Origin: Deltaproteobacteria bacterium
Lineage (GTDB): Bacteria; Desulfobacterota; Desulfomonilia; UBA1062
Direction of reading: 5' to 3'
DNA length: 40,528 nt
Assembly: GCA_011046135.1 (NCBI GenBank)
Contig: DSBG01000157.1
Coordinates: 1-40,528 of the forward strand
The position numbers were made by a program, and so were the translations under genes. Shown here in pieces: positions 1 through 40,528 of the stretch. How positions within the stretch are numbered: the stretch's first letter is position 1; each line of letters opens with the position of its first letter. The notes beneath the pieces were generated by a model, which saw only the letters and a program-made list of their open reading frames with translations, had not been told where the DNA came from and made no database searches.

Positions 1-580
1 CATTCTGCATTCTAGTGACTATACGCTGTTTTCCTGTACGTACGCAAGAAGACAGTCTCTTGCTGGTCTGTGCCTGTCGACTTGTTTGGTATGGCTGCAC
101 AGCCTGCAAGGCACCGCTGTTTACAAAATAGAGCAGTATGAACTGATTTCAAGAGATGTTCCTGGTGATCCTTCGGTTGTTCACATCCAGATCCAGGCGA
201 AACTCCCGGTTTGTGATTGATCACGGATCTGAAATGGATTATAGAAAAACCAGTATCCATATATCAGAGGACTACAGTTCCATCGCACTGTTTCTCAAGC
301 AGAAACACATCGTACGTTTACCGGCGGTGGTTTTTTCAGTGGACATCATGCACGGGAAAGAACATGGCGCAGTAGCAGGACCTCTTGTCCTCATGTCGGA
401 TACAGTCTGTGTTCACAAGAGAGTTTGGTAGACGACAGGAGGAGATACACAGGATTCATCAGACGACTCGTCGAAACAGGTACGAAGATACCTTGTACGT
501 TGAAAAAAGCATCCAAGTCTGGAGATTGTTCGTTCTCGGCAGGAAGCAACCAGCATCTACGATACTACAAGGAGGCAGTC
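1..580. other. Stretch with no supportable gene
   Basis: No reading frame here has both a ribosome-binding site and recognisable protein character. The frames open on either strand give Arg/Ser/His-rich products without domain-like patterning. The acyl-CoA synthetase frame stays open back to 425, but that extension lacks the character of the family and the strong GGAGG lies just before 581. A GTGAT-TG-ATCAC inverted repeat sits at 213-224. The region may contain the promoter of the acyl-CoA synthetase gene, but no convincing -35/-10 pair was found. Confidence 0.5.
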
Positions 581-2380
581 ATGGGATATTCTGAAAAAAA
601 CGTCGCGGGAATTTTTCATAACAGAGCAGATCAGTATCAGTATGAGCCCTTCTTGAGGTTCAAAAAACAGGGCACGTATACCCCCATCAGCTGGAAAGAA
701 ATGCAGAACATGGTGATCAAAACCGGGTTGGGGCTCATGTCCCTGGGTGTCAAACAGAACGATCTGGTATCGATCTTTTCCGAGAACTGCTGGCAGTGGG
801 TCGTGGCAGATCTTGCCGTCCTGTCCATCGGCGCTTCAGATGTCCCCATCTATGCAACGAATTCAGGTTCTGAGGCAGCATACATCATCAACGACTCCAC
901 CGCAAACGTTGTCTTTGTTTCCGACGCAGACCACCTTGAACGACTCCTGAGCGTCAGAAAACAGATGAACAATCTCCAGCACATCATCAGCTTCGATCCC
1001 GTAACCACAGAGGATCCGACGATTATCCACATCGATCGACTCATGCAGATCGGAGAAGAATTCAAGGACAAAACCCTCTTCGAAACGAGGCTTCAGCAGA
1101 TCAAAGAAGATGATCTTGCAACGCTCATCTACACCTCGGGGACAACCGGTCAGCCCAAAGGGGTGATGCTCACCCATGCAAACTTTGTTGCAAACGTCAT
1201 GCAGTGCTATGCTTCACATCCCATCATCGATCACAGGGACACGTCCCTTGCCCTGCTGCCATGGAGCCATTCTCTTGGCAGAACGGTGTCTCTCTACCTC
1301 ATGATACACATCGGTGCAGTCATCAATCTTGCCGAGAATTTCTCCACGGTCCTGCAGAACATGCAGGAAGTTCGGCCAACCCTGGTCGTGAGTGTCCCGA
1401 GGCTCTTCGAGAAAATCCACGCCGGTGTTCTCTCTCAAGTCCAGAAGGCCCCGGCAATGAAGAAACGGCTGTTCGATTGGGCAATGAGTGTTGCAGACAG
1501 GGCCGTTGATTACCGTGTCCAGAACAGGAATCTCCCCGCCGTCCTCAAGATCCAGTACGACCTCGCGGAGATGCTCGTGTACTCAAAACTGAGGGGAGCC
1601 CTCGGCATGGACAGGATCAGAATATTCATCAGCGGAGGCGGTGCAATTGCCGTGGAGATCGATCGTTTCTTCAACTCCATAGGGGTACCGGTTCACAACG
1701 GCTACGGTCTCACCGAAACCAGTCCGGTTACCAATGTGAACAAATTCGATGCGTTCGAATTCGGGTCAGTTGGCCCTGCACTTCCCGACACGCAGATTGC
1801 CATTGCACAGGATGGGGAGATTCTCATCAAGGGACCCCAGGTCATGAAGGGCTATTTCAATAAACCTCAGGAGACGGCATCGAGTTTTACCGATGACGGT
1901 TGGTTCATGACCGGGGACATCGGCAGAATCGATGAGCAGGGGTGTTTGTTCATCACTGATCGGAAGAAAGATATCATTGTCACGTCGGGGGGGAAGAACA
2001 TCTCACCGCAGAACATCGAGAACACCCTGGTTTCGGATCTCCTTATAGAGCAGGCCGTGATCATCGGGGAGGGAAAGAAATTCCTCAGCTCACTGATTGT
2101 CCCGAACTTCGCCGAACTGAAGAACTACGCCAAAGAACAGGGTCTCTCCTTTGATACTCACGAGGATCTTATCAAGAAACCCGAAATCGTGAGGCTGTAT
2201 GAGGAGAAAATCACGCTCCTCATGAAGGAATACGCACGGGTGGAACAGATTCGAAAATTCACCCTGTTGCCCAGAGAATTCAGTATCGAGAATGGCGAAC
2301 TTACTCCCACCCTCAAGCTCAAACGAAAGGTCATCAATGAACTCTATAAAGAGAACATTGCAGCCATGTACACCGAATAG
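581..2380 (+). CDS. Long-chain fatty acid--CoA ligase (AMP-forming)
   Basis: Adenylate-forming enzyme of 599 residues, expected to activate a fatty acid with ATP to an acyl-AMP and then an acyl-CoA thioester. The AMP-binding P-loop signature YTSGTTGQPKG is at about residues 184-194. Further on are the GYGLTETSP motif, the hinge-region TGDIG and the DRKKDIIVTSGGKNISP motif typical of FadD/FACS-type ligases. The length fits bacterial long-chain ligases, which run to about 600. The start at 581 is chosen because GGAGG lies 5 bases upstream; the frame stays open to 425 but that part does not look like the family. A strong terminator follows the stop, so the gene is probably transcribed alone. Substrate chain length cannot be read from the sequence; other acyl or aryl acids remain possible. 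Confidence 0.92.
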   Translation: MGYSEKNVAGIFHNRADQYQYEPFLRFKKQGTYTPISWKEMQNMVIKTGLGLMSLGVKQNDLVSIFSENCWQWVVADLAVLSIGASDVPIYATNSGSEAAYIINDSTANVVFVSDADHLERLLSVRKQMNNLQHIISFDPVTTEDPTIIHIDRLMQIGEEFKDKTLFETRLQQIKEDDLATLIYTSGTTGQPKGVMLTHANFVANVMQCYASHPIIDHRDTSLALLPWSHSLGRTVSLYLMIHIGAVINLAENFSTVLQNMQEVRPTLVVSVPRLFEKIHAGVLSQVQKAPAMKKRLFDWAMSVADRAVDYRVQNRNLPAVLKIQYDLAEMLVYSKLRGALGMDRIRIFISGGGAIAVEIDRFFNSIGVPVHNGYGLTETSPVTNVNKFDAFEFGSVGPALPDTQIAIAQDGEILIKGPQVMKGYFNKPQETASSFTDDGWFMTGDIGRIDEQGCLFITDRKKDIIVTSGGKNISPQNIENTLVSDLLIEQAVIIGEGKKFLSSLIVPNFAELKNYAKEQGLSFDTHEDLIKKPEIVRLYEEKITLLMKEYARVEQIRKFTLLPREFSIENGELTPTLKLKRKVINELYKENIAAMYTE

Positions 2381-2387
2381 CGTACAC

Positions 2388-2426
2388 CGGGCAGGGGGCT
2401 CTCTCCCCCTGCCCGAATAAATTTCT
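2388..2426 (+). terminator. Rho-independent terminator after acyl-CoA ligase
   Basis: A perfect 11-bp GC-rich stem (2388-2398 with 2405-2415, arm CGGGCAGGGGG) closes a 6-base loop. It is followed by an A/T-rich tail including ATTTCTTT. It begins 7 bases after the acyl-CoA ligase stop and separates that gene from nrdD. Confidence 0.85.
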
Positions 2427-2444
2427 TTCCACATCACTTTTTAC

Positions 2445-2474
2445 TTGCATTCCCGGGTTATTGTCCTATATATA
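2445..2474 (+). promoter_or_regulatory. Probable nrdD promoter overlapping the first NrdR box
   Basis: TTGCAT at 2445-2450 is followed after 16 to 18 bases by TATATA at 2467-2474. This gives a plausible sigma-70-type promoter whose -10 element lies inside the upstream NrdR box. Repressor binding there would be expected to exclude RNA polymerase. Confidence 0.5.
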
Positions 2475-2509
2475 GTACTTTGTTTGCCGATTACCACCAT
2501 ATATAGTAC
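2463..2509. promoter_or_regulatory. Pair of NrdR boxes upstream of nrdD
   Basis: Two copies of ATATATAGTAC lie at 2468-2478 and 2499-2509, exactly 31 bp apart (three helical turns). In 16-bp register they cover 2463-2478 and 2494-2509. They match the core of the known NrdR consensus (acaCwATATaTwGtgt) in the central C/TATATATAGT part, with weaker outer bases. Paired boxes at this spacing are the hallmark of NrdR, the ATP/dATP-sensing repressor of ribonucleotide reductase genes. nrdR itself is not in the window. The nrdD start codon is 15 bases after the second box. Confidence 0.85.
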
Positions 2510-2523
2510 ATTGGGAGGGTGTT

Positions 2524-4737
2524 ATGTTTTCTAAGATAATCAAGCGGGATGGAAGGTATGCCACGTTCGATGCCTCAAAGATAACCTTAGCAATAGCCAA
2601 GGCCGGCAAGGCCACCGTCGAGTTCGATGAACTCGTCGCTCACAGGCTCACGCTCAAGGTCCTTGCGATTGCAGGGCAAGCAATAACGGATATTCCCACC
2701 GTTGAGGAGATCCAGGATATCGTCGAGGAAATCCTCCTTTCTTCACCCTACCGGAAAACAGCCAAGGCGTATATCATCTACCGCGATCAGCATGCAAAAA
2801 TCCGGGAAATCAAAGCTGGGATCGGAGTGGACCTCATCGATCAGTACCTGGGAAAACTTGACTGGCAGGTAAATGAGAACAGCAACATGGCCTTCTCTCT
2901 CCAGGGGCTGAACAACTATCTCTCTTCAGAAATCAGCAAAATCTACTGGCTCAACAAGATCTATCCGCCGGAAGTACGGGATTCCCATTCGGAAGGGGAC
3001 TTCCATATCCACGATTTGAACATTATTTCTGTCTACTGCGTGGGGTGGGATCTCTATGACCTCCTGGTCCAGGGATTCAAGGGGGCAGCAGGGAAGGTGG
3101 AGAGCCGTCCGGCACGTCACTTTCGAACAGCCCTTGGCCAGATCGTGAATTTTTTCTACACCCTCCAGGGAGAGGCAGCGGGGGCCCAGGCCTTCTCGAA
3201 TTTTGACACCCTGCTCGCACCGTTCATCAGGTATGACAATCTGGATTACACCCAGGTGAAACAGGCTCTCCAGGAATTCATCTTCAACATCAATGTTCCC
3301 ACCCGGGTTGGTTTTCAGACCCCGTTCACCAATGTAACCCTGGACCTCGAGGTGCCTTCCTATCTGGCAAATCAGCCCGTGATCATCGGTGGAAAGCCGC
3401 AGAACACAACCTACGGGGAATTCCAGGAAGAAATGGAGATCTTCAACAAGGCCTTTGTCGAGGTGATGGCGGCCGGGGACGCGAAGGGTCGCGTATTCAC
3501 GTTTCCGATCCCGACGTACAACATCACGAAGGACTTCAACTGGGACAACGAACATCTGACACACCTGTGGGAAATGACCGCCAAGTATGGGGTCCCGTAT
3601 TTTTCCAACTTCATCAATTCGGACATGGACCCGGAAGATGCACGGAGCATGTGCTGCAGGCTCAGGATTGACAATCGCGAACTCACACTCAGAGGAGGAG
3701 GGCTCTTCGGATCGAATCCTCTGACTGGGTCCATCGGAGTCGTCACGATCAATCTCCCGAGAATCGGCTATTTGAGCAAGGACAGAAAGGAGTTTCTCTC
3801 CCGGCTGGAAAAGCTCATCGATATCGCATCCAACAGTCTCGAGATAAAACGCAAAGTTCTGGAGAGCTTTACCGACAACAACCTCTACCCCTACACCAAA
3901 CACTACCTTTCCGGGATCAAGCAACGGTTCGGTGAATACTGGAAGAACCACTTTTCCACCATCGGTATTCTGGGGATGAACGAGGCGTGCATGAACCTCA
4001 TCGGTACCGATATCGCGAATGAACGCGGGAGAGAATTTGCCCTCATGGTGAGCGATTTCATCAGGGGAAAGCTCCTCGAGCTCCAGGAGAAGACCGGAAA
4101 CAACTATAACTTTGAAGCGACGCCTGCCGAGGGAACCTCCTACAGAATGGCACGGATCGACAAGAACAGGTATCCGGACATCGTGTGCGCCAACGAGGCA
4201 TCCTACCGTGAAGGTCACGAACCCTACTACACGAATTCAACTCAGCTGCCAGTCAATTACACCGATGATATTTTCGAGGCGCTGGATCTCCAGGATGAGA
4301 TCCAGGCAAAATACACCGGCGGTACGGTCTTCCACATCTTTGCGGGGGAGCGTGTGGATGACCCTGAAGTGATCAAGACCTTGGTGAGAAAGATCTGCCT
4401 CTCCTACAAGATGCCGTACTTCACCTTCAGCCCGACCTTCAGCGTCTGTCCAAGCCATGGGTATCTCTCCGGAAACAAGGATTCCTGCCCGACATGCGGT
4501 GAAGCCACGGAGGTCTACTCCCGGGTGGTGGGGTACCTCAGGCCGATAGCCCAGTGGAACAACGGTAAACAGGAGGAGTTTATCAACAGGAAGTCTTTCA
4601 AAATGGCATCCGAGGAAACGAAACAGGAAACCCTCTCCAGTCAGCTCTTTCCCCCTGATCGCACGGCAGAGTGTTCCAGTGAAGGGTCCTTCCACGAAAA
4701 ACCCGAACACAAAGAGCAGTCGGCCAGATCGGTATAG
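2524..4737 (+). CDS. nrdD: Anaerobic (class III) ribonucleoside-triphosphate reductase
   Basis: Glycyl-radical enzyme of 737 residues that reduces ribonucleotides to deoxyribonucleotides under anoxic conditions. Residues 1 to about 95 form an ATP-cone allosteric domain (KIIKRDGR start, SSPYRKTAKAYIIYR end). The catalytic barrel contains the RSMCCRLRIDNREL stretch. The C-terminal zinc site is C642-P-S-H645 with C655 and C658, and the radical glycine is G670 in RVVGYL. The start follows GGGAGGG at a good distance and two NrdR boxes. About 45 polar residues follow the usual end of the glycyl-radical domain (after INRKSF); this tail looks unstructured and family-atypical. The activase gene nrdG lies about 760 bp downstream with a reverse-strand gene between them. 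Confidence 0.97.
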   Translation: MFSKIIKRDGRYATFDASKITLAIAKAGKATVEFDELVAHRLTLKVLAIAGQAITDIPTVEEIQDIVEEILLSSPYRKTAKAYIIYRDQHAKIREIKAGIGVDLIDQYLGKLDWQVNENSNMAFSLQGLNNYLSSEISKIYWLNKIYPPEVRDSHSEGDFHIHDLNIISVYCVGWDLYDLLVQGFKGAAGKVESRPARHFRTALGQIVNFFYTLQGEAAGAQAFSNFDTLLAPFIRYDNLDYTQVKQALQEFIFNINVPTRVGFQTPFTNVTLDLEVPSYLANQPVIIGGKPQNTTYGEFQEEMEIFNKAFVEVMAAGDAKGRVFTFPIPTYNITKDFNWDNEHLTHLWEMTAKYGVPYFSNFINSDMDPEDARSMCCRLRIDNRELTLRGGGLFGSNPLTGSIGVVTINLPRIGYLSKDRKEFLSRLEKLIDIASNSLEIKRKVLESFTDNNLYPYTKHYLSGIKQRFGEYWKNHFSTIGILGMNEACMNLIGTDIANERGREFALMVSDFIRGKLLELQEKTGNNYNFEATPAEGTSYRMARIDKNRYPDIVCANEASYREGHEPYYTNSTQLPVNYTDDIFEALDLQDEIQAKYTGGTVFHIFAGERVDDPEVIKTLVRKICLSYKMPYFTFSPTFSVCPSHGYLSGNKDSCPTCGEATEVYSRVVGYLRPIAQWNNGKQEEFINRKSFKMASEETKQETLSSQLFPPDRTAECSSEGSFHEKPEHKEQSARSV

Positions 4738-4811
4738 GGGGAGAATGACACAGGGGCAGGGCGTGCTGCGGTACAGGTGTTCAGAAAACGCACCTGGAGT
4801 GTGCTCGCACG

Positions 4812-5198
4812 TTAGTCCTTCCTCAGCGCGCGATCGAGCACTTCGCGCAACTCCTCCAGCTTGAAAGGCTTCCGTACGACTCCGCTGAACCCATATGCGG
4901 AACAATCGGTCATGACTGGATCGTTTGAATATCCGCTGGAGACGAGTGCTGTTATGCCCGGATCTATTCCCATAAGCTCCTTGATGGCTTCTTTCCCACC
5001 CATACCGCCAGGGATGCTGAGGTCCATAATGATCGCGTCGTACGGAGATCCAGCCTGTTGTGCCTCTGCATACATCTCTATGGCTTCGGTTCCGTCTGAA
5101 GCGAGATCAACGTCATAATTCAGAAAATCGAGCATGCTGCTAACCACATCCCTGATGATTTCTTCGTCGTCCATAACAAGTATACGACCTATCGCCAT
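4812..5198 (-). CDS. Single-domain response regulator (CheY-like receiver)
   Basis: A 128-residue stand-alone receiver domain with no output domain. The acidic pair is D10-D11 (VMDDEE), the predicted phospho-acceptor is D59 (IIMDLSIPGG), and the conserved KPF lysine is near residue 110. The start at 5198 is chosen because AGGAGG lies about 9 bases upstream; the frame is open further upstream but without a site. It resembles the C-terminal receiver domains of the two hybrid kinases encoded on the same strand at 6307-10631, so it may be the diffusible end point of the same phosphorelay (inference). It sits between nrdD and nrdG on the opposite strand. Its output partner is unknown. Confidence 0.88.
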   Translation of the reverse strand: MAIGRILVMDDEEIIRDVVSSMLDFLNYDVDLASDGTEAIEMYAEAQQAGSPYDAIIMDLSIPGGMGGKEAIKELMGIDPGITALVSSGYSNDPVMTDCSAYGFSGVVRKPFKLEELREVLDRALRKD

Positions 5199-5270
5199 TG
5201 TGACAGCTCCTCCTGCGTTCGATATGATGTCCTTCAAAGGCTCCTTCGTCTCCTGGGAGGGAAATCTTGA

Positions 5271-5420
5271 ATGTATGGAGGAGATTATCCCGTGACAGAC
5301 GTTGTGACCCGTTCCCTGTATGTCCATGTCAACGGCACGTTGCCCGGGGACGTGGCAGAGATGAGACTTCCGTTGCTGAGTTCACGATCCGGGATTCTCC
5401 ATCATGGGGTAAGAGGATGA
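5271..5420 (+). CDS. Possible small protein (49 aa), unknown
   Basis: A short frame starts at ATG 5271, preceded by GGGAGGG about 9 bases upstream, and ends at TGA 5418-5420. A second in-frame start (GTG 5292) also has a GGAGGAG site. The product begins MYGGDYPVTDVV and ends GILHHGVRG; no known motif, signal peptide or membrane segment is apparent. It lies upstream of nrdG on the same strand. Support is only the ribosome-binding site and the otherwise empty gap, so it may be spurious. Confidence 0.3.
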   Translation: MYGGDYPVTDVVTRSLYVHVNGTLPGDVAEMRLPLLSSRSGILHHGVRG

Positions 5421-5425
5421 ACTAT

Positions 5426-5454
5426 TTGACAACAGATTCAGAATTGTTCATTCT
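5426..5454 (+). promoter_or_regulatory. Possible nrdG promoter
   Basis: TTGACA at 5426-5431 is a perfect -35. The base 17 further on begins CATTCT, a weak -10 with 3 of 6 matches. It would place the transcript start about 40 bases before nrdG. A promoter here would explain how nrdG is expressed despite the reverse-strand gene separating it from nrdD. Confidence 0.25.
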
Positions 5455-5499
5455 TCACTCCATGAGTTTCGTGATCAAGCTGGCATGGGGACAGGAGAG

Positions 5500-6189
5500 A
5501 TGAAGATTGCCCATGTTCAAAAAACCTCCTTCATCGATTATCCCGGTAAGATCAGTGCCGTCATCTTCACCCGGGGATGCAATTTCAGATGTCCCTACTG
5601 TCACAATCCTGAACTGGTGGACCCGGCTCGATTTACCCCGCTTATTGTGAAGGAGGAAGTGCTCTCTTTCCTGGAGAAACGCAGAGGAAAACTCGACGGT
5701 GTTGTCATCACAGGGGGTGAGCCTCTGCTTCAGGACGGTCTGCTGGAATTTTTACGGCGCATAAAATCAAAAGGATTTCAGGTGAAGCTCGACACAAACG
5801 GTTCTCGACCGCGACAGCTCCGTGAGGCAATTAGGTTGTCTCTGGTCGATTTTATTGCCATGGACATCAAGGCTCCCCTTGAACGCTATTACCAGATTGC
5901 AGGGTCCCTTGTGAACGTGAGCGAAATAAGATCCAGCATCGAACTCATCATGGGCTCTTCTCTGCCCCATGAATTCAGGACAACCATTGCGAGATCTCTC
6001 CTGTCACCGGACGACATCGTGCAGATTGCAAAGATGATACGGGGCGCCTCACAGTACGTGCTGCAGAAATTTGTGCCGTCAAAACATGTGGATCCATCCT
6101 TTCTGTCTGAAAAATCCTTCACTCAGGAGGAGATCGAACTCATCCTCGATCAGATCAGACCCATGGTGGATCGCTGCAGTGCCCGGTGA
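5500..6189 (+). CDS. nrdG: Anaerobic ribonucleoside-triphosphate reductase activating protein (radical SAM)
   Basis: Radical-SAM activase of 229 residues that installs the glycyl radical on NrdD using S-adenosylmethionine and a [4Fe-4S] cluster. The cluster ligands form C27-NFR-C31-PY-C34, preceded by QKTSFIDYPGKI, which is typical of the NrdG-like activase family that pairs with ATP-cone NrdD. The glycine-rich VVITGGEPLL motif follows at about residue 70. ATG 5500 is chosen because the protein then begins MKIAHVQKTS as in relatives. AGGAG at 5493-5497 is unusually close, and ATG 5485 five codons earlier has no site at all. Its partner nrdD is encoded upstream on the same strand. Confidence 0.93.
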   Translation: MKIAHVQKTSFIDYPGKISAVIFTRGCNFRCPYCHNPELVDPARFTPLIVKEEVLSFLEKRRGKLDGVVITGGEPLLQDGLLEFLRRIKSKGFQVKLDTNGSRPRQLREAIRLSLVDFIAMDIKAPLERYYQIAGSLVNVSEIRSSIELIMGSSLPHEFRTTIARSLLSPDDIVQIAKMIRGASQYVLQKFVPSKHVDPSFLSEKSFTQEEIELILDQIRPMVDRCSAR

Positions 6190-6243
6190 TAGGTTCAGGA
6201 GAAGGATCACTGGTGCCTGCGTTTTCTTTTCTGCTGCGGGTAG

Positions 6244-6266
6244 CCGGTGTGGGGAACACCGGGTTT
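6244..6266. terminator. Possible terminator between nrdG and the hybrid kinase
   Basis: A 7-bp stem (CCGGTGT 6244-6250 with ACACCGG 6256-6262) closes a 5-base GGGGA loop between two convergent genes. The following GTTTC is a poor U-tract, so termination activity is uncertain. No other hairpin stands out in this gap. Confidence 0.35.
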
Positions 6267-6306
6267 CACGTAATACGTTTAAGCGTCTCCCTGCTTGTAC
6301 AAACCG

Positions 6307-8235
6307 TCAGTTCTGGAGCAGCGTGTGAACTTTTTCAAGCAGCTCTCCGGGAAGAAACGGTTTCTGCAGAAACACAACGTCTCCGATTTCAGAACGTTTG
6401 ATCGTTTCTTCCCCGTACCCTGACATGAACATCACCTTGACATGGGGCCAGAGTGAAAGCATCTTTTTCGAGAGCATCTTCCCGTCTATTCTCCGCATGA
6501 CCATGTCCGTGATCAGGAGATCGATTCTTCCATCGTGTTGTCTCGCCAACTGAAGAGCATCCCCTCCATTACAGGCTGTCAGGGTTATGTGCCCTTCCTG
6601 TCTGAGGATTTCACTGACCAGCTCGCGAACCGTATCGTCGTCTTCCACTACAAGGATGGTCTTGGCCTCCGGCAACAATTCCCGGACCACGTTCTCCGTA
6701 GTTGTTTTCACAGTGACCTGCTTTTCTGGTGCCGTGGCAAGGGGAAGGAACATCCTGAAGCATGAACCCGTTTCAGGAGTTCTCTCTACTATGAGGGTAC
6801 CACCGCAGGATTTGATGATGTTTCTCACTGTCCACAACCCCAGGGTCTTCCCAGAACGGTTCTCAGAGAGGAAGGGATCAAAGACCTGCTCGATCATCTC
6901 TTCCGACATGCCTTTACCTGTATGCTTGAGGGAAACGAGGACATACGTGCCAGGTGATACTGAGGAATACTGCTGAGAGTTCGAAGGACCGATGGTGATC
7001 AGTTCGGATGTGATGGTAACTTCTCCCTGATCCATGGATTCTTTTGCGTGCATGGCGAGATTGATGAGGATGCTGTCGAAGCTTTGTAAATCAATGTTCA
7101 CCAAGCTCTCCTCGGGGCATAGGGAGATGGTTAGCCGGTTGGGTTCACCGATGAGGTGCATGAGAATGGGTTCCTGGTTCATCAGTTCAGCATTGATATC
7201 CAACTCCGTGGTTTCTTTTCTGAATTTTTTGCTGAAATCAAGGAGTTTCTGGGTGAGACGAGAAGCCTGGTTCCCGGCCTGGTGAATCTGGTTTATCTTG
7301 GAAAACAGGGGAGTGTTCTCATCCATGGATACCTTGATGATCTCGGAGTATCCGTTGATTACCGTAAGCAAGTTATTGAAGTCATGGGCAAACCCTCCGG
7401 CAAGCTGACCGATGGTATCGATCGTCGCGTTCTGCAAGAGATGCTGCTCCTGAATCTTCTGGTCGATCATGTCCATGGCCTGGTACTGGAAAGACACAAC
7501 AGCATCGTCCACGATGATGGGTCTTCCGCTGACGAGCAGGTACTTGATTTTTCCGTCCCCCGTGATCATACGGATATCATAGGAGACCTCCCGCTTTTCC
7601 AGCATGCTCTTTTTCCACAACGACACGACCTTGCCCCGGTCGTCTTTATGGACAAACTCCAGGATGTTCCTCCCCTTGAGCGTTTCAGGGGTGTACTGGT
7701 CGCCGAAGAACAGCTCGATGGCCTTGTTGTTGATCAGGGTGATGAACCCGTGTGCATCAGTGACTGCGGACATGGCGGATGCATTCTCGAACAGTTCCTG
7801 AAAAAAAACCTTTTCTCTTTCTGTTGTGCCGTGAGTGCTCACCGGGGTGGAGATATCAATTTGCAGGCAGCAGACAGCACGAACAGACCCACCGTGTATG
7901 ATGGGAAAGCGTGAAGCGAGGAAATGGTTCTTCTCAGAATCATCATGAAGGGTGTTTTCATGGAAAGCCTGCGTGCCTTGTTCTTCACGAACGACCACGG
8001 CGTCACTTTCTTCCCGCTGCACGGAATGTTCATCACGGAACAACTCGGTGTCACGACGCCGAAGTATTGCTTCAAGCGATTCAGCCCCGATTGAGTCAAG
8101 ATGCCGCTGGTTTGCCCACAGGTAGCGAAGATCTCTGTCTTTCACGTAGATGATCGCGCCCGGACAATCGAAGATTTCCCTCACTCCTTTTTCACTCTCA
8201 GTACAGGGTACATCGATAAGATGCTTCCGGGTCAT
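6307..8235 (-). CDS. PAS hybrid sensor histidine kinase with degenerate ATP-binding domain
   Basis: Cytoplasmic hybrid kinase of 642 residues with no membrane segment. Order: PAS-like (about 15-130), PAS (145-260), HisKA dimerisation with H284 in GFAHDFNNLL, HATPase-like (380-502) and a receiver (525-640) with phospho-acceptor D577 and K625. The catalytic domain is eroded. The N-box reads LINLAMHAKESM, with His where the Mg-binding Asn belongs (residue 396). G1 reads KHTGKGM, with His for the adenine-binding Asp (438). G2 reads GKTLGLWTV instead of GTGLGLS. ATP binding is therefore doubtful while the phospho-accepting His and Asp are kept, so it may act as a phosphatase or phosphotransfer partner (inference). 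The start at 8235 follows AAGAAGG at 7 bases. It lies 140 bases downstream of the intact kinase at 8376-10631. Confidence 0.9.
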   Translation of the reverse strand: MTRKHLIDVPCTESEKGVREIFDCPGAIIYVKDRDLRYLWANQRHLDSIGAESLEAILRRRDTELFRDEHSVQREESDAVVVREEQGTQAFHENTLHDDSEKNHFLASRFPIIHGGSVRAVCCLQIDISTPVSTHGTTEREKVFFQELFENASAMSAVTDAHGFITLINNKAIELFFGDQYTPETLKGRNILEFVHKDDRGKVVSLWKKSMLEKREVSYDIRMITGDGKIKYLLVSGRPIIVDDAVVSFQYQAMDMIDQKIQEQHLLQNATIDTIGQLAGGFAHDFNNLLTVINGYSEIIKVSMDENTPLFSKINQIHQAGNQASRLTQKLLDFSKKFRKETTELDINAELMNQEPILMHLIGEPNRLTISLCPEESLVNIDLQSFDSILINLAMHAKESMDQGEVTITSELITIGPSNSQQYSSVSPGTYVLVSLKHTGKGMSEEMIEQVFDPFLSENRSGKTLGLWTVRNIIKSCGGTLIVERTPETGSCFRMFLPLATAPEKQVTVKTTTENVVRELLPEAKTILVVEDDDTVRELVSEILRQEGHITLTACNGGDALQLARQHDGRIDLLITDMVMRRIDGKMLSKKMLSLWPHVKVMFMSGYGEETIKRSEIGDVVFLQKPFLPGELLEKVHTLLQN

Positions 8236-8375
8236 GTCTGTGCCTTCTTTCGCCAAGCCCAATACAGCAGGTGCGGCTCAGATACTGCCAGTTGTATCGG
8301 CATCGCTTCTCCCGAATATGAGCTTGGTGCACAGCGTTGAGAAAGACATCGAGATTCCATCCTGTATGTCACCAT

Positions 8376-10631
8376 CTAGGAGAGAGCATCCTCCAGCACT
8401 TCGGAGAGCTCTTTCATGTTGAACGGTTTGTTGAGCTTTGCGATAATGAGCGGGTTGGCAAGGATGTCTCCCTGTTCATGTTCGAAGGAATACCCCGACG
8501 AAATGATCACTTTTGTAGTGATGTTCTGCTTCTGCATTTCCTGTAGGGTGTGATACCCGTCGAGATCGGGCATGATCATGTCCAGAATAACCAGGTCAAA
8601 CCTCTTTGAATCTTTCGAGAGGACTTCGATGCACTCTCTGCCGTTTGAGACGGTTTCAACGGAATGCCCCAGGAGGTTGAGCATCTCTTTTCCGATCTCC
8701 CTGAGCATGTCTTCATCATCCACGATCAGGATACGAGCAGATTGTTTCGAAAGGGAATGTTTGATCCGATCATCGGGAGAAAGCGAGGCATGTTTCTGCC
8801 CTGAGACAGGAATGAGCACGCTGAAGATCGTCCCCCTGCCTTCCTCGGACTGTACGTGAATGCTTCCCCCAGCGTTTTTCACGATATTGTAGGCTATGGA
8901 GAGCCCGAGACCCGTTCCTTTGACCGTTCCCTTTTGCTTGGTGGTAAAGAACGGATTGAATACCTTCGAGAGAATCTCATCATTCATACCGCAGCCATTG
9001 TCTCGAATATCTATCTTGACATACTTGCCCAGAGAACCGAGGAGGTACTGTCGTTTGGAATTTTTGTCCGCGACAAAGGAACTGATGTCGATGGATATAG
9101 TTCCGTCCTGCTTGTTGCCGATGGCATCTTTTGCATTAACCACGAGGTTCAGGAACACCTGGGTAAGGTGAGTCCGATCCAGAAACACGATGTGCTCTCT
9201 GCTGTCTCCGGTAATTTCCATCCTGATATGCTTGGGGAAGGATTTGGACGTCATATCCAAGACATCATGGAGCACCTCTTTTATGGGTATGTGCGAAGGT
9301 CTGCCTTCGTGCCTCTTGGTGAAAACGAGCATCTGCTGGATGAGATCCCGGGCCCTGTCAGTGATATTTTCGAGGGTTTGGATATAGTGCTGCTGTTTCG
9401 TTGCATCCTTGGTGTATTTCAGCATGGAGATATTACCGGAAAGACCGGTGAGAATGTTGTTGAAATCATGGGCAACTCCTCCTGCAAGTTCCCCGATGGT
9501 CTCCATCTTCTGGGCATGGATAAGTTGAAGTTCCATGTTTTTCTTTTCCGTGATATCGACGGCGGTGAAGACCACCCCACCGTGTGCGGGATTCATGAGT
9601 GGATAGATGCTGATATCAAAGAACCGGGGCGATTTCTGCGAGAGGGTCTGTTCATGGAGGAACTGTGGGGATCGCTCAGTCTGAACATCCTGAATCAGTT
9701 TCTCAAGGGAGGCCATCTGGGGACTGAGTCCGGATATCTCCTGGCCGATGATCGACGAAACCGGGACCTGAAAAATACGCTCTGTTATTGGATTGGCCAT
9801 GACGACCTTTCCCGATCTGTCCAGACAGATGACCAGATTGGGACTTGACTCAAAGACGCTCGAAAGATAATTCTTGAGGTCTTCAATGGTCTGCTGTGCG
9901 AGTATCAGTTCTGAGATCTCCTGGGCATTGTACTGCACCTCGACGATTTTTCTCTTCTTTTTAATAGCACTGCCGCTGGCAAGGAGATAAAATTCTTTTC
10001 CCTGGCGTGATACTGCCTTTATTTCAAACCGTGGGGTCTGTCCTTCGAGAATTCTCTTCCAGAAATCGATATAGGTCGAACGATCATCAGGGTGGGCGAT
10101 CATAAGGATACTCTGACCGACGAGTTCTCTCCTTGAGTATCCTGAAATTTCTTCGACTTTTTTATTGAGTCGTTTTATGTAACCGTACGCGTCTGTGGTG
10201 ATAATGAGTTCGTTTGCATTTTCGAACAGGGATTCAAACTGCTCCCTGTTTTCCCTGAGCTGTTCTTCGAGGCGCTTGCGTTTTGTGATGTCCGAGATCA
10301 GTCCACAGAAGCCGACGAGGTTTCCAGAGGAATCCTTGAGAATGCTCACGGAATTATCGATCACCCTGCGGGAGTTGTCCTTGAGAATGATCTCGTATTC
10401 AATTCTCTGGGGTATGCCGGTGACAAAGGCCTTGTTGAATGTTGTATAGAGACGCCGGGCCGTTGCCCTGGTGGTATATTCCGTGAATTTTGTCTTCAGC
10501 ATTTCTTCGCTGGAACGGCAGGCTATCTTACAGGTAATGCTGTTCACATAGGTAACGTTTCCGGAGAGATCCGTTTCGTAATATCCCTCCTTCATGTCCT
10601 CAAAAATCTGCCTGTCTCTGGGAATATTCAT
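8376..10631 (-). CDS. PAS hybrid sensor histidine kinase with receiver domain
   Basis: Soluble hybrid kinase of 751 residues. Three PAS domains cover about 5-115, 130-245 and 255-365. They are followed by HisKA (H388 in GGVAHDFNNIL), HATPase (480-610) and a C-terminal receiver (635-750) with D684 and K735. The ATP-binding motifs are intact: N499 in LNLVVNAKDA, DIRDNGCGM with D544, and GTGLGLS at 572-578. It should therefore autophosphorylate and pass phosphate to its own or another receiver. No membrane segment is visible, so it senses a cytoplasmic signal through PAS. It is probably the first gene of a reverse-strand unit with the degenerate kinase after it. AGGGTG about 8 bases before ATG 10631 is a weak ribosome-binding site. 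It is divergent from moxR. Confidence 0.93.
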   Translation of the reverse strand: MNIPRDRQIFEDMKEGYYETDLSGNVTYVNSITCKIACRSSEEMLKTKFTEYTTRATARRLYTTFNKAFVTGIPQRIEYEIILKDNSRRVIDNSVSILKDSSGNLVGFCGLISDITKRKRLEEQLRENREQFESLFENANELIITTDAYGYIKRLNKKVEEISGYSRRELVGQSILMIAHPDDRSTYIDFWKRILEGQTPRFEIKAVSRQGKEFYLLASGSAIKKKRKIVEVQYNAQEISELILAQQTIEDLKNYLSSVFESSPNLVICLDRSGKVVMANPITERIFQVPVSSIIGQEISGLSPQMASLEKLIQDVQTERSPQFLHEQTLSQKSPRFFDISIYPLMNPAHGGVVFTAVDITEKKNMELQLIHAQKMETIGELAGGVAHDFNNILTGLSGNISMLKYTKDATKQQHYIQTLENITDRARDLIQQMLVFTKRHEGRPSHIPIKEVLHDVLDMTSKSFPKHIRMEITGDSREHIVFLDRTHLTQVFLNLVVNAKDAIGNKQDGTISIDISSFVADKNSKRQYLLGSLGKYVKIDIRDNGCGMNDEILSKVFNPFFTTKQKGTVKGTGLGLSIAYNIVKNAGGSIHVQSEEGRGTIFSVLIPVSGQKHASLSPDDRIKHSLSKQSARILIVDDEDMLREIGKEMLNLLGHSVETVSNGRECIEVLSKDSKRFDLVILDMIMPDLDGYHTLQEMQKQNITTKVIISSGYSFEHEQGDILANPLIIAKLNKPFNMKELSEVLEDALS

Positions 10632-10750
10632 GAAATTACACCCTGCTGCAGTGATCTATCGGAGGTACGAACAAAAAACTTGATGTATCAAAGAAGGACC
10701 CCCTGTGTTATGAACTTCTCATGCAAACCGAATCCTTGGAACGAGTGCCT

Positions 10751-11665
10751 ATGAATATTCATGAGCGAATCGAGACCATCATCAGCCACATGCAGCACGT
10801 GTTTCTGGGACAGGAACACGTGGTCACGTCCATCCTCTGCGCATTTTTTGCCCGGGGACACGTCCTCCTGGAAGGGGTTCCCGGTGTGGGAAAGACCCTC
10901 ATTGCCTTGGCCCTTGCAAAACTGCTGAACCTGAGTTTCAAGCGGATACAGTTCACCAATGATCTTCTTCCCTCTGATGTTACGGGCTTCCATACCTTCA
11001 GGAGCCCGGTGGACTCCATGGACTTGATTAAAGGTCCGCTCTTTGCAAGCATTGTTCTCGCAGACGAAATCAACAGAACCTCTCCCAAGACGCAATCCGC
11101 TCTTCTCGAGGCCATGGAGGAATCCCAGGTCACCATCGACGGGATGACCTATGTTCTGCCGGAGCCCTTCATGGTCATTGCAACGCAGAACCCCATTGAG
11201 GTGACCGGCACCTTTCCCCTGCCTGAAAGCCAGCTTGACAGGTTTCTCATAAAAACGATCGTTGGATATCCACCGGTTGAGAAAGAAGCCGAAATTCTCA
11301 GGAAAGACATCGATCACTCCGACGCCCTTGGCCTGGAGCCGGTCACAGATCGCCATGAGATTCTCCAGCTTCTCGCAAGGGTCAATACGATCATCGTCCA
11401 TCCAGACATCCTCGGCTACATTGGCGCCATTGTCCGGACATCCAGGGCACATCGAGAGATCGAACTCGGGATATCTCCCCGGGGAGGACTCGCCCTGAAA
11501 AGAGCATCCCAGGCATATGCCTTTATCCACGGGAGGGCTTTTGTTACTCCTGGTGATGTGCAAAGTGTCTGCCCGTGGGTGCTTGCTCACAGGATCATCG
11601 TGAAACAGGGAAACGCAGAACGCGTCATCGAGGAGATCCTGAATGAAGTGGAACTTCCTCTATGA
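10751..11665 (+). CDS. MoxR-family AAA+ ATPase
   Basis: AAA+ ATPase of 304 residues in the MoxR group, whose members act as chaperone-like ATPases with DUF58/von Willebrand-type partner proteins. Walker A is GVPGVGKT at 42-49 and Walker B is VLADE with D105-E106. The sensor-1 region ATQNP and FPLPESQLDRF follow, then SPRGGLAL typical of the C-terminal lid. ATG 10751 is preferred (MNIHERIETI) because GGAACGAG precedes it; ATG 10721 is ten codons earlier and lacks a site. It overlaps the DUF58 gene by 23 bases, and the transglutaminase gene follows. This arrangement is a well-known conserved cluster whose exact function is unsettled. Confidence 0.93.
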   Translation: MNIHERIETIISHMQHVFLGQEHVVTSILCAFFARGHVLLEGVPGVGKTLIALALAKLLNLSFKRIQFTNDLLPSDVTGFHTFRSPVDSMDLIKGPLFASIVLADEINRTSPKTQSALLEAMEESQVTIDGMTYVLPEPFMVIATQNPIEVTGTFPLPESQLDRFLIKTIVGYPPVEKEAEILRKDIDHSDALGLEPVTDRHEILQLLARVNTIIVHPDILGYIGAIVRTSRAHREIELGISPRGGLALKRASQAYAFIHGRAFVTPGDVQSVCPWVLAHRIIVKQGNAERVIEEILNEVELPL

Positions 11666-12569
11666 GTACCTGAAGCCTCCCCGGGGATTTCATCTCACAA
11701 AATCGGGCACGCTCTTCTTTGTGTTTTTGCTCGGAATCATTGTTTCAGCCATGATCACCGGGAACAATCTCCTGTTTCTGATCCTTGCCTGCATGCTGTC
11801 ATTCATGATTGTCTCCGGTATCCAGTCCGAGATGAATCTTCGGCACCTCGAGATGGAGCGCAGGCTGCCCGCCGAGATCTATGCACGGAATCCCGCACGC
11901 ATCGGATATGCCATCAGAAACAGGCACAACACCTCATTGCGGCTCGTCATCTCCGACTTCAGAAAACTCAAGGTCCCTCGGCTCACACGGGGGTCCGTCG
12001 AGGTGGTGGAAACAGATGTCGTCTTTCAACGTCGGGGTGCAGTGACTCTGGGAAGCGTGGTAGTCAGCACCACATTCCCCTACGGCCTGTTTGAAAAATC
12101 CATCACCTTTGATCTCACAGAGGAGATCGTGGTCTTTCCGGAACCCATTGAATGGAGCGTTCCCTCCAGATCAGGTAAGGTGGAGCGTGGATCAGGCAGG
12201 GCCACGGACAGCATTTCCCACGTGAGACCCTATCATCGGGGAGATGCCCTCTCGTCCATTGTCTGGAAAAAACAGCATCACGGCCTTATCTCCCGGGTTA
12301 CCGAGGGGGGAGGAGAGAGAGAAAATCTCGTCGTGGTTCTTCCGGGTTCCGACAGGGAGCTCAAGATCGGCAGGGCAACCTACCTCGTCCGGGAGCTTGC
12401 TGCAACGGGACAACGGTTTGGACTGATGGTGAATTCCTACTTCAGCGGCTTGGCAACGGGGAGAACACACAAGATCGATATCCTGAAGCAGCTCGCACAC
12501 CTCGAAACGCTCAACCAGCCAGACCCACGGATAGTTCAGGAACATGGGAACGACTGTACCTACCTCTGA
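11643..12569 (+). CDS. DUF58 domain protein
   Basis: 308-residue membrane-anchored protein. Two hydrophobic segments lie near the N-terminus (about 22-60, with FFVFLLGIIVSAMI and LLFLILACMLSFMIV). A cytoplasmic or periplasmic part follows with the DUF58 signature PYHRGDALSSIVWKKQ at about 194-209. DUF58 proteins are the usual partner of MoxR ATPases. The start is set by GAGGAG 8 bases upstream, inside the end of the moxR gene. The end overlaps the next gene by 26 bases, so translation is probably coupled. No enzymatic activity can be assigned. Confidence 0.9.
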   Translation: MKWNFLYEYLKPPRGFHLTKSGTLFFVFLLGIIVSAMITGNNLLFLILACMLSFMIVSGIQSEMNLRHLEMERRLPAEIYARNPARIGYAIRNRHNTSLRLVISDFRKLKVPRLTRGSVEVVETDVVFQRRGAVTLGSVVVSTTFPYGLFEKSITFDLTEEIVVFPEPIEWSVPSRSGKVERGSGRATDSISHVRPYHRGDALSSIVWKKQHHGLISRVTEGGGERENLVVVLPGSDRELKIGRATYLVRELAATGQRFGLMVNSYFSGLATGRTHKIDILKQLAHLETLNQPDPRIVQEHGNDCTYL

Positions 12570-14406
12570 TAGTTCACTCCATGTCATGCTGCTGTCACTG
12601 TCCGGCGTTCTGTGTCTGTATCTGGCGGAGCTCCTGAGCCTGCCTGCATGTATCGTACTCGTGCTGGTCCACGTGATCATAGGCAAATGGTTCTATACCT
12701 CGACCGTGTTTCCCAAGGCACTGTTTCCCATCCTGATCGTTGCCGTATCTTCCCTCGAGGTTGGTCGAATCATCTTTCAGGGCAGAGAAGGGATTGTTCC
12801 GGCACTGAGGGACATGATCGTGATTCTCGCCCTTACCAGACTGATCATGCCCAAATCGGGCAGAGAGATTGCTCAGCTCGTGGGCATCACCTTTTCCCAG
12901 TGCATCCTTGCAACGATCTTTACCACGAGCCCCTTGTTTCTCATAGGGCTTTTGCTTCAGGCTTTTTTCATCCCCATCGTTCTTGACCAGCTCGATGAGC
13001 GTTCGTTCATGGGACCCGGTGAAACGACCCGATCACGTCCAGGTCGCTGGATCATGGTATGGTCTTCAATCATTGTCATGAGCTGTATTCTCTTCTACCT
13101 CATTCCCCGTCCATCTTCGGCACTCATGCGGGGAGCGCTCGTCCACAGGAGCACCATCGGGTTTTCAGAGGAGATGAACCTCGCACGATCGACCCAGCTC
13201 GAAGAGGACTCCCGCATCGTGATGCGGCTTGTCTGGAATTCGGGAAAGATTCCCGAGGTCGTCTACCTCGCGGGGGCCCGGCTCGAAGAACTCACGGCCG
13301 ATGGTTTCGTGAAGCACGGGGAGACCCTCGCCACGGAGTCAGTGAACGTCAGTCAGGACAGACTCTCCACGGATCACCTCACGATATACCCAACGGGGAT
13401 CGAGACGAAAAACGTTTTTTTCCCCTATTACCTCGTGTCGGTATCACCCGGAGCGACCATCTCTCAGGGATCGAATGTGTACTGGATGAAAGATCCACCA
13501 CCGATGTACGATATCTGGGTAACGAGAAACAGCAGCGACCAGGGAACGCTCATCACGTCTGTACCCGACGAACTTCTGGAGGTTGCCGGCCTGGGAGCCA
13601 CCATCGCCGGACAGGGGACAACAAGGGAGAAAGCATCCAGGATTGCCGAGTACCTGAAGAAACACCACGAGTATACGCTGGATGGGCTGACCATGCCGGT
13701 GGAAGTCTCCCCCATTTCCTGGTTTGTGTTCAATGGTAAGAAGGGAAGCTGCGAACATTTTGCCTCTGCCCTCGCAACGATGCTCCGTGGCTGCGGGATA
13801 CCAACACGGGTGGTTACAGGATTTCTGGTCAACGAATTCAATCCGAGCGGAAACTATTTCATTATCAGGGCGAGAACTGCACACGCGTGGGTGGAATTCT
13901 GGGACAAAAAGTGGTTTCTGCTCGATGCCACGCCGTTTGCTCTTTCAGGGGCCGTCAGGCGCGTGAGCCTGATCGACTCCCTTCGGTTTACCTGGATCAG
14001 GTGGGTCATTCACTACTCTCTTGAAGATCAGATCACCATTGCCGGATACCTCGCGAGATCCCCGTGGAGTGTCCGAGAACGTCTCGAGCTTGTACCCTCT
14101 GCAGCCCTTGCAGGGATACTCCTGATTCCCGTTGTTGTGTTCGCTTCCAAGATGTGGAGGAGGAAACGACTCGGTCCCTACGCAAAAGTGCTGCAGGCCC
14201 TCGAAAAAAAAGGGGTAAGGCTCGATATCTCACAGTCCCATGAAATCCATGTGCAGGAACTGCTTCGACGGAATCCCTCTCTTGGGTCGCTCTTCAGGAA
14301 CTACCTTCAGACCTACCTCCCCTGGAGATTCGGGAACCAGGACGTGGACATCTTCTCGATAACCGAGAATCTCATCGAACGAATACGCGAGAGTTCAGAT
14401 ACCTGA
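12544..14406 (+). CDS. Membrane transglutaminase-like protein (DUF3488 + transglutaminase core)
   Basis: 620-residue TgpA-type protein. The first about 190 residues are a run of hydrophobic segments (DUF3488-like). A soluble region follows with a transglutaminase/cysteine-protease-like core, whose catalytic triad is C403 (GSCEHFASAL), H447 (TAHAWVEFW) and D461 (LLDATP). A further membrane segment lies near 518-540 (ALAGILLIPVVVF) before a short cytoplasmic tail. TgpA from Pseudomonas is an inner-membrane protein with a periplasmic catalytic domain; the same topology is likely here. It is the third gene of the moxR-DUF58-tgpA cluster and starts inside the DUF58 gene. It ends 26 bases from the convergent lipoprotein gene. 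Confidence 0.92.
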   Translation: MGTTVPTSDSSLHVMLLSLSGVLCLYLAELLSLPACIVLVLVHVIIGKWFYTSTVFPKALFPILIVAVSSLEVGRIIFQGREGIVPALRDMIVILALTRLIMPKSGREIAQLVGITFSQCILATIFTTSPLFLIGLLLQAFFIPIVLDQLDERSFMGPGETTRSRPGRWIMVWSSIIVMSCILFYLIPRPSSALMRGALVHRSTIGFSEEMNLARSTQLEEDSRIVMRLVWNSGKIPEVVYLAGARLEELTADGFVKHGETLATESVNVSQDRLSTDHLTIYPTGIETKNVFFPYYLVSVSPGATISQGSNVYWMKDPPPMYDIWVTRNSSDQGTLITSVPDELLEVAGLGATIAGQGTTREKASRIAEYLKKHHEYTLDGLTMPVEVSPISWFVFNGKKGSCEHFASALATMLRGCGIPTRVVTGFLVNEFNPSGNYFIIRARTAHAWVEFWDKKWFLLDATPFALSGAVRRVSLIDSLRFTWIRWVIHYSLEDQITIAGYLARSPWSVRERLELVPSAALAGILLIPVVVFASKMWRRKRLGPYAKVLQALEKKGVRLDISQSHEIHVQELLRRNPSLGSLFRNYLQTYLPWRFGNQDVDIFSITENLIERIRESSDT

Positions 14407-14432
14407 GCGAAATTTTCCTGAAATCGACAGGG

Positions 14433-15230
14433 TCACGGGGCAATGACGATTTCTACACGCCTGTTCATGGCCCTGCCTTCTTCAGACGAGGAATCCGCGA
14501 TGGGCTTGGTGTCAGCGTACGAGGTGGCGGAAAGATTTTCCCTGCTGATGCCGAGTTCATCGAAGACCAGGAGTACGGACATCGCACGTGCCTGGGCAAG
14601 GTGCCAGTTCGTCGGGTAGGCCCTGCTTGTTCCCTGGGATAACGAGGTGCTGTCCGTGTGACCACCGATCTCAACAGACACCGGCTTCATCTGTCGCAGG
14701 CCCTGACCGATCTTCTTGACGATCTGGGTGCCTTTGGGTGTCAGCCACGCACTCGATGCGTTGGGAAACAGGACCCTCTGGGGCAGGACAACCTTGATTC
14801 TATCTTCGCTCTTTATGATATAGAGCTCGTCTTCGAGGCGTTCTCTGTCGAGGAACGTGAGCAGGTATTCATATCCCTTGTTGAGCCTCCACTGGGTTTC
14901 GCTGCGCTCCTTGATGATGGTTTTGAACCGGGAGATCTGCATCAGGAGTGCCCGGTTTTCCTCCATGCACTGGATGTTTTTATCGAGGAGTTCCTGCCTG
15001 GTGGCCTGACCGCCTGAAAGATTCTGACGGAGAACATCGATCTGTTTCTCAAGCTCGTTGATCCGTGCGTTCTGGGTCGCTTGTTTCATGAGAAGATCCT
15101 CATTGACCTTGTTGCAGGAGCTGAGTTCATCGACCAGCGCGGCGAACTCCTTTTCGGTGTAGGTATGGGCACACCCGTACAGGAGTGCCACAAGGAGAGC
15201 CAGGATGGTGCATCGTACAATTTTTCCCAT
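14433..15230 (-). CDS. OmpA/MotB-domain outer-membrane lipoprotein
   Basis: 265-residue predicted lipoprotein. The signal peptide MGKIVRCTILALLVALLYGC ends in a lipobox with C20 as the acylated cysteine. It is followed by a coiled-coil-like region (about 25-110, rich in Glu/Gln/Lys). A C-terminal OmpA-type peptidoglycan-binding domain lies at about 150-262, with GGHTDSTSL, YPTNWHLAQARA and NRRVEIVI. The YPTNW stretch is closer to MotB-like than to Pal proteins. It probably links the outer membrane to the cell wall. The start at 15230 is chosen because it begins the signal peptide. No ribosome-binding site is visible and a good promoter ends only 11 bases upstream, which suggests a nearly leaderless mRNA. 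Confidence 0.9.
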   Translation of the reverse strand: MGKIVRCTILALLVALLYGCAHTYTEKEFAALVDELSSCNKVNEDLLMKQATQNARINELEKQIDVLRQNLSGGQATRQELLDKNIQCMEENRALLMQISRFKTIIKERSETQWRLNKGYEYLLTFLDRERLEDELYIIKSEDRIKVVLPQRVLFPNASSAWLTPKGTQIVKKIGQGLRQMKPVSVEIGGHTDSTSLSQGTSRAYPTNWHLAQARAMSVLLVFDELGISRENLSATSYADTKPIADSSSEEGRAMNRRVEIVIAP

Positions 15231-15241
15231 GGTATTGCCGC

Positions 15242-15270
15242 AGGATACAAAGTTCTCCAAGATGTGTCAA
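15242..15270 (-). promoter_or_regulatory. Promoter of the OmpA-like lipoprotein gene
   Basis: On the reverse strand TTGACA (15270-15265) is separated by 17 bases from TATCCT (15247-15242). The expected transcription start, 6-7 bases on, falls around 15235, about 5 bases before the start codon at 15230. Confidence 0.55.
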
Positions 15271-15302
15271 TGCCCTGTGCATGCATGGTGTTGTCGCGAC
15301 AG

Positions 15303-15332
15303 TGGACAATGGAACCCTTCCAAAGGTATACT
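15303..15332 (+). promoter_or_regulatory. Promoter of lptF
   Basis: TGGACA (15303-15308) is separated by 18 bases from TATACT (15327-15332). The expected start near 15339 is about 5 bases before the lptF start codon. There is no Shine-Dalgarno sequence between them. Confidence 0.5.
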
Positions 15333-15343
15333 CTCTTCTCGTC

Positions 15344-16399
15344 ATGCGCATATCTCGCTACATTGGTGGGTCACTCATCGAGGTCTTCCTGGCTTCGTGC
15401 GCAGTGCTCTACGCCGTAATGGTCATCGTGGAGTGGGTACGGATCGGAGCGTTCATCTCCTTTCGGGAACTCGATATTCTCCTGCTCGCCATGGTTCCCA
15501 TGTCCATATTCGTGCTGCCCATGGCGCTCATTTTCAGCGTGCTCATCGTCCTCGAGAGACTATCGTCGGATTCTGAGATTATCGCCATGAAGGCCTGTGG
15601 TGTGAGCATGCGAACCATCGCATCCCCAATACTTGTGCTGAGCCTGGCATGCATGATCATCAATCTCATCATGTCCACCTTTGCCGGCCCGGTTTCCATG
15701 CAACGGATTCAGGACCGACTCCTGGAGGCCGCACCCAAGAAGATGTACGCCTTCCTCACCGAGAGAAAGTTCGACAATACCTTCAAGGATCTCGTCTTCT
15801 ACGTGGAATCAGTCGACCATGCCGAACGGGTGCTCAACACGGTGTTTCTCGAAACAACAGGCACGGAGAAGACTATCATCACCGCCGAGAAAGGATTTCT
15901 GGATCTCGGCCAATCGGGTATCATGATGCGACTGATCAACGGAAGCATGTACATGGAAAAAGGGGCATCCCGACGCTGGCTCACCTTTGATGAGTATGTG
16001 TTTTCTCTGGAGGCCAACCTCGCACGGGAGCTCAGGATCAGGACCTATGATACCGCAACCCAGCCCCAGCTGCGGATAATGATTTCAGAAGATCCTCGTC
16101 CGAGAATGATCAAAGAGTATCACAACCGGTTCGCTTTTCCCGTCTTGAACATCATTCTCGCCCTCATCGGTATTACCTTTGGGATTCAGAAACCCAGAAC
16201 GCAGAAATTTACGGGATTTATTGCCGGACTGGGAACCATCATGGGGTACTATCTCGTGTTTGTTTTCGCTGACCGACTCGTCAAAGGTGGCGTTCTCGAT
16301 CCGGTGCTCGGCGCATGGCTTCCCAACATGGCCTTTGGCATTGTGTTGCTCCTTGTCGTGGTGTGGCGCCGATCACCCTTGGGAAAAGCGAGGATCTGA
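15344..16399 (+). CDS. lptF: LPS export ABC transporter permease LptF
   Basis: 351-residue inner-membrane permease of the YjgP/YjgQ family. With LptG and the LptB ATPase it pulls lipopolysaccharide out of the inner membrane toward the LptC-A-D bridge. Hydrophobic helices lie at about 10-35, 45-75 and 95-120. A periplasmic beta-jellyroll part follows (about 130-255), then three C-terminal helices. MRISRYIGGSLIEVF is the typical LptF opening, which fixes the start at 15344 although no ribosome-binding site precedes it. A possible longer in-frame start gives a non-family N-terminus. The lptG gene starts 3 bases after the stop. It is paralogous to LptG; order and N-terminus support LptF. Confidence 0.9.
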   Translation: MRISRYIGGSLIEVFLASCAVLYAVMVIVEWVRIGAFISFRELDILLLAMVPMSIFVLPMALIFSVLIVLERLSSDSEIIAMKACGVSMRTIASPILVLSLACMIINLIMSTFAGPVSMQRIQDRLLEAAPKKMYAFLTERKFDNTFKDLVFYVESVDHAERVLNTVFLETTGTEKTIITAEKGFLDLGQSGIMMRLINGSMYMEKGASRRWLTFDEYVFSLEANLARELRIRTYDTATQPQLRIMISEDPRPRMIKEYHNRFAFPVLNIILALIGITFGIQKPRTQKFTGFIAGLGTIMGYYLVFVFADRLVKGGVLDPVLGAWLPNMAFGIVLLLVVVWRRSPLGKARI

Positions 16400-16402
16400 T
16401 CA

Positions 16403-17482
16403 ATGCCGATCCTGTTTGCCTATGTGTTCAGAAAAGCGGCCTTCATGTGCAGCGCATCACTGATAGGCCTCGTGGTGCTCATTGTCCTGTCCTTCATGTT
16501 CGGAAACCTCTCCATGTTCGCCCAGTACGACACCGATCTTGTGACAGCGTTGACCTATCTCATGTTCTCTGTACCCCAGATGATGTACTGGGTGTTTCCC
16601 TTCTCTGTCTGCCTGGGTATCATCGCTGCCCAGGCATCGTTCTCACGACACGCAGAATCCATAGCCATGCAGGCGTGTTCCGTATCCACGATGAGAATGT
16701 TTTTACCCTACATAGCCGTCGGCCTCCTGTCAGCCGTCTTCATGAGCCTGCTGTCTTTCGCTGTGTATCCTCTCTCCCAGCGCAACGCAGACAGAATTGA
16801 AAACATCTATATCAAGAAGAAAGACATTCAAGGTTCATTTACGGTGAGCGGGGGAAGGTTCAAGGTGGAGAATGACATCTACTTCGTCGAGCATCTGGAT
16901 ATCGAGAAGGGACTGATGCAGAAAGTTTCCTGTTATCGTCTGAAATGGGGAACGCTCAGTGCCGTCTTCACTGCGGAACGTGCCACATGGAATGGTCATT
17001 CCTGGATTCCTGAAGACATGGTGGTGATCACCCTCGACCACAGCGGTATTCACCTCGAAGAAGGATCTGATATTTTTCCCCTTTCCCGTGGGCCTGAAGA
17101 GCTGGTAATGGCTCAGCCACGCCCGGAGGTGCTCACGCTCACCGAGCTTTCGCGCTACCGCACCCGTCTCGCCGGGGAAGGTATCGTCGCCAAAAGCCTC
17201 GACACGATCTATCACAGCAGGATAAGCTTTTCCTTCGCCCCTTTGATCATGACTGTTCTCGTGCTTCCTTTTGGCAAGCGATTCCCCCGATCCGGAGGAA
17301 TCGCGCGGGGAATAGCCCTCGGTCTTGTCCTCGGTCTTGCCTACTGGGCCTCACAGTCCGCCATGACTTCTCTGGGAGCGTCCGGCATGCTCGCCCCTGT
17401 TACGGCATCGTGGATTACGAATATACTGGCACTACTGTCTGCAGGCATACTACTCTTCATAAAAAGGGGAGCCTATGGCTGA
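16403..17482 (+). CDS. lptG: LPS export ABC transporter permease LptG
   Basis: 359-residue second permease of the LptB2FG transporter. Membrane helices lie at about 12-35, 55-78, 95-125 and three more after about 270. A periplasmic beta-rich domain lies between, with readable strands such as GGRFKVENDIYFVEH. GAGGATC lies upstream within the end of lptF. It overlaps the FAD oxidoreductase gene by 8 bases, so the three genes form one operon. The lptB, lptA and lptC genes are not in the window. Assignment as LptG rather than a second LptF rests on order and on the family-like conserved C-terminal helices. Confidence 0.88.
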   Translation: MPILFAYVFRKAAFMCSASLIGLVVLIVLSFMFGNLSMFAQYDTDLVTALTYLMFSVPQMMYWVFPFSVCLGIIAAQASFSRHAESIAMQACSVSTMRMFLPYIAVGLLSAVFMSLLSFAVYPLSQRNADRIENIYIKKKDIQGSFTVSGGRFKVENDIYFVEHLDIEKGLMQKVSCYRLKWGTLSAVFTAERATWNGHSWIPEDMVVITLDHSGIHLEEGSDIFPLSRGPEELVMAQPRPEVLTLTELSRYRTRLAGEGIVAKSLDTIYHSRISFSFAPLIMTVLVLPFGKRFPRSGGIARGIALGLVLGLAYWASQSAMTSLGASGMLAPVTASWITNILALLSAGILLFIKRGAYG

Positions 17483-18833
17483 TGTAGTAATTATTGGCGC
17501 CGGTCCTGCCGGAATCTTTTCAGCAATGGAACTGACCCGTCGGTGTCCCGAGCTCGACATCGTGATGATCGAACAGGGGAAAGACATTCACGAACGATCG
17601 AGAACGGGCAGGGAAATGCTTGTCGGGTGGGGTGGTGCCGGAGCATACAGCGATGGGAAACTCACCATATCAACAGATGTTGGAGGTCAGCTCGCAAGCC
17701 TGCTCCCGGAAGAAGATCTCCTGAACCTTCTCAACCATGTCGATGCTCTGTATTCTCTGCCGACTGCGTCAGGGGATGTGTTTTCCGTCGACAGTGACGA
17801 TGCCGAGGCAATTTCTGCCAGAGCTCGTCTTGCCGGTCTCGTGTACATACCTACCAAGGTACACCATATCGGCACGGACAACCTCTCCGTTGTTCTCAAG
17901 AAATTTCGCACGGACCTGGAGGGGAACATCAGGTTCCTATTCAATACCAGGGCAGAACGAATTATCACGAGTCAAGGCAGGGTAGTGGGTGTCAAGACAG
18001 ACAGCGGGCAGACGATAGAAGCCAGCTTCGTGGTGGCAGCGCCCGGCAGAGTTGGTTCGTCTTGGATGTCTGGCCAGGCACGGGACCTTGGTCTCGAGAC
18101 CCACCCCAATCCTGTGGACGTGGGAGTCAGGGTGGAGCTGCCGGCAGTCATCATGGAGGATCTCACCAGCAAGGCCTATGAAACAAAATTCATTTATTTT
18201 TCCAAAACCTTTGATGACAGGGTTCGGACCTTTTGCATGAATCCCTATGGTGAAGTCGTTCTCGAAACCGTCGGGGACATCATTACCGTGAACGGACACT
18301 CATGGGCGCACAAACGCACAGAGAACACGAACTTTGCCCTGCTCGTGAGCGCCGATTTCACTGAACCATTCGATGACCCTATCGGATACGGGGAATACGT
18401 CGCAACGCTTGCAAACATGATCGGCAAGGGGGTTATCGTCCAGAGACTGGGAGATCTCCTCGGTGGTCGCAGAACCACTCCGGAAAGATTGCAGAAATGC
18501 TCCACCCGTCCCACGCTGGAGCAGGCAACACCCGGAGATCTGAGCTATTGTCTGCCGTATCGCATCCTTACCAATATCATCGAGATGCTCTCGTGCCTTG
18601 ACCGCATTGCACCCGGAGTGAACTCCTACCACACCCTGCTCTACGGAATCGAGGTCAAGTTCTTCTCCAACAGAATCAAGCTCACCAGAGATCTCTCATC
18701 CCAGATCGACGGGCTCTACGTTGTCGGCGATGGTGCGGGAATCACCAGGGGGCTCATCCAGGCAAGTGCCTCGGGTATTATTGCGGCGCGATCGATACTG
18801 GCTCGCCACCTCACGACAGGTGAAACCGCCTGA
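17475..18833 (+). CDS. FAD-dependent oxidoreductase (COG2509-like)
   Basis: 452-residue flavoprotein. The N-terminal dinucleotide-binding fold reads VVIIGAGPAGIFSAMEL, with E at the end of strand 2 (MIEQGKD). The early WGGAGAYSDGKL motif is characteristic of a poorly characterised dehydrogenase family related to geranylgeranyl reductase and BaiN-like enzymes. A second FAD contact, GLYVVGDGAGITRGLIQASASG, lies near the C-terminus. Electron donor and substrate are unknown. It overlaps lptG by 8 bases and is likely co-transcribed with lptFG, though a role in LPS export is not implied. Confidence 0.85.
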   Translation: MADVVIIGAGPAGIFSAMELTRRCPELDIVMIEQGKDIHERSRTGREMLVGWGGAGAYSDGKLTISTDVGGQLASLLPEEDLLNLLNHVDALYSLPTASGDVFSVDSDDAEAISARARLAGLVYIPTKVHHIGTDNLSVVLKKFRTDLEGNIRFLFNTRAERIITSQGRVVGVKTDSGQTIEASFVVAAPGRVGSSWMSGQARDLGLETHPNPVDVGVRVELPAVIMEDLTSKAYETKFIYFSKTFDDRVRTFCMNPYGEVVLETVGDIITVNGHSWAHKRTENTNFALLVSADFTEPFDDPIGYGEYVATLANMIGKGVIVQRLGDLLGGRRTTPERLQKCSTRPTLEQATPGDLSYCLPYRILTNIIEMLSCLDRIAPGVNSYHTLLYGIEVKFFSNRIKLTRDLSSQIDGLYVVGDGAGITRGLIQASASGIIAARSILARHLTTGETA

Positions 18834-18867
18834 GGAACACCGATCCAGGGTTCTTTCTTACGCTGAA

Positions 18868-18906
18868 CCTGCACTGTCTGCAGGAGGTTAACCAGGCATT
18901 TTTTTT
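18868..18906 (+). terminator. Possible terminator after the FAD oxidoreductase gene
   Basis: CCTGCA-CTGTC-TGCAGG (18868-18884) forms a 6-bp hairpin, and a run of eight T lies at 18899-18906. The 14 bases between stem and T-run make it a non-standard terminator. AACCT and AGGTT flanking the hairpin could extend the stem. Confidence 0.35.
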
Positions 18907-18933
18907 GCTTGAATCCAGTGTTCTATTCATACT
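18905..18933 (+). promoter_or_regulatory. Possible ppdK promoter
   Basis: TTGCTT (18905-18910) is separated by 17 bases from CATACT (18928-18933), a 3/6 and 4/6 match. It lies about 50 bases upstream of the ppdK start. Confidence 0.3.
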
Positions 18934-18981
18934 ATCGTTTGCCAGCTTGAAAACACACAATGAGAAGAGAGGGAGAATCTC

Positions 18982-21645
18982 ATGGGCAAAAAATTCGTGT
19001 ATCTCTTTGGAGGCAGGGGAACAAAGGCTGAAGGCAACGCTGAAATGAAAGATATCCTCGGTGGAAAAGGGGCCAATCTTGCCGAAATGACCAACCTCGG
19101 GATACCAGTGCCCCCGGGATTTACAATATCTACTGATATGTGCACGAAGTACTATGAAACTGGGGGGCTTCCAAAGGATCTCAAGACGCAGGTGCAAGAG
19201 GCGATCCGCAAGGTGGAACGCCTCATGGGCCTCGGGTTCGGCGACCCCGAGTCACCGCTGCTCTTCTCTGTGCGGTCCGGTTCCAGGGCATCCATGCCCG
19301 GCATGATGGACACCGTCCTGAATCTCGGCATCAATGACGAAACCGTGCACGGATTGATCAAGATGAGTGGAAATGAGCGCTTTGCCTATGATTGCTACCG
19401 GCGATTCATTCAGATGTATGCAGATGTGGTTATGAAGGCGGATGCAGAGCATCTCGATGAGGAGCTCGATAACATGAAGAAGGCAAAGGGGGTCAAGCTT
19501 GATACAGAGCTTGATGCAAAAGACTTGAAAACCCTCGTGGAAGTGATGAAAGAGAAGGTCAGGGAACTCACGGGAAAAGAGCTGCCCACAGACCCCATGG
19601 AACAGCTCTGGGGAGGGATTGAAGCCGTTTTTCAATCCTGGAATACTCCTCGAGCCGTCACCTACCGGAAACTCAATGACATCCCGGATGACTGGGGGAC
19701 AGCGGTAAACGTGCAGGCCATGGTCTTCGGAAACATGGGTGACAACTCCGCCACGGGCGTGGCTTTTACCAGAGACCCGGCCACTGGCGCCAATGTCTTC
19801 TATGGGGAATACCTCCAGAATGCCCAGGGAGAGGATGTCGTTGCGGGAATCCGCACCCCCATGCCCATCAATATCTCGGGAAAGCGTGAAGCATCTTTTG
19901 TATCCATGGAAGAGGCCTTTCCTGAACAGTACAAACAGCTTGAAGAGGTCTACCTGAGCCTGGAGAAGCATTACCGGGACATGCAGGATATTGAATTCAC
20001 CATCCAGGAAGGCAATCTGTGGATGCTCCAGACCAGAACGGGAAAGAGGACCGCAGCGTCAGCCGTTCAGATTGCAGTGGACATGGTCAATGAAGGGCTC
20101 ATTACCAGGGAAGAGGCCGTGCTGAGGATAAACCCCGACCAGATAGACCAGCTCCTCCATCCACAGATCGACCCGGAGGCCAAAAAGAACATTATCGGGA
20201 AAGGACTGCCGGCTTCTCCCGGAGCAGCGGTAGGAGAGGTAGTCTTCTCCGCCGAGGATGCAGAGGAAGAGACGAGAAAGGGCAGAAAAGTCATTCTGGT
20301 CCGTCTCGAGACATCCCCCGAAGATATTCACGGCATGAACGTTGCCGAGGGGATACTCACTGCCCGTGGAGGCATGACCTCTCACGCAGCTGTGGTTGCC
20401 AGGGGCATGGGGAAGTGCTGCATTTCCGGATGCCAGAATCTCGTGATCGACTACAAGAAACAGCTCTGCACCCTGGGGGGGCATACCATCAAAAAAGGAG
20501 ATGCGCTCTCTCTTGACGGGACCTTGGGGGAGATAATCCTGGGAGAATGTAAAACGATTTCGCCTTCCCTTTCCGGCGTCTTCGGAACCATCATGGAATG
20601 GGCCGACGAGTTCAGGACGCTCGGGGTGAGAACCAATGCCGACACCCCCAAAGATTCCCGTGTTGCACGAGATTTCGGCGCTGAAGGCATTGGCCTGTGC
20701 AGGACGGAACACATGTTTTTTGAAGCCGAGAGGATCCTCGCTGTACGCGAAATGATCCTGTCAAATACCGAAGAGGGAAGGCGGGCTGCCCTGGAAAAGA
20801 TCAAGCCCATGCAGAAAGGGGACTTTATCGGCATCTACCGTGAAATGGATGGACTGCCCGTGACCATAAGGCTGCTTGACCCACCCCTGCACGAATTCCT
20901 GCCGCACACCGAAGAGGAAATCGCCGAGGTGGCGAAGTCCTTGAAGAGACCCATCGAAGAAGTCAAGGCAAAGAGAGATTCACTGCATGAAGCGAATCCC
21001 ATGCTGGGACATCGTGGATGCAGGCTGGGGATCACGTTCCCGGAAATCTACGAAATGCAGGTCAGGGCAATCATGGAGGCCGCCTGTGAAGTGAGCAGGG
21101 ATGGTATCCAGGTCGAACCGGAGATCATGATCCCCCTTGTCGGCCACGTGAAGGAACTCTCAGAACTCAGGGACATGACGGTTCGGGTGGCAGAAGAGAT
21201 CATGAAGGAGTATGGGGTAAGCCTCACCTACCTGGTTGGAACCATGATCGAGCTTCCCAGGGCAGCGATCACAGCGGATGAGATTGCTTCCGAGGCAGAG
21301 TTCTTCTCCTTTGGCACCAACGATCTCACCCAGACAACCTTTGGCCTGTCGCGGGATGATGCAGGAAAATTCCTGTCAGTGTATGTTGACAAGAAGATCC
21401 TTCCCAGGGATCCATTCATGGCACTTGATCAGAGTGGCGTGGGAGAACTGGTGAGAATAGGTATAGAAAAAGGACGCTCAGCGAGAGAAAACCTGAAGGT
21501 GGGTATCTGCGGCGAGCACGGCGGCGAACCTTCTTCCATAGACTTCTGCCACCGGGTCGGCATGAACTATGTGAGCTGTTCCCCCTATCGCGTTCCCATT
21601 GCTCGCCTCGCTGCAGCCCATGCAGCACTGAGAAATCAAAGGTGA
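18982..21645 (+). CDS. ppdK: Pyruvate, phosphate dikinase
   Basis: 887-residue enzyme interconverting pyruvate + ATP + Pi with phosphoenolpyruvate + AMP + PPi, common in anaerobes for PEP formation or PPi-saving glycolysis. The N-terminal nucleotide-binding part opens with GGKGANLAEMTNLGIPVPPGF. The swivelling domain carries the phospho-histidine H468 in GGMTSHAAVVARGMGK. The C-terminal TIM barrel carries the catalytic C843 in GICGEHGG. Length and spacing agree with characterised PPDKs (H455 and C831 in the Clostridium symbiosum enzyme). AGAGGGAGAA precedes the start. Its stop overlaps the tmk start by 4 bases, coupling the two. Confidence 0.97.
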   Translation: MGKKFVYLFGGRGTKAEGNAEMKDILGGKGANLAEMTNLGIPVPPGFTISTDMCTKYYETGGLPKDLKTQVQEAIRKVERLMGLGFGDPESPLLFSVRSGSRASMPGMMDTVLNLGINDETVHGLIKMSGNERFAYDCYRRFIQMYADVVMKADAEHLDEELDNMKKAKGVKLDTELDAKDLKTLVEVMKEKVRELTGKELPTDPMEQLWGGIEAVFQSWNTPRAVTYRKLNDIPDDWGTAVNVQAMVFGNMGDNSATGVAFTRDPATGANVFYGEYLQNAQGEDVVAGIRTPMPINISGKREASFVSMEEAFPEQYKQLEEVYLSLEKHYRDMQDIEFTIQEGNLWMLQTRTGKRTAASAVQIAVDMVNEGLITREEAVLRINPDQIDQLLHPQIDPEAKKNIIGKGLPASPGAAVGEVVFSAEDAEEETRKGRKVILVRLETSPEDIHGMNVAEGILTARGGMTSHAAVVARGMGKCCISGCQNLVIDYKKQLCTLGGHTIKKGDALSLDGTLGEIILGECKTISPSLSGVFGTIMEWADEFRTLGVRTNADTPKDSRVARDFGAEGIGLCRTEHMFFEAERILAVREMILSNTEEGRRAALEKIKPMQKGDFIGIYREMDGLPVTIRLLDPPLHEFLPHTEEEIAEVAKSLKRPIEEVKAKRDSLHEANPMLGHRGCRLGITFPEIYEMQVRAIMEAACEVSRDGIQVEPEIMIPLVGHVKELSELRDMTVRVAEEIMKEYGVSLTYLVGTMIELPRAAITADEIASEAEFFSFGTNDLTQTTFGLSRDDAGKFLSVYVDKKILPRDPFMALDQSGVGELVRIGIEKGRSARENLKVGICGEHGGEPSSIDFCHRVGMNYVSCSPYRVPIARLAAAHAALRNQR

Positions 21646-22250
21646 TCATCAGCTTTGAAGGTGGAGAGGGTGTCGGGAAGACGACGCATGCGGCACGCCT
21701 CTGTTCGTACCTCTCAGAAAAGTCCCTGCCGTGGCTCTCGATACGGGAGCCAGGCGGGTCTGAGTTTTCAGAGAAGATACGACCTCTCTTCCTCGAAGAA
21801 GGCCTTCACGTAATGACGGAACTCCTCCTGGTGCTCGCTTCCAGGAAGGAGAACATTTCCCGCTGCATCGAGCCTGCCATCGGGACAGGCACGATCGTGG
21901 TGATCGACCGCTTCATCGATTCCACGATCGTGTATCAGGGGATCGTGGGAGAACTCGGGAAGGAACGGGTTCAATCAATCATGGAGCAGACCGGAACCTG
22001 GATTGAGCCTGATCTGACCTTTGTGATGGACAGCACTACAGAAGTCTCCCTGGGCAGAATCACCCCCCTGGATAAGTTTGAACAGCGTGGAATTGAGTAT
22101 CACAACAGGCTCAGGAAGGCCTTCCTCGACATTGCCACTCAACCGCGCCATCGGGTCATTAACACGGATAAAATCATCCACGCTGTGCAAGAAGAGATCA
22201 TCTCCCTGGTGGAAAGACATCTGAACCAGTGTTCCAGCCACGGAAGGTAG
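21642..22250 (+). CDS. tmk: Thymidylate kinase
   Basis: 202-residue dTMP kinase producing dTDP. It has the P-loop FEGGEGVGKTT at the N-terminus, the DRF motif in VVIDRFIDSTIVYQG near residue 88, and a lid/C-terminal stretch DKFEQRGIEYHNRLR. The start is a GTG overlapping the ppdK stop (GTGA), with no strong separate ribosome-binding site, so translational coupling is likely. The spacing of motifs and the length are normal for bacterial Tmk. It ends 21 bases from the convergent moaC gene. Confidence 0.93.
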   Translation: MIISFEGGEGVGKTTHAARLCSYLSEKSLPWLSIREPGGSEFSEKIRPLFLEEGLHVMTELLLVLASRKENISRCIEPAIGTGTIVVIDRFIDSTIVYQGIVGELGKERVQSIMEQTGTWIEPDLTFVMDSTTEVSLGRITPLDKFEQRGIEYHNRLRKAFLDIATQPRHRVINTDKIIHAVQEEIISLVERHLNQCSSHGR

Positions 22251-22271
22251 GATGTTCAAGGCGCTGAGAAA

Positions 22272-22754
22272 TCAGTCGTCCTCTGTTCTTCTGTACGTCC
22301 CACTCTTGCCGCCTGATTTCTCCACGAGGCAGATGTCCGAGATGACCATGGCCTTATCAATGGCCTTGACCATATCATAGATGGTGAGCAGCGCAATACT
22401 GACCGCATGGAGGGCCTCCATCTCGACTCCGGTGGGTCCGGACACCGTGACCACTGCCTCTGCTTCGATGGAGCGGTCTGCCTTGCGGGGGGAAAAATTC
22501 ACGGAGACCTGGGAAATGGGGAGAGGATGACACAGAGGGATCATCAACGAGGTCTGTTTCGCCGCCATGATGCCTGCAATCTGTGACGTTACCAGAACAT
22601 TTCCCTTTTTCACACCATGGCCCATGATGGCATCAAAGGCCTCTTCGCTCATGGTGATTCTCCCCCTGGCCCGTGCGAGTCGCTGCGTTGTCTTTTTCCG
22701 ACCGACATCCACCATCACGACCCTTCCCTGATCATCGAGATGCGAGAGTCCCAC
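22272..22754 (-). CDS. moaC: Cyclic pyranopterin monophosphate synthase (MoaC)
   Basis: 160-residue molybdenum-cofactor enzyme that converts the MoaA product into cyclic pyranopterin monophosphate. Signature stretches are MVDVGRKKTTQRLARARG, SLMIPLCHPLPIS, and GVEMEALHAVSIALLTIYDM followed by KAIDK. The start is GTG 22754 with GAGGA about 9 bases upstream; this begins MGLSHLDDQG, the usual MoaC opening. It lies 12 bases after the FmdB gene and is the last gene of the reverse-strand operon that begins with the aromatic leader peptide. Other moa genes are absent from the window, so Mo-cofactor genes are probably scattered. Confidence 0.95.
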   Translation of the reverse strand: MGLSHLDDQGRVVMVDVGRKKTTQRLARARGRITMSEEAFDAIMGHGVKKGNVLVTSQIAGIMAAKQTSLMIPLCHPLPISQVSVNFSPRKADRSIEAEAVVTVSGPTGVEMEALHAVSIALLTIYDMVKAIDKAMVISDICLVEKSGGKSGTYRRTEDD

Positions 22755-22766
22755 CAGGAGCGATCC

Positions 22767-23069
22767 TCAGTCAGAATCCGAAGAACCTGCAGGGGATGAA
22801 GACGGTGTAGACGTGCTCTCGGAAGTACTCTCAGAGGATGAGGATAGGTCCGAACTCTTTCTTTCTCCGTTGGTTCCGTTCGGGGTTTTCCTCCTCGCGT
22901 AATCCGTGAGATACCACCCAGATCCCTTGAGCTGGAACGACGATCGGGACACCAGCTTCTTTACGGGACCCCCGCAGGAAGGACATACCTTCAGGGGGGA
23001 ATCAGAAAATTTCTGCATGGCTTCAAATTCCTGATTGCATTTCAAACACCGATATTCATAGATGGGCAT
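22767..23069 (-). CDS. FmdB-type zinc-ribbon protein
   Basis: 100-residue protein with an N-terminal FmdB/CxxC zinc ribbon: MPIYEYRC8LKC11 and C29PSC32GG. A basic linker (about 37-72) follows, and the last about 28 residues are a Ser/Thr-rich acidic low-complexity tail. FmdB ribbons are small and widespread; function is mostly unknown, with a proposed regulatory role. The start at 23069 is set by GGGAGGAG and by the conserved MPIYEY opening. The gene overlaps the upstream HExxH protein gene by 14 bases. Confidence 0.9.
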
Positions 23070-23583
23070 GGAGACTCCTCCCGTAATCATTGAGAATTTT
23101 CGAATCATATACTGGCGTGGCATGGAGTTTGTCAAGGAGCGCAATCACATTGTTCAACCCGGGGACGGGATGCTTGGTGATAAAGATCCTCGTGAGGGAA
23201 TCCACATAGACTTCTTCGTGTTCCGGGTCACCGAAGAAATCTGCCTTCCCCGTGGAAAATCGATGGACATGGAGCAGTTCGTGGGTGAGGATAAAGGTGA
23301 GGAACGTCAGCAGATCGATATCCGGGTTCTTTTGAACAAATTCGAGAATGAGCGGGTCCTGAAGACAGATGCTGTACCGGTGTTTCTCCTGTAAACGAGC
23401 TGTCTCAAGGCGAACCAGTTGAGCGAACACATCACCGTTGATCCGGGGTGCATCTCTTTCCGAACTGGTCCTGATGTCATAGAGATCCTCAACCTGTGAC
23501 CGTGTTTCCCTGGTCACGATCCGCTCCGCTATGTGTGACCCGAGGAGAAGGTAGTCCCTGTATTTCGGAAAGAGATATCCCAT
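23056..23583 (-). CDS. HExxH-motif putative zinc metalloprotein, unknown
   Basis: 175-residue soluble protein of no family I can name. It carries a zincin-like helix H101-E-L-L-H105 followed by VHRF, and about 18 residues later an acidic stretch [11 protein letters not shown] that could supply a third ligand as in gluzincins. Both features are seen; protease activity is inference. There is no signal peptide, so it should be cytoplasmic. The start is uncertain: ATG 23583 gives the natural-looking [10 protein letters not shown], but the nearest GGGGAG is about 16 bases upstream. It sits between the DAHP synthase gene and the zinc-ribbon gene, overlapping the latter, which argues for a real co-translated gene. 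Confidence 0.75.
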
Positions 23584-23623
23584 TGGTACATTGTAGTGAC
23601 TCCCCGGGAAAAAGGCAAGCCCC

Positions 23624-24643
23624 CTAGAGTTCTCTGCCCATGGCAGCACTGATACGGGTGATGCCCTGCATGACCCGGAAAAAATCATCGGGTCTCAATG
23701 ATTGGGGGCCATCGGAAAAAGCCTCTTCAGGTTTAGGATGAACTTCTATCATGAGACCGTCGGCACCGGCTGCAATGGCGGCATATGCCATGGGTTCCAC
23801 GTATCGTGCATGACCGGTACCGTGGGAAGGATCGACAAGGACGGGAAGGTGGGTTTTTTCCTTGAGTACGGGGACGGCGGAGATATCCAGCGTGTTCCGC
23901 GTGGAAGGCTCGAAGGTCCGGATACCGCGCTCGCACAGGATGACCTGAGAATTTCCTCCGGAAAGGACATACTCCGCTGACATGAGAAATTCGTCGATGG
24001 TGGTTGCCATTCCTCGTTTGAGCAGCACCGGTTTCTTCGTTTTTCCCACCTCCTTGAGGAGCTGAAAGTTCTGGATATTCCGGGCTCCCACCTGGAGACA
24101 GTCAGCGTACTGGGAGATGATCTCGATACTCGATATGTCCATGACCTCGGTTACTACCGGAAGATTGTACATCTTTCGTGCTTCAGCCAGGAGAACCAGC
24201 CCGTCCTGCATGAGCCCCTGAAATGCATACGGGGACGTCCTGGGTTTAAATGCCCCACCCCTGAGCATGTGGGCACCGCTTTTACTCACGGAGTCCCCCA
24301 CGGCCATGATCTGCTCCCGGGATTCCACGGCACAGGGTCCTGCAATGATGAGAAGCCTTTTTCCACCCACCGTCACCCCGAGGCCGATATCGAGCACCGT
24401 CGGATATGGCTGTGTCTCCCGGGAGGCGAGTTTGTAGGGACTTAGAATCGGGATCACCTTCTCAACCCCCGGTTGTGCTTCCAGGCTGGTCAATCTGTGC
24501 TTTCCCCGCTCATCGCCGATGGCGCCGAACACAACCCGTTCTGACCCGATGCTTTCATGAACCCGATAGCCGAAGGATTGGATGAGATCCTTCACGTTAT
24601 CGACCTGCTCTTTTGTTGCCCCTTTTTTCATGGAAATGATCAT
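23624..24643 (-). CDS. aroF: 3-deoxy-7-phosphoheptulonate synthase (DAHP synthase, type Ib with N-terminal regulatory domain)
   Basis: 338-residue first enzyme of the shikimate pathway, condensing PEP and erythrose-4-phosphate. Residues 1 to about 75 form a ferredoxin-like/ACT-type regulatory domain ([13 protein letters not shown] opening), as in the Thermotoga maritima enzyme of the same length. The catalytic barrel has [41 protein letters not shown] and VDPSHGTGH. The start at 24643 follows AGGAAAGGAAA. Upstream on the same strand are a Phe/Tyr-rich leader peptide and a terminator, so expression is predicted to be attenuated when aromatic amino acids are plentiful, in addition to allosteric control by the N-terminal domain. 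Confidence 0.95.
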
Positions 24644-24687
24644 CGCACGTTTCCTTTCCTCTCTGCGGAAGGTTCCCGGGGGTTCCA

Positions 24688-24726
24688 AGAAAAAGGCCGC
24701 GGGGAAGTGAACCACCCGCGGCCTTT
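24688..24726 (-). terminator. Attenuator terminator upstream of aroF
   Basis: A perfect 12-bp GC-rich stem (24726-24715 with 24703-24692, arm AAAGGCCGCGGG) has an 11-base loop. On the reverse strand it runs straight into TTTTTCTT. It lies between the leader-peptide stop and the aroF ribosome-binding site, so it acts as an intrinsic terminator inside the 5' leader. A TGTTCA-N5-TGAACA repeat (24729-24745) lies just before it and could take part in an alternative fold. Confidence 0.88.
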
Positions 24727-24747
24727 GTTGTTCATGTCCTGAACAGA

Positions 24748-24825
24748 TCAGCCCATAGGCGGTCCCGTCCTTATTTCCCCGTAGTAATAATATCCGAAAA
24801 AGCCGTGTGCAGAGTGATCTTTCAT
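24748..24825 (-). CDS. Aromatic amino-acid leader peptide of aroF (25 aa)
   Basis: A 25-codon frame beginning at ATG 24825 with GAGAG 5 bases upstream and ending TGA 24748. The peptide contains two Phe codons (9-10), a Gly, then four consecutive Tyr codons (12-15: TAT TAT TAC TAC). This composition is the hallmark of ribosome-mediated attenuation: scarcity of charged tRNA-Tyr/Phe stalls the ribosome on the leader and prevents the terminator at 24688-24726 from forming. It is followed within 22 bases by that terminator and then by the DAHP synthase gene. A promoter could not be assigned with confidence. The peptide itself probably has no function beyond being translated. Confidence 0.88.
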   Translation of the reverse strand: MKDHSAHGFFGYYYYGEIRTGPPMG

Positions 24826-24971
24826 GCGTTCTCTCTACCAGGAAGCGTGCACTGAATCAAGGAGAAAGTAGCTGAATCCCACCGTGATCGGCTCTCATCC
24901 CCCGGGTCTGAAGCAGGGCAGAAAGGATGTCCGTGCGAACGCTTCAATGGGAACGAGTGGAGAACCCCACA

Positions 24972-25000
24972 TTGACGGGAACAACCTCTCCTGGTATAAA
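24972..25000 (+). promoter_or_regulatory. Promoter of the riboswitch-TonB receptor transcript
   Basis: TTGACG (24972-24977) is separated by 17 bases from TATAAA (24995-25000), a close sigma-70 match. The predicted start near 25007 is just at the 5' edge of the cobalamin riboswitch. An inverted repeat AACCTCT (24983-24989) / AGAGGTT (25000-25006) spans the spacer and the -10 element. Confidence 0.7.
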
Positions 25001-25146
25001 GAGGTTACCCGGCCATGGATTCAAGGGAACTCGGTGAAATTCCGGGACGGGGCCGCCGCTGTGAACGGTGAGGGCTGACCTCGATATGCCACTGCGAAAG
25101 CGGGAAGGTGAGGGGAGCCCGAACGAACCGTGAGTCAGAAGACCTA
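25001..25146 (+). ncRNA. Cobalamin riboswitch
   Basis: Conserved blocks of the cobalamin (B12) riboswitch occur in the right order: AAGGGAACTCGGTGAAATTCCG (25023-25044), GCCGCCGCTGTGA (25052-25064), GCCACTG (25088-25094), GGGAAGG (25102-25108) and the B12-box-like GAGTCAGAAGACC (25132-25144). It lies in the 5' leader of a BtuB-like TonB receptor. Downstream, CCATGGTT (25148-25155) can pair with AACCATGG (25199-25206), which includes the first bases of the GGAGGT ribosome-binding site (25205-25210). This suggests control of translation. Confidence 0.92.
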
Positions 25147-25216
25147 TCCATGGTTTTGGGACTACACTCGCGTGCCTGGGTGGAGACTCCACGGGAATAA
25201 CCATGGAGGTGTCCGC

Positions 25217-27112
25217 ATGCTTCAGCGTCTTCTGTTTTCTCTTCCCCTGGTATGGTTGCTCATGGTTGCCCTCTTTTCGCCCCTCCTCGCAGAAAAGATA
25301 ACCATTGTAGCCTCACCAATAGATGAACAACGGCACGGCTCGATTTCCGGAAACACTCCGACCGCCTTTACCGAGGTTATCCAGGTGGGTTCTTCGGCGC
25401 GCGGTCTCATCGATACCGAAGGGGCACTGAGAATCACCTCGAGCATCGATCTTCCCGACTACGGCGGCGGTGTAACCCCCCCGGTTTCTCTGCGTGGGTC
25501 AAATTTTCAGCAGACCCTCATCATGATCGACGGGGTGGTGATCAGCCCGGTAACGGGAGACCTGGTGGATCTTTCTCTCTATGCCTTGCCGCTTGTGGAT
25601 CGGATCGAGGTGATCAAGGGCAGCACCTCGTCGGTCTATGGAAAATCAGCCATGGGAGGCGTAATCAACATCGTCACCCCCCGCCCGACATTTCGCAACA
25701 ATCTCGATATCACCTCGTCCCAGGGCACGTACGGTTACAGCCTCACAAACGCCGTGATCAACACCCATCTTCGAGAGGTGGGGTTCCTTGCGAGTCTCAC
25801 CAGACACGTCAGCGAAAACGATTTTCTCTATGAACGAGATGATGGGAGCACCATTCGGCGCGAGAATAACCATGTCCAGGCATACTCTACACTCACCAAG
25901 GCCTGGTTCGACCTCTCGGGCTGGGAAACCATGGTGACAGGGTTCCTCATCGATCAGGAAAAGGGCTCTCCCGGAAGCGAGGGGAGCTCAGGCTGGCTCA
26001 CTCCTGACGACGAGGTTTTCACCTTTCGATCCAGCCTCTCGGTGGATACCAGGAAAGCCTTCGATGATGAAACAACTGTTCTGCTTCGCGCCTCTCGGTA
26101 CCATGACAGAGTCCATGCACAAACCAGCTATTCCGGCGACACCTGGACACGGCTCACCACCGATTCTGCGGGACTCTCTTTCACAAAACTCTTTGGACGA
26201 GTCGAATTCAGGCCGGGACTGGAGATCCTCCGGGAGAAAATATCCAGTGTTGACTACGGGAATCGGTCCCGATCAACCACCTCTGCGCTCCTGGGAACCT
26301 GGATCGATTTTGAAGACGTGCTCTTCAACCTGACCGTGCGTCGTGACATGAGCTCCGCATTCGATCCACGCTGGAATGTTCACGCAGGGGCACTCTGGCG
26401 AGTGAGTGAATTTCTTGATCTCCGTTCCAACATCGGGACAGGGTATCATGAGCCCACCATGGGAAACCTCTATGCGCCTTCGAGCTGGTATGTCTTCATC
26501 CCCAATGAGGATCTCAAGCCCGAGACGTCTCTCGGCTGGGATGTCGGCCCGACACTCACGTTTACACATTTCGGCGCTGGTATAAGCTACTTCGTTACCA
26601 CCTATGAAGACCTCATCAGGATGGATTTCCCTGCAGAAATGTCCTTCACCTATGTCAATGTCGACAAGGCAAGGTCCTCCGGAATCGAGTCCTACGCATG
26701 GGTGAAGGCACATGATCTTGTCAAGCTGTCAGGTAATTACAGCGTGAACCGATTCACGTATGCAAACGGACCCTTCAAGAGCAACGACCTCAAGCATAAG
26801 CCATCGAGGATCGCCTCACTCATCGTGAATATCACCCCGCATCTCCTCCATCGTCCTGTGGATATTTCCCTGATGTATCTCTTCAGGCAGGGAGTCTATG
26901 TGGATAAGGAAAATTCCGCAAAGACCGGGAACAGATCCATACTCGACGCGGGATTCTCCGCCGAACTCTCTGATGATGCCACTGTCTCCTTCACGGTGAA
27001 CAATATCCTCAACGATACGACTCGGGAGTTTGAGGACCGCTCTGAGTGGGGTTCCTTCTGGTACCCGGTTTCCGGAAGAACCTACCGGTTCACCCTGCAG
27101 CTGGCCTTGTGA
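25217..27112 (+). CDS. TonB-dependent outer-membrane receptor, probably for cobalamin/corrinoids (BtuB-like)
   Basis: 631-residue outer-membrane receptor. An N-terminal signal peptide (about 1-29, hydrophobic core LPLVWLLMVALFSPLL ending LLAE) is followed by a TonB-box-like EKITIVASP. The plug domain (about 45-155) has VSLRGSNFQQTLIMIDGVVI and VIKGSTSSVYGKSAMGGVINI. The remaining about 470 residues show the alternating pattern of a 22-strand beta-barrel. The chain ends YRFTLQLAL rather than in the common terminal Phe. ATG 25217 is set by GGAGGT 7 bases upstream and the signal peptide. The cobalamin riboswitch in its leader makes corrinoid uptake the most likely role. The btuFCD genes are not in the window. 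Confidence 0.92.
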   Translation: MLQRLLFSLPLVWLLMVALFSPLLAEKITIVASPIDEQRHGSISGNTPTAFTEVIQVGSSARGLIDTEGALRITSSIDLPDYGGGVTPPVSLRGSNFQQTLIMIDGVVISPVTGDLVDLSLYALPLVDRIEVIKGSTSSVYGKSAMGGVINIVTPRPTFRNNLDITSSQGTYGYSLTNAVINTHLREVGFLASLTRHVSENDFLYERDDGSTIRRENNHVQAYSTLTKAWFDLSGWETMVTGFLIDQEKGSPGSEGSSGWLTPDDEVFTFRSSLSVDTRKAFDDETTVLLRASRYHDRVHAQTSYSGDTWTRLTTDSAGLSFTKLFGRVEFRPGLEILREKISSVDYGNRSRSTTSALLGTWIDFEDVLFNLTVRRDMSSAFDPRWNVHAGALWRVSEFLDLRSNIGTGYHEPTMGNLYAPSSWYVFIPNEDLKPETSLGWDVGPTLTFTHFGAGISYFVTTYEDLIRMDFPAEMSFTYVNVDKARSSGIESYAWVKAHDLVKLSGNYSVNRFTYANGPFKSNDLKHKPSRIASLIVNITPHLLHRPVDISLMYLFRQGVYVDKENSAKTGNRSILDAGFSAELSDDATVSFTVNNILNDTTREFEDRSEWGSFWYPVSGRTYRFTLQLAL

Positions 27113-27156
27113 TGCACGGACCTGTCCAGACGAGAACCTGCAGGAGAGTGATCACC

Positions 27157-27186
27157 TTGACAAGCACCGGATGAATCCCTGATAAT
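27157..27186 (+). promoter_or_regulatory. Promoter of the aroC operon
   Basis: TTGACA (27157-27162) is separated by 18 bases from GATAAT (27181-27186), 6/6 and 5/6 matches. It is in the gap after the TonB receptor gene and about 25 bases before the aroC start, so the aromatic operon need not depend on the riboswitch promoter. Confidence 0.65.
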
Positions 27187-27211
27187 CCTCATTCAAGGAA
27201 CGGGTGGCAGA

Positions 27212-28345
27212 ATGTTCACATTCTTGACAGCGGGAGAATCACATGGACGGGGAGTCTTTGCCTTCCTCGACGGGATTCCCGCAGGTCTTGACGTATCGCG
27301 AGAAACCATGGATGAAGACCTCTTCCGGCGGCAACAGGGGTATGGCCGAGGAGACCGGATGGCACTCGAGAAGGACACGGTGGATGTGCTCTGCGGACTG
27401 AGGGGAGGCATGACACTGGGAAGTCCCCTGATTCTTGCGGTCTGGAACAGGGACTGGGAGAACTGGCAGCAGTTCATGGACCCGTGGGACATCATACCCG
27501 GAAGGGAGTTCTTTACCCCCCGGCCGGGACATGCCGACCTGGCCGGAACAGCAAGGTTCCATCACCGGGATCTCAGGAATGTCCTGGAGAGGGCAAGTGC
27601 CAGGGAAACCGCTGCACGGGTTGCAGGAGGAGGTCTCCTCAGGTGCTTCCTTGCCCGCCTGGGAGTTGAGGTTTACTCCTGGGTTACCCAGATTGGCGAT
27701 ACCCACTACACGGGAGATTTCGACAGACATCGCCGTGATGCATCCAGCGTGTTCTGCCCCGATCCACAGCTCAGTCGAGAAATGGAGCAAACCATCGATG
27801 ATATTTGGGCTCAGGGAGATACCGTTGGTGGAGCATTCAGGGTCGTTGTCCGCGGTCTTCCTGCCGGCATTGGCTCCTATACCCAGTGGAACCAGCGACT
27901 CGATGCCATGCTCGGGTCTTTCCTGTTTTCTATTCCGGGCATCAAGGCCGTACAGACAGGAAGCGGCGTGAAGAGTGGTCATCTCTTCGGGTCCCAGATG
28001 CACGATACCATCCTGCCAGGCCATCCCAAGAACAGGGGCAGCAACAACGCAGGAGGTCTTGAAGGGGGGGGTTCCAACGGGCAACCCATCGAGCTGACCT
28101 GTACCATGAAGCCGATTCCCACCCTGAAAGCTGGTCTCGCGAGCGTGGACCTGCGTACCGGAACACCGGTTTCTTCAGACTATGAACGTTCCGATACCTG
28201 CGCGGTCCCTGCTGCCTCGGTGGTGGGGGAGGCAATGACCATACTCGCTGTCTCACAGGCCATTCTCATGGGATTCACGCAGCCGAGTATGGATGCAGTG
28301 GCGCAGTCGTTCAAACATCACCGGGACCACTGGGAGTCTCTATGA
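27212..28345 (+). CDS. aroC: Chorismate synthase
   Basis: 377-residue enzyme making chorismate from EPSP with reduced FMN. Typical motifs are the opening FTFLTAGESHGRG, the RRQQGYGRGDRM stretch, RPGHADLAG, RASARETAARVAGG, GSGVKSGHLFGSQMHD with NRGSNNAGGLEGGGSNGQPI, and the C-terminal RSDTCAVPAASVVGEAM. GGGTGG lies 5 bases before the ATG. Its stop overlaps the next start (ATGA), beginning a compact operon of shikimate-pathway and housekeeping genes. It was not examined for a bifunctional flavin-reducing extension; the length suggests the common monofunctional form. Confidence 0.96.
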   Translation: MFTFLTAGESHGRGVFAFLDGIPAGLDVSRETMDEDLFRRQQGYGRGDRMALEKDTVDVLCGLRGGMTLGSPLILAVWNRDWENWQQFMDPWDIIPGREFFTPRPGHADLAGTARFHHRDLRNVLERASARETAARVAGGGLLRCFLARLGVEVYSWVTQIGDTHYTGDFDRHRRDASSVFCPDPQLSREMEQTIDDIWAQGDTVGGAFRVVVRGLPAGIGSYTQWNQRLDAMLGSFLFSIPGIKAVQTGSGVKSGHLFGSQMHDTILPGHPKNRGSNNAGGLEGGGSNGQPIELTCTMKPIPTLKAGLASVDLRTGTPVSSDYERSDTCAVPAASVVGEAMTILAVSQAILMGFTQPSMDAVAQSFKHHRDHWESL

Positions 28346-29904
28346 TCTTTCTGACCGGGTTCATGGGATCGGGGAAAACCACGGTCGGCAGAGCCCTCGC
28401 CCGGTTGCTCGACAAGGATTTTGTGGATCTTGATGATCTCATTACCGAGAAAACCGACGCCTCCATTCCCGACATCTTCTCCATCGTCGGTGAATCCGGG
28501 TTTCGCCTGCTGGAACGAAACACCCTGTGCGATTTTGTGAAGAATCGACACCATGAGGCCGTTGTTGCGACGGGAGGAGGGCTTCCCCTTGACCCGGAAA
28601 ACAGGACTCTCATGAAGGCGAGCGGCTATACCGTCTATCTGAGGGCTTCACTCGATACCATGGAAAAGAGGGTAGCAGATGATCGCAGGAGACCTCTGTG
28701 GAGCGACTCTGCCGCAGCCTTGCTCAATGAACGGATTCCCTTCTATGAGGATGCAGATTTTTGTGTCGATGCAGATCAGGCACAGAGCGAGCACCTCGCT
28801 TCAGAGATCCATGCCCTCATCTCAGGAGTGACGACTCCGGTTCCCGTTGTTCTTCAGGAGCGCTCCTATCCCGTGTATATCGGCTCAGGGATTTTTCCCA
28901 GGTTCCAGGAGTTTCTCTTCCGACATGCACGGGTTCAGGGGCTCTTCGTGCTTGCTGACGAGCACGTTCTGGAACACCATCAAACCCTCGTCCTCAACGC
29001 CCTCGAGGGACTCAGGCATACGGTCATGGCCGTACCCTCCGGAGAACAGTCGAAGTCATATTCTTTTCTGAACACTGTGCTGAAATCAATGCTTGCCACC
29101 GGTCTTACCCGCACGTGGGCCTGCATGGGTATCGGAGGCGGCGTAACCGGAGATCTTGCCGGATTTGCTGCCAGCATCTTCATGCGGGGCATCCCTGTGA
29201 TCCATGTTCCCACTACACTGCTTGCCCAGGTGGATTCAAGCATCGGGGGAAAGACGGGCATAAACCTCGATTCGGGCAAGAATCTTGCAGGATCCTTTCA
29301 CCAGCCGATCTTTGTACTGAGCGATACAGATTTTCTCCACACCCTGCCGGAATTGTACCTCCGCGATGCCCGTTCGGAGATAATCAAGTATGGAATCATC
29401 ATGGACAGGGAGCTCTTCGAAGACCTGGAGAACGCTCATTCAATTGACGTTCAAGACATCGTGCGCAGGTGTGCCACAGACAAAGCCCGGATCGTGAGCC
29501 GTGATGAGAGGGAATGGGATCTCAGGAGAATCCTGAATTTCGGTCATACGCTGGGGCATGCTCTTGAAAAGGCACTCAATTACTCCCTCTCCCACGGACA
29601 GGCCACAGCGGCAGGAATGCTCTTTGCGTCGTGGCTCTCCCATCATCGATCTGTTCTCTCAGGGAACGATTTCCTCCGTATCAGAAACCTCATCCAACAC
29701 GAAGGAATCATCCCGGAGTCATTTGATCTTCCTCCTCCAGACCGCATAGCCAAAGCGCTGAGCGTTGACAAAAAGTGCGAGGGGGAGGGAATCCATTTTG
29801 TATTGACACCGGCAATCGGCAAGACTAGCGTTGAGATCTTGACCCATGCCCAGATACTCGATGCATATGAAAGGTATGTGCATGAATGTACGAAAGGCCT
29901 TTGA
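28342..29904 (+). CDS. aroKB: Fused shikimate kinase / 3-dehydroquinate synthase
   Basis: 520-residue two-domain protein. The N-terminal about 165 residues are shikimate kinase: P-loop GFMGSGKTT (6-14), DLDDLI, VVATGGGLPL and the lid motif DRRRPLW. From about 170 to the end is 3-dehydroquinate synthase: NAD-binding GIGGGVTGDLAGF, PTTLLAQVDSSIGGKTGIN, and zinc ligands in SEIIKYG, NFGHTLGHALE and LSHGQA. The junction (around LISGVTTPVPVV) has no stop or frameshift, so this is one polypeptide catalysing two non-consecutive steps of the shikimate pathway. The same order of fusion is known in Thermotoga. It overlaps aroC by 4 bases. Confidence 0.96.
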   Translation: MIFLTGFMGSGKTTVGRALARLLDKDFVDLDDLITEKTDASIPDIFSIVGESGFRLLERNTLCDFVKNRHHEAVVATGGGLPLDPENRTLMKASGYTVYLRASLDTMEKRVADDRRRPLWSDSAAALLNERIPFYEDADFCVDADQAQSEHLASEIHALISGVTTPVPVVLQERSYPVYIGSGIFPRFQEFLFRHARVQGLFVLADEHVLEHHQTLVLNALEGLRHTVMAVPSGEQSKSYSFLNTVLKSMLATGLTRTWACMGIGGGVTGDLAGFAASIFMRGIPVIHVPTTLLAQVDSSIGGKTGINLDSGKNLAGSFHQPIFVLSDTDFLHTLPELYLRDARSEIIKYGIIMDRELFEDLENAHSIDVQDIVRRCATDKARIVSRDEREWDLRRILNFGHTLGHALEKALNYSLSHGQATAAGMLFASWLSHHRSVLSGNDFLRIRNLIQHEGIIPESFDLPPPDRIAKALSVDKKCEGEGIHFVLTPAIGKTSVEILTHAQILDAYERYVHECTKGL

Positions 29905-30397
29905 AGAGGGGAGGTTCCTTGAGATCGCCGATTCCGGCGAGGTCATGACAACACCGGAAGATCGGCTCATACTGGGCATCGCACTGTTCAAGGTGGGCAG
30001 AGAGAACGATGCTGCCGGGGTTTTTGAACGCCTTTCTTCCGAGATCCGAGAACGCGCCAAAGCCCTGTACTATCTCACGCTCCTCTCAAGAAAACGGGGA
30101 GATTACGCCAAGGCTCAGCTCTACCTCGATCAGTACAGGGTGTTCTTTCCCGAGGATGACGATGCCCTTGAACTCCTCGAATCCGGGGATGACGAACAGC
30201 CCCTGGTGAGTGTCCCGTCCCTTGAGCTTGCACGAGAGTATGCACGGCAGGGACACTATGAACAGGCTCGCGACATCTATGCCAGGGTTCTGGAATCGAC
30301 CGGTTATGATCCAGAGATCGCACGGGAGGGAAGGCGGATTGAAAATCTCTTTCTCCTGAAAACCCTCCATGGATGGCTGGAAAGGGTAGCCCCATGA
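29882..30397 (+). CDS. Small tetratricopeptide-repeat-like protein
   Basis: 171-residue soluble, helix-rich protein with TPR-like repeats: one run around 27-95 ([40 protein letters not shown]) and another around 113-140 ([19 protein letters not shown]). ATG 29882 is chosen because AAAGG lies 7 bases upstream; earlier in-frame ATGs run deeper into aroKB. It overlaps aroKB by 23 bases and aroQ by 4 bases, so it is clearly co-translated with aromatic-pathway genes. TPRs mediate protein contacts; no partner can be deduced. It is the only non-enzymatic gene among the aro genes here. Confidence 0.82.
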
Positions 30398-30840
30398 AGG
30401 TACTGGTCATAAACGGACCAAATATAAACCTGCTTGGAACGAGAGAGCCCTCTGTTTACGGAAACACGACTCTCGGCGATCTCCATGATATGGTGCAGCA
30501 GGAGGCTCGGAGGCTGGGGATCGAGGTGATCTTTTTCCAGTCGAACCACGAGGGAGAGATCATCGAAAGAATTCATGCAGCGGCATCGGAACGTCTAACG
30601 GGTATGATCGTGAACCCTGCAGCATTCACCCATACCTCCGTTGCCATCCGCGACGCCCTGCTGAGCGTTGGAATTCCTTTCATCGAGATACATCTCAGCC
30701 CGATCGCAGCACGGGAATCCTTCAGACAGGTAAACCTGTTTTCGGATATTGCGTGCGGCACCATAACCGGCCTCGGTCCATTGGGGTACGTGCTCGGTCT
30801 CCACGCGTTGAAAGGTCTCTATGGAAACACGTCTGAGTAA
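30394..30840 (+). CDS. aroQ: Type II 3-dehydroquinate dehydratase
   Basis: 148-residue enzyme that dehydrates 3-dehydroquinate. The opening [21 protein letters not shown] carries the catalytic Tyr (Y22). N74 in NPAAFTH, H80 and H100 ([14 protein letters not shown]) form the active site together with the Arg of ARE. ATG 30394 overlaps the TPR stop (ATGA) and is preceded by GGAAAGGG. It lies in the same operon as aroC and aroKB. Length and motif order are normal for dodecameric type II enzymes. Confidence 0.96.
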
Positions 30841-31888
30841 CGCCCGGGGATATCTCGAGGATCTCGATGCCATCCTGCTGTGCTCACGACCGAACATCAC
30901 CTACGTGAGCGGATATACGGGAAGCGATGCCCTCCTCCTCTTCACCTCAGAAGAAGCGGCTCTCTTCGTTGATTCCAGAAATACCACCCAGGCTCGACAG
31001 GAAACACCACTTTCTGTCCACGAGATTACACGCAAGTGGGAGGATCTCGCGGGTCACCTCACCGAGAAGGGGATCAAGACCCTCGGTATCGAATCCAACA
31101 GTCTAGATGTCGACAGTTTCCTTGTGATGAATGAACTTTTCACAGGCATCGAGATGACGCCCCTGGGCAAGCAACTTCTGTACCTCCGTGCAAAAAAGGA
31201 AGAACAGGAGATCGGCAGACTGCTCAAGGCAGCCGAGGTGGCTCGACTGTCTTTGCTCACCGTTCTTGACAAGGGACTGGTGGGAAAAAGAGAGAGGGAC
31301 GTGGCCCTGGACTTGGAGTGGCACATGCGCCTTCGTGGAGCACAGGCTCCCTCCTTTGAACTGATCGTGGCGTCCGGATGGAGATCTGCGCTCCCACACG
31401 GTGTTGCTTCGGAGAAAGTGATAGAATCGGGTGAACCCGTGGTCATTGATTTCGGATGTGTCCTCGACGGCTACTGCTCCGATGAAACCGTTACCGTCTT
31501 TACGGGTGAGCCTGATCCCGAATTCATCAGAATGTACGATCACGTCAGGGCAGCACAGGAGGAGGCTCTCAACGGAATCGTATCGGGACTCAAGACAAAG
31601 GACCTCGACAACCTCGCACGAACCTATCTCGCCACGCACGGTCTTGCCGAGTATTTCGGCCACGGTCTCGGTCATGGGGTAGGTATGGAGGTACACGAGA
31701 TGCCCTCTGTTTCTTCCCTCTCAAACGATGTTCTCGATGAGGGAATGGTCATTACCATCGAACCAGGGGTATATCTGCCCGGCAGATTCGGTATCAGGCT
31801 CGAAGACACGGTTCTCGTACGAGATAGCTCTTGCAAGCGAATTACAAATATTGATAAGGGAATCATCAGAGTAATCAGCCAGAGGTGA
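30821..31888 (+). CDS. M24 metallopeptidase (Xaa-Pro aminopeptidase-like)
   Basis: 355-residue creatinase/pita-bread-fold peptidase. The N-terminal domain (1-about 130) has [13 protein letters not shown]. The catalytic domain contains the five metal ligands D210 (VVIDFG), D221 (CSDETV), H285 ([14 protein letters not shown]), E314 (TIEPGVY) and E328 (RLEDT). This pattern fits proline-specific aminopeptidases and dipeptidases. It overlaps aroQ by 20 bases with AAAGG upstream, and efp follows. The order aroQ - M24 peptidase - efp - accB is also common in Firmicutes, so the neighbourhood is conserved beyond this phylum. Whether it cleaves free Xaa-Pro dipeptides or longer peptides is not determined. 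Confidence 0.93.
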
Positions 31889-31895
31889 GAAAAGA

Positions 31896-32459
31896 ATGCA
31901 GTACGCCACATCACAGTTCAGAAAAGGTTTGAAGATCGAGATGTTAGGGGAACCGTTCGTTATTGTAGATTTTCAGCACGTGAAACCGGGAAAAGGAGGG
32001 GCCTTTGTCCGGACAAAGTTGAAGAGCCTGATCACAGGAAATGTCCATGACAAGACCTTCCGATCAGGAGAAAAAGTCGATGTGCCCAATCTTGAAGAAA
32101 TGAAGATGTCCTTTCTGTACAAGGATGATGAAAACTACCACTTCATGGATACCGAGACCTATGAACAGATGGGCCTGACCCCGGATCAGATCGGTGAAGC
32201 CCTGGGATATCTCAAGGAAAATATCGTCGTGGAGATTCTGCTGCACAATGGCGTACCCATCGGAATCGAACTCCCCATGTTCCTTGAGCTCACCGTTTCA
32301 GAAACAGAGCCAGGCATCAAAGGCAATACCGTTTCCGGCTCAACCAAGCCAGCCAGACTCGAGACTGGCCTGAGCATTCAGGTGCCACTTTTCATCAGCG
32401 AAGGAGAGGTAGTCAAGGTCGACACACGAACCGGAGAATACATAGAGAGAGTGAGCTAA
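31896..32459 (+). CDS. efp: Translation elongation factor P
   Basis: 187-residue EF-P, which relieves ribosomes stalled at polyproline. Three OB/KOW-like domains are seen. The modifiable loop in domain I is HVKPGKGGAF with K33 at the tip, so modification, if any, would be of Lys type rather than Arg-rhamnosyl. Domain III ends LETGLSIQVPLFISEGEVVKVDTRTGEYIERV as expected. GAGGTGAGAAAAGA precedes the ATG, 7 bases after the peptidase gene. No modification enzyme of the EpmA type is recognised in the window. Confidence 0.97.
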   Translation: MQYATSQFRKGLKIEMLGEPFVIVDFQHVKPGKGGAFVRTKLKSLITGNVHDKTFRSGEKVDVPNLEEMKMSFLYKDDENYHFMDTETYEQMGLTPDQIGEALGYLKENIVVEILLHNGVPIGIELPMFLELTVSETEPGIKGNTVSGSTKPARLETGLSIQVPLFISEGEVVKVDTRTGEYIERVS

Positions 32460-32873
32460 ATGAACCTTAAAACAGTCAAGGACCTCATCGAGATGATCAA
32501 GGATACGGATGTGGTCGAACTCGAATGGACTCCAGAGCGTATCCATATCGTTCGCAGGAACTCGTCTCATGAAACTTCTCTCCCCCGTTCCAGGGAGTCA
32601 GAAAAAGGCAAGCCTCCCATCAAAGAGCGTCCAACAATCACGGTCACCTCTCCCCTGGTAGGAACGTTCTACCGAACAGCATCTCCGGAAACCCAGCCCT
32701 TTGTCCAGGTGGGAGACCGGGTGATCAAGGGCCAGGTTTTGTGTGTGATCGAAGCCATGAAGCTCATGAACGAGATCGAATCCCAGGTAGACGGAATTCT
32801 CACTGCAATCCTGAAACAGGACGGCGAGCGGGTGGGATACGGAGATCAGCTTTTCATCATTGAAGAGGCATGA
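32460..32873 (+). CDS. accB: Acetyl-CoA carboxylase biotin carboxyl carrier protein
   Basis: 137-residue carrier subunit of acetyl-CoA carboxylase. The N-terminal about 35 residues match the AccB interaction domain and a short charged linker follows. A biotinyl domain runs from about 60 to the end (TSPLVGTFYRTASPE), with the biotinylation lysine K101 in IEAMKLMNEI. The ATG directly follows the efp stop codon. It overlaps the next gene by 4 bases. The usual accC partner does not follow; instead a lipoate/biotin-ligase-family gene is next. Confidence 0.95.
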   Translation: MNLKTVKDLIEMIKDTDVVELEWTPERIHIVRRNSSHETSLPRSRESEKGKPPIKERPTITVTSPLVGTFYRTASPETQPFVQVGDRVIKGQVLCVIEAMKLMNEIESQVDGILTAILKQDGERVGYGDQLFIIEEA

Positions 32874-33592
32874 AAAGGTGGGGCTTTTTCAGGGATGGAC
32901 CCTGCCCGCCCGTGTTCAACATGAAGCGGGACACCGATCTCTTCGAGGGGGTGATCGCCGGAAGACTGAACGGGCATCTTCGTATCTACAACTGGGATCA
33001 GCCCGCTGTAAGTATCGGATACCACCAGAAGACCTTCCATCCTGCAGATGAACTCGATATACCCATCGTGAAACGCCCCACGGGAGGCGGTGCAGTACTG
33101 CACCTCAATGACCTTACCTTCAGCATTTCATCTGCCATGGAGCCCCCGATCTTCACTTCCTTTGTCGACACCTATAACCGGATAGCCCGAGTGTTTGCCC
33201 GCGCCCTGTGTGCATGCGGACTCATGGTTCAGTTCGCTGAAAGAAGCCAGAAGCCATCAGAGGTATGCTTTGCAACGACAACCCCGGTGGAACTCGTCTT
33301 TGAACAGTCCAAGGTCATGGGATGCGCCCAGCGCATTCGCTCCGGGTTCTTCCTCCAGCAGGGTGTTATTCCCCTGCGAGTGGACCAGACCCTTTCACAA
33401 CGGGTGTTCGGTCACCTGCTGCCCGAAGCCCCCAGGGGCATCCTTTCCTGGCATCCAGAATTCAGAACCGAACTGTTTTCAGAGCACCTACAGGCTGCGT
33501 TTGAATCTGAGTTGAACATTCTTCTTGTGGACGGCCAGAGCGAAGATGCTCAATGCCACCACGCCGATGAGGGCAAAATAGATCCGGGGTGA
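32870..33592 (+). CDS. Lipoate-protein ligase / octanoyltransferase-family protein (BPL_LplA_LipB fold)
   Basis: 240-residue member of the cofactor-transferase fold. Seen: the glycine-rich R69-PTGGGAVLH78 loop, C133 in PSEVCFATTTPVEL, and K148 in QSKVMGCAQRIRSGFFLQQGVI, the residue that contacts the acyl carboxylate in LplA/LipM. The CFA-x5-EL arrangement is closest to LipM/LplA enzymes that modify lipoyl domains. Its position next to accB, overlapping by 4 bases, also leaves biotin attachment conceivable, but no DNA- or biotin-binding BirA motif is visible. The last about 35 codons overlap the 3' end of the convergent membrane-protein gene. Confidence 0.85.
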   Translation: MKRWGFFRDGPCPPVFNMKRDTDLFEGVIAGRLNGHLRIYNWDQPAVSIGYHQKTFHPADELDIPIVKRPTGGGAVLHLNDLTFSISSAMEPPIFTSFVDTYNRIARVFARALCACGLMVQFAERSQKPSEVCFATTTPVELVFEQSKVMGCAQRIRSGFFLQQGVIPLRVDQTLSQRVFGHLLPEAPRGILSWHPEFRTELFSEHLQAAFESELNILLVDGQSEDAQCHHADEGKIDPG

Positions 33593-34237
33593 GAAGAACC
33601 GCTCCGCCACAATATCACCGAGGAGAGAATAGATCACGATCGTCGGAACAATGCCGACCAGCGTGGCTTTCATAAAATCCCTCCACCTGATTCCCGCTGC
33701 CGCTGCAGCGGAGTTGATCACTGTAAAGGGAATGATGGTGACCAGCTGGAGAACGAGTACCAGCTGAAACCCGTACTCCCGGATGGCACTCCTGTACCGG
33801 TATGCGTAGGAATCAGGACTCCACGCCCTGTCTATGGACAGCGCCTTCACGAGAAAAAAAACAAGGTTTGCGTTGATCAGGGATCCGATGTAGGACAGAA
33901 CCATCGCCGGGAAAGGTCCATAGGCAGCGGCGCCTGTCATGATGAGCAGACTCAGCGGTGAGGCCAGAGGGAGAATACCCACGAGAACAACAAAGGTGAC
34001 GATCCCGAAAATTCCGAAATCCTGCAGGGAGAGTCTCAGGTAGATCCAGCCTTGCAAAGGGTAGGGATCAATGATTTCAAACAGCCCGAGCAGGGAAAGA
34101 AAAACAATTCCAAAGAACGCCGCCAGACTCAGGGCACGCCTTGCAGGGGAGGGATTGTTCATCATCCTGATATACCAGTTCACAAGAGATGAACACGTTC
34201 TCCACCCCCTGTGGAACACCTGAAAAATCTGTTTCAT
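33488..34237 (-). CDS. TVP38/TMEM64-family (VTT domain) membrane protein
   Basis: 249-residue integral membrane protein. After a basic N-terminus and a first segment near 35-55 come several hydrophobic helices with the VTT/SNARE-associated pattern, including the GILPLASPLSLLIMTGAAAYGP re-entrant-like stretch, GSLINANLVFFLVK, and TIIPFTVINSAAAAAGI. The last helix is followed by a basic tail. Related proteins are proposed lipid scramblases or transporters; no substrate is known. ATG 34237 follows GAGGATGCGGG. It is convergent with and overlaps the preceding gene by 105 bases. Confidence 0.88.
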   Translation of the reverse strand: MKQIFQVFHRGWRTCSSLVNWYIRMMNNPSPARRALSLAAFFGIVFLSLLGLFEIIDPYPLQGWIYLRLSLQDFGIFGIVTFVVLVGILPLASPLSLLIMTGAAAYGPFPAMVLSYIGSLINANLVFFLVKALSIDRAWSPDSYAYRYRSAIREYGFQLVLVLQLVTIIPFTVINSAAAAAGIRWRDFMKATLVGIVPTIVIYSLLGDIVAERFFSPRIYFALIGVVALSIFALAVHKKNVQLRFKRSL

Positions 34238-34252
34238 CCCGCATCCTCGTAC

Positions 34253-34295
34253 TGCAGAAAAAAATCTCCCTGTGGAGCATGCACACTGATGCTCC
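34253..34295 (-). promoter_or_regulatory. Hairpin and T-run in the leader of the TVP38-family gene
   Basis: On the reverse strand GGAGCAT (34295-34289) pairs perfectly with ATGCTCC (34280-34274) across 8 bases. An overlapping CTCC-ACAG-GGAG directly precedes ATTTTTTT. The two cannot form together. This may be an upstream terminator or a leader-control element; both stems are short. Confidence 0.3.
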
Positions 34296-34397
34296 CCATG
34301 GATGAGGTACCAAAAATCATCTCGATCTTCAACGAATAACATGCACAATAAGCTGATTTTAGTTAAATACCACGAATTAATACAATTTATTTTGATG

Positions 34398-34403
34398 TAT
34401 AAT
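34398..34403 (+). promoter_or_regulatory. Probable -10 element upstream of the acyl-CoA synthetase
   Basis: A perfect TATAAT in a markedly A/T-rich stretch (about 34350-34405). No good -35 lies at 16-18 bases (best AATTAA). It is 55 bases before the start of the ADP-forming synthetase gene. Confidence 0.35.
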
Positions 34404-34458
34404 TCACTTGCAAAGAGTTATGTTTTCTGCAGAAATAGCACCAGGGGAGGGTTGCGCT

Positions 34459-36588
34459 ATGAGGGACAATCCTTTACAGAGGATCTTGGATCCTTCATCC
34501 ATAGCCATTGTGGGGGCAAGCAACACGTTCTCCACCATGGGCACGATCCAGTGCCTGAACCTCATGAACTGCGGATTCACCGGAGAGGTCATGCCAATCC
34601 ATCACCGGGAAGAAACCGTTCTTGGGAAAAAGGCTTTTGCGAGAATCGCAGACCTCCCATACGCACCTGACCTTGCCGTGCTCGTCGTGCCGACACGTTT
34701 TGTGCCCTCCATGCTGGAAGAATTTGGAAAACTCGGCACCAGGCATGCCGTCATTATCACTGCAGGGTTCCGTGAGATCGGAGAAGAGGGATCTCACCAG
34801 GAACAGCACCTGGTTTCAGTGGCGGAGCGTTATGGAATCCGGTTCCTGGGCCCGAACTGTCTTGGAATCGTCAATACCCACCTGCCTCTGAATATCACGG
34901 TGTTTCCGATTCAGGATTTCAAGGGAAAACTCGGGCTTGCATCTCAGAGCGGCTCATATGTCGCCCAGGTTGTTTCCTACCTGCACAAGAACGGCATTTC
35001 GCTGAGCAAGGCCATCAGCGTGGGGAACGAGGCGGACATCGACATCACGGACTGCATCGAGTACCTCGGAGAAGATGAATCCACCCGTGCCATCGGCCTC
35101 TACATCGAGGGTATCAGGGATGCACATCGCTTCCTTGAGGTGGCACGAACCGTCAGCACAAAGAAACCCATCGTTGCCCAGTATGTGGGGGGGACAGATG
35201 CAGGTGCCCGGTCAGGATCCAGTCACACCGGGGCAATGGCTGGTCCTGACTACATGTACGACGGATTGTTCGCACAGGCAGGGATCATACGGGTAGACAC
35301 CATCGAGGAGGTCTACAAGGTGGGGTGGGCTCTGGCAACCCAGGAACCACCGAGAGGACGGCGAATTGCCGTGCTCACCAATTCAGGCGGCCCGGGAACA
35401 GGTATTGCGACAACCTGTGAAAAATATGGACTGCTTGTCCCTGAATTCTCGAACCAGCTCCAGGAGAAGATCAGCACCTACCTTCCGGGACATGCGAGTG
35501 CCCGGAATCCCGTTGACCTCACCTTTCATGTGGAGATGTCGGCCCTCACGGAACACATACCGCGCACGCTGTTTGAATCAGACGAAATTGATGGGGTCAT
35601 CGCCTACGGCATCATGGACACCGGCTTCATCGACATGCTCTATCCCTTCATGAAAGACTTTGTGAAGCTGGAAAAGGAAGACCTCATCAAGATGTTTGAA
35701 CTCAGTCTCGATCCCCTGCTGGACATGCCCCGTGCATTTGAAAAGCCGCTGCTCATTTCATCGTTTTTCGGAAAAGAAGATCACTGCATCAGGCTCTTTC
35801 ACCAACACGGAATCCCCACCTTTGATTCACCTGAAAAGGCTGCACGGGCCATGGCGGCCTTGTACCAGTATTCCCTGATCAGAGACAGGGTCCTTCCCCA
35901 GAAGAAACGTCCAGGAACAGTTCCCTCTGCGGCACGCACGATCATGGAGGACAATCCCGGTCCCGTGATCGACGAGTTCCATTCCAAGAAACTCCTGGCC
36001 GCGTACGGAATGCCCACGACAAGGGAATACCTGGCAACGAGCAGGGACGAGGTCCTCGCAGCAGCACGAAGCATCGGATTTCCTGTGGCTGTGAAAGGCT
36101 GCTCGCCGAACATTACGCACAAAACAGAACGTGGTCTCGTACACCTGAACATCGTTTCCGAACAGGACCTCCACAACGCCTACACCCTTCTTGCTGCGCA
36201 CACAGACGTGTCCCGCGTCATTGTTTCCGAAATGCTCACTGGATCTCGGGAGTTCATGGCAGGCATGAGCCGTCACAAAGGCTTTCCCCCCTGCATCATG
36301 TTCGGACTCGGGGGAATCAACGCAGAGATCCTTCGTGACTTCACGATCCGCCTTGCACCACTGATCTTCCAAGACGCCCTGGAAATGATCGAAGGGATCA
36401 AGGCAGCCAGCCTGCTCGATTCCTTCAGAAACATGCCGCCAGTGGAGAGAGAACAGCTTGCAGAGCTTCTCGTTTCCCTGGGAGAGGTTTCCCTGGCCTT
36501 TCCAGAGATAAAAGAGATTGACCTCAATCCAATAACAGTGGTAGATGGAAAACCGAAGATTGCTGATGCCATCATAATCAGAGGATAG
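34459..36588 (+). CDS. ADP-forming acyl-CoA synthetase (acetate--CoA ligase, fused alpha-beta)
   Basis: 709-residue NDP-forming synthetase with alpha and beta parts on one chain. The N-terminal CoA-binding domain opens PSSIAIVGASN and continues IRFLGPNCLGIVNT. The succinyl-CoA-ligase-like part carries the phospho-histidine H256 in SGSSHTGAMAG. The C-terminal ATP-grasp domain (from about 500) starts EFHSKKLLAAYGMPTT and includes FPVAVKGCSPNITHKTE and MFGLGGINAEILRD. Such enzymes convert acyl-CoA + ADP + Pi into acid + CoA + ATP, giving anaerobes an ATP-yielding step. ATG 34459 is chosen because GGGAGGG lies 8 bases upstream. The acyl substrate is not evident; acetate is only the family default. 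Confidence 0.93.
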   Translation: MRDNPLQRILDPSSIAIVGASNTFSTMGTIQCLNLMNCGFTGEVMPIHHREETVLGKKAFARIADLPYAPDLAVLVVPTRFVPSMLEEFGKLGTRHAVIITAGFREIGEEGSHQEQHLVSVAERYGIRFLGPNCLGIVNTHLPLNITVFPIQDFKGKLGLASQSGSYVAQVVSYLHKNGISLSKAISVGNEADIDITDCIEYLGEDESTRAIGLYIEGIRDAHRFLEVARTVSTKKPIVAQYVGGTDAGARSGSSHTGAMAGPDYMYDGLFAQAGIIRVDTIEEVYKVGWALATQEPPRGRRIAVLTNSGGPGTGIATTCEKYGLLVPEFSNQLQEKISTYLPGHASARNPVDLTFHVEMSALTEHIPRTLFESDEIDGVIAYGIMDTGFIDMLYPFMKDFVKLEKEDLIKMFELSLDPLLDMPRAFEKPLLISSFFGKEDHCIRLFHQHGIPTFDSPEKAARAMAALYQYSLIRDRVLPQKKRPGTVPSAARTIMEDNPGPVIDEFHSKKLLAAYGMPTTREYLATSRDEVLAAARSIGFPVAVKGCSPNITHKTERGLVHLNIVSEQDLHNAYTLLAAHTDVSRVIVSEMLTGSREFMAGMSRHKGFPPCIMFGLGGINAEILRDFTIRLAPLIFQDALEMIEGIKAASLLDSFRNMPPVEREQLAELLVSLGEVSLAFPEIKEIDLNPITVVDGKPKIADAIIIRG

Positions 36589-36600
36589 CAGGGAAGACCA

Positions 36601-36990
36601 ATGAAAACTCTACTCGAGATGATGCACATCTACCCCGAGAATGATGCCATGCCCTGTGCGGTTGCGCACTACATTGCTGCATACCTTGGAATATCTCCCC
36701 TGGAAATCGGCAAAAAGGCCACCGATGAAGGAATCCGCCTGTACCAGTGCCAGCTCGGCCTTTTCGGATATGGAAGAAAAGGCTTTTCCTCGTACAAGAT
36801 CGTTGGCCGTACCGTGGAAGTCCCCCAGGAGTCGCTCGATCTGATCAGATCTCAGGCGCAAGAAAGCATGATTTCCTGTTCAGCGCTGTGGGAGATAGCG
36901 GAAAAAACAGGAATCACCCGTGCAGAAGCCGGGAATGCAGCAGATTCGCTGGGACTCAAGGTCACTCCCTGCCAGCTCGGTGCCTTCTGA
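36601..36990 (+). CDS. Small protein with two Cys-flanked repeats, unknown
   Basis: 129-residue protein built of two exactly 37-residue repeats, C19-F55 and C93-F129, with 14 identical positions. Each starts with Cys, has an HTH-like centre (repeat 1 YLGISPLEIGKKATDEGI, repeat 2 KTGITRAEAGNAADSLGL) and ends CQLG-x-F. The linker is YGRKGF with SSYKIVGRTVEVPQ. The conserved Cys pair at both edges of each repeat suggests metal, cluster or disulfide chemistry; the helix pattern suggests nucleic-acid or protein binding. Both are inference. GGGAAG precedes the ATG, 12 bases after the acyl-CoA synthetase gene, so the two are probably co-transcribed. I cannot name the family. Confidence 0.85.
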   Translation: MKTLLEMMHIYPENDAMPCAVAHYIAAYLGISPLEIGKKATDEGIRLYQCQLGLFGYGRKGFSSYKIVGRTVEVPQESLDLIRSQAQESMISCSALWEIAEKTGITRAEAGNAADSLGLKVTPCQLGAF

Positions 36991-37097
36991 AGGCCTTGTT
37001 ATCCACTCCAGCGCGACAGGTCCTTTTTCTGCCGTATCCCTGTACCGTGAACCCTCGTGTATGACGCTCTTGTTCCGTGGGTTCGGGTAATTTATGA

Positions 37098-37126
37098 TTG
37101 AAAGTGCTCACTTGGTTCTGTATGAT
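37098..37126 (+). promoter_or_regulatory. Promoter of the UPF0173 - histidine kinase unit
   Basis: TTGAAA (37098-37103) is separated by 17 bases from TATGAT (37121-37126), each a 5/6 match. It lies about 60 bases upstream of the hydrolase start in a 195-base gap. Confidence 0.6.
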
Positions 37127-37185
37127 GGATGCAATAACGTTTGATGCTATCGTACTCAGCAGCTTTTTTCCACGGGAGGTGCACA

Positions 37186-37806
37186 ATGTCTGTACGCATC
37201 ACCTGGCTCGGCCATGCAAGTGTCCTGATCTCAAGCCAAGAAAAATCCATCTACATCGATCCCTGGAAGGTTGAACCCACATCGCCCAAGGCAGATATTA
37301 TCCTTGTCACCCACGATCACTTCGATCATTATTCGGAGGAGGACATCCGTCTGCTCAGCACGGATGCAACCAGGGTCGTATGTCCTGTCGAGGTGACCCT
37401 CGCCACGGATCGGATAGCACCTGGTATGACCCGTTCAATCACCGGGGTTTCTATTCAGGCGATACCGGCCTACAACCTCGACAAGGAATTCCATCCCAGG
37501 GAAAACAACTGGGTGGGGTATGTCGTAGAGATTTCCGGAACAACCATCTACCATACGGGTGACACGGACAGAATCCCCGAGATGAAGGGGATGGAGGTTG
37601 ATGTTCTGCTCCTGCCCGTGGGCGGCACCTACACGATGGACGCCCGCCAGGCGAGCGAGGTTCTCCAGGATCTGAAAGCCTCTCATGTCATTCCGATTCA
37701 TTTCGGGGACATTGTAGGAAGCATTGAAGATGCACAGGCATTTTCAGCTCAGTGCCCGGTGGCTGTTCATATCCTGAATGAGGGGGGGTCATTCTCGCTC
37801 GACTGA
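37186..37806 (+). CDS. UPF0173-type metal-dependent hydrolase (metallo-beta-lactamase fold)
   Basis: 206-residue single-domain hydrolase. It has WLGHASVLI at the N-terminus, the metal-binding THDHFDHYSEED (HxHxDH) near residue 43, TIYHTGDTDRI with the conserved Asp, and a C-terminal IPIHFGD His. There is no signal peptide. This family is widespread and uncharacterised; substrate unknown. GGGAGGT precedes ATG 37186. The histidine-kinase gene starts 4 bases after the stop, so they share a transcript. Confidence 0.92.
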   Translation: MSVRITWLGHASVLISSQEKSIYIDPWKVEPTSPKADIILVTHDHFDHYSEEDIRLLSTDATRVVCPVEVTLATDRIAPGMTRSITGVSIQAIPAYNLDKEFHPRENNWVGYVVEISGTTIYHTGDTDRIPEMKGMEVDVLLLPVGGTYTMDARQASEVLQDLKASHVIPIHFGDIVGSIEDAQAFSAQCPVAVHILNEGGSFSLD

Positions 37807-37810
37807 TTGT

Positions 37811-39742
37811 ATGGATAGGCTGCACGACCACATTACCAGTGTCTTCAACAGAGCGCCCTTTGCCATGTGTGCCTTCGATTCAAGTGGCACGGTCCTGTAC
37901 ATAAACCCGCTCTTTGAATCCAACCTCGATCAATCAGAGCTTCCGTTCGTGGGAAAATCTCTCTATGAGCTGACCCACAAGTTTCTCGTGGACGATAGGC
38001 TCGAAAAAATGCTCAAGCGGCTCATCGAGACCGACAGGCCTTTCTCCCTCATCGTTGACACCTTGAGCTCCCCGGGGGTCAAGGTATCAGGGTTTATCAA
38101 TATCACCGGGTACCGCATGAATTCCATCTATATTCTCATTGCGGATTTCGTCAGTGGAGGTCTTGCCCGCGAGAGCAGGTACAAAAAGCTTATCGAGGAT
38201 GCTCCGGATGCCGTCGTTATCATGAATCGCGGGTACATCACGTTTACAAACAAAGCATTCACCACGATCATGAACATGAGCACGTCGGAACTTCTCGGAA
38301 GGAATCTGTTTGATTTCATCGAAGACGAGGCAAAGACCTCTCTTTCACCCCTGAAGAAAAAATTCGCTCGGCGTTTTTCCACCCAGTTTACCGTGAATAC
38401 CCGTGCCGGGCAGAAAGTTCTGGAGGGAAATTTTCACTTTATCGAAGACAGGCCTGCAACGTCGGTCGCCATGCTCCGCGATGTGACCGACAAGGTGCTC
38501 CTTGAAAAACGACTGCTCAGGCAGAATCAGGATCTCTCGGCGGTCAACATGATTTCCACGACCCTGTCGTCATCCCTCGAACTTGAAAAGGTGCTTCAGA
38601 ATACCCTGGCACAGGTGCTTCAAATCATGAACATTGAGACGGGGTGGATCTACCTGCTCAATGAAGAAGGAAAGAAACTCCGCTGCGCCCATTCGTACGG
38701 CCTTCCGGACGACGTCATACAGAGCATCAAGGAACTCGAAATAGGCGAAGGGATAGCCGGGCGTGTTGCCCTCAGGGGGGAACCCATTATCATTGAGAAT
38801 GCGTCCGAGGATCCCCGTATCTGTTCCCTGGCCTTTAAGCGACAGGGGATCCGCTCATTTGCATCCATTCCCCTCTATTCGAGGACTCGCCTCATTGGCG
38901 TGATGAACATCGGATCGTTCGGACAACGTCTGATCTCGCCGGATGACGAACGACTGCTCATAACAATTGGGCTGCACATGGGAACCGTGATGGAAAATAT
39001 CCTGCTCTTTCAGGAAATTGCAGAAACCACAGAAGAACTGCAAGACGCCCTGAATCTGATCCGCCAGAGGAACGAAGAACTGAGGAGCCTCGTATCAACG
39101 GTTTCCCATGACCTGAAAAATCCTATCATCGCCATCAACGGGTTCTGCGAAAGATTCGTGAAGTCGGCATCGGCCAAGCTTGACGAAAAGGAACAGGAAT
39201 ATATCAATGCCATTCAGGAGAGTGGAAGGCACATGGAGAAATTCGTCACCAATCTCCTGACACTCTCAGCGGTTGAAAACCTGAAGCTCAAGAAAGAAGA
39301 GTTTTCCGTCTCAAGGATCATCAAGGATCTCACCACCGAACTCGCCCCCCAGCTGGACGAAAAACAGGGATCGATTGTTGTCGAAAACCAGCTGCCAGTG
39401 GTCAAGGCTGATAAGATACGGGTCATCCAGATATTCTCCAATCTCATTTCAAACGCCATCAAGTTTGCAGACCCCGAGAGAAAACTTCTCATCCGCATCG
39501 GGTACCATGCCGAAGGGAAGATGCACATTTTCTCCGTCAAGGACAACGGGATCGGCATCCCCGAGGAGCACACCGAGGACGTGTTCGACATCTTTTTCAG
39601 GGCATACGATAATCATGCGGAGGGGACCGGCATCGGGCTCTCCATCGTGAAGAAGGCCCTCCATGTCATGGGTGGAGATATCTGGCTGAAATCGAGGGTT
39701 GAAGAGGGTACGATCTTCTATTTCACCATCCCCATGGAATAG
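37811..39742 (+). CDS. PAS-PAS-GAF sensor histidine kinase
   Basis: 643-residue soluble kinase: PAS-like (about 8-110), PAS (122-230), GAF (245-402, with GLPDDVIQSIKELEIGEGIAG), HisKA (425-490) with H433 in VSHDLKNPI, and HATPase (530-643) with N548 (NLISNAIKFA), D578 (VKDNGIGI) and GTGIGLSIV. All ATP-binding motifs are intact. It has no receiver domain and no adjacent response-regulator gene, so its partner must be elsewhere; the receiver at 4812-5198 is far away. The start is uncertain: ATG 37811 (MDRLHDHI) is closest to the PAS domain, while ATG 37778 is in frame and would overlap the hydrolase gene by 29 bases. Neither has a clean site. Confidence 0.92.
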   Translation: MDRLHDHITSVFNRAPFAMCAFDSSGTVLYINPLFESNLDQSELPFVGKSLYELTHKFLVDDRLEKMLKRLIETDRPFSLIVDTLSSPGVKVSGFINITGYRMNSIYILIADFVSGGLARESRYKKLIEDAPDAVVIMNRGYITFTNKAFTTIMNMSTSELLGRNLFDFIEDEAKTSLSPLKKKFARRFSTQFTVNTRAGQKVLEGNFHFIEDRPATSVAMLRDVTDKVLLEKRLLRQNQDLSAVNMISTTLSSSLELEKVLQNTLAQVLQIMNIETGWIYLLNEEGKKLRCAHSYGLPDDVIQSIKELEIGEGIAGRVALRGEPIIIENASEDPRICSLAFKRQGIRSFASIPLYSRTRLIGVMNIGSFGQRLISPDDERLLITIGLHMGTVMENILLFQEIAETTEELQDALNLIRQRNEELRSLVSTVSHDLKNPIIAINGFCERFVKSASAKLDEKEQEYINAIQESGRHMEKFVTNLLTLSAVENLKLKKEEFSVSRIIKDLTTELAPQLDEKQGSIVVENQLPVVKADKIRVIQIFSNLISNAIKFADPERKLLIRIGYHAEGKMHIFSVKDNGIGIPEEHTEDVFDIFFRAYDNHAEGTGIGLSIVKKALHVMGGDIWLKSRVEEGTIFYFTIPME

Positions 39743-39807
39743 CTTGTCACCGAGGGGTAACGGGACCCTGTCACAGACTTGTGAGTGCTCGTTTGGGGAT
39801 ATTGTGC

Positions 39808-39836
39808 TTGACACATATCCTGTTGAACTGTATAGA
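39808..39836 (+). promoter_or_regulatory. Promoter of the tRNA-Val gene
   Basis: TTGACA (39808-39813), 17 bases, TATAGA (39831-39836). The predicted start is about 10 bases before the mature tRNA 5' end. Confidence 0.75.
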
Positions 39837-39853
39837 TTTTTTTCGTCCTGTAT

Positions 39854-39928
39854 GGGCCGCTAGCTCAGGGGGAGAGCGCTACCTTCACACGGTAGAAGTC
39901 ACAGGTTCAAATCCTGTGCGGCCCACCA
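39854..39928 (+). tRNA. tRNA-Val (anticodon CAC)
   Basis: A full cloverleaf can be folded: acceptor GGGCCGC/GCGGCCC, D-arm GCTC/GAGC, anticodon stem CTACC/GGTAG with loop TTCACAC (anticodon CAC, reading GUG), and T-arm ACAGG-TTCAAAT-CCTGT. The discriminator A and a genomically encoded CCA (39926-39928) are present. Confidence 0.97.
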
Positions 39929-40001
39929 GCAATTCAACAGAGTTATTGCTCTCTTATCCTGGTTCCCAGTCTGTTCCGGTTTCATGCCCGGATCTTCGAG
40001 A

Positions 40002-40061
40002 AAACACCTCCACCTGAAGAAAGCCGTTCCGGGCGGAATCGTGTCTTTCACGGAGGTGTTT
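40002..40061 (-). terminator. Long hairpin at the RNase E/G stop codon
   Basis: AAACACCTCC (40002-40011) and GGAGGTGTTT (40052-40061) form a perfect 10-bp stem. Inside are partly complementary pieces (TGAAGAAAG with CTTTCA, TTCC-GGGC-GGAA). The reverse-strand stop codon of the RNase E/G gene overlaps the stem base, and the distal arm ends in TTTTCTC. It may be a terminator or a 3' structured element. Confidence 0.5.
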
Positions 40062-40528
40062 ACAATCGTGAGGCATCCGAAATTTCTACCTGAACCTGTC
40101 CTTGTTTCAGACCCGTTGAGGTGAGAATTTCGATCTCCACGGAAAAGTCTGCCTCGAGCTTGGCGAGGTGCTTTTTCTGCTGGTTCAGGAGGTAGAGTCC
40201 CACGTCTGTGGGAAGAATGACCCTGACCCTGCGATGCTTGTTTTTGTTGATGAAGAGATGGAGTTCACGAAGAGCCATGAAGGCGGACGATTCTACTGAC
40301 CGCACGATCCCCGTTCCGTCGCATGACGGGCAGGTCACGTGACTCTTCTCATACAACGGCGGAGAACGACGCTCCCTGGAGAGCTCCATGATACCAAATT
40401 TCGAGATCTTTCCCAGGACAACGTGTGCACGATCGACTTTCAGGCCATCCTTGATCTTTTTTTCCACCTGCCGGATGTGATCCCGGGTCTTCATGTCGAT
40501 GAAGTCGATAACCACAAGACCGCCAAGG
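40060..40528 (-). CDS. Ribonuclease E/G family endoribonuclease, C-terminal part
   Basis: 3' part of a gene whose 5' end lies beyond the window; 155 codons are visible. Seen in order: the catalytic-core VVIDFIDM with a metal-binding Asp, then a zinc-link-like C-P-S-C followed by DGTGIV at about 40330. The rest is the small domain with VRVILPTDVGLYLLNQ. These features place it in the RNase E/G family. The short tail after the small domain (ending VEISDASRL) fits RNase G-like enzymes lacking the long degradosome-scaffold region. RNase G is the best guess. Confidence 0.92.
   Translation of the reverse strand, partial: LGGLVVIDFIDMKTRDHIRQVEKKIKDGLKVDRAHVVLGKISKFGIMELSRERRSPPLYEKSHVTCPSCDGTGIVRSVESSAFMALRELHLFINKNKHRRVRVILPTDVGLYLLNQQKKHLAKLEADFSVEIEILTSTGLKQGQVQVEISDASRL

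Follow-up and report, generated by a model that had tools for sequence, protein, structure and literature searches.

Gene A, a hybrid histidine kinase homologue of a Deltaproteobacteria bacterium, belongs to a lineage that has lost the residues required for ATP binding and kept the parts that carry phosphate; judged by its sequence, the protein probably passes on or removes the phosphate of B, the kinase encoded beside it. Our preferred reading, to which we assign a probability of roughly 0.55, is that A is a pseudokinase derived from a CckA-like hybrid kinase, which acts on the phosphate of B in a RetS- or PhyT-like manner. The window, i.e. the whole stretch of DNA that was analysed, comprises 40,528 nucleotides and stems from a draft assembly of 181 contigs. 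Gene A starts with the ATG at 8235, which is preceded by the SD-like sequence AAGAAGG; this start and the coordinates given in an earlier inspection of the letters (referred to here as the sequence-only reading) were correct. A longer frame opens with a TTG at 8262, from which the residues of A are counted throughout (protein P0001). The layout is PAS-PAS-HisKA-HATPase-REC (Pfam: PAS_4, PAS_9, HisKA, HATPase_c and Response_reg), with the following features:

6307-8235, minus strand: gene A, hybrid histidine kinase homologue whose ATP-binding residues have been lost (open reading frame; 642 aa from the ATG)
7849-8157, minus strand: PAS_4 domain of A, residues 36-138 (Pfam)
7498-7767, minus strand: PAS_9 domain of A, residues 166-255 (Pfam)
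7228-7410, minus strand: HisKA/DHp domain of A, residues 285-345, with H293 and H-D-x-x-N (Pfam, alignment)
6736-7074, minus strand: HATPase_c domain of A, residues 397-509, with a degenerate nucleotide site (Pfam, alignment)
7048-7050, minus strand: N-box Asn of A changed to His405 (CAC; alignment, codon)
6922-6924, minus strand: G1 Asp of A changed to His447 (CAT; alignment, codon)
6832-6852, minus strand: G2 motif of A, GKTLGLW, with Gly473 changed to Thr (alignment, codon)
6328-6657, minus strand: receiver domain of A, residues 536-645, with D586, K634 and F-M-S-G-Y (Pfam, alignment)

In GHKL ATPases, the Asn of the N-box binds Mg, the Asp of G1 binds adenine and the Gly residues of G2 belong to the phosphate loop. 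A lacks these canonical features (the N-box Asn, the G1 Asp and GxGxG) and carries H405, H447 and T473 instead, the last of these at the middle G2 Gly position and encoded by ACC (6844-6846). The HATPase_c domain still scores 52.2 bits in Pfam against a cut-off of 26.4, and routine annotation would therefore label A an ordinary hybrid kinase and overlook the loss. The residues that carry phosphate are present, as the sequence-only reading had stated for the HisKA His, the receiver Asp and the receiver Lys: H293 (CAT), D586 (GAC) and K634 (AAA) are found together with E540, D541 and S614, and the H-box reads H293 D294 F295 N296 N297, i.e. it contains the H-D-x-x-N phosphatase motif. A degenerate HATPase domain together with a kept H-box, the combination by which a pseudokinase is recognized, is thus found in A.

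The loss was judged against two sets of kinases. PF02518 matches lie at 33 places in the genome of A itself; the profile scored 29 rows, and among the 24 CA domains in which the N-box, G1 and G2 regions are all aligned, that of A is the only one that lacks both the Asn and the Asp. Among 88 distant relatives covering DHp-CA, both residues are kept in all 88 and the middle G2 Gly in 87; these relatives were collected with a search pattern derived from the alignment of A and are biased to similar kinases. Judged against both sets, the ATP-site changes in A exceed chance.

Group A, the orthologues of A, has a single member in each of 21 of the 24 family genomes, its own included (E<=1e-75), and the remaining three lack an orthologue at this threshold. 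The layout PAS-PAS-HisKA-HATPase-REC and the neighbouring genes are shared as well, and A is a one-to-one orthologue in the family. The H-box His and its +4 Asn are kept in all 21 orthologue rows, with Asp or Glu at +1. D447 and G473 are each kept in 20 of the 21 rows, N405 in 19 (His in A and L006), G449, G451 and G475 in every row, and G471 in 19, with Thr in L020 and L022, both from g6 genomes. Because the orthologues mostly keep the canonical Asn, Asp and Gly, the losses of N405, D447 and G473 are, by this alignment, derived in the lineage of A. The sequence-only reading had stated that canonical motifs in orthologues would refute its proposal; the alignment contains such motifs, and they show a derived loss, not activity of A. 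The Asn-to-His and Asp-to-His changes that it had listed stand, and its third altered motif had to be corrected: the full G2 motif is GKTLGLW, in which only the Gly-to-Thr change at position 473 is private at a conserved site, and the Trp at the G2 Ser position is common to 18 of the 21 orthologues. The stretch from the F-box to G2 measures six residues in nearly all members of group A (eight in L017) and ten in most orthologues of B; in the 88 distant relatives, it measures eight residues in 78 and six in two, the pattern being unmatched in eight. The change from Ser to Trp and the short ATP lid are traits of the orthologue group, not decay. Trp following GLGL also occurs outside this group: another kinase of the same genome, L148 (G000:C161), has GSGLGLWQV as its G2 motif.

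Several orthologues deviate on their own. L006 (1213-3009) carries an N-box His (CAT) as in A, yet its G1 and G2 motifs are intact. The g6 orthologues L020 (1495-3402) and L022 (1423-2925) have an altered F-box and an altered first G2 Gly (TIGYGLS and TIGSGLS), keep the Asn and the Asp, and have HEFRN as their H-box. The match to A in G012 (L012, 306-1886) crosses one TAG near its N-terminal end, the remaining frame being open. In a tree of 21 rows, calculated with the motif columns removed, L021 as outgroup and L022 left out, A (L001) lies beside five rows that form a clade (94/92) and from which L006 splits off first; two gains of the N-box His and one gain with one loss are equally costly on this tree. 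None of the compared genomes is a same-genus relative of the source genome, and the three losses together are known from one genome. A contig scan returned no group A orthologue among the best 80 of 589 matches, which are generic kinases with at most 39% identity over DHp-CA in the aligned part, and no relative of A was found among viral contigs.

The N-box His of L006, which occurs there beside intact G1 and G2 motifs, would suit a weak but active kinase, in which the His residues of the N-box and G1 tolerate the nucleotide, perhaps in combination with another metal or another nucleotide. The fold preserved in the predicted structure (see below) and the other Gly residues kept in G1 and G2 are consistent with such an enzyme. 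However, three sites of separate role have been lost together in A, and a missing Asn or Asp occurs in none of the 88 relatives and in no other CA domain of the same genome (n=24); we therefore regard a weak kinase as improbable.

Selective constraint was counted on 19 orthologue rows, with L020, L021 and L022 left out. Among the columns invariant in these rows, A is changed at none of 21 in DHp, none of 45 in REC, three of 20 in CA and one of eight in PAS, whereas at variable columns it departs from the commonest residue in 47% (DHp), 49% (REC), 60% (CA) and 44% (PAS) of cases; its branch length is about 0.75 changes per column. The three CA changes at invariant columns are D447H, G473T and V483I, the last of which is conservative and lies outside any motif. 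At the variable-column rate, the chance of observing 0/66 changes in DHp and REC is about 1.8e-19, a rough figure which, on this alignment, excludes long neglect of A and leaves room only for a very recent release from selection. This constraint on DHp and REC speaks against a pseudogene and favours a selected pseudokinase; the part of A that stays under selection is the phosphate path. The receiver of A (6328-6657) has the most invariant columns of any group A domain, and an invariant M-R-R-I-D-G stretch follows the phospho-Asp in group A receivers.

Two other explanations for the changed residues bear on these counts. If kinase function had become dispensable, the losses could be early steps towards a pseudogene; A indeed evolves faster than B (49% and 66% identity, respectively, to the G007 orthologues), the CA domain has more changes than any other and three family genomes lack an orthologue at the threshold given above. 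However, the frame of 642 aa is open, the codon-position GC content (0.547/0.346/0.626 for A, 0.507/0.334/0.607 for B) follows the pattern of a working gene, and the count of 0/66 could be reconciled with decay only after a very recent release from selection, which makes a decaying gene quite improbable. Errors of assembly or sequencing, for which the draft state of the assembly might speak, are hardly credible as the source of the three changes: there is no frameshift or stop, the changes lie at the ATP site and spare the invariant DHp and REC columns, no Gly codon could become the ACC of T473 with fewer than two base changes, and the neighbouring genes are normal. The sequence-only reading had dismissed errors as well. 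Its proposal of a pseudokinase, which may serve as a phosphatase, a phosphotransfer module or a regulator of its neighbour, gains support as far as the loss of kinase function and the preserved phosphotransfer residues are concerned: the losses are private or nearly private, and the invariant DHp and REC columns are unchanged.

Two further arguments were considered and dropped. In a scaled-tree comparison, the CA domain of A is accelerated (2dlnL 9.97); however, shifts of similar size were found in lineages with intact motifs (10.69 in L012, 7.64 in L010 and 6.4 in L011), and in L019 the CA domain is slower than expected (2dlnL 13.35). Because the acceleration is not unique to A, the case for a pseudokinase rests on the identity of the lost residues, not on rate. 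An enrichment of private CA changes in the ATP motifs (2/3 at invariant columns) involves too few changes to be used.

The predicted structure of A points to an ordinary kinase core. An AlphaFold model of DHp-CA, based on 70 sequences, has a mean pLDDT of 86.3 (87.7 for a control model of B); within its CA domain, for which an ordinary kinase CA fold is predicted with high confidence, block means are mostly 86-98, and the weak lid reaches 59. By sequence, the nearest solved chain to DHp-CA of A is CckA 5idj (E 4.5e-27), which is also the top fold match listed, with Z 21.8 and an rmsd of 15.5 over 230 positions, a high value that presumably reflects domain orientation. The CA domain of A alone matches CckA 5idm_B with Z 21.6 and an rmsd of 3.9 (166 aligned), and the best sequence match of B is likewise 5idj (E 4.1e-33). 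Because many other kinases fall within a few Z units, the modelled fold places A as a HisKA-type kinase core and no finer; ChpT and Spo0B are absent among the 50 fold matches listed, which does not count against a likeness to either. CckA of Caulobacter has the layout PAS-PAS-DHp-CA-REC, as found in A, and is the closest solved relative of both halves of A, with about 30% identity. The best match of the receiver is 6tne (E 4.9e-18, the next being 7.9e-13), which we take to be the CckA receiver, although the entry is listed as a histidine kinase. CckA-type intermediary receivers are reported to have an FxSGY motif (PMC9981736), which the F-M-S-G-Y of A fits; its first position is often Leu in other orthologues. 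Unlike A, which lacks the Asn, the Asp and the Gly, CckA is active as a bifunctional kinase, and its structure 5idj contains bound ADP/Mg; A was not assigned as CckA, since its receiver motif is present but its ATP site is lost.

Gene A is embedded in a conserved gene neighbourhood, which contains the following features:

2524-4737, plus strand: nrdD, anaerobic ribonucleoside-triphosphate reductase (NCBIfam)
4812-5198, minus strand: stand-alone receiver, conserved between nrdD and nrdG (Pfam, neighbourhood, alignment)
5485-6189, plus strand: NrdG2, nrdG-type anaerobic ribonucleotide reductase activase (NCBIfam)
8376-10631, minus strand: gene B, hybrid kinase rich in PAS domains, in which H, N, G1, G2 and REC are all intact (Pfam, alignment)

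NrdD and NrdG2 were both named by NCBIfam above cut-off. In 14 of the 20 other genomes, nrdD, the stand-alone receiver, nrdG, A and B are all present in this order and with the same orientations: nrdD and nrdG share one strand, and the receiver, A and B lie on the opposite one. Four of the remaining six loci (L120, L121, L125 and L130) stop at contig edges, the 3 kb that remain past A in L126 contain no nrdG, and the 18 kb stretch of L129 carries A and B but lacks nrdDG. B adjoins A in 19 of the 20 other genomes, and in the 20th (L125), A lies at the contig start. All 19 rows of B, including the copy beside A, have canonical residues at every ATP site; the sequence-only reading had rightly described that copy as intact in every motif. 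The stand-alone receiver keeps the acidic pair, the Asp, Ser-Ser-Gly-Tyr-Ser and the Lys in all 15 aligned sequences and matches the receiver of B at 32%, with no match to the receiver of A in the same comparison. Between 2524 and 10631, nrdD and nrdG on the plus strand alternate with the receiver, A and B on the minus strand, which would allow two interleaved transcription units; six terminator-like sites were found in 2300-11000 against a chance expectation of 7.9, and all six lie outside the intergenic gaps of this set. Beyond B (10721-14406), three genes keep their place in most relatives, the first having weak AAA/chelatase-type matches and the next two no NCBIfam match. Literature searches on pseudokinases and on nrdDG with two-component systems yielded no publication on the nrdDG-A-B locus.

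From gene adjacency, we infer that A and B are partners and in which direction phosphate flows between them. With the Mg, adenine and phosphate contacts gone, A would be unable to load ATP and hence to autophosphorylate. Its receiver could accept phosphate from the His of B, and its DHp domain could dephosphorylate, or take phosphate from, the receiver of B or the stand-alone receiver, which is a candidate third member beside A and B. Alternatively, A and B could form a HisKA heterodimer, in which the CA domain of B phosphorylates H293 and thereby feeds the receiver of A, making A a net donor. H293 is kept in all orthologue rows, B is a nearly constant neighbour, and paralogous heterodimers of ChrS and HrrS, one of them a pseudokinase, have been reported (PMC9491836). 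However, A and B are only about 28% identical over DHp-CA, and canonical orthologues of A adjoin B too, which means that the pairing is older than the loss. We therefore favour an action of A on the phosphate of B and place trans-phosphorylation by B second, as a rather unlikely reading.

Several systems with degenerate kinases offer models for such an action. The closest characterized example is RetS of Pseudomonas aeruginosa, which combines a degenerate HATPase domain with HExxT; its REC receives phosphate from GacS, and RetS also dephosphorylates the GacS REC and blocks GacS autophosphorylation (PMC5992135). A likewise combines a degenerate HATPase domain with a kept H-box phosphatase motif and a receiver, and its model matches the RetS core (6dk7_H) with Z 18.8 and an rmsd of 2.7 (210 aligned). 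However, the G-boxes of RetS are missing as a whole and it has more than one REC (REC2), whereas A shows point losses and one REC; RetS acts on another hybrid kinase, GacS, and B is the proposed counterpart for A. PhyT, in which a degenerate ATPase is combined with HRxxN, takes up phosphate from a single-domain receiver and passes it on (PMC5898713); it acts on SdrG/PhyR. ChpT binds no ATP in crystals (PMC3433190). PhyT, ChpT and Spo0B resemble A in having a DHp domain with a kept His and a CA domain without a kinase role. Phosphotransferases of this type pass phosphate from one receiver via the DHp His to another, and the stand-alone receiver, conserved nearby in most of the other genomes, is a candidate phosphotransfer partner of A. 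PhyT, ChpT and Spo0B are not known to have a C-terminal REC, whereas A keeps PAS and REC. The CA domain of ChpT is remodelled with its ATP pocket closed; in the model of A, the CA fold is that of an ordinary kinase and the lid is of low confidence. DivL has lost catalysis, has a regulatory function in a pathway that involves a hybrid kinase and binds TNP-ATP weakly (PMC4211667), and by analogy residual nucleotide binding by A may be conceivable. DivL (4q20_B) matches the model of A with Z 19.8 and an rmsd of 5.8 (218 aligned), but Tyr replaces its His and it is reported to show no kinase or phosphatase activity, whereas A keeps the His.

Taken together, A is probably one more case of the conversion of a kinase to a pseudokinase, a kind of change that is already known. 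A more speculative and rather doubtful extension is that B, A and the stand-alone receiver form a conserved, undescribed three-protein relay, which is interleaved with the genes of the anaerobic ribonucleotide reductase and regulates them, and in which A would be turning from kinase to phosphatase or phosphotransferase in separate lineages, namely in its own species (N, D and G2), in L006 (N-box His) and in g6 (F-box and first G2 Gly). If this were true, living species would show successive stages of an HPt-like protein evolving from a kinase. Conversion of this kind is known from a few fixed cases, i.e. RetS, DivL, ChpT, Spo0B and PhyT; the loss in A arose inside a one-to-one orthologue group which mostly keeps the ATP site, and beside the same partner B. 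Since the orthologues that keep the ATP site and the one that lacks it share the same syntenic position, seemingly active and seemingly inactive versions of A offer an unusually clear, direct comparison.

Follow-up and report, generated by a model that had tools for sequence, protein, structure and literature searches.

In the window, a stretch of 40,528 nucleotides that is a contig of a 2.92-Mb, 99% complete genome, aroF is very probably controlled by ribosome-mediated transcription attenuation through a Phe/Tyr leader peptide. This conclusion rests on the sequence and its comparison with relatives, without expression data. A preliminary description of this DNA had proposed a Phe/Tyr attenuator of the DAHP synthase gene, and we found the proposal supported by compensatory changes in the antiterminator and by a peptide and an RNA that are both conserved in all 19 family members that are readable. 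Its scope stood for aroF but was too narrow, since relatives also use Trp codons and other genes carry the element.

Leader peptide and terminator upstream of aroF

The 25-codon Phe/Tyr frame with its FFGYYYY run, noted earlier on the reverse strand, was confirmed, as was the perfect 12-bp terminator with a T-run that lies close behind it, before aroF (Table 1). The terminator was paired in 99% of the cells of an alignment of 18 sequences, and the folding of the leader RNA was better than that of dinucleotide shuffles (z -2.6; 4 of 200). The aroF start codon at 24643 is preceded by AGGAAAGGAAACGTGCG, and its product carries an N-terminal ferredoxin-like regulatory domain, which makes it type Ibeta (DAHP_synth_1 and DAHP_snth_FXD both matched). 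Short ORFs with at least six aromatic residues in eight codons occurred twice on the two strands of the 40.5-kb window, and of these only the aroF leader was seen to be followed by a terminator and an amino-acid gene. The other one, LIYGYWFFYNPF (about 184-291, minus strand), had no terminator or amino-acid gene noted beside it and is probably a chance occurrence. On the plus strand, a cobalamin riboswitch (RF00174, 25000-25165) lies directly divergent from the leader, before a TonB-dependent receptor gene.

Table 1. Features of the aroF leader region and the genes behind it
Feature	Position	Strand	Remarks
Candidate -35 box TTGATT	24855..24860	minus	relatives have TTGCAA, TTGAAA or TTGACA at the equivalent place
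Candidate -10 box TAGAGA	24832..24837	minus	ends 6 nt before leader ATG; relatives have CATATA or TATATT there
Leader ORF MKDHSAHGFFGYYYYGEIRTGPPMG, stop	24825-24748	minus	25 codons; contains FFGYYYY; conserved in the family
Leader codons	24825-24748	minus	ATG AAA GAT CAC TCT GCA CAC GGC TTT TTC GGA TAT TAT TAC TAC GGG GAA ATA AGG ACG GGA CCG CCT ATG GGC TGA
Leader control codons	within 24748..24825	minus	Phe 9-10, Tyr 12-15
Leader stop codon TGA	24750-24748	minus	21 nt between TGA and terminator
Segment 2 GGACCGCCTATGGGCT	24750..24765	minus	antiterminator 5' strand; codons for GPPMG + stop
Antiterminator inner stem TGTTCA...TGAACA	24729..24745	minus	TGTTCA 24745-24740, TGAACA 24734-24729
Segment 3 AGGCCGCGGGTGGTTC	24709..24724	minus	antiterminator 3' strand and terminator 5' arm/loop
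Intrinsic terminator AAAGGCCGCGGG...CCCGCGGCCTTT + T-run	24690..24726	minus	arms 24726-24715 / 24703-24692; perfect 12 bp, G+C-rich
aroF, type-Ibeta DAHP synthase	23624..24643	minus	Pfam DAHP_synth_1 and DAHP_snth_FXD; NCBIfam 3-deoxy-7-phosphoheptulonate synthase
HExxH-motif protein, next after aroF	23056..23583	minus	no Pfam/NCBIfam match
FmdB-like zinc-ribbon protein	22767..23069	minus	Zn_ribbon_8
moaC	22272..22754	minus	MoaC

Antiterminator and switch geometry

When the RNA was folded up to the end of the terminator 5' arm, one long stem formed in most family members. In the window it joins GGACCGCCUAUGGGCU (24765-24750) with AGGCCGCGGGUGGUUC (24724-24709) around UGUUCA/UGAACA, a stem of 16 positions with a folding energy of -28.7 kcal/mol. 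The TGTTCA/TGAACA pair, described before as a competing pairing, is present and forms the inner stem of this antiterminator. A second pairing proposed at the same time, TGAACAAC with GTGGTTCA, had no covariation support (80.6% paired versus 81.1% in shuffles) and was rejected as the antiterminator, the supported stem being that of segments 2 and 3. Pairing in this stem amounted to 95.3% over the 18 sequences of alignment A2, both partners had changed in five of its pairs, and its covariation reached 0.149 versus 0.112 in shuffles (0 of 500) and 0.012-0.060 for a slid stem. In the compensatory changes, codons of the leader vary together with the loop of the terminator (GAACC:GGUUC, UGGCC:GGUCA, UGCC:GGCA); where Glu-Pro (GAACC) in the leader has become Trp-Pro (UGGCC), the loop has gone from GGUUC to GGUCA. 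Cognate pairing of segments 2 and 3 was more stable than non-cognate pairing (0 of 2000 permutations).

Masked folding of the window RNA with segment 3 just emerged gave an antiterminator probability of 0.95-0.96 for a ribosome at codons 9-16 and of 0-0.07 at codons 18-26. For RNA free of ribosomes the model put this probability at 0.68 when the decision falls; an untranslated leader thus does not leave the switch clearly off. Folding with a stalled ribosome had been suggested earlier as a check, and its outcome was divided: the antiterminator prevailed (about 0.95) once segment 3 emerged, but at equilibrium the full-length RNA favoured the terminator at most stall positions (codons 12-16). 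Antitermination must therefore be kinetic, as is accepted for trp and the classical attenuators. Covariation and masked folding indicate an antiterminator that shares a strand with the terminator, is freed by a stall at the control codons and is covered by a ribosome at the stop codon.

The observed codon spacing fits into the following proposed sequence of events. A short transcript would begin with the ATG of the leader itself or very close to it. With charged Phe- and Tyr-tRNA plentiful, the ribosome would reach the stop codon and cover segment 2, so that segment 3 would pair with segment 4, and with this 3:4 terminator formed RNA polymerase would stop at about 24690. If Phe or Tyr were short, the ribosome would stall on codons 9-15 with its front edge just short of segment 2, and the free segment 2 would pair with the emerging segment 3; the terminator would then come too late, and aroF, the HExxH gene, fmdB and moaC would be transcribed. 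Ribosome stalling and read-through, including a rise of the latter on starvation, are inferred.

Start of the leader transcript

The ribosome-binding site given for the leader in the preliminary description did not hold up: its AGAGAG overlaps bases that correspond to the -10 box in relatives and end 6 nt before the ATG, and judging from the alignment it is itself probably that box. The promoter-like pair in the window, TTGATT-N17-TAGAGA, is weak by consensus. Across relatives, the best promoter ended 5-8 nt from the leader ATG at 16 of the 18 loci of Geobacterales type and at 10 of the 18 aroF loci of the family, compared with 7-8% of shuffles. With a -10 box that ends 6 nt before the ATG, the window's leader mRNA is thus predicted to be leaderless. 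Leader mRNAs of aroF, and some of those of iorA, are probably leaderless, an inference without 5'-end data, as is the transcription start itself. Before ADTH synthase the distance from the -10 box down to the leader is mostly larger, about 20-38 nt, and SD-like sequences are present. There is precedent for such a start: the leader-peptide mRNA of Sinorhizobium meliloti trpL starts at its own ATG (PMC7298713), and a leader without ribosome-binding site has been described for ilvB of C. glutamicum, as cited in PMC4046766.

Conservation within the family

Relatives were gathered with the aroF protein and were all metagenome-assembled Deltaproteobacteria/Syntrophaceae. A search for Phe/Tyr-rich leaders upstream of related aroF genes, proposed earlier as a check, found the element in all 19 family genomes with a readable upstream region. 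The Tyr/Phe run and the terminator are thus present in close relatives, where their absence was to have refuted the attenuator. Family leaders take the form (F/Y)YGYYFWF...PPVG-stop, with F, Y and W interchanging. A covariance model (R1) built from 18 aroF-leader sequences matched before aroF in 19 family genomes with E below 1e-15. We discounted as noise any R1 matches below about 20 bits as well as antisense matches at the same loci, and dropped one match (G001:C70) for want of a leader peptide. In the R1 survey of the window's own genome aroF alone passed, and a plain pattern search there for five consecutive Phe/Tyr codons returned only one irrelevant match.

A Trp codon occurs in 17 of the 19 family leaders and is missing from that of the window. 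The window's genome has TyrA, aroF and iorA; neither prephenate dehydratase (PF00800) nor the TrpE N-domain (PF04715) was detected in it, while control profiles matched. TrpE was found in 22 of 24 relatives. A link between the absent Trp codon and the missing TrpE is suggestive, but this is a single case and an assembly gap is possible.

Two family loci deserve mention. The aroF product of G006 (L162, G006:C11) has an N-terminal region that did not match the ferredoxin-like regulatory domain, and the leader MNITANRFFSFYFWYFIQEPPVR with its stop is kept; perhaps feedback inhibition was lost and attenuation retained. At positions 1-811 of L159 (G053:C66), in a genome where AroF has no close match, two successive copies of an aromatic-leader attenuator precede a 62-codon ORF that is unidentified; in the second copy PPVG is not followed by a stop.

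Other lineages and other inferred target genes

For 40 other families of the phylum, we examined the region upstream of aroF in a single genome each. At least six aromatic residues in eight codons were found in 14 of the 40 families versus none of the 40 reverse strands and 0.4% of shuffles; several families reach seven, a value seen in 0 of 1600 shuffles. A genome of the same class (G028) carries FGFYFGWYYF, and several Nitrospinota aroF orthologues have a related leader, while no leader was found at the Dadabacteria and Bacillota aroF orthologues examined. A Geobacter-type leader, YFSYFHFYFWYGFYFRPSTRGKG, was also found in a Thermodesulfovibrionales MAG (L066), that is, in a bin named as another lineage, which reflects either transfer or mis-binning.

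Although R1 had been made from aroF alone, it also matched leaders before iorA, the ADTH synthase gene and an aminotransferase gene. The iorA gene encodes indolepyruvate:ferredoxin oxidoreductase. At 15 of 19 family iorA loci (TIGR03336), the window's genome included, at least five aromatic residues stood within eight codons; the leader in the window's own genome, found by IorA search, is MLPNDYTFSVQYYYFFSLRRKRP with its stop, followed by a terminator (L179, G000:C36; upstream of iorA at 291). The ADTH synthase gene (TIGR01949), followed by that of 3-dehydroquinate synthase II, has leaders at 20 of 31 loci and at 12 of 19 more, and an aminotransferase-like gene (L167) has the leader MKFNNFFFFFFVFTRAHPCP ending in a stop. 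From these occurrences we infer, again without expression data, that iorAB in the window's genome and ADTH synthase in other lineages are governed by the same device; in other lineages it probably also acts on an aminotransferase.

One device would serve DAHP synthase and ADTH synthase, which catalyse alternative first steps and are not homologous, together with iorAB. What is known about regulation of the aromatic pathway comes mainly from enteric bacteria, Bacillus and Corynebacterium; the element points to an aromatic regulon that works without a transcription factor, in a phylum whose members include sulfate reducers, syntrophs and metal reducers. Whether iorAB serves to make or to break arylpyruvates is often unclear for anaerobes, and a leader that responds to starvation speaks for biosynthesis as its role. 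Cultured members (Geobacter relatives such as Oryzomonas, Pelotalea and Geotalea) allow testing.

Tandem hairpins

Many loci carry two tandem hairpins before the gene, while the window has a single terminator. Between strand 4 (3' arm of the first hairpin) and strand 5 (5' arm of the second), cognate pairing gave -20.8 kcal/mol, compared with -17.8 for non-cognate and -12.0 for shuffled partners, and the cognate advantage over swapped loci was met in 0 of 2000 permutations. In nascent RNA before strand 6, at least eight 4:5 pairs were expected in 22 of 24 loci with 2:3 set, versus at most four in 16 of 24 loci with 3:4 allowed. These values suggest, tentatively and with the balance still somewhat against it, that many members are six-strand relay attenuators: a stall would form 2:3 and free strand 4, which would capture strand 5 and so disable the 5:6 hairpin. 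However, simple duplication of a terminator also yields 4:5 complementarity. L027 runs counter to the relay model, and L033 and L150 gave no 2:3 pairs as modelled. At equilibrium with strand 6 made, 5:6 was favoured in most loci and the relay was not; we assessed the relay by nascent-RNA folding, equilibrium folding being uninformative here.

In eight loci from several lineages (L200-L203, L026, L027, L073 and L116) the first hairpin lacks a U-tract, and regulation by the leader there would therefore need the relay; if it holds, their sole terminator would be controlled at second hand. The two-hairpin loci are a natural test of relay attenuation. If true, relay and leaderless leader ORF would together make an architecture that is, to our knowledge, undescribed, and it would serve an aromatic regulon (aroF, ADTH synthase, iorAB) across the phylum.

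Alternative explanations

The leader could instead encode an arrest peptide, with the nascent chain binding free Phe or Tyr and stalling the ribosome at the C-terminal PPVG without reading tRNA charging. Arrest-type stalling with Trp is known from TnaC, proline pairs slow ribosomes, and nearly all family leaders have PPVG or PPMG ahead of their stop. Outside the family, however, segment 2 keeps the motif GTCTGCCC, or one near it, in all three frames (frame 0, VCP, 18 loci; frame 2, RPSA, 19; frame 1, GLP, 11); its partner in the terminator arm is GGGCAGAC or a similar sequence. The nucleotide motif being constant across frames, DNA rather than peptide is conserved there, an unusually clean separation of RNA selection from peptide selection; F, Y and W, moreover, exchange freely in the aromatic block. 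An aromatic block kept as peptide and a segment 2 kept as nucleotides speak against an arrest peptide, which we regard as highly improbable, and for codon-sensing attenuation, as far as sequence conservation can tell.

We give hardly more than passing weight to the possibility that the terminator merely ends a small RNA or an upstream transcript and that aroF has its own promoter below it. No measured transcription starts contradict this, but the nearest upstream gene is divergent (the TonB receptor gene with its riboswitch), and the order leader-terminator-aroF recurs in every readable family member and in many lineages, with a covarying antiterminator. Alternative RNA structures would also be present in a leader that senses a metabolite or protein (riboswitch or RNA-binding protein) around an incidental ORF. 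That reading is scarcely credible: nothing in Rfam matched at gathering level in the window or ten other loci, and the aromatic codons are precisely the part kept at peptide level. The amino-acid leaders of Rfam (His, Thr, Trp, Leu, Phe) were likewise not matched at gathering threshold in these loci; the best score on the leader strand, 18.4 bits for His_leader against a threshold of 49, is sub-threshold noise at E up to 10. Attenuation by ribosome stalling on the Phe/Tyr codons remains the reading that we adopt.

Relation to known systems

As in E. coli pheA (pheL) and trp (trpL), the leader peptide contains many residues of the amino acids under control, antiterminator and terminator exclude each other, and segment 2 lies at the stop codon. 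In contrast to these, the element has mixed Phe/Tyr(/Trp) codons, precedes the first committed enzyme of the common pathway, occurs in another phylum, matches no Rfam leader, probably starts leaderless and, in many relatives, has tandem, relay-capable hairpins. In C. glutamicum, a leader peptide with Phe-Tyr-Phe precedes the DAHP synthase gene (aroR-aroF), with reported ribosome stalling (PMC4046766; PMC11802643, citing Neshat et al. 2014). That FYF is short and Phe alone is reported to be effective, whereas blocks of 5-8 aromatics are found here in an unrelated organism; unlike for the present element, no relation to iorAB or ADTH synthase is reported. The uORFC-13-1 motif of Acholeplasma aroF combines, by prediction, a uORF containing Phe codons with a terminator before the gene; according to the text of PMC8632094 it comprises 24 sequences from Acholeplasma and environmental DNA only, and the described consensus differs. 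The trpL mRNA of S. meliloti likewise starts from its own ATG but is a Trp leader of trpE(G) in Alphaproteobacteria (PMC7298713).

A search of open-licence papers, which does not exclude an earlier prediction, found no such attenuator for this phylum, Geobacter, Desulfovibrio or iorA. Within the reach of that search, the earlier claim of novelty stands for the phylum and not for DAHP synthase as such, whose leader attenuation has been reported in C. glutamicum and predicted in Acholeplasma. The predicted device, a conserved ribosome-mediated attenuator, is known in principle and new in its lineage, its targets and some of its architecture.

Genes downstream of aroF

The order aroF-HExxH-FmdB-MoaC was kept in 16 of 16 family loci examined, and these genes therefore probably share control. 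The suggestion that the downstream genes also fall under aromatic control gains from this order, but co-transcription has not been shown; that the four genes lie on one transcript is a plausible inference. The HExxH protein always sits between aroF and fmdB in the family and diverges faster (41-52% identity) than its neighbours.
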